From: Clostridium sp.
GTDB taxonomy: Bacteria; Bacillota; Clostridia; Lachnospirales; Lachnospiraceae
Assembly: GCA_031275405.1 (NCBI GenBank)
Contig: JAISOV010000006.1
Span: 84,379 to 148,378 of the forward strand
DNA length: 64,000 nt
Direction of reading: 5' to 3'
Below the pieces are notes generated by a model, which made no database searches, was not told where the DNA came from, and saw nothing but the letters and a program-made list of their open reading frames with translations. A program made the translations under genes and the position numbers. Positions 1-64,000 of the stretch are shown piece after piece (the stretch's first letter is position 1; every line of letters begins with the position of its first letter).

Positions 1-2
1 CA

Positions 3-110
3 AGGGAAATAAAGAAGATGCAGAAACTAAGTTCAAATATTCTGAGTTCTTGGTATGAGGAGGCATTATCTAAGAAACCACAGATTGAACTGTTTGCAAA
101 AAAGCCGTAA
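3..110 (+). CDS. C-terminal fragment of a gene cut by the window edge
   Basis: An open frame enters from the left edge and ends at a TAA at 108-110, giving the last 35 residues of an unknown protein. The visible tail is lysine-rich and ends in FAKKP, which looks like a cytosolic C-terminus. There are too few residues to name a family. It could also be a chance open frame, since only 105 bases are visible. The tRNA-Leu gene follows 74 bases later. Confidence 0.35.
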   Translation, partial: REIKKMQKLSSNILSSWYEEALSKKPQIELFAKKP

Positions 111-183
111 AAGCCAAAATTGCGCTTGCCATCCGTTCCGGATTATGCTAAAATGAATTTCGTTGCGGGGGGTATATGGAAAA

Positions 184-266
184 GCCTGTGTGTCGGAATG
201 GCAGACGAGGCAGACTCAAAATCTGTTGTAGGCAACTACGTGTGGGTTCGAGTCCCACCACCGGCA
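184..266 (+). tRNA. tRNA-Leu (anticodon CAA)
   Basis: The segment folds as a class II tRNA. The anticodon loop is CTCAAAA at 215-221 with anticodon CAA at 217-219. A long variable arm follows (TGTTGTAGGCAACTACG region), then a perfect T arm GTGGG/CCCAC with loop TTCGAGT at 242-258. The acceptor stem pairs GCCTGTG (184-190) with CACCGGC (259-265) and has one T-C mismatch at the fourth pair. The discriminator base is A266 and no CCA is encoded. The Leu assignment rests on the anticodon plus the long variable arm. Confidence 0.93.
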
Positions 267-318
267 TTGGATCCAAGGAAACGCCCGTTTTAAGCGGCTT
301 TTCTCTTTGGGTGTCATA

Positions 319-365
319 CCATCTTCTCTCGGGCGAGGCGCAGCCCCGCGCCAGAGAGAAGATGG
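319..365. repeat. Palindromic element, copy 1 (12-bp stem, GC-rich loop)
   Basis: CCATCTTCTCTC at 319-330 pairs perfectly with GAGAGAAGATGG at 354-365. The 23-base interior contains GGCG and CGCC arms that could extend the fold. A near-identical copy lies inside a coding region at 1951-1994. The position just downstream of tRNA-Leu would suit a transcription end, but no T-run follows, so I treat it as a dispersed repeat. Confidence 0.8.
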
Positions 366-640
366 AAAATTCACAGAAATCTTAACCCCAACCGCTTAAC
401 AGAAGCTTTTAAGTGTACTAATATAATCATATAGCGAGAAGCGATAAAAAGGATATGATTGACAAGGCTTATATTTTAAGGAATCTTGACGCTGTGAGCC
501 TTTTGGCTGCGAAGATAAATAGGCTACAAATTGCACCTTGAAAATCGAATGTATGAGAGGCAGTGTACGTCGGACAAAGTTTATCCCATGTCCGAGCAAG
601 ATAAGGTGTCCACTTTGCCATTCTAGAATTCAGTGAAGAA
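366..640. other. Noncoding spacer, nothing recognised
   Basis: This AT-rich stretch has only short frames on either strand. One open run at about 456-541 could encode a 28-residue peptide, but it has no ribosome site. I see no terminator, tRNA or recognisable mobile element in it. It may be decayed DNA between the tRNA and the next gene. Confidence 0.4.
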
Positions 641-669
641 TTGACAAAATATTTCTTTCACAGTATACT
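641..669 (+). promoter_or_regulatory. Sigma-A promoter for the 728 gene
   Basis: A perfect TTGACA (641-646) is followed by 17 bases and TATACT (664-669). The expected transcription start near 676 leaves a leader of about 50 bases before the gene at 728. Both boxes and the spacing match the housekeeping sigma factor consensus. Confidence 0.8.
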
Positions 670-727
670 TGGAATGTAAAAAGGAATTTCTTATGATAGC
701 TTTTAGAATATTCAGAAAGGGTGCGGT

Positions 728-1027
728 ATGAAAACTAGGAAAACTAAATTAGTAGGACTGGTTTTCTTATCTGGCTTTTTGATTTTAATCCCCATCTTGG
801 TCGGAACGGGATGGATTCCAAATAATTTTTTATTCACAAACAAAGATAAAACCAATCTTTTTTCCAAAAAAATTATGACACAAAGGGAATCCTACACAAC
901 AGATAAATCAGAAAACAATGACTTACCTCTTACTGATTCTAATGATGGATTGACAGATGGGAATAGATCTGATCCTTATAAGGATTGGTTCAAACAGCCT
1001 GAGTATGAAGTTATTTATTTGGATTGA
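728..1027 (+). CDS. Small exported or membrane-anchored protein, unknown
   Basis: The frame encodes 99 residues. A basic N-terminus (MKTRKTK) is followed by a hydrophobic segment at about residues 8-30, so the protein should be a signal-anchor or secreted protein. The rest is polar and rich in Asn, Asp and Ser, and ends acidic (YEVIYLD). The start is supported by AGAAAGGG just upstream and by the consensus promoter at 641-669. Its base composition is much more AT-rich than the zinc-ribbon gene that follows, as for the other small secreted proteins in this window, which suggests recent acquisition. I recognise no domain. Confidence 0.6.
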   Translation: MKTRKTKLVGLVFLSGFLILIPILVGTGWIPNNFLFTNKDKTNLFSKKIMTQRESYTTDKSENNDLPLTDSNDGLTDGNRSDPYKDWFKQPEYEVIYLD

Positions 1028-1303
1028 TTGATATTCTGATGATAAATCCGTTTGGCGGATAGCTAAGGTTTGTATTTGGGGCGGTTTGTTGCATTACAAA
1101 GATTTTGTTCTTATGGTTACTCGGCGACAATCGTGAGAATTTTTTGTCATACCAGTGGTACCAGTTGTGCAACTGGCACAGTCTGTAAGTTTTACCGGGC
1201 ATATGTCGGTGGCGGCGTCTGCCGCTGGATGTTGAAACCATGGGGCGGCGCGTCTTGGTGTTCTCGTGACCGGAAACCGGTTTTCAGAAAGGGAACGGCA
1301 GAT

Positions 1304-2287
1304 ATGATCTTTCAGTGCAGGAACTGCGGAGGGAATGTCGTATACAGCCCGGAAAAGAAAGAGATGTACTGCCCGTTCTGCGAGGGCACGCATAGCGAGG
1401 AGCGCAAAGATACCCGGGGGAGCCTGAAAACCTGCCCGGAATGTGCCGCGGAGCTGTCTGCGGGCGAACATGCCTGCGCCCTCCGGTGTCCTTATTGTGA
1501 TAATTACCTGATTTTTGAAGAGCGCATAGAAGCGGAGTACGCCCCCGACGGCATCATTCCTTTTCAGTACGGCAGGGAGAGTGTGAAGCGGCTGCTGCGG
1601 GATCAGTTCCGGCGGCATCTTTTCGCGCCGGCAGATTTCCTGGCGGAAGCAAGGCTGAACAGCATGGAAGGGACCTATGTTCCGTTCTGGCTGTATGATT
1701 ACGCGGTCAACTGTAGATACCGCGGCGAAGGGGCGCGCATACGTAGCTGGGTCGCGGGAGAAACGCAGTATACGGAAACTTCCATTTATGAGGTGTACCG
1801 CGACATGGATATTTCTTATGAAAAAATCCCGGTGGACGCTTCCCTGGGCATGCCGGATCAGGTGATGGATCTCCTGGAACCGTACCAGTATGGGCAGATG
1901 GTGGGGTTTCTGCCGGAATATCTGTCCGGCTTCCAGGGAGAAACATACAGCCTTCTTTCGGGCGAGGCGCAGCCCCGCGCCAGAGAGAAGATGGAGGAGA
2001 GCGCAAGGCAGCTGCTCCGCCAGAGTGTTTCCGGATACGCAGACGTCAAAAACCTGTTTCAGGAGATCCGGGTGGACGGGCAGAAGGAATCTTACGGACT
2101 GCTTCCGGTATGGTCTTATCGGTATCAGTACCGGGGACGGAACTATCCGTTTTATATCAACGGGCAGACAGGAAAAATCATAGGGAAGGTACCGGTATCG
2201 CCGGGCAAGGTCTGGGCGTACGGGCTGACGCTGTGGGCGGTGCTTGCGGCAGTTCTGGCGCTGCTGTACGGGATCGCCGCCGGCTGA
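1304..2287 (+). CDS. Zinc-ribbon protein with C-terminal membrane anchor
   Basis: A 327-residue protein. Residues 1-70 carry two CxxC pairs of zinc-ribbon type (CRNCGG with CPFC, then CPEC with CPYC). The middle is a soluble domain and the last 25 residues form one hydrophobic helix. This is the layout of the TFIIB-type zinc-ribbon proteins of Firmicutes, whose function is unknown to me. The frame stays open upstream to 1070, but the ATG at 1304 has AGAAAGG about 11 bases before it and begins the conserved part, so I use it. An in-frame copy of a palindromic repeat (1951-1994) supplies the residues LLSGEAQPRAREKM. The TPM-domain gene starts 97 bases after its stop. Confidence 0.8.
   Translation: MIFQCRNCGGNVVYSPEKKEMYCPFCEGTHSEERKDTRGSLKTCPECAAELSAGEHACALRCPYCDNYLIFEERIEAEYAPDGIIPFQYGRESVKRLLRDQFRRHLFAPADFLAEARLNSMEGTYVPFWLYDYAVNCRYRGEGARIRSWVAGETQYTETSIYEVYRDMDISYEKIPVDASLGMPDQVMDLLEPYQYGQMVGFLPEYLSGFQGETYSLLSGEAQPRAREKMEESARQLLRQSVSGYADVKNLFQEIRVDGQKESYGLLPVWSYRYQYRGRNYPFYINGQTGKIIGKVPVSPGKVWAYGLTLWAVLAAVLALLYGIAAG
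1951..1994. repeat. Palindromic element, copy 2, inside a coding region
   Basis: From the first CTTCT onward this segment matches 319-365 with one substitution. The copy lies in frame in the zinc-ribbon gene and is translated. The left arm of the palindrome is partly eroded here, while the right arm GAGAGAAGATGG is intact. Confidence 0.8.
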
Positions 2288-2384
2288 CGGAAGGCGCGTC
2301 GGCCGGCGGCGGTTTGATAAGGGCCTGACCGCAAAAAGAGTCTGACCGCAGAGACTCTCCGGCGAAAAAGAGAGGACGGTCCGT

Positions 2385-3254
2385 ATGGAAAATCATCAGG
2401 AATGGAAACGGGAAGCGCGAAAGCAGTATCTGCGTTATTTTCGCCTGTGGTTCGTCGCGGTGGGCATTCTGGCGGCGGTTCTGGCCGGCAGGAAGATCCG
2501 GGGCCACCTTTTGGAAAACAGCGGCAGGGGCAATCTGTCCGCGCCTGCGGAAAGGGTATACGATTACGCGCAGATCCTGCTGCCGGAGGAAGAGGAACAG
2601 CTGCGGGAGCTGATCCGGGAAAAGGAAACCAGGCTTCGCTGCGATATTGTGCTGGTGACTGTCAGGGAGCCTTTCGGGGAGGACGGCCGGAGCTGGGAGG
2701 ACGGAATGCGCTCTTACGCGGATGATTTTTATGACCGGAATCACTTCGGCTATGAACGGGCAGACGGAACCGGGGTCCTGCTGCTGGACAACTGGCTGGA
2801 AAGCCAGGAAGGAAGCTGGCTTTCCACCTGCGGCGCCGCGTTGGAACAGCTCGGAAGCCGTGAAACCGACAGGATACTGGACGCGGTGGCTGCGCGGGTG
2901 GAGAGCAGCCCTTTGGAAGCGTACAGGGCTTACGTGGAAGCGGTTTCCGCGGAAATGAATTTCCCCGGAATATTCGGCAGGCCGGATCCGGCGGCGGTTC
3001 TTCTGGCGGTGCTTCTGTTTCCGGCGGTCGTCCTTGGTATCTTCGTAGGCGTCCACCTGTATTCTCCCATCGGCAGGAAGACGGTGGGCGAAACTGCGTA
3101 TGTCTCGGGGGGGAAACCTAAAATGAACGTAAGCCGTGACGTATTCGTCCGTAAGCAGCTTGTGACCAGGCGGATACAAAAGGGCGGCGGCCATGGAGGC
3201 GCCCACGCCAGCAGCGGCGGCGTCCGGCACGGAGGGGGCGGAAGGCGCAGGTGA
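2385..3254 (+). CDS. TPM-domain membrane protein
   Basis: A 289-residue protein: a short polar N-terminus, a membrane helix at about 20-40, then a TPM domain (AERVYDYAQILLPEEEEQLRE to about residue 180), a second membrane helix near 205-225, and a Gly/His/Arg-rich tail (GGGHGG, HGGGGRRR). The TPM domain with a glycine-rich tail is typical of the YgcG/Psb32 group, often linked to membrane protein quality control, although the exact activity is not settled. AGAGAGGACGG precedes the ATG. It probably forms one unit with the zinc-ribbon gene upstream, since both are membrane-anchored and co-directional. Confidence 0.8.
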   Translation: MENHQEWKREARKQYLRYFRLWFVAVGILAAVLAGRKIRGHLLENSGRGNLSAPAERVYDYAQILLPEEEEQLRELIREKETRLRCDIVLVTVREPFGEDGRSWEDGMRSYADDFYDRNHFGYERADGTGVLLLDNWLESQEGSWLSTCGAALEQLGSRETDRILDAVAARVESSPLEAYRAYVEAVSAEMNFPGIFGRPDPAAVLLAVLLFPAVVLGIFVGVHLYSPIGRKTVGETAYVSGGKPKMNVSRDVFVRKQLVTRRIQKGGGHGGAHASSGGVRHGGGGRRR

Positions 3255-3669
3255 GCGAAGCTGCCCGGCAGGTCAAATTATCCGTTCGCATCCATGCTTC
3301 TATCAGTATGCGCATGTAAGCATGGCGCCACAATTTGTTTCGCAAATCATGGTTCGCGTGCGCTCGCAAAATGGCTGCTTCGCAGCCGCTTGACTCGCTG
3401 CTTACGCGTATGGTGCCACCGTACAAAAATTCAAGGATGATTTTCGCCGCCTTCGCGTTATTGTATTTCATGTTACAAGGAGCCAAAGAAGAAATGCCCC
3501 AGGCAACAGTAATGTCTCGTTCTGAACCGATTTGATTTTTAAGGATGCTTCCGAAGGAAAGAGTGGATGTACGCGAACTGACTGGATTATATTGGATGTT
3601 GACATTTGGCTCCTTATATGATATATTACAAAATATGGAACAACAAATTGTGGAAAAGGAGAATAAAAA
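3255..3669. other. Hairpin-rich noncoding spacer
   Basis: No gene is convincing in these 415 bases. Several short inverted repeats are present, such as GGCTGC (3373-3378) with GCAGCC (3382-3387), and TTTG with CAAA around a TTTCG loop near 3338. The phrase ATGG(C/T)GCCAC occurs twice, at about 3322 and 3410. This resembles the hairpin mosaic at 35857-35921 and may be REP-like debris. From about 3520 onward the DNA becomes AT-rich and leads into the secreted-protein gene. Confidence 0.45.
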
Positions 3670-4335
3670 ATGAAAATGAAAATGAAAATGAAAAAACGGT
3701 TCTTTTTCTTGGCTTCAGCCGTCTTAGCGTCCGGTGCCGTGGTACAAGCAGGAACAAAGCACTGGGAAGAGGGAAGACAGATTGCGGCGTCTCAAGTAGA
3801 GATTTCCAGGGACGGGTTTTTAGTTTCTAAACATACAGAAAACTGTGTGATTATTACACGTGCGTCAGGTGAAGTGGAAGTGTATCCTTTGGAAGAAATC
3901 TGGGAAGAACCCAACATGATCGACAGCGCCGAAGTGACGATGGTGAAGGATAGCCTGACTAGAAATGACCCGTCAGATTACATCGATTATGGTTTTTCAG
4001 ATATTGGCGCCGCTGCTGTAGGCGCTGTATCCCGAAACATCAATTGGGATGTTCCGGGGAATGTCATCTCATATTCTTCCACACAGCTGGCGTTAAACAA
4101 AGGTGATTCGATTGATTTTCTGATAGCGACCACTACTGGTTACAGTTGTTACATCGGTCTGATGGACAGAACAAACTGGTCGTTTCATTCTTCCGGATAT
4201 TTTGGCGGAACTTCCGGATGGTCTATTTCGGATGGATTTACAGTACTTGTAGATTTCTCATCAGTTTCTTTTGCGATCCATAATCTTCGTGCAGAGACTA
4301 CCAATTTTTCAGGTTCTTATACTGCTCCAAGGTGA
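3670..4335 (+). CDS. Secreted protein of unknown function
   Basis: A 221-residue protein with a classical signal peptide (MKMKMKMKKRFFFLASAVLASGAVVQAG, cleavage near residue 28). The mature part has no cysteine-rich or enzymatic motif I can name. Its last 90 residues (from NWDVPGNVISY) read as beta-strand-rich, with many Ser, Thr and aromatic residues, as in a surface beta-sandwich. AAAAGGAG lies before the start. The start codon sits in an AAAATG repeat, so several in-frame ATGs are available. A strong terminator follows at 4361. It is more AT-rich than its neighbours and likely a single-gene unit. Confidence 0.7.
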   Translation: MKMKMKMKKRFFFLASAVLASGAVVQAGTKHWEEGRQIAASQVEISRDGFLVSKHTENCVIITRASGEVEVYPLEEIWEEPNMIDSAEVTMVKDSLTRNDPSDYIDYGFSDIGAAAVGAVSRNINWDVPGNVISYSSTQLALNKGDSIDFLIATTTGYSCYIGLMDRTNWSFHSSGYFGGTSGWSISDGFTVLVDFSSVSFAIHNLRAETTNFSGSYTAPR

Positions 4336-4360
4336 TGGATGGCATGACTGATACCAAAAA

Positions 4361-4392
4361 GATTCCCGGCATAAACTGCCGGGAATCTTTTT
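4361..4392 (+). terminator. Intrinsic terminator of the secreted-protein gene
   Basis: GATTCCCGGCA (4361-4371) pairs perfectly with TGCCGGGAATC (4377-4387) around a 5-base loop and is followed by TTTTT. Confidence 0.92.
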
Positions 4393-4579
4393 GCGGTTTC
4401 GGCAGCCTGGCCGCGGGTTTTTCGCAGAAGCCCTGCCGCAGCAAGTTCCGCTATGCATTTTACGGAAAGTTCCGCTTGCTTCTCTATGCGGAGTATGTTA
4501 AGATAAGCTACATCTGACAAGACACAGGACATGTCAGAAAAAAGTAAAATGACAGAAAAGCAGATAGGAGCGGAAGAAA

Positions 4580-5728
4580 ATGGATCACAGACAGCAGACA
4601 GAAGAAAAACGGCAGAGAAACGAAACGCGGAAAACGGAAGCAGCGCAGAAGGCCGGGGAAACGAAGAAACTCGGCGGGCGTTCCAAAGTCAGGCAGTGGC
4701 TGAATGAAATCTTCATTGACGCTTTGGGGGGGATGGCCCTGGGACTGTTTTCCACGCTGATCATCGGCACGATCATTGCGCAGATCGGCGGATTCTTCCA
4801 GGGTTCGGCACAGACTTACCTGATTGCGATCAGCAATGTGGCAAAGACGCTGACCGGCGCGGGAATCGGCGTAGGCGTGGCGTGTAAGTACAAGACGGGG
4901 CCGCTGGTCATGGTATCGGCGGCAGTTACCGGGATGCTGGGCGCGTTCCCGGCGGCGACTTCCATGGAAAGTTTTGTTCTGGGAAAGCCCGGCGAGCCTT
5001 TGGGGGCTTTTCTGGCGGCCTTGGTGGCCGTGAAGATCGGGCAGCTGGTGGCGGGAAAAACCAAGGTGGACATCCTTGTGACGCCGTTTCTGTCCATCCT
5101 GGCGGGGGCGGCGGCAGGTTTCCTGGTCGCTCCCCCCATTTCCGCGCTCATGAGCTGGCTAGGAGCCATGGTGAATTTTAACGTGGACGCCCATCCGGTT
5201 CTGGGCGGGATCGTCGTGTCCGTGCTGATGGGGATGATCCTGACTCTTCCGATCAGCTCGGCGGCGATCGGCGTGGCCATGGGAATCAGCGGCCTGGCGG
5301 CGGGGGCGGCTACCGTAGGCTGCTGCTGCAACATGATAGGGTTCGCGGTGGCAAGCTTCCCCGAAAACAAGTTCGGCGGGCTGATTGCCCAGGGAGTGGG
5401 CACCTCTATGCTACAGGTTCCCAATATCATGAAAAAACCCGTTATCTGGATCCCGGCGATTCTTTCCAGCGCGCTCCTTGGCCCCGTGGCTTCGGCGATC
5501 CTGAAAATGACCAGTACTCCGGTAGGCTCCGGCATGGGAACCGCCGGTTTCGTAGGGCAGTTTACGTCGTTTGCGTCCATGACAGAAAACGGCAGGAGCG
5601 GCGGAGTGACGCTGCTGTTGATCCTGATCATGCATTTCGTGCTGCCCGCGCTTCTGTCGTGGGCGATAGCCGGGTTCATGAGGAAAAAAGGCTGGATCCG
5701 GAAAGGCGATATGGCCCTGGGGATCTGA
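4580..5728 (+). CDS. EIIC-like membrane transporter (PTS_EIIC_2 family)
   Basis: A 382-residue integral membrane protein with about ten hydrophobic segments after a 35-residue charged N-terminus. Features such as GAGIGVGVACKYKTGPLVMVSA, and the motif LPISSAAIGVAMGISGLAAGAATVGCC, match the EIIC-like family that occurs without EIIA or EIIB partners. In that family the PTS role is unproven and the substrate unknown. No phosphotransferase partner lies nearby, so it may be a facilitator or secondary transporter. GATAGGAGCGG precedes the ATG. It sits alone between a terminator and a 500-base spacer. Confidence 0.8.
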   Translation: MDHRQQTEEKRQRNETRKTEAAQKAGETKKLGGRSKVRQWLNEIFIDALGGMALGLFSTLIIGTIIAQIGGFFQGSAQTYLIAISNVAKTLTGAGIGVGVACKYKTGPLVMVSAAVTGMLGAFPAATSMESFVLGKPGEPLGAFLAALVAVKIGQLVAGKTKVDILVTPFLSILAGAAAGFLVAPPISALMSWLGAMVNFNVDAHPVLGGIVVSVLMGMILTLPISSAAIGVAMGISGLAAGAATVGCCCNMIGFAVASFPENKFGGLIAQGVGTSMLQVPNIMKKPVIWIPAILSSALLGPVASAILKMTSTPVGSGMGTAGFVGQFTSFASMTENGRSGGVTLLLILIMHFVLPALLSWAIAGFMRKKGWIRKGDMALGI

Positions 5729-6050
5729 CGCTTCGTGTCCGGGTTCAAGCCGCTCAAAGTCAGGCGCCACCAACTGCTGACGGAGGAATTGGTTTTCGGA
5801 TATTTTCTGCTTTTGGCGGCTTACATAACGAACGCGAACGTGACTGCCAAACAGGAAGATCCCGTGAAGTCATGAGTGGCCATAGTCATACACGCCCACA
5901 GTCATACATGCCCAGGAGCATACATGCTTCTGGGCATACAGAGCCATTTCCATAGATAATAGATATAAGTATGTATGGATTTTATACGGCATTGCAAAGA
6001 TCGCTCAAAGAAGCTGGTAAGAATTGGGGTGATCGGAGCGATCTTGATCC
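5729..6050. other. Noncoding spacer with one hairpin
   Basis: No gene is supported here. ATGCCCAGGAGC (5908-5919) pairs with GCTTCTGGGCAT (5926-5937), with one G-T pair. It may end the EIIC transcript, but no T-run follows. The words CATACA and CATACATG recur around it. Confidence 0.4.
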
Positions 6051-6079
6051 TTGACAAATAGGTGTAATGATGTGATACT
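6051..6079 (+). promoter_or_regulatory. Promoter upstream of the aguA-like operon
   Basis: TTGACA (6051-6056), 17 bases, then GATACT (6074-6079) preceded by TG in the extended -10 position. The transcript would begin near 6086, exactly at the large hairpin 6085-6126, so the message would carry a 5' stem-loop. A second promoter inside the palindrome at 6161-6194 is also possible. Confidence 0.55.
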
Positions 6080-6084
6080 GATAT

Positions 6085-6126
6085 GCAGACAGAGCAACGG
6101 GGCTTACGCGCCGTTGCTCTGTCTGC
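6085..6126 (+). promoter_or_regulatory. Strong 5' leader hairpin
   Basis: A 16-bp perfect stem, 6085-6100 with 6111-6126, around the loop GGCTTACGCG. Only TTT follows, so it is a poor terminator. It sits at the predicted 5' end of the operon and shares the core CAGAGCAA with the hairpin at 10548-10599 at the other end of the operon. Confidence 0.75.
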
Positions 6127-6160
6127 TTTGGTGGGCAGTCAATCAATTTGCGAAGGCTAC

Positions 6161-6194
6161 ACAATGTATAACATACAGGTATGTTATATATTGT
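6161..6194. promoter_or_regulatory. 34-bp AT-rich palindrome, candidate operator
   Basis: ACAATGTATAACATA and TATGTTATATATTGT are arranged as a dyad about the centre at 6177-6178 with a single mismatched pair. It lies 51 bases before the aguA-like start, between promoter and gene. AAAACATAC follows at 6195-6203 and recurs before two other units of the locus. This is the expected form of a dimeric repressor or activator site, but no regulator gene lies in the locus. Confidence 0.6.
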
Positions 6195-6244
6195 AAAACA
6201 TACCTTTGTAAATTGGCGGTTCCGAACGACAAGGAGTGGTGCGT

Positions 6245-7186
6245 ATGAGGTTTCCTGCTGAATGGGAGCGTCACAGCGGTACCCTGATGATGTTCCCTGT
6301 CTTCTGGCAGAACGGCAGTCTGGCCGTTGCCCGCGAGCATTACTTGCGGGCTGCGGAGGCGATAGCGACGTTCGAGCCGGTGACGATGATTGCGAACAGT
6401 TCAGAGACTGTACTGGCGCGGCAAAGCGGCGTAGACGTACTGGAACTGCCGCACGATGACGCGTGGGCGCGTGACATTTGCCCGACGTTCGTCTTGGACG
6501 GCGGCGCGGTGACGGCGGTCAATTGGAAGTTCAACGCGTGGGGCGGCAAATATCCCAAGTGGGACTTGGATGATGACATACCGCGCCGATTTTGCGAAAG
6601 GGGAAAAATACCGCTTGTCAACGCGCCGCTTGTACTGGAGGGCGGCGGCATACATACGAACGGCGCGGGAACGCTGCTGACTACGGCGGAATGTCTGCTG
6701 CATCCGAACCGTAATCCGGATCTTTCGCAACGCGAGATCGAAACACAGCTGAAAGCGTTTACGGGCGCCGACAGAGTCGTATGGCTGCCATACGGCTTGC
6801 ACGACGATACCGAAACGGATGGCCATGTGGACAATGTATGCTGCTTTGCCGCCGAAGATACCGTGCTGTTACACCGCGAGGACGGTGAACGCGGCGACGC
6901 GAATCTGCGCGTCTTAAAGGATGCGGGACTTCGGGTCGTTGAGCTGCCTAAGCCGCAGGACGTCAATCTGCCGGCGGCTAGTTACGTTAATTTCTATCTG
7001 TGCAACGGCGCGGTGATAGCGCCCAAATTCGACGTCCCGTCCGACGCCCGCGCGGCGGCGATCCTGCGCGAGATGTTCCCGGCCCGTGAGGTCGTGCAGA
7101 TATACGGCCTGGAAATCCTGCGCGGCGGCGGCAATATCCACTGTATCACACAACAGATACCGGAGGCTTACCTATGCGAAACGTAA
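6245..7186 (+). CDS. aguA: Agmatine deiminase-like protein
   Basis: A 313-residue member of the agmatine deiminase/peptidyl-arginine deiminase family, which turns agmatine into N-carbamoylputrescine and ammonia. Visible family motifs are FPAEWERHSGT at the N-terminus, DDAWARDICPTFV, TDGHVDN (catalytic His and Asp) and the C-terminal GGGNIHCITQQIP with the nucleophilic cysteine. At 313 residues it is shorter than the usual 340-370, so substrate preference could differ. I choose ATG 6245 because AAGGAG lies 9 bases upstream; GTG 6236 is also in frame. The stop overlaps the aguB-like start by 13 bases, which implies translational coupling. It heads the operon that leads into the nitrogenase-like genes. 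Confidence 0.9.
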   Translation: MRFPAEWERHSGTLMMFPVFWQNGSLAVAREHYLRAAEAIATFEPVTMIANSSETVLARQSGVDVLELPHDDAWARDICPTFVLDGGAVTAVNWKFNAWGGKYPKWDLDDDIPRRFCERGKIPLVNAPLVLEGGGIHTNGAGTLLTTAECLLHPNRNPDLSQREIETQLKAFTGADRVVWLPYGLHDDTETDGHVDNVCCFAAEDTVLLHREDGERGDANLRVLKDAGLRVVELPKPQDVNLPAASYVNFYLCNGAVIAPKFDVPSDARAAAILREMFPAREVVQIYGLEILRGGGNIHCITQQIPEAYLCET

Positions 7187-8070
7187 CGGTTGCCGCAACG
7201 CAGTTCGCGAGCGGCGGAAATGCGAAATCAAATTCATCAAACTTATCCAATTTAGACACTGCGGAAGCGCTCGTGCGCGCCGCCGCCGGAGCCGGCGCGG
7301 ACATCATCCTGCTTCAGGAGCTGTTTGAAACGGACTATTTCTGCCAGAAACCCAAAGAGGAATATTTCGCGCTGGCCGTGGAGCTGGAACACAGCCCGTC
7401 GGTGCGCCGTTTTGCGGCCGTGGCGCGGGAACTGGGCGTGGTGCTGCCGATCAGTTTCTTTGAACGCAAAAACAACGCTTACTACAACTCGCTTGCCGTG
7501 ATCGACGCGGACGGAACGATACTCGGCGTTTACCGTAAATCCCATATTCCCGATGGCGCGGGGTATCAGGAGAAATTTTACTTCAACCCCGGTGATACGG
7601 GCTTTGTAACCTGGGATACCGCGTATGGACGCATCGGCTGCGGTATCTGCTGGGATCAGTGGTTTCCCGAATGCGCCCGTATCCTTGCGCTGAAAGGCGC
7701 GGAGCTGCTGTTCTATCCGACCGCGATCGGAAGCGAGCCTCTGAATCCGGCTCTGAATTCTCATCTGCACTGGCGCGCGTGTATTCAGGGCCACGCCGCC
7801 GCCAACCTGATCCCCGTCATCGCCTCCAATCGCATAGGCACGGAACGCGAGGACGACGACAGCCGGATCGTGTTCTACGGCGGCTCTTTGATTGCCGACG
7901 CACAGGGCCAGCTGGTCGCCGAGGCGGATAGCACGGCGCAAGGCTTTCTGACGGCGGCCTTTGATCTGGAGGAACTGCGTCAGGCGCGCCGCTCATGGGG
8001 CGTATTTCGGGACAGGCGCCCCGGCTTGTACAAACCGCTGCTCACTTTGGATGGTGAAACCTATGTATGA
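7174..8070 (+). CDS. aguB: N-carbamoylputrescine amidase-like nitrilase
   Basis: A 298-residue carbon-nitrogen hydrolase. The Glu-Lys-Cys triad is visible in LLQELFETDYF, YRKSHIPDG and GICWDQWFPE. Family members of this exact type (GYQEKFYFNPGD, HWRACIQGHAAANLIPV) hydrolyse N-carbamoylputrescine to putrescine, CO2 and ammonia, the step after agmatine deiminase. The length is normal. The gene overlaps the aguA-like gene in front and the amidohydrolase gene behind, so the three form one tightly coupled unit. Together the first two would release two ammonia molecules per agmatine. The true substrate could be another amidino compound, given the context. Confidence 0.9.
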   Translation: MRNVTVAATQFASGGNAKSNSSNLSNLDTAEALVRAAAGAGADIILLQELFETDYFCQKPKEEYFALAVELEHSPSVRRFAAVARELGVVLPISFFERKNNAYYNSLAVIDADGTILGVYRKSHIPDGAGYQEKFYFNPGDTGFVTWDTAYGRIGCGICWDQWFPECARILALKGAELLFYPTAIGSEPLNPALNSHLHWRACIQGHAAANLIPVIASNRIGTEREDDDSRIVFYGGSLIADAQGQLVAEADSTAQGFLTAAFDLEELRQARRSWGVFRDRRPGLYKPLLTLDGETYV

Positions 8071-9385
8071 TCTCGCAATCATCAACGGCACAGTGATAGA
8101 TCCGCGCCGCGATGGTACGTTTGCCGCGAACGTTTACTGCAAAGACGGGATCATCGCGGATGTGTCGGCTAATACGCAGGACGCGGCCCGCGTGATCGAC
8201 GCGGGCGGTATGTATGTATCGCCGGGCTTCCTTGACATACACGGCCACATTGAGGGACACGCGGCCTCCGGCAGGATGCTGCGGCGGCAAGGCGTGACGA
8301 CGGTGGTCAACGGCAACTGCGGTATGGGGCAGCCGGATCTGCCCGCCTTTCTTGCGCGGCTGCGCCGTAACGGCTTCGTCATGAACCAGTCGCAGCTGTC
8401 CGGCGCAACGACCTTACGTGAACGCGCAGGACAGGCTGACCCGTACTTGCCGCTGTCGAGGTCACAACTGTCAGCTGTGGTAAGACTGCTGGAAGCCGAT
8501 TTTGACGCGGGGGCGAGCGGACTGTCGTTTGGCCTTGAGTATGTTCCAGGTACGTCGCTGGAAGAAATTATGGAGCTGTCACGCGTTGCCGCACAACGGG
8601 GGAAGCCCGTCGCGGCGCATATACGTTCCGATTGCGCCGCAGGGCTGGACGCGTTGGACGAGATGTTCCATGTGTCGCGTGAAACCGGCGCGAGGGTGCA
8701 GATTTCACATGTCGTGTACCAGTTCGGCTACGGCTATATGCGCGAGGCGTTGGATAAGATCGCTGCGGCCGTGCGGGCGGGCCTGGATATTTCCTGCGAC
8801 AGCGGGATGTATACAAGCTTTGCCACGCGGATAGGTTCTGCCGTGTTCGATGACGGCTGCCTGGAAAAATGGGGCTGCGGCTATGATGCGATCTACACGC
8901 CCGGAGGCAGGTATGCGCGGCGGCGGCTGACCGGACAGATGTTTGAAGAGCTTCGCCGCGATTTTCCAGACACGAGCGCCATTGCGCTCATCGGAAACGA
9001 AGCGGAAATCCCGCTTGCCTTCGAGCTTCCGTATATGATGTGTTCGTCAGACGCCGGCGTCGCGGAAATGACAGGCGGCCATGCGCAAGACGCCCACCCG
9101 CAGGATGCCGGAACCTTTCCTCGTTTCCTGCGCAAACTCGTGCGTGAAAGCGCCCGGCTTTCCTTGCCCGACGCAATCAGGCGGATCACGCTCCTGCCCG
9201 CGCTGCGGATGGGTTTCGTGCGCAAAGGCAGAATGGAGCCGGGCTGCGACGCAGACATCACCGTATTCGATTTAGACGCAATTGCCGACAACGCGTGTTT
9301 CCCGCACGAAGGAGACCCGTGCGCGGTGCCGTCAGGCATTCAGTCAGTTATCATCCATGGGAAAATCGCGGAGGGAAAAGGCTGA
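8063..9385 (+). CDS. D-aminoacylase-like amidohydrolase
   Basis: A 440-residue metal-dependent amidohydrolase. Metal-site motifs are GFLDIHGHIEGH near residue 55, VNGNCGMG, ISHVVYQFGYG and the late Asp in CSSDAGV. The C-terminal composite sheet ends with GCDADITVFD. The order and the GNCG motif fit the N-acyl-D-amino-acid deacylase group, which removes acyl groups from D-amino acids, but the real substrate is not evident. I chose ATG 8063, which overlaps the aguB-like stop by 8 bases; the frame is open further upstream but inside that gene. It ends in a hairpin that also begins the leader of the next gene. Confidence 0.85.
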   Translation: MYDLAIINGTVIDPRRDGTFAANVYCKDGIIADVSANTQDAARVIDAGGMYVSPGFLDIHGHIEGHAASGRMLRRQGVTTVVNGNCGMGQPDLPAFLARLRRNGFVMNQSQLSGATTLRERAGQADPYLPLSRSQLSAVVRLLEADFDAGASGLSFGLEYVPGTSLEEIMELSRVAAQRGKPVAAHIRSDCAAGLDALDEMFHVSRETGARVQISHVVYQFGYGYMREALDKIAAAVRAGLDISCDSGMYTSFATRIGSAVFDDGCLEKWGCGYDAIYTPGGRYARRRLTGQMFEELRRDFPDTSAIALIGNEAEIPLAFELPYMMCSSDAGVAEMTGGHAQDAHPQDAGTFPRFLRKLVRESARLSLPDAIRRITLLPALRMGFVRKGRMEPGCDADITVFDLDAIADNACFPHEGDPCAVPSGIQSVIIHGKIAEGKG

Positions 9386-9443
9386 AAGCTTCTTTCAGCC
9401 TCCCAGAGTCGTCGCCCGTTAAGACGGGCAGATTGGAGCAATC
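9380..9443 (+). promoter_or_regulatory. Two-hairpin leader of the PotD-like gene
   Basis: Hairpin A pairs GGCTGAAAG (9380-9388) with CTTTCAGCC (9392-9400). Hairpin B pairs GCCCGT (9414-9419) with ACGGGC (9424-9429). AGATTGGAGC follows and holds the ribosome site for the ATG at 9444. The leader at 14516-14576, before the other binding-protein gene of the locus, has the same arrangement and wording. Confidence 0.6.
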
Positions 9444-10487
9444 ATGAAACGTTTCCTCACTGCCATCCTGCTTTGCGCGCTTGCGCTGGGACTGCTTGTC
9501 TCTTGCGGCGGAGCAGGGTCTGACCGGTCAGTCAACCTGTTCATCTGGTCGGAGTACATGCCGCAGGAAGTCCTGGACGACTTTGAGGCGGAAACCGGTA
9601 TCAAAGTCAACATCACGACCTTCGGCTCCATTGCCGATATGTACGCAAAGGTGAAAAGCTCGCCCGCCGGTACCTACGATCTGATTGACGCCGCAGGGTT
9701 TTATGTAAAACGGCTGATTGATGAGGGCAAACTGGACAAAATCGACTTTTCCAATGTGCCGAATGCTCAGAACATTGCGGAGGGCTACAAAAACCAGAAC
9801 TTCGACCCGGACAACGAGTACTCCGTCCCGTATCTGGGCGGCGTCGCGACGATCTGTGTGAATACGGCGCGCGTGACGGAACCGATTACCTCCTATGCCG
9901 ACCTGTTCAGGCCGGAGTATGAAAAATCAATCGTCATCATAGACGATTTCCGCGTGATCATCGGAGCCATCAATCTCATGCTAGGCTTCGGCTACGATGA
10001 GGCCGACCCGCAGAAGCTGGAGCAGACCAAGGCAAAGCTGCTGGAGCTGAAACCGAACATCAAGGTCATTGACGGCGACAGCCCGAAAACGTATATGATC
10101 AACGGAGAAACGACTCTGGGTATCATCTATAGCGCTGAAATAGCCATCGCAATGGAGGAAAACCCGGACGTGGAGGTCGTTTATCCTGCCGAAGGGCAGT
10201 ACCTGTTCTTCGATAGCCTGTGCATTGCCAAAGACAGCAAAAACAAAGCCGAGGCGGAGAAGTTTCTGGATTATATACTCCGCCCGGAAGTCGGCAAGAA
10301 AATTGTGGACATCTTCCCCTATACAAGCCCCAATGACGCCGCCGCCGCGCTGTTGGGCGAGGACTATCTCGGAAACTCCGCCAAAAACATTCCCGCGACC
10401 GCCGTCGCGAAGGGATACAACCCGGTTGACCTCGATACGGACACTCTGCAGATCTACAACGACATCTGGACGGAGTTCACGAAATGA
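9444..10487 (+). CDS. PotD-like polyamine-binding lipoprotein
   Basis: A 347-residue extracytoplasmic solute-binding lipoprotein. The signal peptide ends in LLVSCGGAG, a lipobox with the lipidated Cys at about residue 21. The mature domain starts with VNLFIWSEYMPQEVLDDFEAETG, typical of spermidine/putrescine-binding proteins, and continues with YDLIDAAGFYVKRL and VPYLGGVATICVN. No PotA, PotB or PotC accompanies it, so it must use another permease or feed the ABC importer 3 kb downstream. Placed after aguA- and aguB-like genes, it may capture agmatine, putrescine or a related amine. A two-hairpin leader precedes it and a very strong terminator follows. Confidence 0.9.
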   Translation: MKRFLTAILLCALALGLLVSCGGAGSDRSVNLFIWSEYMPQEVLDDFEAETGIKVNITTFGSIADMYAKVKSSPAGTYDLIDAAGFYVKRLIDEGKLDKIDFSNVPNAQNIAEGYKNQNFDPDNEYSVPYLGGVATICVNTARVTEPITSYADLFRPEYEKSIVIIDDFRVIIGAINLMLGFGYDEADPQKLEQTKAKLLELKPNIKVIDGDSPKTYMINGETTLGIIYSAEIAIAMEENPDVEVVYPAEGQYLFFDSLCIAKDSKNKAEAEKFLDYILRPEVGKKIVDIFPYTSPNDAAAALLGEDYLGNSAKNIPATAVAKGYNPVDLDTDTLQIYNDIWTEFTK

Positions 10488-10547
10488 CCTTTCCGGCAGT
10501 TTTTTAACAAAGATTTATTTTCGTCGATTTGCACGAATCATATCTAA

Positions 10548-10599
10548 AAACAGAGCAATCCATAGTAAATACATAGAATTACTATGGATTGCTCTGTTT
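10548..10599. terminator. 21-bp stem-loop ending the aguA-like operon
   Basis: A 21-bp perfect stem, 10548-10568 with 10579-10599, around a 10-base loop. It starts after a run of A and ends in TTTG, so it could terminate in both directions. The core CAGAGCAA is shared with the leader hairpin at 6085-6126. TTGACA follows at 10604 and may begin the promoter of the next operon. Confidence 0.8.
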
Positions 10600-10689
10600 G
10601 CTCTTGACAGATACAAAAAATTGTATTATTTTATATTAATATGAAACATATATGTATAGTATATCTTAGATTGGCGAAGGAGGTATCAC

Positions 10690-12141
10690 ATGGCGCGTAC
10701 CTATTCGGGCATACGGGAAACACGCCCGCACACCTACAACGATTTGGGCGGCGGAAGTCAGCGGCTCGCGCTCGGCTTCCATCAGCAGTGCCTCAGGCAC
10801 GCGGACCGCACGTTCAGCCAAGGGCTGCAATGCCAGCAGATCAACAGCGTTTCGGCGGTGCTGTCTATGGAGGACGCCGCGTTCGTCATACATTCGCCGC
10901 AAGGGTGTTCCGGCTGCGTCGCGATGGGCGCGGACGGCTACCGCGTCGGACAGGCGCACAGAGGCGTCCGGCTGATTAAAAGCCCGCGTGTCATCGTGAC
11001 CAACCTCGACCAGAACGACGTCGTCTATGGCGGAGAGAAGAAGCTGCGTGAGGCGGTAAGGCTGGCGGCGGAGCGTTACAGCCCCAAGATGATTTTTATT
11101 TTCACATCCTGCGCCTCCGGCATCATCGGCGACGACGTAGACGCGATCGCAGCCGACCTGCAAGCGGCGCAAAAGGCTGCGTTCCCGGTTATCATACCCA
11201 TTCACTGCGACGGGTTTCGTTCCAAAGTCTGCGCGTCAGGCTTTGACGCGGCGTTTATCGCCATACAGAAGTTTCTGCTGCCGAAAGAGCCGCAGACAAA
11301 GGTTGACGGTCTTGTGAATCTGTTTGCGCCGACCTCCATTTCCTATAAGGATCAGCTGGAAATCGAGCGTATGCTTGGATTACTGGGCGCAACGGTCAAC
11401 TACATCCCGTTCTATTCCTCATACGATAAGATACGGCGTATCACGGCCGCTCAAGCGTCCACGTCCATCTGCAAGGTGTTCGCCGACGAGTTTATGAAAG
11501 AGCTTGACCAGACTTACGGGATCCCGTTCGCGCATACGGTCATGCCAATCGGCATACGCAACACGGACAAATGGCTTATCGGCATTGCCGAGCTGCTTGG
11601 CAAGACAGAGCGGGCGCGTGACTACATCGACCGTGAACACAAGCGCGTACAGCCGCGCCTGAACGAGATAAAAGAGCGCCTGCAAGGCAAGCGGGTATTT
11701 ATATGCGGCGGCACGGGACGCAGTTTTGCCGCGGCCGCGCTCATAGACGATTTCGGCATGAAGCTGGTCGGGCTGGAAACACCCACATACGACTTGGACG
11801 CGCAAATTGACGTGGAATATCTCAACGGCATTCACGGCGATTACGTCATTGACGTTGCCAATATGCAGCCGTTTGAGCAGGTGAACCTTGTCAGTCGTCT
11901 GAAACCGGACGTGTTTATCGGCGTACCGTCGTGGAGCGCAAGGTTAGGCGTACCGACTACGCACGTCCTTGACCCGAAACGCCCGACGATGGGCTATGAC
12001 GGTATCCTGTATCTCGGCGAGAAGATAGCCGACCAGGTCGAAAACCCCGGTTTCAACCGCAAGCTCGCGCCATATGCCCGTCTGCCCTATAAGCAGTCGT
12101 GGTATGACAGCGACGCGTTCAAATTCATTCAGGAGGGCTGA
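10690..12141 (+). CDS. NifD-like nitrogenase component 1 alpha homologue (pair 1)
   Basis: A 483-residue member of the nitrogenase component 1 family. Cys48, Cys73 (HSPQGC) and Cys141 (FTSCASGIIGDD) match the three P-cluster cysteines of NifD. Cys261, 18 residues before the P of YGIP, matches cofactor ligand Cys275. His425 (THVLDPKRPTMGYDG), exactly 10 residues before GYDG, matches ligand His442. The segment HCDGFRSKVCASGF aligns with NifD 183-195 and puts Cys181 at Gln191 and Phe185 at His195. The full ligand set argues for a real iron-sulfur cofactor, and the altered pocket argues against N2 as substrate. GGAGG precedes the ATG. The NifK-like partner starts 5 bases after the stop. Alignments are by eye against remembered NifD motifs. 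Confidence 0.93.
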   Translation: MARTYSGIRETRPHTYNDLGGGSQRLALGFHQQCLRHADRTFSQGLQCQQINSVSAVLSMEDAAFVIHSPQGCSGCVAMGADGYRVGQAHRGVRLIKSPRVIVTNLDQNDVVYGGEKKLREAVRLAAERYSPKMIFIFTSCASGIIGDDVDAIAADLQAAQKAAFPVIIPIHCDGFRSKVCASGFDAAFIAIQKFLLPKEPQTKVDGLVNLFAPTSISYKDQLEIERMLGLLGATVNYIPFYSSYDKIRRITAAQASTSICKVFADEFMKELDQTYGIPFAHTVMPIGIRNTDKWLIGIAELLGKTERARDYIDREHKRVQPRLNEIKERLQGKRVFICGGTGRSFAAAALIDDFGMKLVGLETPTYDLDAQIDVEYLNGIHGDYVIDVANMQPFEQVNLVSRLKPDVFIGVPSWSARLGVPTTHVLDPKRPTMGYDGILYLGEKIADQVENPGFNRKLAPYARLPYKQSWYDSDAFKFIQEG

Positions 12142-12146
12142 CTACC

Positions 12147-13421
12147 ATGTCTGATATTACCGAAAATCCACGCGGCACTTGTGTTGTGGGTGGCGTGAAC
12201 AACGTACTCAGCGCGGTGGCGCGGGTATGTCCGATTTACCACAGCGGCCCCGGCTGCTGTATGCAGACGTCGGCGGGCGAGGCGGGCCAGGCGGGTCTGC
12301 GCGGGCCGTACTACCTGTCAGGCGTGTCGTCGCCGTGTTCCAATATGCTGGAACGCGAAGTGGTATTCGGCGGCGAACAGAAACTGCGCGATGAAATCGA
12401 CGGCGCCTTGGAAATCATAGACGCGGACGCGTACTTTGTGCTTACCGGCTGTACGGCGGGTATCATCGGTGACGACGTGGCGGCAGTCACCGCCGACTAC
12501 CGTGAGCGCGGGCTGCCCGTCTATCCCGTCACCACGCCGGGTTTCGCCGGCGACAGCTTGCTTGGCTACGAAACCGCATTTGACGTGTTCCTGGACTATA
12601 TTATGGAAAGCGGGCGCGAACGGCAGGACGACCTAGTGAACCTGCTGGGCGTGGTGCCGTATCACGACCCGCATTGGCAGGGTACGCTGGAAGAGCTGTC
12701 ACGGCTCCTGCGCAGGCTGGGACTGCGGGTGAATACGTTCTTCACCGATGATCAGGACATGGAGATCATCAAGGGCGCGGGCGCGGCGGCGCTGAATGTG
12801 ATCGTCAGTCCGCACTTACTGCGTAAGGCCGCGGAAAAGTTTGAAAGCAAATTCGGCGTGCCGTCCGTACGCTTCCACGGCGTGCCGATAGGCGCGACGC
12901 AGACGGGCGAATTCGTGAAAGCCGTCGCCGCGCTGCTGGACATTGACGCAGCCGCCGTACTGGAATCAGAAAGCGCCTACGTGTACAACTGCTTGGAAAG
13001 CATCATCGGCGCGTTGTCGTGGAAACGCTTCGCCGTTGCCGCCGACGCGTCTACGGCGATCGGCATGACGCGTTTCCTGGCGGAAGATTTCGGTTTCACG
13101 CCCGTGGCGGTAGTCATAACCGAACCTATCTGGCGCGCCGCAGACAGACGGAGCATATCCGGCGCGCTGACCAGCCTGGATCACACCAAGCAGCCCAAAG
13201 TGTCCTTTCTCTCCGACCATTACGACATACGCCGGGAGCTGAAAGCGCACGACTATACCCTGCTGATCGGCAGTTCGTTAGAGGACGAAGTAGCGCGCGA
13301 GTTAGGCGTACAGCTGCTCGTTACGGCGTTCCCGATGTCCGACCGCTTAGTGATCAACCGTACTTATGCCGGCTTCAGAGGCTGCCTGACATTGGTGGAG
13401 GATTTGTTTCACAACCTATGA
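12147..13421 (+). CDS. NifK-like nitrogenase component 1 beta homologue (pair 1)
   Basis: A 424-residue component 1 protein. Cys12, Cys37 (HSGPGC) and Cys102 (LTGCTAGIIGDD) have the spacing of the NifK P-cluster cysteines. The landmark VVFGGEQKL lies between them, as in NifK. It lacks the N-terminal extension of true NifK and is about 100 residues shorter, as in DPOR-type and other nitrogenase-like subunits. It should form a heterotetramer with the preceding NifD-like protein and share a P-cluster-type centre at the interface. A 77-codon frame overlaps its stop by ATGA. Confidence 0.93.
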   Translation: MSDITENPRGTCVVGGVNNVLSAVARVCPIYHSGPGCCMQTSAGEAGQAGLRGPYYLSGVSSPCSNMLEREVVFGGEQKLRDEIDGALEIIDADAYFVLTGCTAGIIGDDVAAVTADYRERGLPVYPVTTPGFAGDSLLGYETAFDVFLDYIMESGRERQDDLVNLLGVVPYHDPHWQGTLEELSRLLRRLGLRVNTFFTDDQDMEIIKGAGAAALNVIVSPHLLRKAAEKFESKFGVPSVRFHGVPIGATQTGEFVKAVAALLDIDAAAVLESESAYVYNCLESIIGALSWKRFAVAADASTAIGMTRFLAEDFGFTPVAVVITEPIWRAADRRSISGALTSLDHTKQPKVSFLSDHYDIRRELKAHDYTLLIGSSLEDEVARELGVQLLVTAFPMSDRLVINRTYAGFRGCLTLVEDLFHNL

Positions 13422-13651
13422 AAACCTATCATGACATGACAACAGAATTCCTTGCTTGGCGCCGGGGCTTCCTGACAGCAAAGCGGCGCGTATATCCCCG
13501 TTGCAGCGGCGCCGGGCCGCCAGGCCGTATGTACGCGTGTTCCGGCACTGTCGGCGCCGCCGGGCCGAATGCGGACGACGTACCAGAGGAAAAGACGCAA
13601 CGGAGCGGCTCTGCCCACATAGAGCAGACAAATACGTTCTCGCGGGGCTAA
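13418..13651 (+). CDS. Possible small ORF coupled to the NifK-like gene
   Basis: The ATG at 13418 overlaps the NifK-like stop (ATGA), and the frame runs 77 codons. The peptide starts MKTYHDMTTEFLAWRRGF and is rich in Gly, Ala and Arg, with two cysteines. Several other frames are open here on both strands because of high GC, and I recognise no family, so this may be noncoding. The coupling geometry is the only positive sign. If real, it would be co-expressed with pair 1. Confidence 0.3.
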   Translation: MKTYHDMTTEFLAWRRGFLTAKRRVYPRCSGAGPPGRMYACSGTVGAAGPNADDVPEEKTQRSGSAHIEQTNTFSRG

Positions 13652-13665
13652 ATTTTTTTACATTC

Positions 13666-13704
13666 AAAACATACTATACCGATATATTTATTGATATTTG
13701 GAGG
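13666..13704 (+). promoter_or_regulatory. AT-rich start region of the ABC importer unit
   Basis: AAAACATAC (13666-13674) repeats the word found at 6195-6203. The surrounding ATACTATACC and GATATATTTATTGATAT are unusually AT-rich for this locus, as expected for a promoter. A GGAGG site at 13700-13704 serves the ATG at 13713. No clean pair of promoter boxes can be fixed. Confidence 0.4.
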
Positions 13705-13712
13705 TACAGACT

Positions 13713-14465
13713 ATGCTCAGGATTACAGGCGTTACAAAAGCGTTCGGCAGGACACAAGTCCTAAAGGGCATCGACCTGGCGGTGGAAAAAGGGGAAGTGA
13801 CCGCCATCATCGGGCCGTCAGGTTCCGGAAAGACCACGCTGCTGCGTTGCCTGAACTTCCTGGAACGCGCCGACGCGGGTACGTTGACGATCGGGGGCGA
13901 GACCGCTGACTTCCGTGCCGCCTCCAAGAAAGACATCTACCGTCTGCGCCGCAAGACGGCTATGGTGTTCCAAAATTTCTGCCTGTTCCATAACAAGACG
14001 GCGTTGGAGAATATCACGGAAAGCCTGATCGTAGTACGCAAGCAGACCAAAGAGGAGGCGGAGGAAATAGCCGTGCGGCTGCTGGAACGGGTCGGACTGA
14101 AAGAGAAAAGGAACGCATACCCGTCGTTCCTCTCGGGCGGACAGCAGCAGCGCGTAGGTATTGCGCGGGCGCTGGCGCAGTCGCCGGACGTGATCCTGTT
14201 TGACGAGCCTACGTCCGCGCTGGATCCGGAACTGATCGGGGAAGCGCTGTGCGTCATCCGCGACGTCGCTAAGTCGGGCATTACCATGATCATCGTGACG
14301 CACGAAATGCAGTTTGCGTATGAAATCGCCTCACGCGTCGTGTTCATGGACGACGGTGTGATCGTGGAGCAAGGCTCGCCGTCGGACGTATTCCTCTACA
14401 CCAAAGAGGAACGCACGAAGCAGTTTTTATCACGATTCAACTTAGGCTCGGATTACTCTATTTAA
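13713..14465 (+). CDS. Polar amino acid-type ABC importer ATPase
   Basis: A 250-residue ABC ATPase of the GlnQ/HisP group. Walker [11 protein letters not shown]-loop VFQNFCLF, signature LSGGQQQR, Walker [15 protein letters not shown] and switch VTHEM are all intact. It energises uptake through the two permeases encoded at 15431 and 16147 with the binding lipoprotein at 14577. The upstream TTG at 13698 overlaps the ribosome site, so ATG 13713 is preferred. Its position between the two nitrogenase-like pairs suggests that the imported compound is a substrate or precursor for those enzymes. Confidence 0.93.
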
Positions 14466-14515
14466 TTTAGCGACCTTGCGTTTCGCAACACAGAATACTT
14501 TTTGGAGGGAAAACA

Positions 14516-14576
14516 GGTTGAAACTTTCAACCTCCCTGATTGGTATGCCCGCCAAAGCGGGCAGATAGGAGCGACC
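14516..14576 (+). promoter_or_regulatory. Two-hairpin leader of the amino acid-type binding protein gene
   Basis: Hairpin A pairs GGTTGA (14516-14521) with TCAACC (14527-14532). Hairpin B pairs TGCCCGC (14546-14552) with GCGGGCA (14557-14563) around CAAA. GATAGGAGC gives the ribosome site for the ATG at 14577. It matches the leader at 9380-9443 in order, spacing and wording. Confidence 0.6.
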
Positions 14577-15431
14577 ATGAAACTCAGGCTTACCGTACTT
14601 AACGTTCTTTCGCTTACCGCTCTGGCCCTTACGATGACTGCCTGCGGCAACGCCAATCAGGCGGCGGACGGCGACGCCACGCGCCAGGTCAAAGTGGTCG
14701 GCTATACGGCAAACGTTCCGTTCGTCTATCTTGACGAGGACGGTGAATTAACCGGCTACGAGCCGGCGGTGCTTCGCGCAATCGACGAGCTTTTGACGCA
14801 ATACGAGTTCAGCTATGAGGGCATGGACTTCGCCGCTATGCCCGTCGCGCTGGAAGCGGGCAACGCTCAAATAGCCGTATGTATGCTTGTCAAAAGCGAG
14901 GAACGCCTGGAACGCTTCATTTTCCCGGAGGAACCGTCTACGCTGTCGCCAATGAACTTCCTCATCAAAGAAGGCCGCGACGACATACAGGTATTCGATG
15001 ATATTGGCGGTAAAATCGTGGCGACTGGCAACTCCGGCTACGAGTACGTCCATATGGTGAAATGGAACGAAAAGCACCCGGGCAATGAAATTCAATTCTG
15101 GCTTACCAACGAAACCAACTCCGCCGACGTGTATCCGAAAATTCTGGCCGGCGAGATTGACGCGCAGCTGCTGTATCCGCAAGGTTTCCAGTACATCGAA
15201 GAAGATCAGGGCTGGAGCGGCTTAGCGTTGTCGCCCGTCGTGTTCGTCGAAGATACCTACTTTATGCTGGGCAAGGACGAAACCGAGTTGCGTGACGCAA
15301 TCGACGGCGCATTGAAAACGCTCAAAGCAGACGGTACGCTCGGTAAAATTTCGGAGGAATGGCTTGGCGAGGACGTGTTTGAAGTTTACAAAGACATATT
15401 CGCCGCCCAAGGCGACTGGCAGGAGAAGTGA
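14577..15431 (+). CDS. Amino acid-type ABC solute-binding lipoprotein
   Basis: A 284-residue family 3 solute-binding protein. A signal peptide with lipobox TMTACGN gives a lipidated Cys at about residue 23. Then come VVGYTANVPFVYLDEDGELTGYEPAVLRAI and, late, LKTLKADGTLGKISEEWLG, both family hallmarks. Members bind polar amino acids, opines and related amines, and the ligand here is unknown. I start at ATG 14577 because GGAG lies 6 bases upstream. The stop overlaps the first permease start (TGATG). With the ATPase and two permeases it forms a complete importer. Confidence 0.92.
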   Translation: MKLRLTVLNVLSLTALALTMTACGNANQAADGDATRQVKVVGYTANVPFVYLDEDGELTGYEPAVLRAIDELLTQYEFSYEGMDFAAMPVALEAGNAQIAVCMLVKSEERLERFIFPEEPSTLSPMNFLIKEGRDDIQVFDDIGGKIVATGNSGYEYVHMVKWNEKHPGNEIQFWLTNETNSADVYPKILAGEIDAQLLYPQGFQYIEEDQGWSGLALSPVVFVEDTYFMLGKDETELRDAIDGALKTLKADGTLGKISEEWLGEDVFEVYKDIFAAQGDWQEK

Positions 15432-16150
15432 TGGCTACTGATTTATTCAAACCCGAACTGATACCGGAACTAGTGGTCAAGATAGGGAAGTCCTTCCCGG
15501 TAACGTTCCTGCTTGCGGTCTGTTCGCTTGCGCTGGGGCTGACGTTTGCGTTCGGGGTCGCGGCGGCAGGGCTTTGCCGGTGCAAGCCGCTGAACGTGCT
15601 GTCACGCGGGTATGTCCACTTTATACGCGGGATCCCGTCGCTGATTCTGATTTATCTGCTGTACTTGGGCTTTCCGCAGCTGATGAAGAACGCGTTCGGG
15701 ATTGACATGAGCAGAGTGCCGAAAAGCGTGTACCTGGTATGGATCTTCGCGATTGCCGTATCGGCTAATTTTGCGGAGCTTATGCGCAGTGCCTATGCCG
15801 CCGTGGCAAAGGGACAGCGGGAGGCGGCTCTGGCTTGTGGGATGACGGGGGCGCAGGCATTTCGGCGCGTCGTGTTCCCGCAGGCCTTCGGCGTGGCGCT
15901 GCCGAGCCTGGGCAACCTGGTCATTATGCTGTTCAAGCTGACTTCGCTGGGCTTCATTGTCGGCGTGGTCGATCTGATGGGTAAGGCAAAGATACTTTCG
16001 GCGCGTACCTATGGCTCGCGGCGGTTAGAAGTATACCTTGCGCTTGCCATGATCTACTGGGTGCTGTGTTTCGGGCTGGAGCGGCTTAACGCCGCGTTGG
16101 TGAAACGCTATACACGCGGCAGACGTGAGATGGGAGGCGCGGGGATATGA
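15431..16150 (+). CDS. Amino acid-type ABC permease 1
   Basis: A 239-residue HisM/GlnP-type permease. It has about five membrane segments and the cytoplasmic coupling loop LRSAYAAVAKGQREAALACGMTGAQAF (EAA motif), followed by FPQAFGVALPSLGN. A 1-base overlap with the binding protein gene and a 4-base overlap with permease 2 show one operon. It should pair with permease 2 as a heterodimer. Confidence 0.92.
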   Translation: MATDLFKPELIPELVVKIGKSFPVTFLLAVCSLALGLTFAFGVAAAGLCRCKPLNVLSRGYVHFIRGIPSLILIYLLYLGFPQLMKNAFGIDMSRVPKSVYLVWIFAIAVSANFAELMRSAYAAVAKGQREAALACGMTGAQAFRRVVFPQAFGVALPSLGNLVIMLFKLTSLGFIVGVVDLMGKAKILSARTYGSRRLEVYLALAMIYWVLCFGLERLNAALVKRYTRGRREMGGAGI

Positions 16151-16848
16151 CATTCAGCTTTGATTTCACGCGGGAGGCGTTCCCGCAGATCCTGTCGTAT
16201 CTGCCGACGACGCTTGCCGTGGCGGCAGTCGCGGAAATGATCGCGCTGCTGCTCGGGCTTGCCCTTGCCGCCCTGAAACGCCGGCGCGTACCGGTGCTAA
16301 GTTGGGCATTGGCGGTCTTCCAGTCCTATTGCCGCGCCGTACCTACGCTTGTACAGCTGTTTGTGGCGATGTTCCTGTTCCCGAAGCTGGTATCGCTCAT
16401 CAACCCAAACGACCCGTTCGGCACATCTGTGCCGTCGATTGTCTATGCGGTGATTACGCTGGGGCTGAATCAAGGTTCCTTCTGCGCGGAGGTGTTCGGA
16501 TCCGCGCTGGACGCTGTGGACGCGGGCCAGACGGAAGCGGCGCTGTCCGTCGGCATGAGCAGGCTGCAAAGTCTGACGCGTATCGTCGTGCCGCAGGCGG
16601 CCGCCGTGGCGATCCCCAACCTTACGTCGCTGTTCCTGGGGTTGATACAGGAGACATCGCTTGTGGCTATGGTAGGGGTACGCGAGATTACGTCTGTCGG
16701 GATCAACCTTGCCGACCTCGGCTATTACTTCCTGGAAACGTATGTCATGCTGACCGTCCTCTACGAAGTCTGTAGCTTCGTTTTTGGGAAACTGCTGCGC
16801 GTTCTGGAGCGTAGCGTAAGCAAATTCAAATATCAGGCGGTGAGGTGA
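16147..16848 (+). CDS. Amino acid-type ABC permease 2
   Basis: A 233-residue permease of the same family as the preceding gene. The EAA loop reads GQTEAALSVGMSRLQSLTRIVVPQAA, and SYCRAVPTLVQLFV is the usual helix after the first segment. The ATGA overlap at 16147 couples it to permease 1. Only 4 bases separate its stop from the NifX-like gene, which ties the transporter to the nitrogenase-like genes in one transcript. Confidence 0.92.
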   Translation: MTFSFDFTREAFPQILSYLPTTLAVAAVAEMIALLLGLALAALKRRRVPVLSWALAVFQSYCRAVPTLVQLFVAMFLFPKLVSLINPNDPFGTSVPSIVYAVITLGLNQGSFCAEVFGSALDAVDAGQTEAALSVGMSRLQSLTRIVVPQAAAVAIPNLTSLFLGLIQETSLVAMVGVREITSVGINLADLGYYFLETYVMLTVLYEVCSFVFGKLLRVLERSVSKFKYQAVR

Positions 16849-16852
16849 ACAC

Positions 16853-17242
16853 ATGGACTCTATCAAAATAGCCGTCGCGACAAGCGACGGCAAATCCATA
16901 GACCTGCACTTCGGCCACGCCGAATGGCTGCGCGTGTACACGGTGGACGCGGCGGGCGGCGTGGAACGCGAGGAAGAGCGGCCCGGTCTTGCTTCGCGCG
17001 TCTGCAAGGAAGACGACAGCGGCGGTTTTGGTGAGGACGCTATGCGCGGGATCCTTGCGTCTCTTTCCGACTGCAAGTATGTCCTCGTGAAACGCATCGG
17101 TCCTCATATGGTGCGCGAGCTTGCCGCGCACGGAATCACATCGTTTGAGCTGTTCGGAGAGCTTGACGCAGCCATTGTGAAAATCGCCGCCTATGAGCGG
17201 AAACAACGTGAAAGGAAACAGCGCAATGAAACTCAATCTTAA
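16853..17242 (+). CDS. NifX/NafY-like cofactor-binding domain protein
   Basis: A 129-residue single-domain protein of the dinitrogenase iron-molybdenum cofactor family (NifX, NafY and the NifB C-terminal domain). The family opening VATSDGKSIDLHFGHAEWLRVY is clear, as is ILASLSDCKYVLVKRIGPHMVRELAAHGI. Family members bind iron-sulfur cofactor precursors and shuttle them between scaffold and enzyme. It overlaps the second NifD-like gene by 17 bases, so a role in cofactor handling for these pairs is the obvious inference. Confidence 0.85.
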   Translation: MDSIKIAVATSDGKSIDLHFGHAEWLRVYTVDAAGGVEREEERPGLASRVCKEDDSGGFGEDAMRGILASLSDCKYVLVKRIGPHMVRELAAHGITSFELFGELDAAIVKIAAYERKQRERKQRNETQS

Positions 17243-18689
17243 CACGTCGGCAGTGCCGACGAGGGAGAACCGGCTCGGCTCCATTACCGGCTACGCCGGA
17301 GGCCTGCATGAGCTGCTGGACTCGTCCGGCTGCGGTACGCTGAAGAACAGAGAACGCTGCTTTTCGCAGTCCAGCACATGCCTGTCAGGCTGTGCGGTCG
17401 GATTACTGTCGTCAATACGGGACGTGGCGGTTGTGTGGCACGCGCCAGCGGGCTGCCATTCGTTCACGAATGTGCTGGGCGACCAGCTGGCGCGCAACAT
17501 CAACGCCTCGTTCGACACGAAAGTGGTCGGCACGGACTTATCGGAAAGCGATACGGTATTCGGCGCGCTCGACAGTGCCCGTTCTCTTGCATACAAGGCG
17601 TATGGACAGTACCATCCGAAAGCGATCTTCATCGCGTCGTCGTGCGTGACGGGCGTAATCGGGGAGGACATTGACAGCATCGTGGAAGAGTTGTCCGAGG
17701 AACTCGGCGTACCCGTAGCGTCGGTGCATTGTGAAGGGTTCAAGTCGCGTATTTGGGCGTCCGGCTTTGATCTTGCCGACCACGCCGTACTGCGGCATCT
17801 TGTGAAACCGCCCAAGGAAAAACGCCGTGTCGTCAACTTCAAGAACTTCTTTGAAAGCGAACGCTCCCAGATCACGGAGCTGTTTGCAAGGCTGGACGTG
17901 ACGCCGCAATTCCTGTACTCGAACAGCACGGTCGAGGAGTTGTCGCATTTATCGGAATCCCTTGCGACGGTGTGTATCTGCGGTACGCTCGGAACGTATC
18001 TGGGCAACGGTTTGGAGGAACTCTACGGTGTTCCGTATGTACGCACGGTCAACCCGATGGGGATGACCGGCTTTGAAACGTGGTTTCGAGAAATCGGACG
18101 GCTGGCTGACCGTGAGGCACAGGCGGAGCAAGTCATACGGGAGCAGCGCGAGAAATATCTGCCCGACATCCTCAAAATCAAGGAGGAAATCAAAGGACAT
18201 ACAGCCGTCATAGGCATGGGGCCGGGCTACACATACGAGGTTATGCGCGTGTGCCAGGAGCTGGGCATTGAAGTCGTCCACGCCGCCGCGTGGCACCTTG
18301 ACCACAAGTATGACGACGGCAGGATACCGCCCGCGCTGGACTATCTGCGCCGCACGTCGCCGGTCGATGTCGCGCTGTCCGTCGCCGATCAGCAGAATTT
18401 CGAGATTGTAAATATCCTGAATCGGTACAGACCCGATCTGTATTTCTCGCGACACCCCGGCTCTACGGTGTGGGCAATCAAGCAGGGCGTGACTGCGGTA
18501 TTCGTCGCCGATGAATATATGATCTTCGGCTACCGAGGCACGCTGAACTTCGCCAAGACGGTGCGTGACAATCTTGTCAACCGCAGTTTTGAAAAGAACC
18601 TCGCTGCGCGTGTGCAGCTGCCGTACACCGACTGGTGGTATCGCCAAGACTCAGATTCTCTGTTTGTCAAGTCAGGAGGTGAGCAGTAA
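17226..18689 (+). CDS. NifD/NifE-like nitrogenase component 1 homologue (pair 2)
   Basis: A 487-residue component 1 protein. Cys52, Cys77 (HAPAGC) and Cys140 (ASSCVTGVIGED) fit the P-cluster positions, with 25 residues between the first two as in pair 1. Cys252, 18 residues before the P of YGVP, fits cofactor ligand Cys275. At the His442 position, 10 residues before GYRG, there is Val425 and no nearby His. The scaffold NifE also keeps the Cys and lacks this His, so a NifEN-like role is plausible. The CEGFKSRIWASGF segment puts Trp and Phe at NifD 191 and 195. ATG 17226 is chosen for AAAGGA upstream and its coupling to the NifX-like gene. Confidence 0.92.
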   Translation: MKLNLNTSAVPTRENRLGSITGYAGGLHELLDSSGCGTLKNRERCFSQSSTCLSGCAVGLLSSIRDVAVVWHAPAGCHSFTNVLGDQLARNINASFDTKVVGTDLSESDTVFGALDSARSLAYKAYGQYHPKAIFIASSCVTGVIGEDIDSIVEELSEELGVPVASVHCEGFKSRIWASGFDLADHAVLRHLVKPPKEKRRVVNFKNFFESERSQITELFARLDVTPQFLYSNSTVEELSHLSESLATVCICGTLGTYLGNGLEELYGVPYVRTVNPMGMTGFETWFREIGRLADREAQAEQVIREQREKYLPDILKIKEEIKGHTAVIGMGPGYTYEVMRVCQELGIEVVHAAAWHLDHKYDDGRIPPALDYLRRTSPVDVALSVADQQNFEIVNILNRYRPDLYFSRHPGSTVWAIKQGVTAVFVADEYMIFGYRGTLNFAKTVRDNLVNRSFEKNLAARVQLPYTDWWYRQDSDSLFVKSGGEQ

Positions 18690-19999
18690 TGGCGCGAGTA
18701 CTGGATCAGCCGCGCTACAAGTGCGCGTTAGGGGCAATGAACACGGTGCAGTCGATACCGAACGCAATCCCGATTCTGCATTCCGGCCCGGGCTGCGCCA
18801 GCAAGCTCAGCGGCTTTGCCGGCAGCAGCGGCAAATTCTCGCCTAATTTGTTCCCCTGCACGTCCGTGAGCGAGAAAGAGGTGGTGTTCGGCGGCAGCGA
18901 CAAGCTGCGCGATACGATTGCAAACGCGCTGAAGGTCATCGACGCGCAGTTGTTCGTCGTGCTGTCCGGCTGTACGTCAGAGCTGATCGGCGACGACATC
19001 GGCGAGGTCGCCGGCGAGTTCCGCCGCGACGGCAAGCCGGTTGTCTACGCCAATACGCCCGGATTTAAGGGCAGCAACTACGAGGGACACGGCTGGGTTC
19101 TCCAAGCCGTCTTTGACCAGTATCTGCCTGCGGCAGATACCGTTACCGCGAAGCAGACCGGCTTCGTAAATATCTTCGCCGGGCCGCCGCAGGCAGATCC
19201 GTACTGGCATGGAAATCTGCGCGAGCTGGAGAAGCTGGTCGCGTCACTAGGTCTTACGCCGAATACCATCTTCGGCTATGGACGCGGTGTGCCGTCACTG
19301 GATCGGCTGCCATACGCGGAGTTTAACTTGCTCGTGTCGCCGTGGGTCGGGCTTGACGCCCTGGAATTTCTCAGCAAGAAGTACGGCACGCCGCTGCTGC
19401 ACTATCCCGTGCTGCCGGTCGGCGCGTTTGAAACGTCCGCGTTTCTGCGGGCAGTCGGTGAGTTTACCGGCGTCAGCAAGGCAACGGTGCAGTCGGTCAT
19501 CGACGAGAACGAGAAAGAGTACTACTACTTCATAGAGCGTTATGCGGATATGTTCCTGGAAATGCGCATTATCTCGAAACGGTTCTCGATCATCGGTGAT
19601 GCGCAGTACGCGCTTGCGTTCACGAAATTCCTTGTCAACGACTTGGGAATGTTTCCGACTACATCATACATAACCGACCGTACGCCGGAACAGTACCGTC
19701 CGCTGATCCTTGACGAATTCAGGCGTCTCAATTACGGTATCGAGGCGGACGCGGAATTCCTCACCGACGGCTACGAAATACACCGGCGCGTCAGAGAGAA
19801 AGACTTCAACGGGTTTCCTCTCATCATCGGCGGCAGCTGGGACAAAGCGCTTGCCAACGATTTGAAAGGCAACTACGTCAATCTGCTGAACCCGATCCTA
19901 GAGAAGCTGATCATTAACAGCCACGTTGCCGGTTACTCCGGCGGCCTGAAGATGCTGGAAGAAATCTACACAGCGGGGCTGTCTCGCTTAATCTTGTAA
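18689..19999 (+). CDS. NifK/NifN-like nitrogenase component 1 homologue (pair 2)
   Basis: A 436-residue component 1 protein. Cys12, Cys36 (HSGPGC) and Cys95 (LSGCTSELIGDD) match P-cluster positions, and VVFGGSDKL is the family landmark. It resembles the pair 1 NifK-like protein in length and motif order, so the two pairs probably arose by duplication. The ATG shares its A with the preceding TAA, and AGGAGG lies 9 bases upstream. It is the last gene of the operon, and a hairpin-bearing tandem repeat array starts 61 bases after its stop. Confidence 0.93.
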   Translation: MARVLDQPRYKCALGAMNTVQSIPNAIPILHSGPGCASKLSGFAGSSGKFSPNLFPCTSVSEKEVVFGGSDKLRDTIANALKVIDAQLFVVLSGCTSELIGDDIGEVAGEFRRDGKPVVYANTPGFKGSNYEGHGWVLQAVFDQYLPAADTVTAKQTGFVNIFAGPPQADPYWHGNLRELEKLVASLGLTPNTIFGYGRGVPSLDRLPYAEFNLLVSPWVGLDALEFLSKKYGTPLLHYPVLPVGAFETSAFLRAVGEFTGVSKATVQSVIDENEKEYYYFIERYADMFLEMRIISKRFSIIGDAQYALAFTKFLVNDLGMFPTTSYITDRTPEQYRPLILDEFRRLNYGIEADAEFLTDGYEIHRRVREKDFNGFPLIIGGSWDKALANDLKGNYVNLLNPILEKLIINSHVAGYSGGLKMLEEIYTAGLSRLIL

Positions 20000-20060
20000 G
20001 GAACACCTGTCCAAGGTGCCTTCCATGAAAGGATTGACAATCCCCCCAAGACGTTATAGT

Positions 20061-20358
20061 ATAACTTATCGGAAGCTGCGGAGCGGCTTCCGGTAAAAGG
20101 CGCTGCCCTTGCGCCGCATTGGATGACAAGAAGCCGTCCTTGGCTTCTTGTCATATAACTTATTGGAAGCTGCGAAGCGGCTTCTGATAAAAGGCGCTGT
20201 CCTTGCGCCGCATTGGATGACAAGAAGCCGTCCTTGGCTTCTTGTCATATAACTTATCGGAAGCTGCGAAGCGGCTTCCAATAAAAGGCGCTGTCCTTGC
20301 GCCGCATTGGATGACAAGAAGCCGTCCTTGGCTTCTTGTCATATAACTTATTGGAAGC
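20061..20358. repeat. 94-bp tandem repeat array with two hairpins per unit
   Basis: Three complete 94-base units start at 20061, 20155 and 20249, followed by a 16-base remnant at 20343. Each unit begins ATAACTTAT and carries GGAAGC...GCTTCC around TGCGAAGCG, then GACAAGAAGCC...GGCTTCTTGTC, an 11-bp perfect stem with loop GTCCTT. Units differ by only a few bases, mostly at stem edges. Since 94 is not a multiple of three the array is not coding. It could act as serial terminators or an mRNA 3' stabiliser for the nitrogenase-like operon. Confidence 0.9.
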
Positions 20359-20404
20359 GCGCAGGGTCAGCTATCCCGTTTTACGAGAAAGGGTGGTCAT
20401 AGCG

Positions 20405-21268
20405 ATGGAGCCAGCAGCAAAAAAATGGGGAATCAGCGCAAGTACGCTGAAACTGATCGCGATCTTTATGATGTTCCTTGACCACGTAGGCGCGGCAGTC
20501 GTAGCACGGCTGATTCGGGCCGCTCCCGTCATGCTTCCGCAAGGAACGGCGGAACTTCTGTCCAGGAACAGACTGCAGCCGCTCTATTGGTGTCTGCGTG
20601 TGGCCGGTCGGCCCGCGTTTCCGATGTTCTGCTTTTTACTGGTGGAAGGGTTCCAGAAAACCAAGGATGTAAAAAAATATGCTCTCCGCCTGGGACTGTT
20701 TGCCCTCCTGTCTGAGGTCCCTTTTGACCTGGCGATTTTCAATACTCCGTATACCCTCCAGCACCAGAATGTGTTTTTTACCTTGCTTGCGGGTCTGCTG
20801 ACGCTGATCGCTCTCCGGGCGGTGGAGGAGCGCTGTAGGATAAGAGGCGACGAAGCTGTCGGCAGGCTGCCGGAAACCGGACAGGCTCCGGCAGCCGGGC
20901 AGCAGCCGGAGACCGGATGGGCTTCCAAAACCGCACAGCTGAAAAAAGTCGTTCTGAGCGGTTTCGTGATTCTGTTCGGGATGGCGGCGGCATGGTTTCT
21001 GAACACCGACTATTCCTGGGCGGGGGTGCTGGCCATCGTGGCGATGTATCTGTTCCGGAGGTTTCCTCTGTGGCAGCTGTCTGCCGGTGTCCTGGCGCTT
21101 CTGCTGCAATCCTGGATAGAGGGCGCGGCGCTTCTGGCGATTTTTCCCATACGTTTGTATAACGGGCGGAAAGGGATGAAGCTGAAATATTTCTTTTATG
21201 CCTTTTATCCCGCACATCTGCTGTTGCTATATGGAGCGAGCGTCCTGCTGGTTTTCGTCCGTATATGA
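20405..21268 (+). CDS. TraX-family membrane protein
   Basis: A 287-residue protein with about seven or eight membrane segments. It starts with STLKLIAIFMMFLDHVGA and includes GRPAFPMFCFLLVEGFQKTKDVKKYALRLGLFALLSEVPFDLA, both clear TraX-family landmarks. F-plasmid TraX acetylates pilin, and chromosomal relatives in Firmicutes are presumed acyltransferases of unknown target. A Gln/Pro/Gly-rich cytoplasmic loop of about 35 residues (GRLPETGQAPAAGQQ) is inserted in the middle. The frame extends upstream into the repeat array, but ATG 20405 with AAGGG upstream is the likely start. Confidence 0.8.
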   Translation: MEPAAKKWGISASTLKLIAIFMMFLDHVGAAVVARLIRAAPVMLPQGTAELLSRNRLQPLYWCLRVAGRPAFPMFCFLLVEGFQKTKDVKKYALRLGLFALLSEVPFDLAIFNTPYTLQHQNVFFTLLAGLLTLIALRAVEERCRIRGDEAVGRLPETGQAPAAGQQPETGWASKTAQLKKVVLSGFVILFGMAAAWFLNTDYSWAGVLAIVAMYLFRRFPLWQLSAGVLALLLQSWIEGAALLAIFPIRLYNGRKGMKLKYFFYAFYPAHLLLLYGASVLLVFVRI

Positions 21269-21270
21269 TT

Positions 21271-21318
21271 ACATTCAGCAAAAGCAGCTGACTACATTCA
21301 GCAAAAGCAGCTGAATGG
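21271..21318. repeat. Two copies of the ACATTCAGCAA repeat
   Basis: ACATTCAGCAAAAGCAGCTG occurs at 21271 and again at 21294, where it continues GAATGG. The same element appears at 24747, at 26019-26063 and as related units at 38339-38472. TTCAGC and GCTGAA form a short stem in each copy. Confidence 0.75.
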
Positions 21319-21389
21319 CTATCCAATACAGGCGCATAAGTTTGCTTGCTTCTGGTATCCTATAACTATCCGACGATAGGCCGCGCCGT

Positions 21390-21455
21390 CCTCTGTTCGG
21401 CGGGCAGATTCACACGATGGGCAGAGCCGAACGGCGGGCAGATTTTCACGGTAGC
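21390..21455. repeat. Direct and inverted repeats in the MATE leader
   Basis: CGGCGGGCAGATT followed by CAC or TCAC occurs twice, about 40 bases apart. GTTCGGC at the first copy can pair with GCCGAAC before the second. GGGCAGA is also the word that precedes the ribosome site at 9427, 14560 and 63094. No protein is encoded here. A role in expression of the MATE gene is only a guess. Confidence 0.4.
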
Positions 21456-21469
21456 AGAAAGGAAAATCC

Positions 21470-22906
21470 ATGAATGCAAAAGATATGTTAAAAGGAAACC
21501 CGGGGAAGTCGCTGTTTTTCTTTGCCCTGCCGATGATTTTAGGAAATCTGTTCCAGCAGTTTTATAATATGGCGGACAGTATCGTGGTGGGCCGCTTCGT
21601 AGGAGAAGAAGCTCTGGCGGCGGTGGGGGCGTCCTATTCCTTCACCACGGTCTTCATCATGGTCGCTATCGGGGGAGGCATCGGAGCCTCCGTACTGACC
21701 AGCCAGTATCTGGGCGCCGGACAGTACGGGAAAATGCGTACTTCGATCTATACGGCGCTGACCGCTTTTTTAGGAATCAGCATTCTGCTGTCGGTTTTGG
21801 GTCTGTTTTTCAACCCGGCGATCCTGACAGGCCTGAGGACGCCGAAAAATGTCATGGTACAGGCGGTTCTGTACCTGAACATTTATTTTGTCGGCTTGCC
21901 GTTTTTGTTTATGTATAATATCATATCTTCCGTATTCAACGCCTTGGGAAAGTCCCATGTACCGCTGTATTTCCTGCTGTTTTCCTCGGTTCTGAATATC
22001 GGCTTGGATCTGTATATGGTCATCGTCCTGGGAATGGGCGTGGCTGGGGTGGCCGTCGCGACGGTGGTGGCGCAGGGGGTTTCTGCGGCGGCTTCGTTTC
22101 TCCTCTTAAAGAAGACCCTTAGGCATTATCCGCAGGAGCCGCAGACGGAGGGGAAGAGGTTTCCGGCGCCGCCGCAGGCGGACGAGAACGGGTCTTGCGT
22201 ATGGCCGCCGGAAAATGGCCGTGCCGTCCGTCCGTCTTTCCGGCGGTTCGATCCTTGCCTGCTCGGGAAAGCCGCCAAAATCGCCATCCCTTCGATCATT
22301 CAGCAGTCCATCGTCAGTATCGGAATGCTGCTGGTGCAGTCGGTGGTGAACAGTTTCGGCTCTTCCGTGCTGGCGGGGTATTCCGCCGGAATGCGGGTGG
22401 AATCCCTGTGTATCGTGCCGATGATCGCCACGGGAAACGCGGTTTCCACTTTTACGGCACAGAACCTGGGAGCGCGTCAGCCGCAGCGGGTACGGGAGGG
22501 CTATCGGTTCGGCTGTCTCATGGTGCTTGGCTTTGAGGCGGTCATCTGCCTGACGCTGAACCTGTTCCACCGTTCCATCGCTTCGTCTTTTCTACAGGGA
22601 ACGGCGGGTGGAGCGGCTTATGAGACGGCAAACAGCTACATGACGTTCCTTTCCTGGTTTTTCGTGCTGATCGGTCTGAAGTCCGCGACGGACGGCGTTC
22701 TTAGGGGCGCGGGGGATGTGGGCGTATACATGGCGGCCAATCTGGCGAACCTGAGCATCCGGGTGCTGGTCGCCAACCTCTGTGCGCCCATCTGGGGAGT
22801 ACGGGCGGTCTGGTATGCGGTTCCCATGGGGTGGAGCGTCAACTTCCTGCTTTCTTTCTTATGGTTCCTTACTGGGCGATGGAGCAGGAAGAAACTGGTT
22901 TCGTAA
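21470..22906 (+). CDS. MATE-family efflux protein
   Basis: A 478-residue twelve-helix multidrug and toxin extrusion protein. The N-terminal half has PMILGNLFQQFYNMADSIVVGRFVG and LAAVGAS, and the second half repeats the fold from IPSIIQQSIVSIGMLLVQ. It exports organic cations or other compounds in exchange for Na+ or H+. The loop between the two six-helix halves, about residues 217-260, is unusually long, basic and Pro-rich. AGAAAGG precedes the ATG. The Mbeg1-like gene follows after 25 bases. Confidence 0.9.
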   Translation: MNAKDMLKGNPGKSLFFFALPMILGNLFQQFYNMADSIVVGRFVGEEALAAVGASYSFTTVFIMVAIGGGIGASVLTSQYLGAGQYGKMRTSIYTALTAFLGISILLSVLGLFFNPAILTGLRTPKNVMVQAVLYLNIYFVGLPFLFMYNIISSVFNALGKSHVPLYFLLFSSVLNIGLDLYMVIVLGMGVAGVAVATVVAQGVSAAASFLLLKKTLRHYPQEPQTEGKRFPAPPQADENGSCVWPPENGRAVRPSFRRFDPCLLGKAAKIAIPSIIQQSIVSIGMLLVQSVVNSFGSSVLAGYSAGMRVESLCIVPMIATGNAVSTFTAQNLGARQPQRVREGYRFGCLMVLGFEAVICLTLNLFHRSIASSFLQGTAGGAAYETANSYMTFLSWFFVLIGLKSATDGVLRGAGDVGVYMAANLANLSIRVLVANLCAPIWGVRAVWYAVPMGWSVNFLLSFLWFLTGRWSRKKLVS

Positions 22907-22931
22907 GGAAAGCGGCGGAGAGGAAGGTGTC

Positions 22932-24104
22932 ATGGCGGGGAATGTGACGGATTATGTAAAAGAGTTCGGCAGCCGTCCTTTTTCGGACTTCCCCATGAAC
23001 CATGTGGACAGCCTGGCGCTGTGCCAGCTGGCGTATCTGAAATTTGACGGACTGGTGCCGGGCGTCCGGGAAAGGAAACCTTGGGTCTTCCTTCGGGAAC
23101 TGGCGCGGAACCCGGATTATGACAGCCTGTTTTCGGATGAGCGCTATGCCGCGGAGAACCGCGCCTTACTGGAAGCCATGATGGACGGGGAACGGTACCG
23201 AGGGCTTCGCCTGAACGATTATGTGAATCTGGTGGTGAAAGAGCAGGAAATGCAGTTTTCGGCGGTCACGTTTCTGTTAGAGGACGGAACTTGGTACGTC
23301 GCCTACCGGGGAACGGATGAAACTATCGTGGGCTGGAAGGAGGCTTTCAACATGGCTTTCCTGTCGCCCACGCCGGGGCAGGAGTACAGCGTCAGGTACC
23401 TGAACATGGTCATGGGGCGGCTCGGGGTTCCTTTTTTCGTGGGCGGACATTCCAAAGGCGGGAATCTGGCGGTCTATGCCGCGATGAACTGTCTTGGGCA
23501 GATCCGGCGGCGGATTCGCGGAATCTACAACATGGACGGGCCGGGCTTTCGCCCGGAAGCGCAAAAAAACGACCGGTATGAAAATATCCGGGAAAAAATC
23601 ATCAAGATCGTGCCGCATTCTTCCTTGATCGGGAAACTGTTTGAGACGGGGGAACATTGCCTGGAGGTGGAAAGCAAGGCGTTTGCTCTGGCACAGCACA
23701 ACCCCTATTCCTGGCAGATAGAGGGCGGGGCGTTCGTTCCGGCGCCGAAAGAGCAGAAGCGCGGTCTTGTGGAGCATACCGTAAACGCATGGCTTCTGAC
23801 ACGCAGCACGGAGCAGATGAAAGTGTTTGTGGACACCATGTATCAAGTCGTCTCGGCGGCCAAAGCGGAAGATCTGATAGAGTTCGCGGCCGACTGGCGG
23901 AAGAATCTTGGCATCGTCCGGGCGGCGCTCAAGACGGTAGACGAGCAGACCAGAAAAACCTTGCGGGAAACGCTCCGGTCTTTTCTGAAAATGGCAAGGC
24001 TCTGCATGAAGGAAGCGCTTACCGATGGGAAACACCGACCGGAGGAGCCAGAAAAGCCGCTGAAACCAGAGAAGCCAGAAAAGCCAGAAGAGGTTTCCCC
24101 GTGA
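22932..24104 (+). CDS. Mbeg1-like alpha/beta hydrolase
   Basis: A 390-residue protein. The nucleophile elbow GGHSKGGNLA puts Ser174 at the active site, and YVAYRGTDETIVGWKEAFNM is the lipase-like region before it, as in the DUF2974 (Mbeg1-like) family, which is common in Firmicutes. Members are presumed lipases or esterases with unknown substrates. The C-terminal tail carries a Glu-Lys-Pro repeat (EKPLKPEKPEKPEE) of roughly three units. I start at ATG 22932 with GGAAGG upstream, since earlier ATGs lie inside the MATE gene. Its 3' end overlaps the convergent amidotransferase gene by 86 bases. Confidence 0.8.
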   Translation: MAGNVTDYVKEFGSRPFSDFPMNHVDSLALCQLAYLKFDGLVPGVRERKPWVFLRELARNPDYDSLFSDERYAAENRALLEAMMDGERYRGLRLNDYVNLVVKEQEMQFSAVTFLLEDGTWYVAYRGTDETIVGWKEAFNMAFLSPTPGQEYSVRYLNMVMGRLGVPFFVGGHSKGGNLAVYAAMNCLGQIRRRIRGIYNMDGPGFRPEAQKNDRYENIREKIIKIVPHSSLIGKLFETGEHCLEVESKAFALAQHNPYSWQIEGGAFVPAPKEQKRGLVEHTVNAWLLTRSTEQMKVFVDTMYQVVSAAKAEDLIEFAADWRKNLGIVRAALKTVDEQTRKTLRETLRSFLKMARLCMKEALTDGKHRPEEPEKPLKPEKPEKPEEVSP

Positions 24105-24693
24105 CGCCAGTCTGCTCCGGATCCAGGCGTTCCGGATGCCACTGCAGGCCGAAGACAGGAAGCGAGGCATGGCGGATGGCCTCGACACACTGATCCTGCG
24201 GACACCGGGCGGCGACCGTAAGATCTTTGCCCAGAACGTGAAGTCCTTGGTGGTGGGCGCTGTTCACCCGCAGTTTCCTGCCATAAAGCGGTTCTAAAAA
24301 CGACCCTTCGGTAACGGCGATCTCGTGGTACTGATCTTTTCCGATATACTGGTGGATGTCGGCGGTTGGGAGGTGCTGGGTGAGGGTGCCGCCGAAAGCG
24401 ATGTTGATCAGCTGCATTCCCTTGCAGATCCCCATGACCGGAATCCTGTGACGTATGGCATATTCCAATGCCTGGAACTGTAAGACGTCCAGTTCCGTAT
24501 CGATGTTGCGTGAGCCGCTGTCCGATTCCTGGAAAAAAGAGGGGTTTACGTCGCCGCCGCCCGGAAGCACCACTGCGTCACAAGAGGAAAGGATCCCGAC
24601 GGAAAGAGTGGTGACGGGGGAGGCCGGAAGAAGCGAGAGGTAGTTTTCATAATTGGCGGTGTTTTTTCGGTACCCGATGACTGCAATTTTCAT
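24019..24693 (-). CDS. Class I glutamine amidotransferase-like hydrolase (PuuD-like)
   Basis: A 224-residue protein with the class I amidotransferase fold used by gamma-glutamyl-GABA hydrolases. The nucleophile is Cys90 in MGICKGMQ, the His-Glu pair is in QWHPE (His186, Glu188), and LPGGGDVNP is the oxyanion loop. In putrescine breakdown PuuD frees GABA from gamma-glutamyl-GABA, so it might connect to the polyamine genes at 6-10 kb, but relatives act on many gamma-glutamyl compounds. ATG 24693 has AGGAGAT upstream. A longer frame reaches 24750 but lacks a ribosome site. Confidence 0.8.
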   Translation of the reverse strand: MKIAVIGYRKNTANYENYLSLLPASPVTTLSVGILSSCDAVVLPGGGDVNPSFFQESDSGSRNIDTELDVLQFQALEYAIRHRIPVMGICKGMQLINIAFGGTLTQHLPTADIHQYIGKDQYHEIAVTEGSFLEPLYGRKLRVNSAHHQGLHVLGKDLTVAARCPQDQCVEAIRHASLPVFGLQWHPERLDPEQTGVTGKPLLAFLASLVSAAFLAPPVGVSHR

Positions 24694-24746
24694 GGAAAAT
24701 ATCTCCTGTCGAAGCGGCTGAAGCTGTCTGGCAAGAGCGGCCGGAC

Positions 24747-24771
24747 ACATTCAGCAAGAGCAGCTAAATGG
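24747..24771. repeat. Single copy of the ACATTCAGCAA repeat
   Basis: It matches the copies at 21294 and 26039 with two or three substitutions. It lies in the 295-base gap before the ATP synthase operon. The rest of that gap is AT-rich from 24790 and probably holds the operon promoter, but I cannot fix its boxes. Confidence 0.65.
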
Positions 24772-24988
24772 AAGAAATGAGCCATAAAAGCGTGTTTCTT
24801 ATATATATATGCTATTGTTGGCAAAGAATGACCAGTAAAAATCAGCAATTTTTATCTTCCTTTTTCTAGAAAAAGGGCGTAAAATACACTAGATTAGGGG
24901 GGAACTTGTTGCTGTTCGGCAGGGTCAGCCGGAAACAGTAACATCTGGAATCTGTTAAGATACAGCAAAGAGGAAAGGAAGTGAGGAA

Positions 24989-25675
24989 ATGGAGCGTCTG
25001 ACGGAGCGGCTGACGGAGGAACTGAACTGTAATACGGTTTTCACCATCCCGATAGGGAAAGGGATCCCCATCGCGGAATCGGTGGTGATCACTTGGGTGA
25101 TCATAGGCGCCGTGCTGCTTCTGTCTTTGTTTCTGACCAGAAACCTGAAAGTGACCGATCCAGGCAGGAGACAGCTGGTGGCGGAAACCCTCGTCATGAA
25201 GCTGGAGCGTTTTGTGACCGACATGACGGGGGAAGATGGAAAAAGCTATGTGCCGTATCTGGCGAGCGTCCTCGTGTTCCTGGTGATTTCCAATCTGGCG
25301 GGCCTGTTCGGGATGAAGCCGCCCACGAAAGACCTGAACGTGACGGCGGCTCTGGCGATCATGAGCATCGTGCTGATCGAGTTTGCCGCCGTCCGCCGGA
25401 AAGGGTTCCGGCGGTGGCTGAAATCCTTTACGGAGCCGGTCGCCCTCGTCACCCCGTTCAATATTCTGGAGGTATTCATTCGTCCGCTGTCGCTCTGTAT
25501 GCGGCTGTTCGGCAACGTTCTCGGGAGCTTTATCATCATGGAGCTGATCAAGATGGTGATACCGGTGCTTGTGCCGCTTCCTTTCAGCTTTTATTTCGAT
25601 ATTTTTGACGGCTTGATACAAGCCTATGTGTTCGTGTTCCTGACCTCCCTGTTCTTGAGGGAAGCAATCGCATGA
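24989..25675 (+). CDS. atpB: F-type ATP synthase subunit a
   Basis: A 228-residue membrane subunit of F0 that provides the proton half-channels. The C-terminal part has the essential arginine region RPLSLCMRLFGNVLGSFIIMELI and GLIQAYVFVFLTSLFL, typical of subunit a. It is first in the operon, as usual. AGGAAGTG lies upstream of the ATG. It is slightly short for the family but contains all five or six helices. Confidence 0.95.
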   Translation: MERLTERLTEELNCNTVFTIPIGKGIPIAESVVITWVIIGAVLLLSLFLTRNLKVTDPGRRQLVAETLVMKLERFVTDMTGEDGKSYVPYLASVLVFLVISNLAGLFGMKPPTKDLNVTAALAIMSIVLIEFAAVRRKGFRRWLKSFTEPVALVTPFNILEVFIRPLSLCMRLFGNVLGSFIIMELIKMVIPVLVPLPFSFYFDIFDGLIQAYVFVFLTSLFLREAIA

Positions 25676-25781
25676 ATCAGTAACGCCAAAGCCGGACATG
25701 GCGCGACCGGACTCTCGGTTGCGGCTCGGCTGAACCAGTCGCGCAAAAACCAAGCCGCAGGGCGGCGGAACGGAGGAAAAT

Positions 25782-26003
25782 ATGAGCGTAGTAGCAATAG
25801 GTGCGGGGATTGCCGCGCTGGCAGGGATCGGAGCGGGGATCGGGATCGGGATCGCCACAGGCAAGGCGGCGGAAGCGGTGGCAAGGCAGCCGGAAGCGGA
25901 GTCGAAGATCCTGAAAATGCTGATGATGGGCGGCGCCTTGGCGGAAGCCACTGCCATTTATGGCCTGATCGTCGCTATCATGGTCATTTTCTTCTTACAG
26001 TGA
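25782..26003 (+). CDS. atpE: F-type ATP synthase subunit c
   Basis: A 73-residue hairpin of two helices joined by the polar loop ARQPEAESK. Glu55 in [12 protein letters not shown] is the ion-binding carboxylate. The helix 1 sequence [13 protein letters not shown] lacks the glutamine found in Na+-binding rings, so H+ is the more likely coupling ion, though this is an inference from one site. GGAGG stands 6 bases before the ATG. Confidence 0.95.
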
Positions 26004-26018
26004 CAAAATTTGTCCCTG

Positions 26019-26063
26019 CTCGGCAAGTACAGCTGAACACATTCAGCAAGTACAGCTGAATGG
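26019..26063. repeat. ACATTCAGCAA repeats between atpE and atpF
   Basis: A partial copy (GCTCGGCAAGTACAGCTGAA) at about 26018 is followed by a full copy at 26039-26063. The repeats lie inside the ATP synthase operon transcript and could form a stem-loop between the c and b genes, where stoichiometry is usually controlled. Confidence 0.7.
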
Positions 26064-26097
26064 AACCAAAATTTTTCAAATCGGAGGAACACTGGGA

Positions 26098-26583
26098 ATG
26101 TTACGACTGGATCTGAATTTAGTGTGGACGATGGTGAATCTGCTGCTCCTGTTTTTTCTGGTCAAAAGATTCTTGTTCCGCCCCATCCACAAGATTTTAG
26201 AAGCAAGGCAAGCGGAGATCGACAGGCAGTACGCGGACGCGAAGACCACACAGGAGAGCGCCCAAATTCTGAAACGGCAGTATGAAACGGCCATGGCGGA
26301 CGTCGCTGCGGAAGAAGAAACCGTGATCAGCGAAGCGAAGACGAAAGCGGAAAGAGAGTATATCCATATTCTAGAAGAAGCGGAAGGAAAAGCGCATCAG
26401 ATCCTGGCGGAAGCGGAAGAGGCGGCAGACAGGGAATGGGAAAAACGGATGCAGCAGGCGAAAGAAGAGCTTGCGGATCTGGTGGTGAGCGCCGTCACCA
26501 AGGTGGTGTACAGCAACGCCGGGGAGATGGTGGATCAGGACTTATACGGCCGGTTCCTTGCCGGGACAGGAGAGGGTTCATGA
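26098..26583 (+). CDS. atpF: F-type ATP synthase subunit b
   Basis: A 161-residue stator subunit. Residues 7-27 form the single membrane helix (VWTMVNLLLLFFLVKRFLF), and the rest is a long charged helix rich in Glu, Lys and Ala for the right-handed coiled coil. It joins F0 to the delta region of F1. Its ATGA overlap at 26580 couples it to the fused delta-alpha gene, where a separate atpH would normally stand. Confidence 0.93.
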   Translation: MLRLDLNLVWTMVNLLLLFFLVKRFLFRPIHKILEARQAEIDRQYADAKTTQESAQILKRQYETAMADVAAEEETVISEAKTKAEREYIHILEEAEGKAHQILAEAEEAADREWEKRMQQAKEELADLVVSAVTKVVYSNAGEMVDQDLYGRFLAGTGEGS

Positions 26584-28421
26584 CAGACGGATCGGCCAGG
26601 AACGGCGAATTCAGGGCAAAGCTTTCCTATGTGACCTCGCCCGCGCCGGAGCAGCTGGAGGGGATCCGCTCTTTTATTGCTCAGAAATATGGACACGCGG
26701 CGACGGATTTGGAGATGGCGGAGGACGTTTCCCTCGGAAACGGCTTCATCCTGCAAGTAGGGAACGACGTTTACGACTGGAGCGCACAGGGAAGGATCCG
26801 TCAGCTGGAAGAAAGGCTGGATCATTTCAAGAAAAATCCTCCGGAAAAAACATGGAAGGAGAGCATTCCGCAGAACCTGATCTCCATCCTGAAGAGCGAG
26901 ATCGAGGAATTTCATCTGGAAACGAAAAGCCAGGAAGTGGGAACGGTGAACTGGGCGGGAGACGGGATCGTCAACGTGAGCGGCATCGACCATGCGGTCT
27001 ACGGGGAAATCATCCTGTTCGATTCCGGGGTGAAGGGCATGGTTCAGGACATCCGGCGTGAAGAGATCGGCTGTATCCTGTTCGGCGGGGAAAAAGACAT
27101 CCGGGAAGGCAGCCGGGCGGTGCGCACGGGAAAAAGAGCCGGGATCCCGGTCGGCGAGGAATTTTTAGGCAGGGTCGTCAACGCTCTGGGGTCGCCCTTA
27201 GACGCTGCCGGGCCGATTCGAGAAAAGGGATATTATCCCATAGAAGGACCCGCGCCGTCTATCGTGGAACGAGAATCGGTGGGGGTTCCCTTGGAAACGG
27301 GGATTCTGGCGATTGACTCTATGTTCCCTATCGGCAGGGGGCAGAGGGAGCTGATCATCGGCGACCGGCAGACAGGAAAGACCGCCATCGCCATAGACAC
27401 GATCCTGAATCAGAAAGACAAAGATGTCGTCTGCATTTACGTGGCAATCGGGCAGAAGGCTTCCGCCGTCGCGAAACTAGTGAACAGCCTGAAACAAAAA
27501 GGCGCGCTGGAATATACGGCCGTCCTGTCGGCTCCCGCCGGCGACTCGGCGACGTTGCAGTATGTCGCCCCATATTCCGGTACCGCGCTTGCGGAATATT
27601 TCATGCACCAAGGAAAAGATGTGCTGATCGTCTATGACGACCTGTCCAAGCACGCGGTGGCCTACCGGGCGTTGTCGCTGCTGCTGGAGAGGTCGCCGGG
27701 GCGGGAAGCTTATCCGGGAGATGTCTTCTATCTCCATTCCAGGCTGCTGGAGCGCTCTGCCCGGCTCAGCAAGGAAAAGGGCGGCGGCTCCATTACGGCG
27801 CTGCCCATTATCGAAACCCAGGACGGGGATGTGTCCGCCTATATCCCGACCAACGTGATTTCTATTACGGACGGGCAGATTTTTCTGGAAACGGAGCTGT
27901 TTTTTGCCGGAATGCGTCCCGCCGTGAACGTGGGACTGTCGGTTTCGAGGGTGGGCGGAGCCGCCCAGACCAAGGCCATGAAGAAAGCGGCGGGGAGTAT
28001 CCGCATTGACCTGGCGCAGTTTCGGGAGACGGAGGTCTTCACCCAGTTTTCCGCCGATCTGGATCCGGCGACCAAGGAGCAGCTGCAGTACGGACACGCG
28101 CTGACGGAACTGCTCAAACAGCCTCTGGGGAAGCCCCTTTCCCTGAAAGAACAGGTGATTACCCTGTGCGCGGCCAAAGGAAAGGTCATGATGTCGGTTC
28201 CACGCAAACAGATCAAGGAGTTTCAGATGGCGCTGCTTGCCTATATGGAAAAGCGGCATCCGGACATCGGCAAACAGATCGAGCTGTACAAGGATCTGGA
28301 TGAGGAACTGGCACGGAGCATCGTGGAGGCCGCGAAGGAGTACGCGTCCGGAATGTACGCCACCAAGACGGCTGCGTCCACAGGGGACGCGCCCGCCTTG
28401 GCGGCGACGTCTGCTGGATAG
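26580..28421 (+). CDS. atpA: Fused ATP synthase delta C-terminal domain and alpha subunit
   Basis: A 613-residue protein, about 100 longer than a normal alpha subunit. Residues 14-85 match the delta/OSCP C-terminal domain (APEQLEGIRSFIAQKYG, then GNGFILQVGNDVYDWSAQGRI). From about residue 96 (IPQNLISILKSEIEEF) it reads as ordinary alpha: Walker A GDRQTGKT at 261-268, the APAGDSATLQYVAPYSG segment and the arginine-finger region GLSVSRVGGAAQTKAMKK. The delta N-terminal helical domain is missing, and no atpH exists in the operon. Since that domain normally docks on the alpha N-terminus and the C-terminal part binds b, a direct fusion could replace it. The ATGA overlap with atpF fixes the start. 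Confidence 0.88.
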   Translation: MTDGSARNGEFRAKLSYVTSPAPEQLEGIRSFIAQKYGHAATDLEMAEDVSLGNGFILQVGNDVYDWSAQGRIRQLEERLDHFKKNPPEKTWKESIPQNLISILKSEIEEFHLETKSQEVGTVNWAGDGIVNVSGIDHAVYGEIILFDSGVKGMVQDIRREEIGCILFGGEKDIREGSRAVRTGKRAGIPVGEEFLGRVVNALGSPLDAAGPIREKGYYPIEGPAPSIVERESVGVPLETGILAIDSMFPIGRGQRELIIGDRQTGKTAIAIDTILNQKDKDVVCIYVAIGQKASAVAKLVNSLKQKGALEYTAVLSAPAGDSATLQYVAPYSGTALAEYFMHQGKDVLIVYDDLSKHAVAYRALSLLLERSPGREAYPGDVFYLHSRLLERSARLSKEKGGGSITALPIIETQDGDVSAYIPTNVISITDGQIFLETELFFAGMRPAVNVGLSVSRVGGAAQTKAMKKAAGSIRIDLAQFRETEVFTQFSADLDPATKEQLQYGHALTELLKQPLGKPLSLKEQVITLCAAKGKVMMSVPRKQIKEFQMALLAYMEKRHPDIGKQIELYKDLDEELARSIVEAAKEYASGMYATKTAASTGDAPALAATSAG

Positions 28422-28437
28422 AAGGGGGAACCGTTTT

Positions 28438-29355
28438 ATGCCGAATGCGCGTGAGATCCAGAGCAGGATCCGGAGTGTGCAGGATACGATGAAAATTACC
28501 AACGCGATGTACCTGATTTCCTCCACGAAACTGCGCAAAGCCAGAGTGAAGCAGGAGGAAAGCAAGACACATTTTTATACGCTCCGCGCCATGCTGGATC
28601 ATATCCTGCGCCATATCCCGGAGACCGAGAATCAGTATCTGGATATGCGGGAGAAAAAATCCCGGTCAGAACGTGTCGGCGGTTATCTCGTCATCACAGC
28701 GGACAAAGGACTGGCCGGCGCTTACAATTACGACGTGCTGAAGCTGGCAAAGGAGCAGATGGAGCAGGCGGGCAAGACCAAGCTGTTTGTAGTGGGGGAG
28801 TCCGGGCGACAGTATTTTACGGCGAAAGGCGTCCCCATTGACGAGCATTTTCATTATACCGCACAAAATCCCACGCTTCACCGCGCACGCATCATCAGCG
28901 CGGCGGTGCTGGATCAGTTTCTGACGGGCGAGCTGGACGAGGTCTACCTGATTTATACCCGTATGAAGAACAGCCTGTCCATGGAGCCGGAGGCGTTCAG
29001 GCTCTTGCCGATGAAGCGGCAGGAAATAGAGCTGAAAGAACTCAAAGACGAGCTGTACATGCAGCCCAACCCGAAAGCGGTACTGGACAACATTGTGCCG
29101 GACGCGATCCGGGGCTACATTTACGGGGCGTTGGTGGAATCCTACTGCTGCGAGCAAAATTCCCGTATGATGGCAATGGAAGCGGCCAACAAGAGCGCGA
29201 AGGAAATGATCCGCAGCCTGTCCATGGAATACAACCGGATCCGCCAGGCCATGATCACGCAGGAAATCACCGAAGTCGTGGCGGGCGCCAAGGCGCAGAA
29301 ACGCAAAAAGCAGAAAAAGAAGCGGGAAGCTAGGCCCATGAGCGCGGGCGGATAG
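28438..29355 (+). CDS. atpG: F-type ATP synthase subunit gamma
   Basis: A 305-residue central-stalk subunit. It begins with REIQSRIRSVQDTMKITNAMYLISSTKLRKA, has the Rossmann-like middle (YLVITADKGLAGAYNYDVLK) and the C-terminal helix MAMEAANKSAKEMIRSLSMEYNRIRQAMITQEITEVVAGA. The last 20 residues after that helix are very basic (KRKKQKKKRE) and exceed the usual end. ATG 28438 follows GAAGGGGGAA. The beta gene starts 9 bases after its stop. Confidence 0.95.
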   Translation: MPNAREIQSRIRSVQDTMKITNAMYLISSTKLRKARVKQEESKTHFYTLRAMLDHILRHIPETENQYLDMREKKSRSERVGGYLVITADKGLAGAYNYDVLKLAKEQMEQAGKTKLFVVGESGRQYFTAKGVPIDEHFHYTAQNPTLHRARIISAAVLDQFLTGELDEVYLIYTRMKNSLSMEPEAFRLLPMKRQEIELKELKDELYMQPNPKAVLDNIVPDAIRGYIYGALVESYCCEQNSRMMAMEAANKSAKEMIRSLSMEYNRIRQAMITQEITEVVAGAKAQKRKKQKKKREARPMSAGG

Positions 29356-31319
<1,964 letters not shown>

Positions 31320-31331
31320 TCCCCTTTTCCC

Positions 31332-31360
31332 TTGACAGCCGCCGGGGAAAAAGATACAAT
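31332..31360 (+). promoter_or_regulatory. Sigma-A promoter for leuS
   Basis: TTGACA (31332-31337), exactly 17 bases, then TACAAT (31355-31360). The transcript would start near 31367, placing two hairpins in a leader of about 105 bases. Confidence 0.8.
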
Positions 31361-31386
31361 TCTGGTAAGGATCCTAGGAGGGGTAA

Positions 31387-31441
31387 GGTGGAAAGCATTG
31401 CATTCTTTCCACCGGAGATTTGTGCTACGCACAAAGTCTCC
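31387..31441 (+). promoter_or_regulatory. Two adjacent hairpins in the leuS leader
   Basis: GGTGGAAAG (31387-31395) pairs with CTTTCCACC (31405-31413). Directly after it, GGAGATTTGTGC (31414-31425) pairs with GCACAAAGTCTCC (31429-31441) with one bulge. No T-run and no T-box core (AGGGTGG) are present, and the leader is too short for a T-box. The second stem ends just before the ribosome site AAAGGAG, so it could influence initiation. Confidence 0.5.
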
Positions 31442-31470
31442 AGACTTTGGAAAGGAGCATGGTTATCAAG

Positions 31471-33897
31471 ATGGCGGTACCGTACAATCATAAGGAAATA
31501 GAGCGGAAATGGCAGGCAGTCTGGGAAAAAGAGAGGGCCTTTGCCACGTCGGCGGATTATAGCAGACCGAAATATTATGCTTTGGTAGAATTCCCCTATC
31601 CGTCCGGACAGGGTCTGCATGTCGGCCATCCCCGTCCTTACACCGCGCTGGACATCGTGGCGAGGAAACGGCGGATGCAGGGATGGAACGTGCTGTATCC
31701 CATGGGCTGGGACGCTTTCGGACTGCCTACGGAGAATTACGCGATCCAGAAACATATCCATCCCCGGATCGTGACCAAGGAGAATGTGAAACGTTTCCGC
31801 AGCCAGCTGCGCGCCTTGGGCTACTCCTTTGACTGGGAGCGGGAGGTCAACACCACCGATCCGGGCTATTATCAGTGGACACAGTGGATCTTCCTGAAAC
31901 TGTTCCGGGCGGGGCTTGCCTATAAAAGCGAGATGCCGATCAACTGGTGTACTTCCTGTAAGGTCGGACTTGCTAACGAGGAAGTGGTGAACGGGGTCTG
32001 CGAGCGCTGCGGCTCGGAAGTGGTTCGGAAAGTGAAAAGCCAGTGGATGCTGAAAATTACAGCCTATGCGGAACGGCTGATCCAGGATCTGGATACGGTG
32101 GACTATGTGGAAAAAATCAAGACCTCCCAGAAAAACTGGATCGGGAAATCCCAAGGGGCGGAGGTGGATTTTGCGCTGACGGGAAAGGAAGAGAAGCTCC
32201 GGGTCTATACCACCAGGCCGGACACGCTGTTCGGAGCGACCTATATGGTGGTTGCCCCAGAACATCCGCTGATCGATCGGTACCGGGAGGAAATCCGCAA
32301 CTGGGAGCAGGTGGAAGCCTACCGAGAGATGGCGGCCCGCAAATCCGATTTTGAGCGGACGGAGCTGGCAAAGGACAAGACCGGCGTCATGCTTGAGGGG
32401 ATCACGGCCGTCAACCCGGTGAACGGGCGGGAGATCCCGGTGTGGATTTCCGATTATGTGCTGATGTCCTATGGAACGGGCGCGATCATGGCGGTTCCGG
32501 CCCACGATGAGAGGGACTGGGAGTTCGCCAGGAGGTTCCATATGCCGATCATCGAAGTGGTATCCCCAGCTTCTGCGGACGCAGGATCCTCTGTGGAAGA
32601 AGCCGTCTATACGGACACAGCCACGGGGATCCTGGTCAACTCCGGTTTCCTCAACGGCCTGTCCGTGGCGGCTGCGCAGGAAAGAATCATTTCCTATTTA
32701 GAAGAAAAAGGACTCGGGACGCGGAAAGTCAACTTCAAGCTGCGCGACTGGGTGTTCTCCCGTCAGCGTTACTGGGGAGAGCCGATCCCCGTCGTGAAAT
32801 GTGAAGCCTGCGGCTATGTTCCTTTAGAAGAAAAAGACCTTCCTCTGGAGCTGCCGGAGGTGGAAAGCTATCTGCCCACTGATACCGGGGAGTCGCCGCT
32901 GGCGGCCATGGAGGGCTGGGTCAATACCCTCTGTCCTTGCTGCGGCGGGCCGGCCAAACGGGAAACCGACACCATGCCCCAATGGGCCGGCTCCTCCTGG
33001 TATTTCCTGCGGTATACCGACCCGCGCAACGAAACGACGCTGGCAGGCAGGGAAGCGCTGGAATACTGGCTGCCGGTGGACTGGTATAACGGCGGCATGG
33101 AACATACGACCCTGCATCTGCTGTATTCCCGTTTCTGGCATAAGTTCCTATATGATCAAGGGGTGGTCAATACTTCGGAGCCGTACCGCAAGCGCACCAG
33201 CCACGGGATGATCCTAGGGGCGGACGGGCAGAAGATGTCCAAGTCCAGGGGGAACGTGGTCAATCCCGACGACATGATACGGGATTACGGCGCGGATACG
33301 CTGCGGACTTATGAAATGTTCATCGGCGCTTTTGAACTGAGCGCTTCCTGGTCCGAGGACGGGATGAAAGGCTGCCGCCGTTTCCTGGAAAGAGTGTGGA
33401 AGCTCCGGGATCTCCTGAAAGAAGACGACGGGATCAGCCCGGACATGGAAACGAAGATACATCAGACGATTCAGAAGGCCAGCCATGATTTTGAAAGTCT
33501 GAAATTCAATACGGCGATCGCGGCGATGATGGCTCTGATCAATGAGTTTTACAGGAACAACGCGGTGACACGAGGGGAGTACCGGATCCTCCTCACCCTG
33601 CTGAACCCGGTGGCCCCGCACATCACTGAAGAACTCTGGCAGTCGGTCGGCTTTCCGGGCCGTATCTACCAAGCGGCCTGGCCGCAATATGACGAAGCGA
33701 AGACCTTGGAAGCCACGGTGAAGATCGCCCTGCAGATCAACGGCAAGATCCGGGCGGTTCTGGACATCGCCAAGGAGGAGGCAAAGGAAGCCGTCCTTGC
33801 GAAAGCAAAGGAAGCCTTGGGCGGGAAGCTTGCCGGAACGGTGGTGAAGGAGATCTATGTGCCGGGCAGGCTCGTGAATTTTGTGGTCAGGGCCTGA
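31471..33897 (+). CDS. leuS: Leucyl-tRNA synthetase
   Basis: An 808-residue class I synthetase. The HIGH-type motif is [15 protein letters not shown], the KMSKS motif is [15 protein letters not shown], and an editing domain lies between ([35 protein letters not shown]). Zinc-type cysteine pairs occur at CTSCKVG/CERCG and at CEACG/CPCCG. It charges tRNA-Leu in the cytosol. Two ATGs are possible: 31459, almost touching AAAGGAG, and 31471, 13 bases from it. I use 31471 because its protein begins [11 protein letters not shown], as in relatives. It has its own promoter. Confidence 0.96.
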
Positions 33898-33990
33898 GAA
33901 CAGGGAAAAGCCATACCTCCCGTTCCGCTTCAGCCCCATCTGCCTTTGCCGGATGTGGTCGGTCGTCCTAGCTGAGCGGCGGCAATTTCC

Positions 33991-34021
33991 AAGCGGAAAC
34001 TTCCCTGAGAAGTTTCCGCTT
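33991..34021. terminator. Bidirectional hairpin between leuS and the convergent gene
   Basis: AAGCGGAAACTT (33991-34002) pairs perfectly with AAGTTTCCGCTT (34010-34021) around a 7-base loop. It lies between converging genes. The T content after it is modest on the plus side (CTGCTGTTT). Confidence 0.7.
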
Positions 34022-34056
34022 CTGCTGTTTCCCCTTCGGAACGGCTTGGCTCCCTT

Positions 34057-34344
34057 TTATTTCAGGCCCGCCATATTCTTCTCCAAGATCTGGTTGATTT
34101 TATCCAGTTCCTCTTTCGTGCTGTATTTCTTGATCGCGGTGACGGCGGCCTTCATTTCCTGCGAGGTAAAAGTGAGGTTTTCCTGCTTTATTTTCTTCAT
34201 CATGGGAACAAGATAAGCCATCAGTTCTTTCTGGCCTTTTCCCTGGCTTTCCATGAAAAATTTCTCCAGAAAATCCAGTTTCCTAGGATCGACATCCTTG
34301 ACCAGCTCATCCTCCATCCATGCCGGGCGGTTTCGTTTGCTCAT
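34057..34344 (-). CDS. Small helical cytosolic protein, unknown
   Basis: A 95-residue protein, highly charged and helical (DPRKLDFLEKFFMESQGKGQKELMAYL...). It has no signal peptide or known motif. Its 5' end overlaps the 3' end of the next minus-strand gene by 38 bases, so the two are co-translated. AGGAGG lies 14 bases before ATG 34344; a GTG at 34359 also begins the frame but overlaps that site. The pair may form a complex, judging from their coupling alone. Confidence 0.65.
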   Translation of the reverse strand: MSKRNRPAWMEDELVKDVDPRKLDFLEKFFMESQGKGQKELMAYLVPMMKKIKQENLTFTSQEMKAAVTAIKKYSTKEELDKINQILEKNMAGLK

Positions 34345-34849
34345 CTTTGTCTGGTTCACCTCCTGTGTTCTGCAATGTCTGGAACATCTGGAACATCTGT
34401 GCCATCTGGGAAGGGTCGAAGCCTGCCATGCCGGACATCCCTCCCAGCCCGGACAGGAAATCGGGCTCCCCGGAGCCTTCTCCTTCCGGGAAGAGTTCTT
34501 TCACCATCTGCATCATCTCCATCATCTCCTTGTAGCGGGCAATGCTCTGGAACATATTTCTCATTCCTTCCAGTTTTCCTCTGTCATGAGAAGAAGAATA
34601 AGGAAGGATTTCATCGCAGAGTTTCGGAAGATCCAGAGCGGATTCCCGGGGGAGCGGATCTAAGGAAACGGAAGGATGGTTCTGGAAAAAATGGATCGTG
34701 TACTGCAATTCCAGATATTTTATATAAATGGCAAGATTTTTCTGCATGGAACGGTCAAAATAAGGCATCAGGATTTTCAGCATCTGAATCTGATGGTTGG
34801 TGAAAAGGGTATCAAATGCGATTACCTTATCCTGTCCGCTGTCATTCAT
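34307..34849 (-). CDS. Conserved-looking cytosolic protein, unknown
   Basis: A 180-residue protein. The N-terminal part is helical with KVIAFDTLFTNHQIQMLKILMPYFDRSMQ. The C-terminal third is rich in Met, Gly and Gln (FDPSQMAQMFQMFQTLQ), a low-complexity tail. There is no membrane segment. AAAGGAG lies 5 bases before the ATG. It is the first gene of a two-gene minus-strand unit with the 95-residue protein. I recognise no named family. Confidence 0.65.
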   Translation of the reverse strand: MNDSGQDKVIAFDTLFTNHQIQMLKILMPYFDRSMQKNLAIYIKYLELQYTIHFFQNHPSVSLDPLPRESALDLPKLCDEILPYSSSHDRGKLEGMRNMFQSIARYKEMMEMMQMVKELFPEGEGSGEPDFLSGLGGMSGMAGFDPSQMAQMFQMFQTLQNTGGEPDKDEQTKPPGMDGG

Positions 34850-35052
34850 GGCGTTCTCCTTTCATAAGTATCTCTATCTATCCTATGTAAAATAGAAAGA
34901 AAGCATTCCAGTATAGGCGCAGGCCGTCCTCCGTGTCCTGTTGTGTCGCAAAAGATCTGAGCGAGCGAACTTCCCAATGTTTCCAATTCACCATAGGACT
35001 GCCGTTCCTGTGTCTCGCCCAGAAAAATAGGCTCCTGACCGGAACCTGTTTG

Positions 35053-35095
35053 TTCCTGTAAGAGAAAATTGCTCTGGAATTTCCTCTTACAGGAA
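35053..35095. terminator. 12-bp inverted repeat in a gene-free stretch
   Basis: TTCCTGTAAGAG (35053-35064) pairs perfectly with CTCTTACAGGAA (35084-35095) across a 19-base loop. It lies between the divergent end of the small-protein operon and the Gly/Cys-rich gene. It may terminate the latter on the minus strand. Otherwise 34850-35240 holds nothing I can recognise. Confidence 0.45.
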
Positions 35096-35242
35096 ACCCC
35101 TCCGGGGCTGTGCATACGCGCCTGAACGGAAGAAGGTTTTCAGGTGCCCAAAACCGTGCGAGACCGTAAAACGCTTAAACGGAGTACTTTTCGCAGCGCC
35201 CTGCGTACTGCGCTGGAGTTCACGCGTTGTTACGTATCCCAT

Positions 35243-35355
35243 GCCGGCATCATGGCGTTGCCATGCCGATGCCATGCTGATACCATGGCAGCACTATGCC
35301 GGTACCATGGCAACACCATGCCGATGCTATGCCGATACTATGCCGATACTATGCC
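35243..35355. repeat. Degenerate ATGCC/CCATGGC short-repeat tract
   Basis: The tract is made of irregular repeats of CATGCCGAT(G/A)C and ACCATGGCA, ending in three closely spaced CTATGCCGATA units. Spacing varies between about 9 and 15 bases. It lies immediately downstream of the Gly/Cys-rich gene (minus strand) and would be in its 3' untranslated region. Confidence 0.6.
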
Positions 35356-35358
35356 GAA

Positions 35359-35631
35359 TTAGCACCCGCACCCGCTGTTGCAGCCATTGTTGCCGCCGCA
35401 TACGCAGGACAGGAGCAGGATGCAGATCAGCAGTTCGCAGCCGCAGCCGCCGTCTCCGCCGCCGCCGAAGCCGCCGAGCAGACCACCGTTGTTGCAGCCG
35501 TTGCCGCAGCTGTTTCCACCGCAGCCGCCGCCACACATGCTCAATAACAGGATAATCCAGATCCAGCTTCCGAACCCACTGTTGCCGCAGCTATTGTTGC
35601 AGCCACAATTGGTAGCAGTCAAATCACTCAT
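35359..35631 (-). CDS. Gly/Cys-rich small protein with hydrophobic segments
   Basis: A 90-residue protein made of CGGN-type repeats around two hydrophobic stretches (FGSWIWIILLLSM near 20-32 and ELLICILLLSCV near 65-76). It ends in CNSGCGC. The composition resembles the small high-cysteine proteins annotated in many Lachnospiraceae (so-called chorion-class HCB protein) and spore-coat-like peptides. The true role is unknown. GGAGG lies 7 bases before the ATG, and no start alternative exists. Confidence 0.7.
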   Translation of the reverse strand: MSDLTATNCGCNNSCGNSGFGSWIWIILLLSMCGGGCGGNSCGNGCNNGGLLGGFGGGGDGGCGCELLICILLLSCVCGGNNGCNSGCGC

Positions 35632-36010
35632 TTTTTTGCCTCCAAGTTTTATTTATGGTCTATTTTATGCAGGAGTGCCTGTCAATGTTTCCACTTGTTT
35701 CATCTTTCTGATGCTTCCTTCCGGCTGATCATCTTTAGAAATTATTAAGATGATTTTTTACGCCAAGTAAGATATAATAAAGACGAATGGCGGCGGCTTC
35801 CATCTACTGATCCATCTCCGCGGGACTATGATAGGAGCCGAATGGCCATGCTCTTGCCATGATTGCTCCGCAATCATGGTATCGCGTAGGCAATGAGCCA
35901 AGTGTGCGCAGTACACTTGGCGCTGCGAAGCAGCCAAAACGGTTGCGGGACGAGTAGCTTGAATCATGGTATGATCGGCGGAAGCCGGAAGTAGGAAAGG
36001 CGGTCTGTTT
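35632..36010. other. Noncoding spacer with two hairpins
   Basis: CCATGATTGC (35857-35866) pairs with GCAATCATGG (35870-35879). GCCAAGTGT (35897-35905) pairs with ACACTTGGC (35913-35921). The rest of the 379 bases shows no gene. It lies between divergent genes, so both promoters should be here, but only AT-rich patches around 35740-35775 hint at one. The hairpins resemble those at 3255-3420. Confidence 0.5.
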
Positions 36011-38302
36011 ATGGAAAGCAAGCGGTTGCCGGAGGCAGCGAGGAAAAGGAACGGCGGCATGGCGGGGATCCTGCTTCTGCCGGCTTTGGCGGCGGTCTGG
36101 CTGTCCGGCTGCGGGAAAGGGGCGCGGGACCCGTCGGCGGGAACGGAGCAGGGCGGTCAGAACGGGGAAGCGGGCTATGTGTATGTGTCCGAGTATCTGT
36201 CGGTGGAGACGGAAGGCGGGTATCCTGACATTTTATGCATCAAGGGAAACGAGATCTATTACGCCCTGCACACCTGGGAGGAAAAAACAGAGCGTTCCGC
36301 CACGGAACTCCTGCGCCAGGAAATCGGAAACGACACAAAAGCGGAAAAATTATCTCTTCCACTGGCGCAGGGGGAATCGCTGATGCAGTTTCTCGTAGAT
36401 GAGGAAGGGAACTACATCCTGCTTCTGTCGAAATATTCCCGCCAGGAGACAGAGGAAGCGGGCGCTATGTATGCCAGCTTTTTCCTGTGTAAATATGACC
36501 GGGAGGGAACGGAGCTTTTCCGGCAGGATCTGACGGCCGCGATGGAAAACGGGCAGCGGCAGTACATACAGAGCCTGGGCTGTGACGCGCAGGGGCGTTT
36601 TTATCTGCTTTCGGAACAGACCGTCCTTCTGCTTCAGGCGGATGGCAGTTATTACGGACAGGCAGACACAGGCGGCTATACGATAGTCATGGAGACCGGG
36701 AAGGACGGGAACCTGTACCTCACCCGGTACGGTATGCAGGGTGAGCTGGAAATCGTACAGATAGACTTTGCGGCAAAAGCGGTCGCCTCCGTCTATACAG
36801 GCTTACGGGCGAACGGCGGCAGCGACGGTCTCTTTATCAAAGGCGCGGAAACGGATTTTCTCCTTGCCGATTCCAGCAGGCTGTATACCTATGATCTGGC
36901 TTCGCAGAGCAGCGAGACGGTCTTTGACTGGCTGGACTGCGACATCAACGGAGACTATGTGAGTAAAGTCGGGGTTTCCGAGGACGGCAGGATCCTGGCG
37001 GCGGTCAGCGACTGGGAAACGGGGGAGACAAGTCTGGTACGGATAACGAAGACTTCCGCCGGCGAAGCGGCGCAGAAGGAAATCATCACGCTGGCCGCCA
37101 GATACGAATATCAGAAGCTCCGGTCGTCCGCCGTGAAATTCAACCGTTCCAATGACCGGTACCGGGTAAAGATCGAAACTTATGACGGCAAGACGGACGA
37201 GGACATTGCCCTGCTCTTAAACGGCGCGGCGGCGGCAGGGAACGCCCCGGATCTGATAGATCTTTCCATCGGGATCCAGGTGGATTCCTATGTAAAAAAA
37301 GGACTGTTGGAGGATCTTACGCCGTTTCTGGAAGCAAGCGACCGGATCGGCCGGGAAGATCTGGTGGAGTCCGTCCTGAACGCTTTCACTTATGACGGAC
37401 GCCTGATCGGCATTCCCGAAAGCTTTTCCCTGAATGTGCTGGCAGGAAAAACTTCCATGGTCGGAGAGGAGGCGGGATGGACGGTCGATGAGATGGTGGC
37501 GCTCAGCCGTCAGTATCCCGAGGCCAGTCTGCTGGACCATGTCTCCCGTTACAGCATACTGCGGGTTTGTTATCAGCAGGAAAATTTCATTGACATGGAA
37601 ACCGGGAAATGCCGTTTTGATTCCGAAGAGTTCAAAAACCTTTTAGAATATTGTAAAATATTCCCAGAAGAGGCATTGTATGATGAGTCGGATGAAAGAT
37701 CCACTCCGATCAAGCTCCAGGAAGGAGATGTACTCTTAGTTGACGCGTATATTAACAACGTGGAGGCTTTCCAGATGTATCGCGCGATGTTCGGGGAACC
37801 GGCTACCTATATCGGTTATCCGACTGCCGACGGAAGAGCGGGTATCCGTCTGGAATACAGTGACGGAGGTGCTTATGCCATCTCGTCCGGCTCCGGGCAG
37901 AAAGAAGGAGCTTGGGCTTTCCTGGAGTTCCTGCTGACACAGGACGGCGAACAGCGTTATCAGTCGTTTCCGATCAGGAAAGATCTTCTGGAGGATATGC
38001 TGACACAGGCGATGACGCCGGAAATGACAGTGGATGAAAACGGGGAGCCGAAAGAAGACCCTAAGACGACCTGGGGCTGGGGAAACGACTGGCAGGTGGA
38101 GATTTACGCGGCTGCACAGGAGGATGTGGCGCGGCTGAGGGAGCTGATCGAACTGGCAGGATCCGGCTCAAACACTGACAGTAAGATCGTGGAGATGATC
38201 TGGGAAGAAGCGGGGCCGTTCTTCGATGGACAGAAGAGCGTGGATGAGGTTGCGGACGTGATCCAGAGCCGCGTGCGGCTCTATGTGAGCGAGAACAGCT
38301 GA
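36011..38302 (+). CDS. Large extracellular solute-binding lipoprotein (first)
   Basis: A 763-residue lipoprotein. The lipobox is VWLSGCGKG, with the lipidated Cys at about residue 35. Residues 50-350 read as repeated beta-strand segments like a beta-propeller (ALHTWEEK, LGCDAQGRFYLLSEQ, METGKDGNLYL). From about 365 the protein is a family 1 solute-binding domain (VKFNRSNDRYRVKIETYDG, APDLIDLS, KKGLLEDLTPF). This two-part form is common in Lachnospiraceae. It is paralogous to the protein at 42707. AGGAAAGG precedes the ATG. No ATPase gene is nearby. Confidence 0.82.
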   Translation: MESKRLPEAARKRNGGMAGILLLPALAAVWLSGCGKGARDPSAGTEQGGQNGEAGYVYVSEYLSVETEGGYPDILCIKGNEIYYALHTWEEKTERSATELLRQEIGNDTKAEKLSLPLAQGESLMQFLVDEEGNYILLLSKYSRQETEEAGAMYASFFLCKYDREGTELFRQDLTAAMENGQRQYIQSLGCDAQGRFYLLSEQTVLLLQADGSYYGQADTGGYTIVMETGKDGNLYLTRYGMQGELEIVQIDFAAKAVASVYTGLRANGGSDGLFIKGAETDFLLADSSRLYTYDLASQSSETVFDWLDCDINGDYVSKVGVSEDGRILAAVSDWETGETSLVRITKTSAGEAAQKEIITLAARYEYQKLRSSAVKFNRSNDRYRVKIETYDGKTDEDIALLLNGAAAAGNAPDLIDLSIGIQVDSYVKKGLLEDLTPFLEASDRIGREDLVESVLNAFTYDGRLIGIPESFSLNVLAGKTSMVGEEAGWTVDEMVALSRQYPEASLLDHVSRYSILRVCYQQENFIDMETGKCRFDSEEFKNLLEYCKIFPEEALYDESDERSTPIKLQEGDVLLVDAYINNVEAFQMYRAMFGEPATYIGYPTADGRAGIRLEYSDGGAYAISSGSGQKEGAWAFLEFLLTQDGEQRYQSFPIRKDLLEDMLTQAMTPEMTVDENGEPKEDPKTTWGWGNDWQVEIYAAAQEDVARLRELIELAGSGSNTDSKIVEMIWEEAGPFFDGQKSVDEVADVIQSRVRLYVSENS

Positions 38303-38338
38303 AAAGCCGTCGGCCTGACCCTTGCCGAATGAATTCAG

Positions 38339-38472
38339 CTGTCCTTGCTGAATTTGGTCGGCTGTCCTTGCTGAATTTGGTCGGCTGTCCCTGCTGAATT
38401 TGGCCAGCTGTCCTTGCTGAATTTGGTCGGCTGTCCTTGCTGAATTTGGCTGTCCCTGCCGAATTTGGCCAG
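38339..38472. repeat. 23-bp tandem repeat array (six units)
   Basis: Units starting CTGTCC(T/C)TGCTGAATTTGG begin at 38339, 38362, 38385, 38408, 38431 and 38450. The first four steps are 23 bases and the last is 19 because TCGG is missing. Read on the other strand the unit contains TTCAGCAAGGACAG, close to the dispersed TTCAGCAAGTACAGC element at 21271, 24747 and 26039. It follows the first binding-protein gene by 36 bases. Confidence 0.85.
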
Positions 38473-38534
38473 TGGGTCTGCTGAGCGGCGACCAAAAAGG
38501 CTGTCCGTCTGCGGTTTGTTTCAAAAATATGAGC

Positions 38535-38562
38535 TTGATTTTTTTCTCATATTCTATATAAT
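38535..38562 (+). promoter_or_regulatory. Promoter for the MalG-like permease unit
   Basis: TTGATT (38535-38540), 16 bases, then TATAAT (38557-38562). It separates the permease-adaptor genes from the binding protein upstream. The leader to the ATG at 38748 is about 180 bases and holds an inverted repeat. Confidence 0.65.
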
Positions 38563-38568
38563 GAAGAA

Positions 38569-38742
38569 ATGGAAGCAAAAAGAAACAGGAAGATCTATCT
38601 CGACACCTTAGAGATCTTCTCTAAAAAATTAAGAAGAGAAGATCTCCTTCAAGGAACGGCTGAATGCTCTGCCATTTACAAGAGAGGACAGGCTGGTGGC
38701 GATGATCGAACACCAGTTCCCATACTGGCTTGGGAAGGATAG
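38569..38742 (+). CDS. Possible 57-residue ORF or gene remnant before the permease
   Basis: A frame from ATG 38569 to TAG 38740 encodes a basic peptide (MEAKRNRKIYLDTLEIFSKK...). No ribosome site precedes it. A 12-bp perfect inverted repeat, 38611-38622 with 38635-38646, lies inside it and would fold as a leader hairpin. It occupies the place where a MalF-like partner permease gene would be expected, so it may be a deletion scar. It shows no similarity I can recognise. Confidence 0.3.
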   Translation: MEAKRNRKIYLDTLEIFSKKLRREDLLQGTAECSAIYKRGQAGGDDRTPVPILAWEG

Positions 38743-38747
38743 AAGGG

Positions 38748-39770
38748 ATGAAGAAACAACAGGGGGCTTTCCGAAAGAGAGCGGACGGACGCGGCGCAGG
38801 ATCCCAAAGGGGCGCCGCTGCCGGGCATTCCTTTCGGACGCCGCATTCCGCAGTACAAAAGCGCAGAAATGCAGTGCGCAAACGCAAAAGAGCATGGTCC
38901 AAAATCAAGATTGCGATTGCCACCTGCGTTGCGGCGTTCTTTGCTTTCCTGTTTCTGACGCCCATTGTGCTGACCGTCACCAATTCTTTTATGTCCTCTT
39001 CGGAGATCTCCGCCAACTACGGTTCGGTGTTTGCCACAACGGCCACGGGTGGCAAGGTGTATATTTCGGAAAAGGTGAATCTGAAATTCATACCGGATCT
39101 GGTATCTTTTAGCCAGTATATGACCGTGCTGTTCAAAAGTCCGGAATATCTGCTGAAATTCTGGAATTCCGTGATCCTCGTCGGCCCGATCGTCGTTTTC
39201 CAGCTGCTGGTAGCTTCCCTGGCTTCCTATGGCTTCGCCAGGTACCGGAGCAGGGCAAGGGAGATGATTTTCTTTCTTTATATTATACTGATGTTAATGC
39301 CTTACCAAGTCACGCTGGTACCGAACTACCTGGTCGCGAACCGGCTCGGGATCCTGGACACCGACTGGGCGATCTGGCTGCCGGGGATCTTTTCCCCGTT
39401 CGCGGTCTTTCTCATCACGAAATTTATCCGCCGGATCCCTGCGGAGGTGATCGAAGCAGCGCAGATCGACGGCGCGGGGGAATGGCAGATCTACCGGAGG
39501 ATCTGTATGCCGCTGTGCAAGGGCGTGATCTGCTCCGCGGCGATTCTGGTCTTCATCGATTATTGGAACATGGTGGAACAACCGCTGATCCTGCTGTCGG
39601 ATCCGGAAACACATCCTCTGTCGGTGTTCCTGAGCAAGATCAATTCCGGCGAAATCGGGCTTGCTTTTGCCGTCGCCACCGTCTATATGGTACCTAGCCT
39701 TCTCGTGTTCCTCTACGGAGAGGATTATCTGGTGGAGGGGATCACCTACCAGGGCGGGATCAAAGGCTAA
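38748..39770 (+). CDS. MalG-type carbohydrate ABC permease
   Basis: A 340-residue permease with six membrane segments after a basic, Gly/Arg-rich 45-residue cytosolic N-terminus. The coupling loop is PAEVIEAAQIDGAGEWQIYRRICMPL (EAA motif), and the MalG-like end is YLVEGITYQGGIKG. A large external loop of about 60 residues follows the first helix (SSSEISANYGSVFATT). Importers of this class need a second permease (MalF) and an ATPase; neither is in the window. ATG 38748 has GGAAGG upstream. The adaptor gene follows after 47 bases. Confidence 0.85.
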   Translation: MKKQQGAFRKRADGRGAGSQRGAAAGHSFRTPHSAVQKRRNAVRKRKRAWSKIKIAIATCVAAFFAFLFLTPIVLTVTNSFMSSSEISANYGSVFATTATGGKVYISEKVNLKFIPDLVSFSQYMTVLFKSPEYLLKFWNSVILVGPIVVFQLLVASLASYGFARYRSRAREMIFFLYIILMLMPYQVTLVPNYLVANRLGILDTDWAIWLPGIFSPFAVFLITKFIRRIPAEVIEAAQIDGAGEWQIYRRICMPLCKGVICSAAILVFIDYWNMVEQPLILLSDPETHPLSVFLSKINSGEIGLAFAVATVYMVPSLLVFLYGEDYLVEGITYQGGIKG

Positions 39771-39817
39771 AGAGCGGGACTGTCGGAAGTCTGTCAGAAA
39801 GGGCATGGTCATAAGCT

Positions 39818-41557
39818 ATGAACGAGAGTGGAAGGAAAAAGAGGGAATGGGTGAAAAACGCGGCGATCATCTTTCTGTCCGCGCTGGTGCTGCTGACTTT
39901 TTTCTCCAATACGATCCTGAACTATTCGCTGCCGGAGGTGGCCGTCCAGTACATACAGTCGGGTACCATCACGGCGAAGATCCGGGGAACCGGGATCATA
40001 GAGAGCGGAGATCCTTATAACGTGCAGATCCAGGAAACACGCACCGTCGAAAGCGTACTGGTAAAAGCCGGGGATACGGTGCAGAGAGGGGATCCTCTGT
40101 TCCTGCTGGCGGATCGGGAAAGCGATGAAGTCAAGCAAAAAGAAGACGAGATCAAGGCTAAGGAGCAGGAAATCGATGCCGCTTTCCTGGCGTTTGAACT
40201 CGCAGTCCTAAGCGGAACGATTTCCGGCGGCGTGTTCCAGAATGTGCAGAACGGAAATATTTCCACGATTGCCCAGTACCAGAGCCGTATTGTAGCTTCC
40301 GAAGCGGAGATTGAGAAATGGCAGAAAGAGGTGGACTGGACGAACGGCAGGATCAGCGAGATCAGTATGACGATCGAGAAACTGGGATACAGCTCCGGCT
40401 CCGTGGACACCACGCAGGAAACCCTCGCATACAACAACGCCAAAGCCGCCTATGACGCTAAATATGAGGAACTGGAAAGAACCAGGAGCTTTCTGGCGCA
40501 GGATCAGAAGGCGCTGGAAGAAAAGAAGCGGGAACTGGAAAAGTATGACGCCAACCGGCCGACTGTGTCGGCAGGGGACAAAGAAGCCTACGACCCAGAA
40601 AGGCAAGCTCTTCTCAACGAGATCAACCAGCTGGAGAACAGTATCCGGAACGGTCAGAGCGGCATTCAGACCCTACAGCCGCAGGTGAACGACTTACAGA
40701 TCCAGCGGGATAAGGCACAGGCGGCTTTAGCCGCCAAGGAGGGGAACAAAGGGAACATTAACGCTTTGAACACGGAGCTGGCGAATCACAGGCAGGAACT
40801 GACAGGCCGGGAAGCAAAGCTGAAAGCCGCCCAGGACGCCAGGCAGCAGCTGTTGACCGACATCGCGCAGGAGCTGACTTTGGATTCCCAGTATAAGGGA
40901 ATCACACAGTTACAGGCAGACCGGGTGCGGCTGCAAGAGGAATTAGGGGAACTTCGCGCGCGGGCAAGCGGAGCAAGCGTGGACGCGCCCATTGCCGGCA
41001 CGATCTCCGCCGTCCACATCACGGCGGGGCAGGCTGCGGTTCCGGATACCCCGATTGCTACCATGCAGCCGGAAGGGAAAGGGTTTACCGTAAGTTTTTC
41101 CGTCACCAATCAGCAGGCAAGCCGGCTGACGGTAGGCGCCCAGGCGGATCTGGTCAATTCCTGGAGGTATGAGGACGTGTCGGTGACGCTGACGGGGATA
41201 AAGCCGGACACCTCGGATCCGGGGCAGAAGAAGCTTCTGACCTTCCACGTAACGGGAGACGTAGTGGCCGGGCAGAGCCTGAGCCTGTCCGTAGGCGATA
41301 AGAGCGCGCAGTATGAGATGATCGTGCCAAACAGCGCCGTCCGGGAGGACAGTAACGGGAAGTTCCTTCTCATCGTGGAATCGAAAAGCAGCCCGCTGGG
41401 GAACCGTTACATAGCGTCCAGAGTGGATGTGGAAGTGGTGGCAAGCGACGATACCCAGTCTGCTGTCACCGGAGGCCTGTACGGGAGCGAATATGTCATT
41501 ACCACCGCGACCAAGCCGGTGGAAGCCGGGAAACAGGTAAGGCTGACGGAAAATTAA
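39818..41557 (+). CDS. HlyD-like adaptor with long coiled coil
   Basis: A 579-residue membrane-fusion-type protein. One membrane helix is at about 13-32. A lipoyl/barrel-sandwich half follows (TAKIRGTGIIESGDPYNV...VLVKAGDTVQRGDPLF), then a long coiled coil from 100 to about 400 (KQKEDEIKAKEQEID, LQAREELGELRA-like heptads). The second lipoyl half is ASVDAPIAGTISAVHITAGQ, and a beta-barrel domain follows. In Firmicutes such adaptors join MacB-like transporters for export or envelope work. The gene at 41622 encodes a MacB-core protein that fits this role. Confidence 0.85.
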   Translation: MNESGRKKREWVKNAAIIFLSALVLLTFFSNTILNYSLPEVAVQYIQSGTITAKIRGTGIIESGDPYNVQIQETRTVESVLVKAGDTVQRGDPLFLLADRESDEVKQKEDEIKAKEQEIDAAFLAFELAVLSGTISGGVFQNVQNGNISTIAQYQSRIVASEAEIEKWQKEVDWTNGRISEISMTIEKLGYSSGSVDTTQETLAYNNAKAAYDAKYEELERTRSFLAQDQKALEEKKRELEKYDANRPTVSAGDKEAYDPERQALLNEINQLENSIRNGQSGIQTLQPQVNDLQIQRDKAQAALAAKEGNKGNINALNTELANHRQELTGREAKLKAAQDARQQLLTDIAQELTLDSQYKGITQLQADRVRLQEELGELRARASGASVDAPIAGTISAVHITAGQAAVPDTPIATMQPEGKGFTVSFSVTNQQASRLTVGAQADLVNSWRYEDVSVTLTGIKPDTSDPGQKKLLTFHVTGDVVAGQSLSLSVGDKSAQYEMIVPNSAVREDSNGKFLLIVESKSSPLGNRYIASRVDVEVVASDDTQSAVTGGLYGSEYVITTATKPVEAGKQVRLTEN

Positions 41558-41621
41558 GGATGGCTGTCTGGCTGACCCTGCCGGACAGTTATCCGTGCTT
41601 CAAGAAAGGAGGGCCGCCCGA

Positions 41622-42710
41622 TTGCGCAGCAGGATCAGATCATATATCAAGGAGTGGACAGGTTCGCGTACCCGCAGGCAGCTCCGGTTCGCCGTCAGCG
41701 GCGCCATATCCTGTCTGTTTTTCCTGTGTCTTTATGCGATCACCATCCATCTGATCCGGGAGCAGCCCGCCCAGCGGATGGCACAGCGCTGGAGCGATCA
41801 GAAAGACGTGGCCCAGATCAGCTGTTTTTTCTCGGCGGCTGCCGGGGTGGACGAGGATGCCCTTGAAATGTTCCGGCATTCGCTGGACAGCGCGCTGCTG
41901 GAAGCCGCGATTTCGGCGGAGTCCCCGCGGCCGGGGGCAAGGCTCTGGGCGGACGCCTACAGCGCGGGCGGAAGGATCACCCTTTCGAGCGAACGCGCTT
42001 CTCTGGAGACGGAGGCCGTGGGAATCGGAGGAGATTTTTTCCTGTTCCATCCCCAGCAGCTTCTGGACGGCGCCTATTTTTCCGGCAATGACCTGATGCA
42101 GGACTACTGCGTCATTGACCAGGACGCAGCCTGGCAGCTGTTCGGCTCGAACGACGTGGCGGGGATGACCGTGTCGATCCAGGGCATTCCCCACATCGTG
42201 GCAGGGGTCGTCCGGCGGGAGGAGGGCAAGCTGTATGAGACGGCGGGGCTGGACAGCACCTTGGTGTATGTGTCCTGCGGTACCTTGGAAGAACTTGGAA
42301 CCAGTCGCGGGATCAGCCACTACGAGATCGTCATGCCCAATCCGGTCGCGGGCTATGCCTACGGTTATGTGAAAGAGCAGCTCGGGGCGCAGGAGGGAGA
42401 GTGTGAGATCATAGAGAATACTTTGCGGTACCGGCTGCTGCCGCTTTGGAAGCTTCTGGGAGAATTTGCAAGCCGTTCCATGCATAGCAAAGCGATTGCC
42501 TATCCGTACTGGGAAAATGTAGCAAGAGGATATGAGGATATGTTAGCGATTCTCATGTTACTGGAGCTGCTCTTCCTTCTGTACCCGGCAGTGTTGCTGT
42601 GTGTCGCTTTGATTTCCTGGTGGAAACACAAAAAGTGGACGTTCAGAAGCGTATATGGGCATTGGAAAGACAGACTGGAAAGGCGGATGGAGAAATGGAG
42701 GAGAGTATGA
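41622..42710 (+). CDS. MacB-like periplasmic-core membrane protein
   Basis: A 362-residue protein. A membrane helix at about 22-42, an extracytoplasmic domain of about 250 residues similar to the MacB core (ETEAVGIGGDFFLFHPQQLLDGAYFSGNDL, then AWQLFGSNDVAGMTVSI), and a single terminal helix pair near 315-340. The three C-terminal helices of a full FtsX/MacB permease are not present, and no ATPase follows, so it looks like a minimal form. AAAGGAGG lies 9 bases before TTG 41622, which I prefer to GTG 41595. Its ATGA overlap couples it to the second binding protein. Confidence 0.65.
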   Translation: MRSRIRSYIKEWTGSRTRRQLRFAVSGAISCLFFLCLYAITIHLIREQPAQRMAQRWSDQKDVAQISCFFSAAAGVDEDALEMFRHSLDSALLEAAISAESPRPGARLWADAYSAGGRITLSSERASLETEAVGIGGDFFLFHPQQLLDGAYFSGNDLMQDYCVIDQDAAWQLFGSNDVAGMTVSIQGIPHIVAGVVRREEGKLYETAGLDSTLVYVSCGTLEELGTSRGISHYEIVMPNPVAGYAYGYVKEQLGAQEGECEIIENTLRYRLLPLWKLLGEFASRSMHSKAIAYPYWENVARGYEDMLAILMLLELLFLLYPAVLLCVALISWWKHKKWTFRSVYGHWKDRLERRMEKWRRV

Positions 42711-45184
42711 AAAAGAATTCGGAAAAAGAGTCCGGAAAAAGAATCCGGAAAAAATCAAAAAGAGCAGGGGCTTCTGCGCGTCTGGTGCTTCTGTCTGCGG
42801 CTGCCGCCGTTCTTCTGTGCGCCTGCGGCGGACGGAAAGGAAGCACGGAGGGTGATAACAGCCTGGCAAAGCAGTATGTGTATTCCGGTCAGGAGATCGA
42901 TTTTGGAGAAGAGACCGGCAGTCCGGACATACAGGCGCTGGCATACCGCAATGACAGGATCTATTTTGCGATGACCGTCCTCTTAGGAGACAGCCCCGTA
43001 GCAATAGCAGAAGCGGCAGCGGCGCCCGGCGGCGAGGTGGTGGAACTGACGCCGGAGGAGGAGGAAGCGGCGCAGGGAGTCCGCAGGGTCATGCGGGTGG
43101 TTTCCTGTAAAACGGACGGAAGCGATTTACAGACCGTGGATCTGCAGGCGGACGGGGAGAAGGATCAGCAGGACGCCGACCAGGGACAGACGACGGACAG
43201 CTATGCCGGCGCCATGGCCTTTGGGGCGGACGACAGTCTGTATCTGATACGGGAGACCTACCGTGTGGACAATACCGATCCGGACAACCCGACTTATGAA
43301 AACTGGCAGGATCTGTGCCGCTACCGTCTGACGGACGGGGAGCTTCAATGGGAAAAATCGTTGAAAGAGTTAAAAGGGGACGCGGATTATTATTCCGTGC
43401 GCCGTCTGCTGTCAGCGGAAGACGGAACGATATACCTCCTGGGCTATCTGGACGGACAGAACAGTCTTGCCGTTTTTGACCCCCAAGGGAATCTGCTCTC
43501 CGAGCTGGACGTGAACAGCGCGTTAAACGAGGGGGAACTGAATACCATCCAGATCCGGGCGGATGGGAGCCTGCTTCTGATCTGCTACAGCCAGGATTAT
43601 TCACAGCTGGAGGCGCTTCCCTATGACCTTGCTTCCGGAAACGTGGGAGAAAAGACGCCTTTGCCGTCTAATTTCACCAATTATACGCTCTATCAGGGCA
43701 AGAATACGGATTTCATCCTGTCCGGCCCCACCGGAGTGTACACCTATACGCTAGGGGATGAAGAGATCCGGCAGATCATGAATTACGTCAACTCCGATCT
43801 TGCGGTGAACTATATGCAGTATTTCGTGGAAGTCGATCCGGAACACTTCGTGGGCGTCTATGCCGACGGCGTGGACTATAGCACGAAAGCGGCTATCTTT
43901 ACAAAAGTGGATCCCAAGGATATTCCGGATAAGTCGGCGCTGGTTCTGGGCGTGAACGGGCTGAGCAGCGACGTTCGCCAGAGCGTGATCGACTTCAATA
44001 AGGCGAACGACCGTTACCGCATCACCGTCCGCGACTATTCGGAATTCTCGACAGCGGAGGATTATATGGCCTCCTATACGAAGCTGAACAATGACATCCT
44101 TTCGGGAGATATGCCGGACATCCTGCTGACCAATTACAACATGCGCACGGAGAATTACGCCGCCAAAGGGCTGCTGGCGGACGTCGGCAAGCTTCTGGAG
44201 GAAGACGGGGAGCTTTCCCGGGAAGACTTCCTGGAAAACGTGTTCCGGGCGTATTCCATAGACGGCACCCTCTACAGCGTTGTTCCCAGTTTCAGCGTGA
44301 ATACGATAGCGGGCAAAGCTTCCGTGGTCGGAAAAGAGCGGGGCTGGACGATGGAGGAGTTCCAGTCGCTGATGGACAGCCTGCCGGAAGGAACGCAAGG
44401 CTTCGGAGACGTATCCCGCGACAACTTCCTGTCGATGATGATGACCTTCTGCGGAGTGGACTTCATCGATCCCACCACCGGGAAATGCAGCTTTGATTCC
44501 CCGGAATTCCTGAATATCTTGGAGTTCGCAAAGACCTTACCGGACGGCAGCTCCGAGGGGTCGGTCGCAATGGACGATTCTTACTGGAAGGATTACGAGA
44601 CGCAGTACCGGGAGAACCGGACGGTTCTGATGCGCGTGTCGGTCAGTGACGTCAGTAACCTGAATTACACCATCGTCGGGGGATTCGGCGAGGAAATCAC
44701 ATTCATCGGTTTCCCCAACGAGAACCGGAACGGCTCCGTCCTTGCGGCTACCATGAGTTATGTGCTGTCCGCCAGATCCAAGAATCTGGAGGGAGCGTGG
44801 GAGTTTGTAAAAGTCTTCCTGTCGGAGGATTACCAGAAGAAGATTAGCTGGGGTCTGCCAGTGTTACGAAGCGCCTTTCTGGAAAAGGCGCAAGAAGCGA
44901 CGAAGCGCCCTTACTATCTGGATGAGAACGGGCAGAAGGTGGAATACGACAACACCTATTACCTGAATGACGAGGAAGTCATCATTCCGCCCCTGACTCA
45001 GGAAGAAGTGGATCAGATCGTAAGCTTCCTAGAGTCCGTGGATAAGATCGAGTATTCCAATGACGCGGTCATGGACATCATCAACGAGGAGATCCCCGCG
45101 TTCTTTGAAGGGCAGAAGTCGGCGCAGGAAGCCGCGCAGGTGATCCAGAGCCGCGCCCAGCTGCTGGTGGAGGAAAACCGCTAG
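42707..45184 (+). CDS. Large extracellular solute-binding lipoprotein (second)
   Basis: An 825-residue lipoprotein with a very basic N-terminus (KKNSEKESGKRIRKKSKR) and lipobox LLCACGG. A beta-rich segment (residues 50-420) precedes the family 1 binding domain (DFNKANDRYRITVRDY, DILSGDMPDILLTNYN, KGLLADVGKLLEEDG). It is clearly paralogous to the protein at 36011, including ETGKC(R/S)FDS and the C-terminal FF(D/E)GQKS helix. Start ATG 42707 lies in ATGA with the MacB-like stop and has GGAGGAG upstream. A terminator follows at 45314. Confidence 0.85.
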   Translation: MKKNSEKESGKRIRKKSKRAGASARLVLLSAAAAVLLCACGGRKGSTEGDNSLAKQYVYSGQEIDFGEETGSPDIQALAYRNDRIYFAMTVLLGDSPVAIAEAAAAPGGEVVELTPEEEEAAQGVRRVMRVVSCKTDGSDLQTVDLQADGEKDQQDADQGQTTDSYAGAMAFGADDSLYLIRETYRVDNTDPDNPTYENWQDLCRYRLTDGELQWEKSLKELKGDADYYSVRRLLSAEDGTIYLLGYLDGQNSLAVFDPQGNLLSELDVNSALNEGELNTIQIRADGSLLLICYSQDYSQLEALPYDLASGNVGEKTPLPSNFTNYTLYQGKNTDFILSGPTGVYTYTLGDEEIRQIMNYVNSDLAVNYMQYFVEVDPEHFVGVYADGVDYSTKAAIFTKVDPKDIPDKSALVLGVNGLSSDVRQSVIDFNKANDRYRITVRDYSEFSTAEDYMASYTKLNNDILSGDMPDILLTNYNMRTENYAAKGLLADVGKLLEEDGELSREDFLENVFRAYSIDGTLYSVVPSFSVNTIAGKASVVGKERGWTMEEFQSLMDSLPEGTQGFGDVSRDNFLSMMMTFCGVDFIDPTTGKCSFDSPEFLNILEFAKTLPDGSSEGSVAMDDSYWKDYETQYRENRTVLMRVSVSDVSNLNYTIVGGFGEEITFIGFPNENRNGSVLAATMSYVLSARSKNLEGAWEFVKVFLSEDYQKKISWGLPVLRSAFLEKAQEATKRPYYLDENGQKVEYDNTYYLNDEEVIIPPLTQEEVDQIVSFLESVDKIEYSNDAVMDIINEEIPAFFEGQKSAQEAAQVIQSRAQLLVEENR

Positions 45185-45313
45185 CCGCGTGCGGACGCCT
45201 GCCGCAGCGAAACGGCGGCCGGATGTCAGATGGATCCTGCCATCGACCACCCTGTGCGGCTGCCTGAGGCGGCGAAACGGCAGTGCCAGGAACATCACGA
45301 AAGTCCATACCGG

Positions 45314-45350
45314 AAAGACCGTTCCGGCTGTATTGTCAGGAACGGTCTTT
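45314..45350 (+). terminator. Intrinsic terminator of the binding-protein cluster
   Basis: AAAGACCGTTCC (45314-45325) pairs perfectly with GGAACGGTCTTT (45339-45350), followed by TTCTC. It closes the 36-45 kb cluster. Confidence 0.85.
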
Positions 45351-45420
45351 TTCTCATAAAGAATGGACAGAATAATTTTTTGTATAAATTATGACAAAAA
45401 TGGAAAGGAATCATCATGAA

Positions 45421-45993
45421 ATGGCTTATCTGGTAGGCATAGCAGGAGGGACTGCAAGCGGAAAAAGTACATTCTCTGATCAATTGCGGAAATTACTTTG
45501 TGAATTAGGATGGAATGTAAAAATATTACATATGGATCATTATTTCAGACCTGAAAATGAGAGACCCTTTACGGAAGCATTTATTTCGGGAAAAAAATAT
45601 ATGGATGATAATCATCCGTTGACAGTGGATTTAGATACCTTAAAAAATGATATTCAAATAAATATTGAGGAAGGAGAATATGATGTTATCATAGTGGAAG
45701 GGTTATTAACATTATGGGACAATGAGATATATCACAAATTGGATTTAAGAATCTATATAGATTGTAAATCTGATGAGAGGATTGTACGCAGAATTAAGAG
45801 GAATATGGAATGGGGATTAACATTGGAACAAATCACAAATGTATATTTAGATATGGTTCGATATAGACATGACGAATATGTTGAACCGTCAAAATGGAGG
45901 GCGGAAATCATCATAAATGGTTCCCATTCTACAAAGGCATCCTTGCAAATGATAAAAGAATATATAAATGTTAATTGTAGGAAAGGAAAATAA
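45421..45993 (+). CDS. Uridine kinase-like P-loop kinase
   Basis: A 190-residue P-loop kinase of the uridine kinase/phosphoribulokinase group. Walker A GGTASGKST is at residues 9-17, HMDHYFRP is the substrate-binding element and VIIVEGLLTLW is the Walker B region. It phosphorylates a nucleoside or a related sugar; uridine is likely but not certain. Base composition is far more AT-rich than the preceding cluster, marking the left edge of an accessory island. ATG 45421 is used, with GGAAAGG 11 bases upstream; ATG 45400 and 45391 are also in frame. Confidence 0.8.
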   Translation: MAYLVGIAGGTASGKSTFSDQLRKLLCELGWNVKILHMDHYFRPENERPFTEAFISGKKYMDDNHPLTVDLDTLKNDIQINIEEGEYDVIIVEGLLTLWDNEIYHKLDLRIYIDCKSDERIVRRIKRNMEWGLTLEQITNVYLDMVRYRHDEYVEPSKWRAEIIINGSHSTKASLQMIKEYINVNCRKGK

Positions 45994-46052
45994 AAACCCA
46001 TTGAAAAAGATGAAAAATTGTTAGTATATCTTTCTATAAGGGAGCTAAAATC

Positions 46053-46146
46053 ATGAGCCGCACAAAAATGGACAAAGCATTTGGTGTCGCTGTGGTGATC
46101 CTTTTTGTGGGGGTGATGATCGTTGTGTTTCACCTGTTCCTTCCGT
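46053..46146 (+). pseudogene. 5' fragment of a small membrane protein gene, cut by an IS remnant
   Basis: Residues 9-30 (AFGVAVVILFVGVMIVVFHLF) are nearly identical at DNA level to the start of the gene at 51321. After LFLP the frame switches into IS1595 transposase sequence, so the open frame to 46331 is a chimera. It is a second, truncated copy of the 51321 gene. Confidence 0.75.
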
Positions 46147-46149
46147 TAA

Positions 46150-46440
46150 TTCGCACTCACGCAGATCAGGAAGTCATCGTAAACACCGATGGTTGGGCGA
46201 GTTATGACGGCTTGGTTGATATGGGTATAAGAAGCGTTACCGCATTAATCACGGTGATAATGAGTTTGTCAACGGCGAGAATCACGTCAATGGTATCGAA
46301 GGATTCTGGGGGGTTGCCAAAAATCGATTAGTGAAATTTTGCGGTGTGGACAGAGCGTTTTTTGACCTCTATCTAAAAGAGTGAGAGTATCGTTTTAACC
46401 TTCGCGGCGGAACAACAAGGCCGGCAAGAGCATAACCGAA
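46150..46440 (+). pseudogene. IS1595-family transposase remnant
   Basis: Translated with one frameshift near 46224-46230, the segment gives VNTDGWASYDGLVDMG followed by RYRINHGDNEFVNG, then HVNGIEGFWGVAKNRLVKF and an in-frame TGA. These are hallmarks of the C-terminal part of the IS1595 DDE transposase. The 5' half and both ends are missing. It cannot be functional. Confidence 0.85.
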
Positions 46441-46928
46441 CGCCCGGAGACCGCAGATCAGCGGGAAGAGAACGGGCATTGGGAAATAGACCTTGTGGCA
46501 GGCAGGGGACCGGGCCCTGCGTCCTGACGCCTGTGGAGCGGGTTTCGCGGAAATCGCTCCATGTGTCCATAAAGAACAAGACGCAGGAGGAAGTCATCAA
46601 AGCCTTAAAACGGCTCGCCAAGCGTGTCGGCGGCGACTTTGGCGAGGTATTCAGGACGATAACGGCAGACAACGGAAGCGGGTTTTTAGACAGCGAAAGG
46701 ATGAAGGCCGCCGCGAAGTGCGGCGAGGTATATTATGCCCACCCTTACAGCTCCTGGGAAAGAGGGCCAAATGAGAACGGCAGCCGTATGCCGCGGCGGT
46801 TTCCCCCAAAAGGGACGGACTGGAACACACGAACCGCAGAGCGCCTGCAGGAGATAGAGGATGGGGTAAATCATTACCCGCGAAGAATACTTGCCTATCA
46901 GTCCGCAAACCAAGCATACGCCGCATAG
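46425..46928 (+). pseudogene. IS30-family transposase remnant
   Basis: Two frames together give ENGHWEIDLVAGRGPG, then CVLTPVERVSRKSLHVSIKN, TITADNGSGFLDSERM and HPYSSWERGPNENG, the DDE core of IS30 transposases. A frameshift near 46522 separates them, and the N-terminal DNA-binding half is absent. ERGPNENGSRMPRRFPPKGTD is the usual end region. It is fused directly to the IS1595 remnant, so two insertions or recombination events met here. Confidence 0.85.
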
Positions 46929-47084
46929 GGTTGGGGGCGTTGGAATAGGACATTTTCACTTGCAATTTTCAGATAAAAATGTTTTTGAAAAAACGCTTGA
47001 CTTTCAAGAGCAGATGTGACATAGTGGATTCATTATAGGGGTGTCGCTGATTGCCAATCTGGTCAAGCCCCTAGATAAATCGAA

Positions 47085-47273
47085 AATTCTTTTCGATTTG
47101 AGCGGTAAATTTTGCTTGGTCGCGCGTGATATAGACAGAGGGTAAAATCGGGATCTCGTGCTATAGAAAGGAACGTGTACGATGACCAAACAAAGAACGG
47201 CACTGTTTCGCACCAAAGCAGTCCGATACTCGGCTACAGCGGAGTCGAGTGCCTTGTGGAAGTAAGTTAAATT
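47085..47273 (+). repeat. Duplicated leader segment, copy 1 (with 27-residue ORF)
   Basis: This segment matches 50857-51047 over about 185 bases. Shared parts are the hairpin AAATCGAAAA/TTTTCGATTT, the phrase TAGACAGAGGGTAAAAT, the ribosome site region CTATAGAAAGGAA and the codons for MT(K/R)Q(R/K)TALFRTKAVRYS. In this copy the frame (47182-47265) stops after 27 codons. It may be a truncated gene start or a short peptide gene before the secreted protein at 47345. Confidence 0.75.
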
Positions 47274-47344
47274 GTCCATCTCTGACGGGCAGTAACAAAG
47301 CGAATGCAAATAAGCCAACCAATGAGAAGAAAAGAACAAAAACA

Positions 47345-47761
47345 ATGAGCAAAACAAAGAAAATCACAAGCATAATCGTAACAGCTATGGTCATGGTAAC
47401 GATTCTAACGACAGCTGCATTTGCACAGTCATATGCTAATAAATACGTATATGGCAATGCTTACACGGTAGTAGCAAATGGAGGATTTTCGGATGGCGGG
47501 GCAAACTATTTAACCACCACCGTTGGTGAAATCTACAAGGCAGACGGTACATCGTCGAACTATTCCCGCGTTCGCGGAGATGTTCTAAACAGCAGCGGTA
47601 ATCAGATATCAGTAAGTACCAATGTCGCGTTGGACTTGGATACGCCTACTTTGATAATGCTGAATCAAAACTATGCTGCCGGAACAATTATGAAGTTGCG
47701 CATGAAAGGAAATGTTAATTCCCTCGATTGCATCGTGGACTTCACAACCGCAATTGGCTAA
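47345..47761 (+). CDS. Small secreted protein, unknown
   Basis: A 138-residue protein. The signal peptide (KKITSIIVTAMVMVTILTTAAFAQS) should be cleaved after about residue 28. The mature part, about 110 residues, is rich in Asn, Thr, Gly and Ser and appears beta-stranded. It lies directly before ABC transporter genes, in the order seen where a secreted peptide or bacteriocin-like protein is followed by a transport or immunity system, but no known bacteriocin motif is visible. ATG 47345 follows GAAGAAAAG. Only one Cys is present near the end. Confidence 0.65.
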   Translation: MSKTKKITSIIVTAMVMVTILTTAAFAQSYANKYVYGNAYTVVANGGFSDGGANYLTTTVGEIYKADGTSSNYSRVRGDVLNSSGNQISVSTNVALDLDTPTLIMLNQNYAAGTIMKLRMKGNVNSLDCIVDFTTAIG

Positions 47762-47836
47762 ACTCCCAACTTTAGTGCTACCGACGGGTTTCCCGCCGGT
47801 AGCACTAAAAGCGAAAACATGCAACGAGGTCAGAGA

Positions 47837-48706
47837 ATGAAATCACTCTTAAAAACAGTTCAAATGCAATTCAAATTGATGACGACGACCAAGTCATTTT
47901 TGCTTGGGATGAGCATTAATTTCGTGTATGTGTTTATAACATATATGTACTATGTTATAAATTCTATGGGACATGACATATCCACTGTAGTTTCACCAAG
48001 TGCCGTGTTTCCGCTTAATACTGGGAGTGCTTTCTTTGATGTGTATATCAATATAGTTCCATTCTTGGTTGTGCTTCCTTTTTCAATGTCGTATTTAACT
48101 GACAAAAACAATTGCGCGTTGCCTATGATTCAGTCTCGCAGTAGTGTTGGTATATATTATACAGCTAAGAGTATTGTCTGCTTTTTAGGCGGGGGCTTAG
48201 TGTTTATAATTCCGATGATTGTAAGTGTATGCCTAAACACTATTACATTTCCTGCGTCTGGGATAACTCCATTTGGAGATTTGTTTGATATGAACTTTGA
48301 CCTTTTTATAAGTGGTGCGAATATTGTTTTGCCGACCATTTGGAAGGGACTCTGGCTGCCGCGTCTTTTCATATTCAGTCCTGAAATGTACGCTATTTTA
48401 TTTTCCATTTTGTTTTCACTTTTTGCAGGTGTGCTTTCATTGTTCACATTTTCAGTGTCGTTAGTTATAAAGCGGTTTAAGATTCTATTATTCCTACCAG
48501 CGTATTTGTTTATAACTCTGACAAATACTCTTGATTCATTGTTCTATAACGGGAATAATTTTATGAGTTATAAGATATTTCAATATGTAACTGTAAATGC
48601 ACAATTTGGGAAAAACCCTTTGTTTCTGGCGGTTGTTGTTATGCTATTACTATCTATATCCGTAGTGCTTATCATACGGCAAGCACATATTGACCAGCTT
48701 GATTAA
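47837..48706 (+). CDS. ABC-2-type membrane protein 1
   Basis: A 289-residue protein with six or seven hydrophobic segments and no soluble domain. It begins MKSLLKTVQMQFKLM, and its spacing of helices fits ABC-2 permeases of lantibiotic-immunity or multidrug type. It is followed within 15 bases by a second membrane protein and then by an ABC ATPase. ATG 47837 has GAGG upstream; ATG 47819 is an alternative. AT-rich composition sets it apart from the flanking chromosome. Confidence 0.65.
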   Translation: MKSLLKTVQMQFKLMTTTKSFLLGMSINFVYVFITYMYYVINSMGHDISTVVSPSAVFPLNTGSAFFDVYINIVPFLVVLPFSMSYLTDKNNCALPMIQSRSSVGIYYTAKSIVCFLGGGLVFIIPMIVSVCLNTITFPASGITPFGDLFDMNFDLFISGANIVLPTIWKGLWLPRLFIFSPEMYAILFSILFSLFAGVLSLFTFSVSLVIKRFKILLFLPAYLFITLTNTLDSLFYNGNNFMSYKIFQYVTVNAQFGKNPLFLAVVVMLLLSISVVLIIRQAHIDQLD

Positions 48707-48720
48707 GAGGGATGAATCAA

Positions 48721-49494
48721 ATGATTAGTCGCATTTCAATTTATAAATTGTTGGCAATACTGCCTATAACGGCTTTCAGAAAGATTAATCTGTTGCTACC
48801 CAGACAAGCATATGGGGCAGAGTTGTCAGTAGCGGAACTGTTTCTTCAAAACGTTTTTTCTGGTAGTCCGTCAAGAACACATGCTAATATCGTTATTGTT
48901 ATGTTTGGCTTATTTGAAGTAGTCATTTTTAACATTTTATTTGGCTCGTTGTTCTATCGTGACTTTTTTGACAATAGCATTTATATTTTTGTAAGGCAAA
49001 AAAGCAGACTGAGATGGTATATCAATCGTTTGTGGCAATTGACACTATTCTCAATGATTTACAATACAATTTTTATTGGAATAACTTTTGTCCTCAGTGC
49101 GCGTTATTCAAAATTCGGCATAGACAAAGAAGCTTTATATATGTTCCTGCTTGCGTTTGTTATGGTTTTTTTGTTTAGCCTGTGGACTACAATTTTGATA
49201 AACTTAATCTCAATTAAAACCGGCTCTGTTCTTAGCTTTATCACAAATTATATTGCACTCACCGTTTGTTCTTTTCTTGCCATATTCCATGAAAAGGTTC
49301 CTATCGTCAGAAATATTCCGATATTGCTCGCACTAAACCCTGTTGCAAACGTTACGATAAATTGGGGGGACGGAATAGGGAAAGGTTTGCTGCCTTCCGT
49401 TTATTTTATCATAATAATTCTGATAACGACAATTTTAGGCTATATGGTAATTTCAAGAACCGATATTAGCCTTGAAAATAAAGAAAATAGTTAG
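48721..49494 (+). CDS. ABC-2-type membrane protein 2
   Basis: A 257-residue membrane protein with about six hydrophobic segments. The N-terminal IYKLLAILPITAFRKINLLLP precedes a large external loop. NVTINWGDGIGKGLLPSVYFII and a late ISRTDISLE tail are visible, but no specific family is recognised. It probably pairs with the preceding permease. AAGAGGG lies 6-8 bases before ATG 48721; ATG 48712 is too close to that site. Confidence 0.6.
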   Translation: MISRISIYKLLAILPITAFRKINLLLPRQAYGAELSVAELFLQNVFSGSPSRTHANIVIVMFGLFEVVIFNILFGSLFYRDFFDNSIYIFVRQKSRLRWYINRLWQLTLFSMIYNTIFIGITFVLSARYSKFGIDKEALYMFLLAFVMVFLFSLWTTILINLISIKTGSVLSFITNYIALTVCSFLAIFHEKVPIVRNIPILLALNPVANVTINWGDGIGKGLLPSVYFIIIILITTILGYMVISRTDISLENKENS

Positions 49495-49508
49495 GGAGGA
49501 AATGCCAA

Positions 49509-50147
49509 ATGACTACAGTTGAGACTCAAAACTTGTCAAAAATAATTAAAGGAAATACTGTTATCGATGATGTTAGTATCATTATGACTTCGGGGGCAAT
49601 CTACGGAATTGAAGGGAAAAACGGTTCTGGAAAAACAATGCTCTTCAGATTGTTGTCAGGATTAGTCTTACCAACCTCCGGAGCAATACTATATAGCGGT
49701 AAAACTTTGCACAAAGAAATTGCATCACCGCCAAGCATTGGCGTAACGATAGAAAACATGGGCTTATATTCAGAGTTTACTGGGCTTAGGAATCTACAGT
49801 ATTTAGCATCCATAAGAAAATGCATTAATACTGATTGCATATTAAAGGCAATAGCTCGAGTTGGACTTGACCCTTGCGATAAACGCATAGTAAAAAAGTA
49901 TTCTTTAGGAATGCGTCAGCGAATTGTCTTGGCTCAAGCCTTTATGGAATCCCCAGACATATTACTGTTAGATGAGCCAATGAATGGCCTTGACGAGTCG
50001 GGAGTTGAAACAATACGGAAAGTATTGATGGAAGAAGCCGACAGGGGCGCATTGATACTAATATCGAGTCACAACAGAGATGATATAGATTTGCTTTGTC
50101 AAGTAAAATACTCAATGGCGAACGGTAGATTGGAGTTGCAAAAATGA
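49509..50147 (+). CDS. ABC transporter ATPase for the accessory-island transporter
   Basis: A 212-residue ABC ATPase. Walker A GKNGSGKT, signature YSLGMRQR, Walker B ILLLDEPMNGLDES and switch ISSHN are intact. The LGMRQR signature is typical of ATPases of drug-export and lantibiotic-immunity transporters. It should drive the two membrane proteins encoded just upstream. GGAGG lies 10 bases before ATG. Its ATGA overlap couples it to the exported protein at 50144. Confidence 0.88.
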   Translation: MTTVETQNLSKIIKGNTVIDDVSIIMTSGAIYGIEGKNGSGKTMLFRLLSGLVLPTSGAILYSGKTLHKEIASPPSIGVTIENMGLYSEFTGLRNLQYLASIRKCINTDCILKAIARVGLDPCDKRIVKKYSLGMRQRIVLAQAFMESPDILLLDEPMNGLDESGVETIRKVLMEEADRGALILISSHNRDDIDLLCQVKYSMANGRLELQK

Positions 50148-50845
50148 AGAAAATCTCTATTGTCATATTCATAGTTTTAGTCTGCAACATTTCTTTTGGG
50201 CTGTATGCAAAGAACACATACAAGGATTGTGGTGTTGCCGCTTTTAACACCGTTGATGAGGCTTTGGGTCTTAACCCTAACATCAACCAGATATTTACTG
50301 AGGACGATGTTGATTTGTTTATTTCTGACATCAAAAAACGCATTGATACTATTGCTGACGATGTTTTAGTTCTCGTAGTTCAGCCAACAGGAAAGATGAA
50401 ACAGTATGGCTTCTCATCAGTTCAAGAAGTCAGTATCCTCTCCGTCTTGCGTGGCGATGTCAGTACTGAGAATTCGATAGAAATTGCTTCCATAGGCGGG
50501 GGAGGCGTTTATTCTCAAGAATACGCATATTATGATTACAGTAATGAACGACCAGTCTTATTTGGAATGGTAAACGTATTGCTTCCAGAAAAAGAATATC
50601 TTGTTTTTTTGACGCCATTGAAACTAAATAGCATAACAACTTCTCCGTATTATAGATATGCGTGGTCGCCTCAAAGTTCTTTTCGTATAAGCGATGATTA
50701 CTCTGTAGCAGTGAATAAGACAGCTTCTGATACCTCTTATGAAGAATTCAAAGGCAGCGAATTCTTTTGCGACACCGAAGAAACAGTAAATAAACTCTTA
50801 CAATTGAAGCATACAGTCGTTGCTCGATATTTAGCGAATCCTTGA
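50144..50845 (+). CDS. Exported protein, unknown, coupled to the ABC ATPase
   Basis: A 233-residue protein with an N-terminal hydrophobic segment (ISIVIFIVLVCNISFGLYA) that may be a signal peptide or anchor. The Cys in it lacks a clear lipobox. The remainder is a soluble domain with strands (VLVLVVQPTGKMKQYGFSSVQEVSILSVLRGDVS), similar in feel to small immunity or accessory proteins, but I recognise no family. A 17-bp terminator hairpin follows at once. Confidence 0.65.
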   Translation: MKKISIVIFIVLVCNISFGLYAKNTYKDCGVAAFNTVDEALGLNPNINQIFTEDDVDLFISDIKKRIDTIADDVLVLVVQPTGKMKQYGFSSVQEVSILSVLRGDVSTENSIEIASIGGGGVYSQEYAYYDYSNERPVLFGMVNVLLPEKEYLVFLTPLKLNSITTSPYYRYAWSPQSSFRISDDYSVAVNKTASDTSYEEFKGSEFFCDTEETVNKLLQLKHTVVARYLANP

Positions 50846-50856
50846 TTATGTTCTGT

Positions 50857-50893
50857 ACCGCTGAAATCGAAAAAACTTTTCGATTTCAGCGGT
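50857..50893 (+). terminator. Intrinsic terminator of the ABC-2 operon, part of duplicated leader copy 2
   Basis: A 17-bp perfect stem, 50857-50873 with 50877-50893, around AAC and followed by AAATTTT. This hairpin and the next 150 bases repeat the segment at 47085-47273, so it also opens the leader of the following gene. Confidence 0.8.
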
Positions 50894-50968
50894 AAATTTT
50901 CCTGACTTCTGCGTTATATAGATAGAGGGTAAAATTGAGACCTCGTGCTATAGAAGGGAATGGGTACG

Positions 50969-51321
50969 ATGACCAGACAAAAAACGGCACTCTTCCGCAC
51001 CAAAGCAGTCCGATATTCAGCTACGGCGGAGTCGAGTGCCTTATGGGTTGAAATACTGGCTAATGCGCTTGCTACTCTTACATCACATATTTTGGGATAT
51101 GACACATGGTCATTAACAAATAATTGTTCTAGTTTTGCTTCCACAGGATGGAATGCAATATGCTCAACAACGGTATCTGCGGTGTAATTAATACGCCGTC
51201 CAACTTAAAAAATAGTATAGAGAACACTGGTCTTTCATCTACTGGGATTGCCGTTCCATATGATTATGCGGTGTACTACGCGAATGGTTCAAGTACGCCC
51301 GTAAGGAGTTCAGTATATTAA
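50969..51321 (+). pseudogene. Frameshifted small secreted-type protein gene
   Basis: The frame from ATG 50969 runs 72 codons and contains CSSFASTGWNAICS, a Cys-centred motif like those of papain-like hydrolases. It then stops early. Another frame, open from about 51160, continues GVINTPSNLKNSIENTG to IAVPYDYAVYYANGSSTPVRSSVY and ends at TAA 51319-51321, which overlaps the next ATG. A single frameshift near 51160-51180 would restore a protein of about 117 residues coupled to the 51321 gene. The first 26 residues are shared with the 47182 ORF. Confidence 0.6.
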
Positions 51322-51689
51322 TGAAAAAATGGATTGTATTTGGTGTCGCTGTGGTGATCCTTTTTGTGGGGGTGATGATCGTCGTGCTTCACCTGTTCCT
51401 TCCGTCAAGTACGCCTGTGACCGAAGTGGCATTTCAGGAAATTTCCTTCCTGCGGGAGGATCAGAAAGTCATTTTGAATGGCGAATTGCTTTCCAGCGGG
51501 AAATCCTACCGTGGATACCGTTACCGAATGGTAAATGACGTCTTGATTGTCACCATCCAAAGCGAATTGGTAAATCCAGGCCATCCCAATGGAGCTTTCC
51601 ACATTGAGATCATGGAGGAACAGCCGTCAAACGTCCGGAACATTGCGATAGAATCAGGGAACGATATAACACCAATTTATCCACGATAA
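51321..51689 (+). CDS. Small membrane-anchored protein, unknown
   Basis: A 122-residue protein. One N-terminal membrane helix (IVFGVAVVILFVGVMIVVLHLFL) precedes an extracytoplasmic domain of about 90 residues (VAFQEISFLREDQKVILNGELLSSG). The start overlaps the stop of the preceding broken gene (TAATG), so the two were once co-translated. A truncated copy of its first 30 codons survives at 46053. It may be an immunity-type or accessory partner of the secreted protein, which is only an inference from pairing. Confidence 0.65.
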   Translation: MKKWIVFGVAVVILFVGVMIVVLHLFLPSSTPVTEVAFQEISFLREDQKVILNGELLSSGKSYRGYRYRMVNDVLIVTIQSELVNPGHPNGAFHIEIMEEQPSNVRNIAIESGNDITPIYPR

Positions 51690-51854
51690 CTCAGGATCAC
51701 AAGATCACGGCAAGCTGCCTCCCGCACAGATCCGGCACTTTCTCCCGCCCCTCCCGGCAGGGCGGAAATGCCGCTGGCCATAGGAAGAAGCCCGGTTCCG
51801 TTGAGGCTGCGGATCTGGGCATAGCTTGATCACCAAAGAAAGTTCCTTGGTTTT

Positions 51855-53633
51855 TTATAACGCGAATTGCGACATATACAGCTTATAATAGGCTCCTTTT
51901 CTGGAAAGAAGCTCTTCGGCGGTGCCTTCTTCCAGAATCCCGCCCTCGTCGATGACAAAAATCCGGTTTGCCTTCTGGATGGTGGAGAGCCTGTGCGCGA
52001 TCACGAAAGAGGTGCGTCCGGTCAGCAGGGTCTGGATCCCTTTCTGCACCAGAAGCTCCGTCTGGGTGTCGATACTGGAGGTGGCTTCGTCCAGGATCAG
52101 GATCCGTGGCATGGATACAAAGGTTCTGGCAAAGGCAAGCAGCTGTTTCTGTCCGATGGACAGTCCGGCGCCCCGTTCTTTCAGCTCCGTGTCATAGCCT
52201 TTTTCCAGTTTCAGGATGAAGTCATGGGCGCTGACGGCCTTCGCGGCGGCAATGATCTCTTCTTCGGTGGCGTCCAGCTTTCCGTAGCGGATGTTATCCC
52301 TGACCGTGCCGGAAAAGAGGAACGTATCCTGGGTCATGATCCCCATCTGGCTCCGCAGGGATTCCAGCGTCACCGTCCGGACATCCGTGCCGTCGATCAG
52401 CACCCGCCCGGAGGTCGTGTCGTAAAACCGGCTGATGAGGTTGACGATGGTCGTCTTCCCGGCTCCGGTAGGGCCGACTAAGGCGATGGTCTCTCCGGGG
52501 CGGATGTGGAAGCTGACCTTCCGGAGCACTTGCATCTCCGGGGCATCTGAGTAGGCGAAGGTGACGTCCTCGAAGGTGACGGCTCCTTGGATAGGGGGCA
52601 GGACGCCGGCGCCGGGCCGGTCGGTGATGCCGGGTACGGTGTCCAGAATCTCAAACACACGCTCCGCCGCCGCGATGTTGGTGATCAGCTGGTTGTAAAA
52701 ACTGCTCAGGTTGCTGATCGGACGCCAGAACATATTGATATAACTGGCAAACGCCATGAAAGTGCCAATGGAAACCTGATCGATCCCGATGACCACGATA
52801 CCGGTATAGTACAGCGCGATGGAACCGAGTCCCCAGCAGATGTCGATGACGGGTCCGAAAGCGTCGCTGAAAGAGACAGCCTTATGAAAGGCAAGTCGCT
52901 GTTCCTCCACCAGACGGCGGAAAATATCGTCGGTCTCCGTCTCCGCCGTAAAACTCTGGATGATCCTCATGCCCGATAAATCCTCATGGATGAAAGCGCC
53001 CAGATTGGAAAGCTTCTTCCGGTAGGTCTGCCAGCGTCTGTGGGAGGCGGTCTGGATGAACCACATCCCGCCCAGCAGAAGGGGCAGCGAACAGAGGGCG
53101 GCCATGGCCAGCAAGGGGTTCTTGGCGACCATGATGACGATGACGGCACAGACCGTGATGAAATCCGGAATTAAGGTCGTGACGCAGTTCCCAAGCACTT
53201 CTTTCAAGGAATTAATATCGCCGATGATACGCGCCAGGATCTTTCCGGTAGGACGGCTGTCAAAAAACTGGAAATCCAGAGTCTGTATATGGGTATAAAG
53301 CTCCTGACGGATCCTCATCAGGACGCCGTTGCCGATCCGGTTCATGATCGACATCCGCAGCCGGACGAACAGCACCATGGCGAGGTTCAGAACAAGGGCG
53401 AACCCGATCAGCCGTATCAGGCCCGGGAAATCCCCCTGGCGTATGTAGTCGTCGATAGCGGCTTCCATGATCAGCGGGTTCATCAGGCTGACAGTCACGC
53501 AGAAAGCCATGATGAGCAGCACCAGCAGGATTTCTTTTTGGAAGCGCAGCAGATAGGAGAAGAGCCGCAGCAAAGTTTCCCTTTTTTTGGTTTCTAGGGA
53601 CTGCTCGTCTTCTTTATAGGAATTCACAGACAT
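51855..53633 (-). CDS. Heterodimeric ABC exporter subunit, catalytic Glu present
   Basis: A 592-residue half-transporter: six membrane helices to about residue 320, then the ATPase domain. Walker A is GPTGAGKTT, the signature is the unusual LSIGQKQ, Walker B is ILILDEATSS with the catalytic Glu, and the switch is VIAHRLST. With the neighbouring gene it forms a heterodimer in which one site is degenerate, as in YheHI- and LmrCD-like exporters for drugs or lipids. AAGGAG lies 8 bases before ATG 53633 (MSVNSYKED). It lies downstream of its partner, 117 bases away. Confidence 0.9.
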   Translation of the reverse strand: MSVNSYKEDEQSLETKKRETLLRLFSYLLRFQKEILLVLLIMAFCVTVSLMNPLIMEAAIDDYIRQGDFPGLIRLIGFALVLNLAMVLFVRLRMSIMNRIGNGVLMRIRQELYTHIQTLDFQFFDSRPTGKILARIIGDINSLKEVLGNCVTTLIPDFITVCAVIVIMVAKNPLLAMAALCSLPLLLGGMWFIQTASHRRWQTYRKKLSNLGAFIHEDLSGMRIIQSFTAETETDDIFRRLVEEQRLAFHKAVSFSDAFGPVIDICWGLGSIALYYTGIVVIGIDQVSIGTFMAFASYINMFWRPISNLSSFYNQLITNIAAAERVFEILDTVPGITDRPGAGVLPPIQGAVTFEDVTFAYSDAPEMQVLRKVSFHIRPGETIALVGPTGAGKTTIVNLISRFYDTTSGRVLIDGTDVRTVTLESLRSQMGIMTQDTFLFSGTVRDNIRYGKLDATEEEIIAAAKAVSAHDFILKLEKGYDTELKERGAGLSIGQKQLLAFARTFVSMPRILILDEATSSIDTQTELLVQKGIQTLLTGRTSFVIAHRLSTIQKANRIFVIDEGGILEEGTAEELLSRKGAYYKLYMSQFAL

Positions 53634-53750
53634 CAGGAACACTCCTTTTCTTTTTTCGTCAGTACCGGCTGATTCCAAGGCTCCCTAGATCCGCGGCGCG
53701 GCAGATCAGCCTTCCATTCCGTGATAGTTCCTAAGACACGGAATGAAAGC

Positions 53751-55541
53751 TTAGAGGATTCCCTTCGGGAAATGGCTGCCGTACTGCGCCAGATAGGTTT
53801 CATAGTAAGGCCCTTTCTGAGCGAGCAGTTCCTCATGGGTACCTCTCTGCGCCACGCGTCCGCCTTCCAGGAACAGAATCTCATCCGCGTGGCGGACGGC
53901 GCTGATCCGGTGGGCAATGATGATTTTGGTAACCGCGTCCATCTTTTGCAGGGTCTGCTGAATCAGATGTTCCGTTTCCATATCCAGCGCGGACGTGGAA
54001 TCGTCCAGAATCAGGATGGGGCTGCCTTTCGCAAACGCGCGGGCGATGCTGACCCGCTGTTTCTGTCCGCCGGAAAGCCCCACGCCCCGTTCCCCGATCA
54101 TCGTATCATACCGTTCTTCCAGCCGTTCGATGAATTCCGCCGCCTGCGCCTGCCGGGAAACCGTCTCCACCTGTTCCATATCCAGCGTGTCCTGCTTCCC
54201 CAGCCTGATGTTGTAATGGATGGCCTCGGAAAAGAGGAAAACGTCCTGCATGACCAGAGCAATGCTGCCGCGCAGCTGACCCAGGCTCAGATTGCGGACG
54301 TCCACCCCGTCCAGCAGGATACGTCCGCTCGTACAGTCGTGCAGCCGCTGTAACAGATGGATGATCGAGGACTTCCCGGAGCCGGTGGCGCCCATGATCC
54401 CCAGCGTTTTCCCGGCTTCCAGCGTAAAGTCGATGTCTTCCAGTATTTTTACGCCTGCCCTTTCAAAGCAGACTTTTTCAAAGACGACCGTTCCGCGGAT
54501 CCGCTCCAGCACCACCGGAGACGCGCAGTCTTGGACGGCGGGAGTCTCCGCGTAGACTTTTTTCAGTTTCTTATAGGAAGCGACGGCGGAGGAAACGCTG
54601 TTGGCAAGCCAGCCGAGCATTTCCATAGGCCAGACGATATTCATGGAATATTCCACGAACGCGCCGAGGCTTCCCAGCGAAAAGCCGGCTGCGGAAAGCC
54701 CGTCCAGGGAAACCTTTCCGGATGTCAGGTCTTCCAAGGGAACCTGCGCCCGGATGATCAGATACCCTCCGGCCAGCAGGATCAGCAGCGGCAGAACCCG
54801 TGTCACGAAAGAGAAGAACGGGTGGTATTTTACGAACATCCTGGACTGTTCCAGGTTCAGGTCGCAATAACGCTTATTATGGAGCAAAAACTTCTGGATT
54901 TCATACTTTTCCCGGGCGAAAGCTTTCACCGTGCGCACGCCCGCAAGGTTCTCCTGCGCCACCGTGTTCAGCACGGCATTTTCCTCGCTGATGGATTCAT
55001 AGATCTTGTCCAGCTTCCTTTCCAGAAAGACAGCCAGAAAGCCGCAGAGTATCACGGCGGCGGTAGGGATCAGGGCCAGTCTCCAATTCAGGCGGTACAT
55101 GAAGAATAAAATCATCGTGACATGCACGACCACTTCGATGACCAGCATTCCCACGAAAGTCAGCCCCTCCCAGATACGGTCGATGTCGTCTTTGACCCGC
55201 GCCATCAGTTCCCCGGTGTTGTTCCGGTCGTAAAAGTCGGCGGAAAGCCCCTGGAGATGGCGAAGCAGATCTTTCCTCATGTTTCCGGCGATCCTGGCTC
55301 CGGTGATGTCAAAGAAGTATTCCTTGAGATACCCGAAGACGCAGCGACCGAGACCGATGCCGAGGATGCCCGCCAGCAGATATTTCAGCAAGGCTAGCTT
55401 CCCGCCGGTGATCACGTCGTCAATGATCCGTTTGGTCAGCAGGGGGGAGAGCATGTCCAGCGATACGCAGACCAGCAAGGAGAAAACGGCGAACAGGTAG
55501 CTTCCGCTGTGTTCCCGTAAATAACTCGATAGTTTTTTCAA
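53751..55541 (-). CDS. Heterodimeric ABC exporter subunit, catalytic Glu replaced by Asp
   Basis: A 596-residue half-transporter. Walker A is GATGSGKSS, the signature is LSGGQKQR, and Walker B reads ILILDDSTSALD, with Asp in place of the catalytic Glu, the usual sign of the degenerate partner. The two half-transporters together give one active and one inactive ATP site. TTG 55541 has GGAG 6 bases upstream and gives the normal beginning LKKLSSYLREHSGSYL. The ATG at 55619 lacks a ribosome site. It is the first gene of the pair. Confidence 0.88.
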   Translation of the reverse strand: MKKLSSYLREHSGSYLFAVFSLLVCVSLDMLSPLLTKRIIDDVITGGKLALLKYLLAGILGIGLGRCVFGYLKEYFFDITGARIAGNMRKDLLRHLQGLSADFYDRNNTGELMARVKDDIDRIWEGLTFVGMLVIEVVVHVTMILFFMYRLNWRLALIPTAAVILCGFLAVFLERKLDKIYESISEENAVLNTVAQENLAGVRTVKAFAREKYEIQKFLLHNKRYCDLNLEQSRMFVKYHPFFSFVTRVLPLLILLAGGYLIIRAQVPLEDLTSGKVSLDGLSAAGFSLGSLGAFVEYSMNIVWPMEMLGWLANSVSSAVASYKKLKKVYAETPAVQDCASPVVLERIRGTVVFEKVCFERAGVKILEDIDFTLEAGKTLGIMGATGSGKSSIIHLLQRLHDCTSGRILLDGVDVRNLSLGQLRGSIALVMQDVFLFSEAIHYNIRLGKQDTLDMEQVETVSRQAQAAEFIERLEERYDTMIGERGVGLSGGQKQRVSIARAFAKGSPILILDDSTSALDMETEHLIQQTLQKMDAVTKIIIAHRISAVRHADEILFLEGGRVAQRGTHEELLAQKGPYYETYLAQYGSHFPKGIL

Positions 55542-55902
55542 ATCCGGCTCCCGTCTGTGCGTTCCCTTGCACGGCGTGGCGGTAAAACAAAAAAATCCAC
55601 GGCACTCCACCATGACCATGGACAGAAACTACTTTATTTTACGACAGCAGGGAGCAAAAGTCAACCTGAATTTCGGATGTTTTTTCGGTCACCTGTTTGC
55701 CGGACGGAATGCAATAGGCGGGAAAGGGATGGGCTGCATGGAAGTGATCAGCCAGTCAAAACTCTTTCGATGACATTTCCCCTTGCGCCTGTTTTGAAAT
55801 GAGTGTATAATTTTTCATATCTTGTTTACAGGAGCCATATGCTGCGAAACATCGGACAGAAAGAGAAGCGTGCGCGGGTATCTGCGCGGACATGGAGGGA
55901 AA

Positions 55903-57444
55903 ATGGGCAGGAAGCCGGTAGTATTGATGATTTTGGACGGATTCGGGTTGAATGAGAGGATACAGGGGAACGCGGCGGCGGAAGCGAACACCCCGGTCTT
56001 AGATAAACTGATGACAGAATACCCCTTTGTCAGAGGAAACGCCAGCGGCATAGCGGTGGGGCTGCCGGAGGGGCAGATGGGCAATTCCGAGGTAGGACAC
56101 CTGAACATGGGGGCCGGGCGGATCGTCTATCAGGAACTGACCAGGATCACCAAAGCGATTCAGGACGGAGATTTTTTTGAGAACCCGGCGCTGCTTGGCG
56201 CGGCAGAAAACTGCAAGGAGAAAAACAGCGCTCTGCATTTGATGGGGCTGCTTTCCGACGGCGGGGTGCATAGCCATATCACGCATGTATATGGACTGCT
56301 GGAACTGGCAAGGCGAAACGGTCTGCAGAAAGTGTTCGTCCACTGCTTCCTGGACGGCAGGGATACTCCGCCCTCCAGCGGAAAGGAATACGCGCAGGCG
56401 CTGGAGGACGAGATGGCCCGCCTTGGCGTCGGGAAGATCGCGACCGTTGCCGGGCGTTATTACGCCATGGACAGGGACAACAACTGGAACCGGGTGGAAC
56501 TGGCATACCGGGCGCTGACGAAAGGGGAAGGGCTGGAAGCGCCAAGCGGCGTGGAGGGTATTCAGGCTTCCTATGACCGGGGGGAAACGGATGAGTTCGT
56601 GAAACCCACCGTAGTGACAAAGGACGGGGCGCCGGTGGCGACGATCCAGGATGGCGACTCTGTGGTATTTTTCAATTTCCGCCCGGATCGGGCAAGGGAG
56701 ATCACCAGGGCTTTCTGCGACGACGAGCTGAAAGGCTTTGACCGGGGCGCGAGGAAACAGCTCACTTATGTATGTTTCTCCGATTATGACCCGACGATTA
56801 TCCATAAAGAAGTAGCCTTTGAAAAAGTATCGGTGACGAACACGTTTGGGGAATGGCTGGCAGCGAACCACCTGACCCAGGCGAGGATCGCGGAAACCGA
56901 AAAATATGCCCATGTGACATTTTTCTTTAACGGCGGGATCGAGAAGCCCAACGAAGGGGAGGACAGGATCCTGGTAAATTCCCCCAAAGTGGCAACTTAT
57001 GACCTAAAACCGGAGATGAGTGCCTACGAGGTCTGCGACAAGCTGACGGAAGCCATCCGCAGCGGCAAGTATGACGTGATCATTATCAATTTCGCCAATC
57101 CGGACATGGTAGGGCATACCGGGGTGGAGGAAGCCGCCGTCAAGGCGGTGGAAACCGTGGACGAGTGCGTAGGCAAAACGGTGGAAGCCGTTCTGGAGAC
57201 AGGCGGCGTACTGTTCCTCTGCGCGGATCACGGGAACGTGGAGCAGCTGATTGATTATGAAACCGGAGAACCGTTCACCGCGCATACGACCAATCAGGTT
57301 CCGTTTATCCTGGTGAACTATGACCCGGCGTATACGCTGCGCGAGGGCGGCTGTCTGGCGGACATCGTGCCGACCTTGATCCAGGTCATGGGCAGGGAAC
57401 AGCCGGCGGAAATGACAGGGAAATCCCTTCTGGTCAAAAAATAG
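55903..57444 (+). CDS. gpmI: Cofactor-independent phosphoglycerate mutase
   Basis: A 513-residue two-metal enzyme of the alkaline phosphatase superfamily that interconverts 3- and 2-phosphoglycerate. Metal and nucleophile motifs are LMILDGFG near residue 10, GQMGNSEVGHLN with Ser62 as phosphoserine, and the late DMVGHTG and CADHGNVEQ. ATG 55903 has GGAGGG 5-6 bases upstream; the longer open frame from 55822 lacks one. Enolase follows 226 bases later, so two consecutive glycolytic steps are neighbours. Confidence 0.96.
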   Translation: MGRKPVVLMILDGFGLNERIQGNAAAEANTPVLDKLMTEYPFVRGNASGIAVGLPEGQMGNSEVGHLNMGAGRIVYQELTRITKAIQDGDFFENPALLGAAENCKEKNSALHLMGLLSDGGVHSHITHVYGLLELARRNGLQKVFVHCFLDGRDTPPSSGKEYAQALEDEMARLGVGKIATVAGRYYAMDRDNNWNRVELAYRALTKGEGLEAPSGVEGIQASYDRGETDEFVKPTVVTKDGAPVATIQDGDSVVFFNFRPDRAREITRAFCDDELKGFDRGARKQLTYVCFSDYDPTIIHKEVAFEKVSVTNTFGEWLAANHLTQARIAETEKYAHVTFFFNGGIEKPNEGEDRILVNSPKVATYDLKPEMSAYEVCDKLTEAIRSGKYDVIIINFANPDMVGHTGVEEAAVKAVETVDECVGKTVEAVLETGGVLFLCADHGNVEQLIDYETGEPFTAHTTNQVPFILVNYDPAYTLREGGCLADIVPTLIQVMGREQPAEMTGKSLLVKK

Positions 57445-57593
57445 GCCCTGTCCTTGCCAGGATTGCTTCACAGTCCCGGCGGCGCGAAAGAAAGAATGGC
57501 AGTGCCAAGGGAATGAAACGTCTGACAAACGGGAAGAATAAGGATAGTTGCTGGGCGGCCGCTTTTGCCGAACAGTTTGTCTGTCCGTGAGAC

Positions 57594-57622
57594 AGGCCGG
57601 CCCAGACGGGCCGGCCTCGGCT
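57594..57622 (+). terminator. Intrinsic terminator after gpmI
   Basis: AGGCCGGCCC (57594-57603) pairs perfectly with GGGCCGGCCT (57608-57617) around AGAC, followed by CGGCTTTT. It separates gpmI from eno. Confidence 0.75.
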
Positions 57623-57670
57623 TTTCACAGACTCGCTATGCGTAAGTAACGCGCAGACATGGAGGAAAAA

Positions 57671-58990
57671 ATGCTGCATTGTTTGGAGATTGTCAGAGTA
57701 CATGGACGGGAGATCCTGGATTCCAGAGGGAATCCCACAGTGGAAGCCGAAGTCACGGTTCGCTGCCATAAGGATCAGCGGCTGTACATGGGAAAAGCCG
57801 CCGTGCCGTCCGGAGCCAGCACAGGACGTTTTGAAGCGGTGGAGCTGCGGGACGGGGAACCTAGGTATCTGGGCCTGGGCGTACAGCGCGCCGTAAAAAA
57901 CATTACGGAGAAGCTGTCCGGCGTTCTGCTTGGGAAGAATGCCCTGGAGCAGGTTCTGCTGGATCGGATCCTGCTGGAGACGGACGGAACCGAGAATAAG
58001 AGCAACCTGGGAGCGAACGCCATGCTTGGGGTGTCTATGGCCGCTGCAAAAGCAAGCGCGGCGGCGCTGAATCTGCCGCTGTACCGTTATCTGGGCGGGA
58101 TCCCTGCGAAGCTTCTCCCGGTTCCCATGATGAACATCTTAAACGGGGGCAGACACGCGGCCAATACGGTGGACTTCCAGGAATTTATGGTCATGCCGGT
58201 ACAGGCGGAAAGCTTCGCGGACGCCCTGCGTATCTGTGCGGAAATCTACCACTATCTGAAAAAGATCCTGGATCGGAAAGGACTGTCCACCGGGGTGGGA
58301 GATGAGGGCGGCTTTGCGCCGGATCTGCCGGACGCGGAAGGTGTCCTTTCCTTAATCGTGGAAGCCGTCCAGGAGGCGGGCTATCTGCCGGGGCAGGGAA
58401 TCCGGATTGCCATAGACGCCGCCGGAAGCGAGCTTTACAATGAACAGACCAAGATGTACCATTTCCCGGGGGAAAGCAGGCTGAAAGGGCAGGAAGTCAT
58501 CCGCGACACCGAGGGCATGATCGCGTATTATGAAAGCCTGATTCGCCAGTTCCCGATTCTGTCCATCGAAGACGGGCTGGCGGAGGACGACTGGGATGGA
58601 TGGAAACAGCTGACCGAGAGGCTGGGCGACAAGATACAGCTGGTGGGCGACGACCTGTTTGTGACCAACACCAAGCGGCTGGATGCCGGGATCAAGCTTG
58701 GTGTGGCGAACGCCATCTTAGTGAAAGTCAACCAGATCGGAACCCTGACGGAAGCTTTTGAAGCCGTGGAAATGGCGCATAAGAACGGCTATAAGGCGGT
58801 GATTTCCCACCGTTCCGGGGAAACGGAGGATACCACCATCGCGGACATCGCGGTGGCGCTGGGTGCCGGGCAGATCAAAACCGGCGCGCCCTGCCGGAGC
58901 GACCGCGTGGCAAAATACAACCGTCTGCTGCGCATAGAAGAAGAACTCAAGACCGCCGCGCAGTATATGGATCCATTTCACAAAATCTGA
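57671..58990 (+). CDS. eno: Enolase
   Basis: A 439-residue enolase converting 2-phosphoglycerate to phosphoenolpyruvate. It begins [21 protein letters not shown]. Visible sites are PSGASTG, the metal ligands in [14 protein letters not shown] and [12 protein letters not shown], and the [17 protein letters not shown] segment with the flexible-loop Ser. ATG 57671 is preferred because TGGAGG lies 6 bases upstream; ATG 57659 is part of that site. Length and motifs are ordinary. Confidence 0.97.
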
Positions 58991-59066
58991 AAATCCAGCC
59001 TGATGTCAGTCGGCAGGCCTTGGCGGCTGGGATAGGACAAGCCATTCAGAAACGGAAACAGAACAG

Positions 59067-59129
59067 GAGGGAAGGCCATGGCAAAGCCATTGTTCCGCAA
59101 GGACAATGGCTTTGCCATGGCCTTCCCTC
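59067..59129. repeat. 27-bp perfect inverted repeat between eno and pfp
   Basis: Bases 59067-59093 pair perfectly with 59103-59129 across a 9-base loop (TCCGCAAGG), whose GCAA can form a GNRA tetraloop closed by CC/GG. No T-run follows. The structure lies in a 357-base gap without a gene. It could be an RNA stabiliser, a terminator of unusual kind or a small palindromic mobile element. Confidence 0.9.
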
Positions 59130-59347
59130 TCCCAAGCACCCGAATCCGTAGACGCAAATCAGCCCGGTAGCGGTGTCCATCAGCAGGAGCTAAGCAAGTA
59201 TTTCTGGGAAATTGGAAAAAACGGCTTGCAACCTTGTCCGGTATCTGGTATCCTGATAACGATTATAATCAGCTGTGAAATGTGGAAAAGAGGACGACAC
59301 CGGAATCCAAAACAGAAATAGAACCCCCAAATATTTTCAGGAAAGGA

Positions 59348-60610
59348 ATGGAACAGCACGTGGGAAACAACAAGAGCTTTAAGGGAAACGTAGTCATCGG
59401 ACAATCGGGAGGGCCTACGGCAGTCATCAATGCTTCCGTGGCGGGAGTGTATTCCGCGGCAAAATCGCTGGGCGTGAAAAAAGTCTATGGGATGGTACAC
59501 GGGATACAGGGCTTTCTGGAAAAAAACCTGCTTTCTCTGGAAGATTACCTAGGAGACGGCTTAGGGATCGAGCTGCTGAAAAGAACCCCGTCCGCTTTCC
59601 TCGGCACCTGCCGGTACAAGCTGCCCAAAGTGGAGGGCCATGAAGAAGTCTACGAAAAAATATTCGCGGTCTTGGAGGAATATGAGATCGAAGCCTTTTT
59701 CTATGTGGGCGGGAACGACTCCATGGATACCGTGAAAATGCTGTCCGACTATGCCGCGGCGCATGGAAAGACCCAGCGCTTCGTAGGCGTGCCTAAGACC
59801 ATCGACAACGACCTGCCCATCACCGACCACTGCCCCGGATATGGTTCGGCGGCAAAATATATCGCGACCTCCGTCAAGGAAGTCGTCCGCGACGTACAGT
59901 CCACCGCTCTGGCGAAGCCTACGGTCATCATCTTAGAGATCATGGGACGCAACGCCGGCTGGCTTACGGCGGCGGCGGCACTGGCAAAGGGAGCGGACTG
60001 CGAGGGAGCGGACGCGATTTATCTTCCCGAAGTGGATTTTGACGTGGATGCTTTCGTGGAAAATATCCAGGCGATCCGGAAAAACAAGAACTGGGTGGTA
60101 GTGGCGCTTTCCGAGGGCGTGAAGCTCCCAGACGGCAGATTCGTATGCGAGCTGGGCGGCGGCTCCGACGCGGTGGACGCGTTCGGGCATAAGCAGCTGA
60201 GCGGATGCGCGGCCACTCTGGGCAATATCGTCAGGGAACGTACCGGGTTCAAAGTAAGGCCGATAGAATTTTCGACCCTGCAGAGAGCGGCAAGCCACAT
60301 TTCCTCCCTGACGGACATCAACGAAGCGTTCCAGGTGGGAAGACGGGGAATGCAGGCGGCGGCCGACGGAGAAACCGGCGTGATGGTCGTCATGAAGAGG
60401 ATACAGGAATCCCCGTATCTGTGCGACATGGATACCTATGACATCCATGCCGTCGCCAATGTGGAGAAAACGGTTCCGGCACAGTGGATCACGCCGGACG
60501 GCAAGGGGCTGACGGAGGAGTATGCCAGTTACGCAAGGCCGCTGATCATAGGGGAACTGACGCCTTTCTATGTGGACGGCCTGCCCAGGCATCTGGTAAG
60601 GGCGGAATAA
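59348..60610 (+). CDS. pfp: PPi-type 6-phosphofructokinase
   Basis: A 420-residue phosphofructokinase. GGNDSMDT at 121-128 has Asp124 where ATP-enzymes have Gly, and PKTIDND at 149-155 has Lys150 where ATP-enzymes have Gly; both mark pyrophosphate as phosphoryl donor. QSGGPTAVINAS opens the first domain and MGRNAGW is also typical. It catalyses the reversible phosphorylation of fructose 6-phosphate. AGGA lies 5 bases before ATG 59348; GTG 59360 is an alternative, and the ATG-like frame from 59282 is not supported. Confidence 0.92.
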   Translation: MEQHVGNNKSFKGNVVIGQSGGPTAVINASVAGVYSAAKSLGVKKVYGMVHGIQGFLEKNLLSLEDYLGDGLGIELLKRTPSAFLGTCRYKLPKVEGHEEVYEKIFAVLEEYEIEAFFYVGGNDSMDTVKMLSDYAAAHGKTQRFVGVPKTIDNDLPITDHCPGYGSAAKYIATSVKEVVRDVQSTALAKPTVIILEIMGRNAGWLTAAAALAKGADCEGADAIYLPEVDFDVDAFVENIQAIRKNKNWVVVALSEGVKLPDGRFVCELGGGSDAVDAFGHKQLSGCAATLGNIVRERTGFKVRPIEFSTLQRAASHISSLTDINEAFQVGRRGMQAAADGETGVMVVMKRIQESPYLCDMDTYDIHAVANVEKTVPAQWITPDGKGLTEEYASYARPLIIGELTPFYVDGLPRHLVRAE

Positions 60611-60737
60611 GATCAGAGGATGTCTTTTGAGAGCCATGCGTGGGAAGTCTGCCAGCATGGCTCTTGAGCAGGACGGCGGCAGCGAACGTACTTGGGCGCA
60701 GCGAAGCGGGCCAAACCTCCCGTTTTGCTGAGAAAGG

Positions 60738-63035
60738 ATGGACATAAAAATGACGACAACTGCTAAAATGGACAGGGCAGACCTGGCGGCAAGGCTTACC
60801 GCCTGGACGGAAAAACTTTACGGCAAAAGTATTCCGCAAAGCACAAGGCAGGAACTGTATGACAGCGTCCTCAGCCTCACGAAGGAGCTTCTGGGCGAGC
60901 GGCCTCGTATCAGCGGAACGAAAAAGGTCTATTACATTTCCATGGAGTTCCTGCTCGGTCGGCTGCTCGGCGACAGCCTGCTCCATCTGGGGATCTATGA
61001 GGAACTGGAAGAGGTGCTGGGTTTCCCCGTTTCGGAACTGGAGGAAACGGAACCGGAGCCTTCCTTAGGAAACGGCGGCCTTGGCCGGCTCGCGGCCTGT
61101 TTCCTGGATTCCATTGCCTCCCTGGGGATTCCGGGGGCGGGGATCGGGCTATGCTATCATTTCGGGCTGTTCCGGCAGGTGTTCCGGGACGACCTGCAGA
61201 CCGCCGAAAAAGATACCTGGCTGGAACAGCAGTCATGGATCCGGAAAACGGCTGTGTCCTATCCGGTTCCATTCGGCTCGAAGACCGTCGCCAGCCGTAT
61301 GTATGACATCGATGTGTTAGGATGGGGAAACGGGGTGAACAAGCTTCATCTTTTTGATATTGAGACAGTGGATGAGAGTCTGGTGGAGGAAGGGATCCGC
61401 TTCGACAAAAAGAAAGTCGAAAAAAACCTGACTCTGTTCCTGTATCCGGACGATTCCGATGAAGCGGGGAACCTGCTGCGTATCTACCAGCAGTATTTCA
61501 TGGTGAGCAACGCCGCCCGGCTGATCCTGGGGGAAATGAAAGAAGCCGGACATGATCTGCATAAGCTGCCGCTCCACGCGGTGATCCAGATCAACGACAC
61601 CCATCCCACCATGGTCATCCCGGAGCTGATACGGCTCCTGACCGAAGAGGAAGGCTTCTCCATGGAGGAAGCGATCGACGTGGTGAGCCGCACCTGTGCG
61701 TATACCAACCATACGATCCTCGCGGAAGCCCTGGAAAAATGGCCCATGAAATATCTGCGGAAAGTGGTGCCGCAGTTAGTTCCTATCATCAAGGAGCTGG
61801 ACGCCCGCGTCCGCCTGCGTTTCGATGATCCGAAAGTACAGATCATCGGCAAGGGCAGGAAGGTGCATATGGCGCACATCGACATCCATTACGGCTTTTC
61901 GGTGAACGGCGTGGCGGCACTCCATACGGAGATCCTGAAAAACACGGAGCTGCGGCCTTTTTATCAGATATACCCGGAAAAATTCAACAACAAGACCAAC
62001 GGGATCACATTCCGGCGGTGGCTGTTCTCCTGCAATCAAGAACTGACACGGCTTCTGACGGACACCATCGGAGACGGCTATCAGACGAACGCCATGGAAC
62101 TGGAGAAGCTGCTGGCTTTCCGGGAGGACGAAAAGATCCTGGACGCCCTCGCGGCGGTCAAGAGGAAGAAGAAGGAAGATCTGTGCGCCTACCTTGCCCG
62201 GAAAGAAGGGGTGAAGCTGAACCCGGATTCGATCTTCGACATTCAGGTGAAGCGGCTGCATGAATATAAGCGCCAGCAGATGAACGCGCTGTATATCATC
62301 CATAAATATCTGGAAGTGAAAGCCGGGAAAAAACCGGCAGTTCCCATTTCCTTCCTCTTCGGGGCAAAAGCGGCTCCGGCGTATGTGATCGCGCAGGACA
62401 TCATCCACCTGCTGCTGGTGCTGCAGAAGATCATCAACCATGACCCGGAAGTCTCTCCGTACCTTACCGTGGTAATGGTGGAAAATTATAACGTCAGCTA
62501 CGCGGAGAAGCTGATCCCCGCCTGTGACGTGTCGGAGCAGATTTCCCTGGCAAGCAAGGAGGCCAGCGGTACGGGCAACATGAAATTCATGCTCAACGGC
62601 GCGGTCACGCTGGGAACCATGGACGGCGCCAATGTGGAGATCCATGACTTGGTAGGGACGGACAATATTTACATCTTCGGAAAAGATTCGGAAACGGTCA
62701 TGGAACACTACGCGAAAGCGGACTATGTTCCTAAGGACTACTATGAAGACAGCCCGGTCATCCGGGAAGCCGTGGACTTCCTCGTAGGGAAGCAGGCTCT
62801 TGCGGTCGGACATCCGGAGAATCTGGAGCGGCTGCATCAGGAGCTGCTGCGGAAAGACTGGTTCATGACGCTGCTGGATCTGGAGGACTATATCAAGGTC
62901 AAGGACAAAGTGTTCGAGGACTACCGGAACCAGCCCAAGTGGAAGAGGATGAGCCTGGTCAATATCGCCAAGGCAGGGTATTTCTCTTCCGATCGAACGA
63001 TCGAGGAGTACAACCGGGATATTTGGAAGGCGTAA
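60738..63035 (+). CDS. glgP: Glycogen/alpha-glucan phosphorylase
   Basis: A 765-residue phosphorylase that releases glucose 1-phosphate from alpha-1,4-glucan. [35 protein letters not shown], and the PLP-lysine segment [27 protein letters not shown] are unmistakable. It is shorter than the E. coli enzyme, mainly at the N-terminus, where the regulatory extension is small. ATG 60738 directly touches GAAAGG; ATG 60750 ([12 protein letters not shown]) at 12 bases is an equal candidate. It is followed by malQ, its usual partner in glycogen and maltodextrin breakdown. Confidence 0.96.
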
Positions 63036-63080
63036 GCGTGTGATCTTGAAAAAAGTATGATCTAAACAGTATGATTTCTA

Positions 63081-63110
63081 TGCCCCCGAGGCGGGCAGAG
63101 GGGAGCAGCC
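63081..63110 (+). promoter_or_regulatory. Short hairpin and ribosome site before malQ
   Basis: TGCCC (63081-63085) pairs with GGGCA (63093-63097), followed by GAGGGGAGC and the ATG at 63111. The layout, hairpin then AGA, two bases, GGAGC, start, matches hairpin B at 9414 and 14546. Confidence 0.45.
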
Positions 63111-64000
63111 ATGAGAAAATGCGGCGTGTTACTACCGATTTTCAGTATTCCGTCTCATTATGGGATCGGAAGCTTTTCCAGGCAGGCTTACGAATTCGTG
63201 GATTTTCTGGAACAGGCAGGGCAGAAGCTTTGGCAGATTCTGCCTCTTGGCCCTACCAGCTATGGGGATTCCCCGTACCAGTCCTTTTCCACGTTTGCCG
63301 GAAACCCTTATTATATTGATCTGGAAACGCTGGTCGCGGACGGGTATCTGGAGCGGGAAGAGTGCGACGAAGCGGATTTCGGGAACCGGAAAGACTCCAT
63401 TGATTATGCCAGGCTTTACCGGTCTCGCTTTGCCGTATTGAAAAAAGCATATCAACGCGCCTTGGAAAAAGGCATTGAGCAAAGACCGGAGTACAGGGAG
63501 TTCCTGTCTAAGAATGCCTACTGGCTGGAGGATTATGCCCTGTACATGGCGGTGAAATCCCATTTTCAGGGGAACGGCTGGGAGCTGTGGGAAAAAGGGA
63601 TCCGTCTGCGGGAAAAAGAGAGCCTGGAACAATATGCGGCTTCCCAGAAAGAAGAGATCGGCTTTTTCCGGTTCCTCCAGTACCTTTTTTCCGCGCAGTG
63701 GAAAGCGCTCAAGGCTTACGCCAATGGAAAGGGCATAGAAATCATAGGCGACATCCCCATCTATGTGGCGTTTGACAGCGCGGACACCTGGGCGAATCCC
63801 CGGCTCTTCCTGCTGGACGAAGAATGCCGGCCGACCGGGGTGGCGGGCTGTCCGCCGGACGCCTTTTCCGCCACGGGGCAGCTGTGGGGCAATCCCCTGT
63901 ATGACTGGGGGTACCACAGAAAAACCGGGTATGAGTGGTGGCGGAAGCGCATTACATACTGCTATGAGTTATATGACATTGTACGCATTGACCATTTCCG
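63111..64000 (+). CDS. malQ: 4-alpha-glucanotransferase (cut by window end)
   Basis: The first 296 codons of an amylomaltase, open to the window end. It begins MRKCGVLLPIFSIPSHYGIGSF and shows LPLGPTSYGDSPYQSFSTFAGNPYYIDLE, IGDIPIYVAFDSADTWANP and, at the edge, YDIVRIDHF with the start of the catalytic region. The enzyme transfers alpha-1,4-glucan segments between maltodextrins and works with glgP. GGGGAGC lies before ATG 63111. The full protein should be about 500 residues, so roughly 40 percent is missing. Confidence 0.95.
   Translation, partial: MRKCGVLLPIFSIPSHYGIGSFSRQAYEFVDFLEQAGQKLWQILPLGPTSYGDSPYQSFSTFAGNPYYIDLETLVADGYLEREECDEADFGNRKDSIDYARLYRSRFAVLKKAYQRALEKGIEQRPEYREFLSKNAYWLEDYALYMAVKSHFQGNGWELWEKGIRLREKESLEQYAASQKEEIGFFRFLQYLFSAQWKALKAYANGKGIEIIGDIPIYVAFDSADTWANPRLFLLDEECRPTGVAGCPPDAFSATGQLWGNPLYDWGYHRKTGYEWWRKRITYCYELYDIVRIDHF

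What the first reader, a model, noticed from the sequence alone, without database searches (positions are those of the whole stretch)
6245..19999. Nitrogenase-like locus with two component 1 pairs, NifX, own importers and amidine-degrading enzymes
Seen: two NifD/NifK-like gene pairs, a NifX-like gene overlapping the second pair, a complete amino acid-type ABC importer between them, an orphan PotD-like lipoprotein, and aguA-, aguB- and D-aminoacylase-like genes in one co-directional block. Known: nitrogenase-like enzymes outside N2 fixation reduce chlorophyll precursors (DPOR, COR), nickel-sirohydrochlorin (Cfb) or methylthio-alkanes (Mar), and none of these that I know carries this set of neighbours. 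Inference: the locus imports a small nitrogen- or sulfur-containing compound and breaks it down by a novel reductase plus hydrolases. It may be an undescribed nitrogen-scavenging system.
Basis: partly seen in the sequence, partly recalled or inferred. Interest (0 to 1): 0.93.

Follow-up and report, generated by a model that had tools for sequence, protein, structure and literature searches.

The report
Twin nitrogenase-like sulfur-salvage enzymes with importer
This stretch of a bacterial genome encodes two different nitrogenase-related enzyme pairs around a cystine-type importer, a set repeated in bacteria of several phyla; it is predicted to bring in a sulfur-containing compound and would likely cut its carbon-sulfur bonds to feed cysteine synthesis, while the amidine-degrading genes next door are probably unrelated neighbours.

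Summary
The genes are as described: two component-1 pairs (D1K1, D2K2), a NifX-like gene, a complete amino-acid-type ABC importer, and upstream aguA, aguB, an amidohydrolase and a PotD-like lipoprotein. The interpretation changes. All four subunits match methylthio-alkane reductase (Mar) better than any other solved structure. D2 is sister to Mar and keeps its cofactor residues (53 of 53 homologues). D1 is a separate clade without Mar's Arg-His, with an invariant His (86 of 86) aligned with nitrogenase's FeMoco-ligating His. Of 12 D1-bearing genomes among 397 of the family, 11 also have D2. In 80 named D1 loci, D2 or K2 lies within 10 kb in 47, cysteine synthase in 36, NifB in 35, NifH in 35, the importer in 27; aguA, the amidohydrolase and the PotD-like gene in none. 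The genome's NifH, NifB and a CysK lie at two other Mar-like loci; no siroheme sulfite reductase was detected (84% complete). Best reading: a two-enzyme reductive sulfur-salvage system importing a sulfur-containing amino-acid-like compound and releasing sulfide or thiol. Substrate, order and product are inferred. The nitrogen/amidine reading is not supported. D1's relation to the 'Nfa' group could not be tested.

The parts
10690..12141 (+). D1: NifD/MarD-like subunit of pair 1 (own clade; nitrogenase-position His425, Cys261, no Mar Arg-His)
   Evidence: PF00148 257 bits; best solved match Mar 9D9U/9FMG 246.5 bits; tree; His425 and Cys261 in 86 of 86
12147..13421 (+). K1: NifK/MarK-like subunit of pair 1
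   Evidence: PF00148 246 bits; MarK 244.6 bits; three P-cluster-position Cys in 79 of 79
13713..14465 (+). ABC importer ATPase, cystine/TcyN-like (ORF opens at 13698)
   Evidence: related ATPases at D1/D2 loci
14577..15431 (+). ABC importer substrate-binding lipoprotein, family 3 (cystine-like; ORF opens at 14502)
   Evidence: PF00497 77 bits; cystine SBP model 69 bits, below cut-off
15428..16150 (+). ABC importer permease 1
   Evidence: PF00528
16147..16848 (+). ABC importer permease 2
   Evidence: PF00528
16853..17242 (+). NifX-like cofactor-carrier domain protein
   Evidence: PF02579 54.5 bits; NifB-tail and NifX models below cut-off
17226..18689 (+). D2: NifD/MarD-like subunit of pair 2, with Mar-type Trp188, Cys263, Arg420-His421 (ORF opens at 17193; residue numbers count from there)
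   Evidence: MarD 9FMG 303 bits; residues 53 of 53; sister of the clade with MarD
18689..19999 (+). K2: NifK/MarK-like subunit of pair 2
   Evidence: MarK 366.9 bits, next best NifK 76.7; three P-cluster-position Cys in 55 of 55
6236..10487 (+). Neighbouring polyamine-type genes aguA (6236-7186), aguB (7174-8070), amidohydrolase (about 8063-9385), PotD-like lipoprotein (9444-10487): judged NOT part of the system
   Evidence: not conserved at homologous loci

Best explanation
The locus encodes two nitrogenase-like reductase pairs and a cystine-type importer, and is predicted to be a reductive sulfur-salvage system that would take up a sulfur-containing amino-acid-like compound and likely cleave its C-S bonds to release sulfide or a thiol for cysteine and methionine synthesis. 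Inferred steps: the importer brings in the compound; a NifH-type reductase encoded at the C4 (or C47) locus of the same genome drives ATP-dependent electron transfer to the P-clusters of D1K1 and D2K2; the NifB-like protein of the C47 locus makes the [Fe8S9C] cluster, which the NifX-like protein may carry; D2K2, with a Mar-type site, cleaves a thioether or related C-S bond; D1K1, with a nitrogenase-type His ligand, carries out a second reduction of the product or of a related substrate; CysK (C47 locus) fixes the released sulfide. Shown by sequence: gene content, homology, conserved cluster-ligand positions, co-occurrence of D1 with D2, recurrent importer and cysteine-synthesis neighbours, no detectable siroheme sulfite reductase in this incomplete genome. 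Not shown: substrate, product, order, expression.
For: Homology: all four subunits match Mar best among solved structures (D1 246 bits, K1 245, D2 303, K2 367; best non-Mar match 118 or less); a D1 model of moderate quality (mean pLDDT 70.7) matches Mar first (E 9.6e-31, next NifEN 6.9e-21). Cluster ligands: P-cluster-position cysteines in all D1, K1 and K2 rows and in D2 53, 53 and 52 of 53 (one gap); Cys270 equivalent in 86 of 86 D1 and 53 of 53 D2. Neighbourhood of 80 named D1 loci: D2 or K2 47, CysK 36, NifB 35, NifH 35, MetB/MetY 14, PatB 13, cystine-type importer 27. One run of genes in Clostridium aminobutyricum DSM 2634: SBP-permease-permease-ATPase-D1-K1-D2-K2-NifB-NifX-NifH (L071). 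Importer kinship: in 10 of 15 other genomes, chosen with knowledge of the maps, the best match to the window ATPase lies inside (9) or 1 kb outside (1) the D1/D2 locus, among 82 matches. D1 with D2: 11 of 12 D1 genomes against 12 of 385 others (Fisher p 2e-14). Sulfite reductase (PF01077): in 1 of 14 D1/D2-bearing family genomes against 95 of 186 others (p 0.0014; not corrected for kinship). The genome's two other Mar-like loci sit with MetY-like or CysK genes and sulfonate-type importers.
Against: No substrate, product or expression data. In the window itself neither CysK, NifB nor NifH is adjacent. Ten of 13 genomes reached through named loci do have PF01077, so its absence is no rule. 53 of 80 named loci do not show the cystine-type importer by my thresholds; 13 have a sulfonate-type importer; short contigs hide some. 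In five of the 15 genomes the best ATPase match lies elsewhere (4) or is missing (1). G234 has D1 without D2. D1 has a nitrogenase-type His not seen in Mar, so its chemistry may differ. No sulfur riboswitch in 14 related loci or the window.
Confidence: 0.55

Rival explanations
1. Both pairs are simply extra methylthio-alkane reductases: they cut methyl thioethers and give methanethiol for methionine.
For: D2 and K2 are closest to MarD/MarK among solved proteins and D2 keeps Trp188, Cys263, His368 and Arg420-His421 in 53 of 53; D2 is sister to the clade that holds MarD.
Against: R. rubrum MarD joins the C4-like clade (96*, long branches flagged), not D2 or D1. At several loci of that clade MetY-like genes adjoin, whereas D1 loci carry CysK more often (36 of 80) than MetB/MetY (14 of 80), and CysK takes sulfide. 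D1 lacks Arg-His (9 of 9 rows).
Confidence: 0.2
2. D1K1 is a NifEN-like assembly scaffold that finishes or hands over the cluster for D2K2 rather than an enzyme.
For: NifE is the best NCBIfam model for D1 (168.8 bits, cut-off 505); 11 of 12 D1 genomes also have D2; NifX-like genes adjoin.
Against: 12 of 23 D2 genomes have no D1, so D2 does not seem to need it; D1K1 keeps all six P-cluster-position Cys and both inner ligands; the Mar cluster is [Fe8S9C] itself (PMC12552129), so a NifEN-like finishing step is not demanded (inference).
Confidence: 0.12
3. D1K1 is a Group IV-A (Nfa-type) enzyme that fixes N2, as claimed for Endomicrobium proavitum.
For: D1 His425 aligns with the presumed FeMoco His of a NifD in profile alignment and is invariant (86 of 86), as is the Cys275 equivalent; E. 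proavitum precedent (PMC9147875 section 3.5 first part; PMC11257099 passages).
Against: Of nitrogenase residues listed as conserved in PMC9641968 (passages) D1 keeps Cys275 and His442 but has Cys, Ala and Phe at Gln191, Ser192 and His195 and Val and Glu at Arg277 and Tyr281; the eight PF00148 proteins found in this incomplete genome are four Mar-like pairs, none Nif or NifEN; neighbours are sulfur genes.
Confidence: 0.07
4. It is an isethionate-reductase-like (Isr) sulfonate system that releases sulfite.
For: Sulfonate-type importers adjoin 13 of 80 D1 loci; one D1 locus has a sulfolactate-dehydrogenase-like gene (243.7 bits, cut-off 500) and an aminotransferase (L029).
Against: IsrD has one of three P-cluster Cys and no Cys275 (PMC11423573, section read), D1 and D2 keep all; IsrB resembles NifB only in the radical SAM motif (passage), the B gene of this genome scores 300.7 bits to the NifB model (cut-off 343.7); 13 of 14 family genomes with D1/D2 have no detectable siroheme sulfite reductase.
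Confidence: 0.08
5. One reading: a nitrogen-scavenging system in which the reductases and the amidine hydrolases act on one imported compound.
For: Co-directional block in the window.
Against: aguA and the PotD-like gene in 0 of 120 mapped loci, the amidohydrolase one hit of 38 bits, aguB two hits; agmatine to putrescine is a complete known use of aguA/aguB (established knowledge); a 202-base gap precedes D1.
Confidence: 0.04

Closest known systems
Methylthio-alkane reductase MarBHDK (Rhodospirillum rubrum; PDB 9FMG, 9D9U)
   Same: Best solved match of all four subunits; P-cluster-position cysteines; Cys270 equivalent; D2 also keeps Trp195, His375 and Arg428-His429 equivalents; NifB- and NifH-type partners; sulfur context.
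   Different: D2 and D1 lie outside the clade that holds MarD; D1 lacks Arg-His and has a nitrogenase-position His; two pairs side by side; cystine-type importer and CysK recur at the loci.
Isethionate reductase IsrBHDK (Rhodobacter capsulatus)
   Same: Group IV nitrogenase-like enzyme that assimilates sulfur, proposed to cleave a C-S bond, working with an importer (SsuCAB).
   Different: IsrD lacks two of three P-cluster Cys and Cys275; IsrB is not NifB-like beyond the radical SAM motif; D1 and D2 keep all these positions.
Nfa, Group IV-A (Endomicrobium proavitum, Paenibacillus riograndensis)
   Same: Group IV; the E. proavitum protein is said to possess the N2-reduction ligands, as D1 has Cys275 and His442 equivalents.
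   Different: Not compared: no NfaD sequence was reachable. D1 lacks the Gln191 and His195 equivalents.
NifEN
   Same: NifE model scores D1 best; a second component-1 pair beside another.
   Different: D1K1 keeps all six P-cluster-position Cys and both inner ligands; D2 occurs without D1.
TcyJKLMN-type sulfur amino-acid importer
   Same: TcyN and cystine SBP models score best for ATPase and lipoprotein.
   Different: Both far below the curated cut-offs; bound compound unknown.

Membership tests
Methylthio-alkane reductase (Mar) | D subunit inside the MarD clade | tested here: not met
   MarD joins the C4-like clade (96*); D2 sister, D1 separate (quick tree, MarD on a long branch)
Methylthio-alkane reductase (Mar) | Arg428-His429 and Cys270 of MarD | tested here: inconclusive
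   D2: all kept, 53 of 53; D1: Cys kept 86 of 86, Arg-His missing in 9 of 9 rows
Methylthio-alkane reductase (Mar) | Reduces methylthio-alkanes to methanethiol | not testable with these tools
   needs enzyme assay
Nitrogenase (Nif/Vnf/Anf) | Gln191, His195, Arg277, Tyr281 equivalents with Cys275 and His442 | tested here: not met
   D1 has only the Cys275 and His442 equivalents of these; D2 only Cys275
Nitrogenase (Nif/Vnf/Anf) | NCBIfam NifD model above cut-off | tested here: not met
   125 (D1) and 131 (D2) bits, cut-off 653.6
Isethionate reductase (Isr) | One of three P-cluster Cys in D and no Cys275 | tested here: not met
   all these Cys present in D1 and D2; feature from PMC11423573
Nfa (Group IV-A) | D subunit inside the NfaD clade | not tested
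NifEN | NifE model above cut-off | tested here: not met
   168.8 bits, cut-off 505.1
DPOR, COR, CfbD | BchB/BchN/BchZ/CfbD model above cut-off | tested here: not met
   best BchB score 94 bits, cut-off 490; CfbD 48 or less, cut-off 268

The most novel reading that the evidence does not exclude
D1K1 and D2K2 form a two-step nitrogenase-like desulfurisation pathway: D2K2 cuts a thioether to a thiol and D1K1, an unstudied enzyme with a nitrogenase-type cluster ligand, removes the sulfur from the thiol as H2S for CysK, giving anaerobes sulfide from organic sulfur without sulfite reductase.
Probability: 0.2. Interest if true: 0.88.

Novelty: new variant of a known kind. Interest (0 to 1): 0.68.

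Why it matters
The D1 clade is nearest to Mar among solved proteins but has a conserved His where nitrogenase has its cluster His. The Mar paper (PMC12552129, section 12) could not infer this ligand for the common ancestor because it lies in different loops, so D1 may be a natural intermediate to study. The two-pair system occurs in Lachnospiraceae (many record titles name rumen or gut), spirochaetes, Propionispira and MAGs of other phyla, with cultured strains among them; if the reading holds it would define a sulfur source for anaerobes and a possible source of sulfide or small hydrocarbons.

Tried and rejected
Rejected: amidine/nitrogen scavenging (no conservation); classical nitrogenase, DPOR, COR, Cfb (model scores far under cut-offs); Isr (cysteine pattern). 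Led nowhere: sulfur riboswitches near homologous loci (none, one tRNA); promoter and terminator scan (7 promoter-like sites, 7.6 expected; 22 terminator-like, 15.3 expected, none decisive); regular-expression residue counts were too strict and were replaced by alignment columns. Mended on re-check: the sulfite-reductase table had counted the window's own genome among the others; one search gives the corrected values.
Full report
What is there. Two tight groups can be seen: aguA-aguB-amidohydrolase-PotD (6236-10487) and, from 13.7 kb, ATPase-SBP-permease-permease-NifX-D2-K2, with D1-K1 between them. The best models for the importer are those of cystine transport, under the curated cut-offs.

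What the pairs are. By phmmer all four subunits match the solved Mar complex best; 9FMG is named as the Mar complex in PMC12552129 (abstract, passages). In a tree of 67 D-type proteins (quick method, SH-aLRT only; two rows of L022 and two distant rows, L041 and L043, were left out) D2 (23 rows, 100*) is sister to a clade (96*) that holds MarD and the window genome's own C4 pair; D1 (22 rows, 99*) is a separate clade whose place among the deeper branches is unsure. The program flags long branches, MarD among them; Isr and Nfa proteins were not in the tree. The genome has eight PF00148 proteins, that is four pairs, and two strong NifH: the C4 locus with a MetY-like gene, a sulfonate-type importer and NifH; the C47 locus with NifH, a NifX-NifB fusion, CysK and a sulfonate-type importer. 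NifH proteins at D1/D2 loci of relatives resemble the C4 NifH (about 80% identity) more than the C47 one (about 49%), so I infer that the window pairs use the C4 NifH and the C47 NifB.

Active sites. PMC12552129 (sections 4, 8 and 12 read) names Cys270, Arg428-His429, Trp195 and His375 of MarD. In alignment columns (86 D1, 53 D2, 79 K1, 55 K2 rows; dropped as short or weak: 1 D1, 3 D2, 9 K1, 4 K2; the duplicate loci L114 and L138 also left out) the D2 family has the equivalents Trp188, Cys263, His368, Arg420 and His421 in 53 of 53. The D1 family has Cys261 in 86 of 86, Cys in place of Trp195 in 84 of 86, and an invariant His425 (86 of 86); Arg-His is missing, with a loop four residues shorter, in the 9 of 9 rows. 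Profile alignment with the NifD of a relative (L040) puts His425 on the His of its QLHSYDY motif, which I take, from recall of the A. vinelandii sequence, to be the FeMoco ligand His442. P-cluster-position cysteines are kept in all four subunits (one gap in one D2 row). Of the residues that PMC9641968 (passages) lists as conserved in nitrogenases, Gln191, Ser192, His195, Arg277 and Tyr281 are not kept in D1 (numbering carried over through the L040 NifD). N2 fixation is therefore unlikely though not excluded.

Neighbourhood. Among 200 family genomes (own included) 64 had a PF00148 match at E 0.001, 58 over the cut-off. I fetched 40 stretches around such genes and mapped them by BLAST against a set of proteins of this genome. 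A scan of genome contigs with 16 D1 orthologues found 184 relatives, of which 80 loci were returned: Lachnospiraceae, Oscillospiraceae, Clostridium, Propionispira, Treponema and other spirochaetes, Synergistaceae, a Dehalococcoidia and a Coriobacteriia MAG among them. Within their flanks of up to 10 kb (45 of 80 loci are at least 15 kb long; counts for these in brackets): D2 or K2 47 (36), CysK 36 (27), NifB 35 (30), NifH 35 (29), cystine-type importer 27 (19), sulfonate-type importer 13, MetB/MetY 14, PatB 13. Nineteen loci have D1, D2 and the cystine-type importer together, among them Bacillota, Spirochaetota, a Dehalococcoidia and a Coriobacteriia record. Over all 120 mapped loci, hits of any rank: aguA 0, PotD-like 0, the window's amidohydrolase one of 38 bits (L052), aguB 128 bits (L047) and 59 bits (L083).

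Importer kinship. In 16 genomes searched with the window ATPase at E 1e-50 there were 85 places, 82 of them in the 15 other genomes. By coordinates the best place of a genome is inside a D1/D2 locus in nine (G160, G200, G201, G203, G204, G205, G209, G210, G212) and 1 kb outside it in a tenth (G206); in G182, G047, G112 and G171 it is elsewhere, and G009 has none. The named genomes were chosen after I had seen the maps, so 10 of 15 is not a frequency; it shows that where an importer sits at the locus it is that genome's closest to the window's. For the named genomes the match of contig numbers to accession numbers rests on equal coordinates.

Co-occurrence. In 397 family genomes searched with each protein at E 1e-110, D1 orthologues (65% identity or more) occur in 12 and D2 orthologues (58% or more) in 23; 11 of the 12 D1 genomes have D2, own genome included (10 of 11 without it); G234 has none. 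One 45% D1 relative (G161) and three 38-42% D2 relatives were not counted. Twelve D2 genomes have no D1. So D1 nearly always goes with D2, not the reverse, as expected if D1 acts on a product of D2 or serves the same pathway; this is an inference.

Sulfur context. PF01077 (siroheme sulfite/nitrite reductase) has no match in the window genome and in 12 of 13 other D1/D2-bearing genomes of the 200 (G161 counted among them), so 1 of 14 against 95 of 186 others has a match (p 0.0014, no correction for kinship). For the C4/C47-type genomes the difference is not significant (3 of 12, own included; p 0.14). Against this, 10 of 13 genomes reached through named loci have PF01077. The common product is therefore more likely sulfide or thiol than sulfite, but not strictly so.

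Host group.

Literature. Seven full-text searches were made. In their listings and in the parts I read I saw no description of a two-pair locus with this importer. PMC10418091 (passages) links group IV-A genes with sulfur gene clusters; PMC9147875 (passages, section 3.5 first part) reports several NflDK pairs of unknown role in heliobacteria, which may include relatives; PMC11423573 was seen as abstract, passages and two sections. North et al. 2020 was not read and is known to me only through citations and recall.

Verdict. Observation confirmed; nitrogen/amidine reading not supported; importer link supported; best reading a sulfur-salvage system of two nitrogenase-like reductases, one Mar-type and one of a clade that I could not assign to any characterised enzyme.

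Noticed in passing
G000 contig C47, L017:4072-12812: A third Mar-like pair with NifH, a NifX-NifB fusion, CysK and a sulfonate-type importer in the window's genome; in its clade D has the His but not the Arg of the Mar pair (6 of 6 rows).
   Followed up: partly
G000 contig C4, L015:10058-14714 and L016: Fourth pair with a MetY-like gene, sulfonate-type importer and NifH; its D groups with R. rubrum MarD, so probably a true Mar system.
   Followed up: partly
L044:8365-9768 and L045:8459-9964: Family relatives with nitrogenase-like pairs that lack the Cys62 and Cys275 equivalents, like the described IsrD pattern; L044 lies beside sulfonate-type importer genes.
   Followed up: partly
L047:8167-10389 and L058:6840-9344: Single open frames that match NifH and also hold a PF00148 match (740 and 840 aa frames): NifH and component-1 parts apparently fused.
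   Followed up: no
L080, L084, L087, L096, L097, L102 and L030:5681-6970: A conserved amidohydrolase (best model Xaa-Pro dipeptidase, 192 bits, cut-off 500) beside the cystine-type importer in 6 of 80 named loci and L030, other than the window's amidohydrolase; may act on the imported compound.
   Followed up: partly
L087:9496-9915; L024:6567-7466; L071:1976-2890; L080:16842-17747: An Rrf2-type regulator between the pairs (L087) and LysR-type regulators at the other three loci.
   Followed up: no
window:9444-10487: PotD-like lipoprotein without permease or ATPase genes of its own beside it, in a tight run with aguA and aguB: looks like a small polyamine or agmatine cluster.
   Followed up: no
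G076:C148:2683-3357: One K1 frame is marked with an inside TGA; may be a decaying copy or an assembly error.
   Followed up: no
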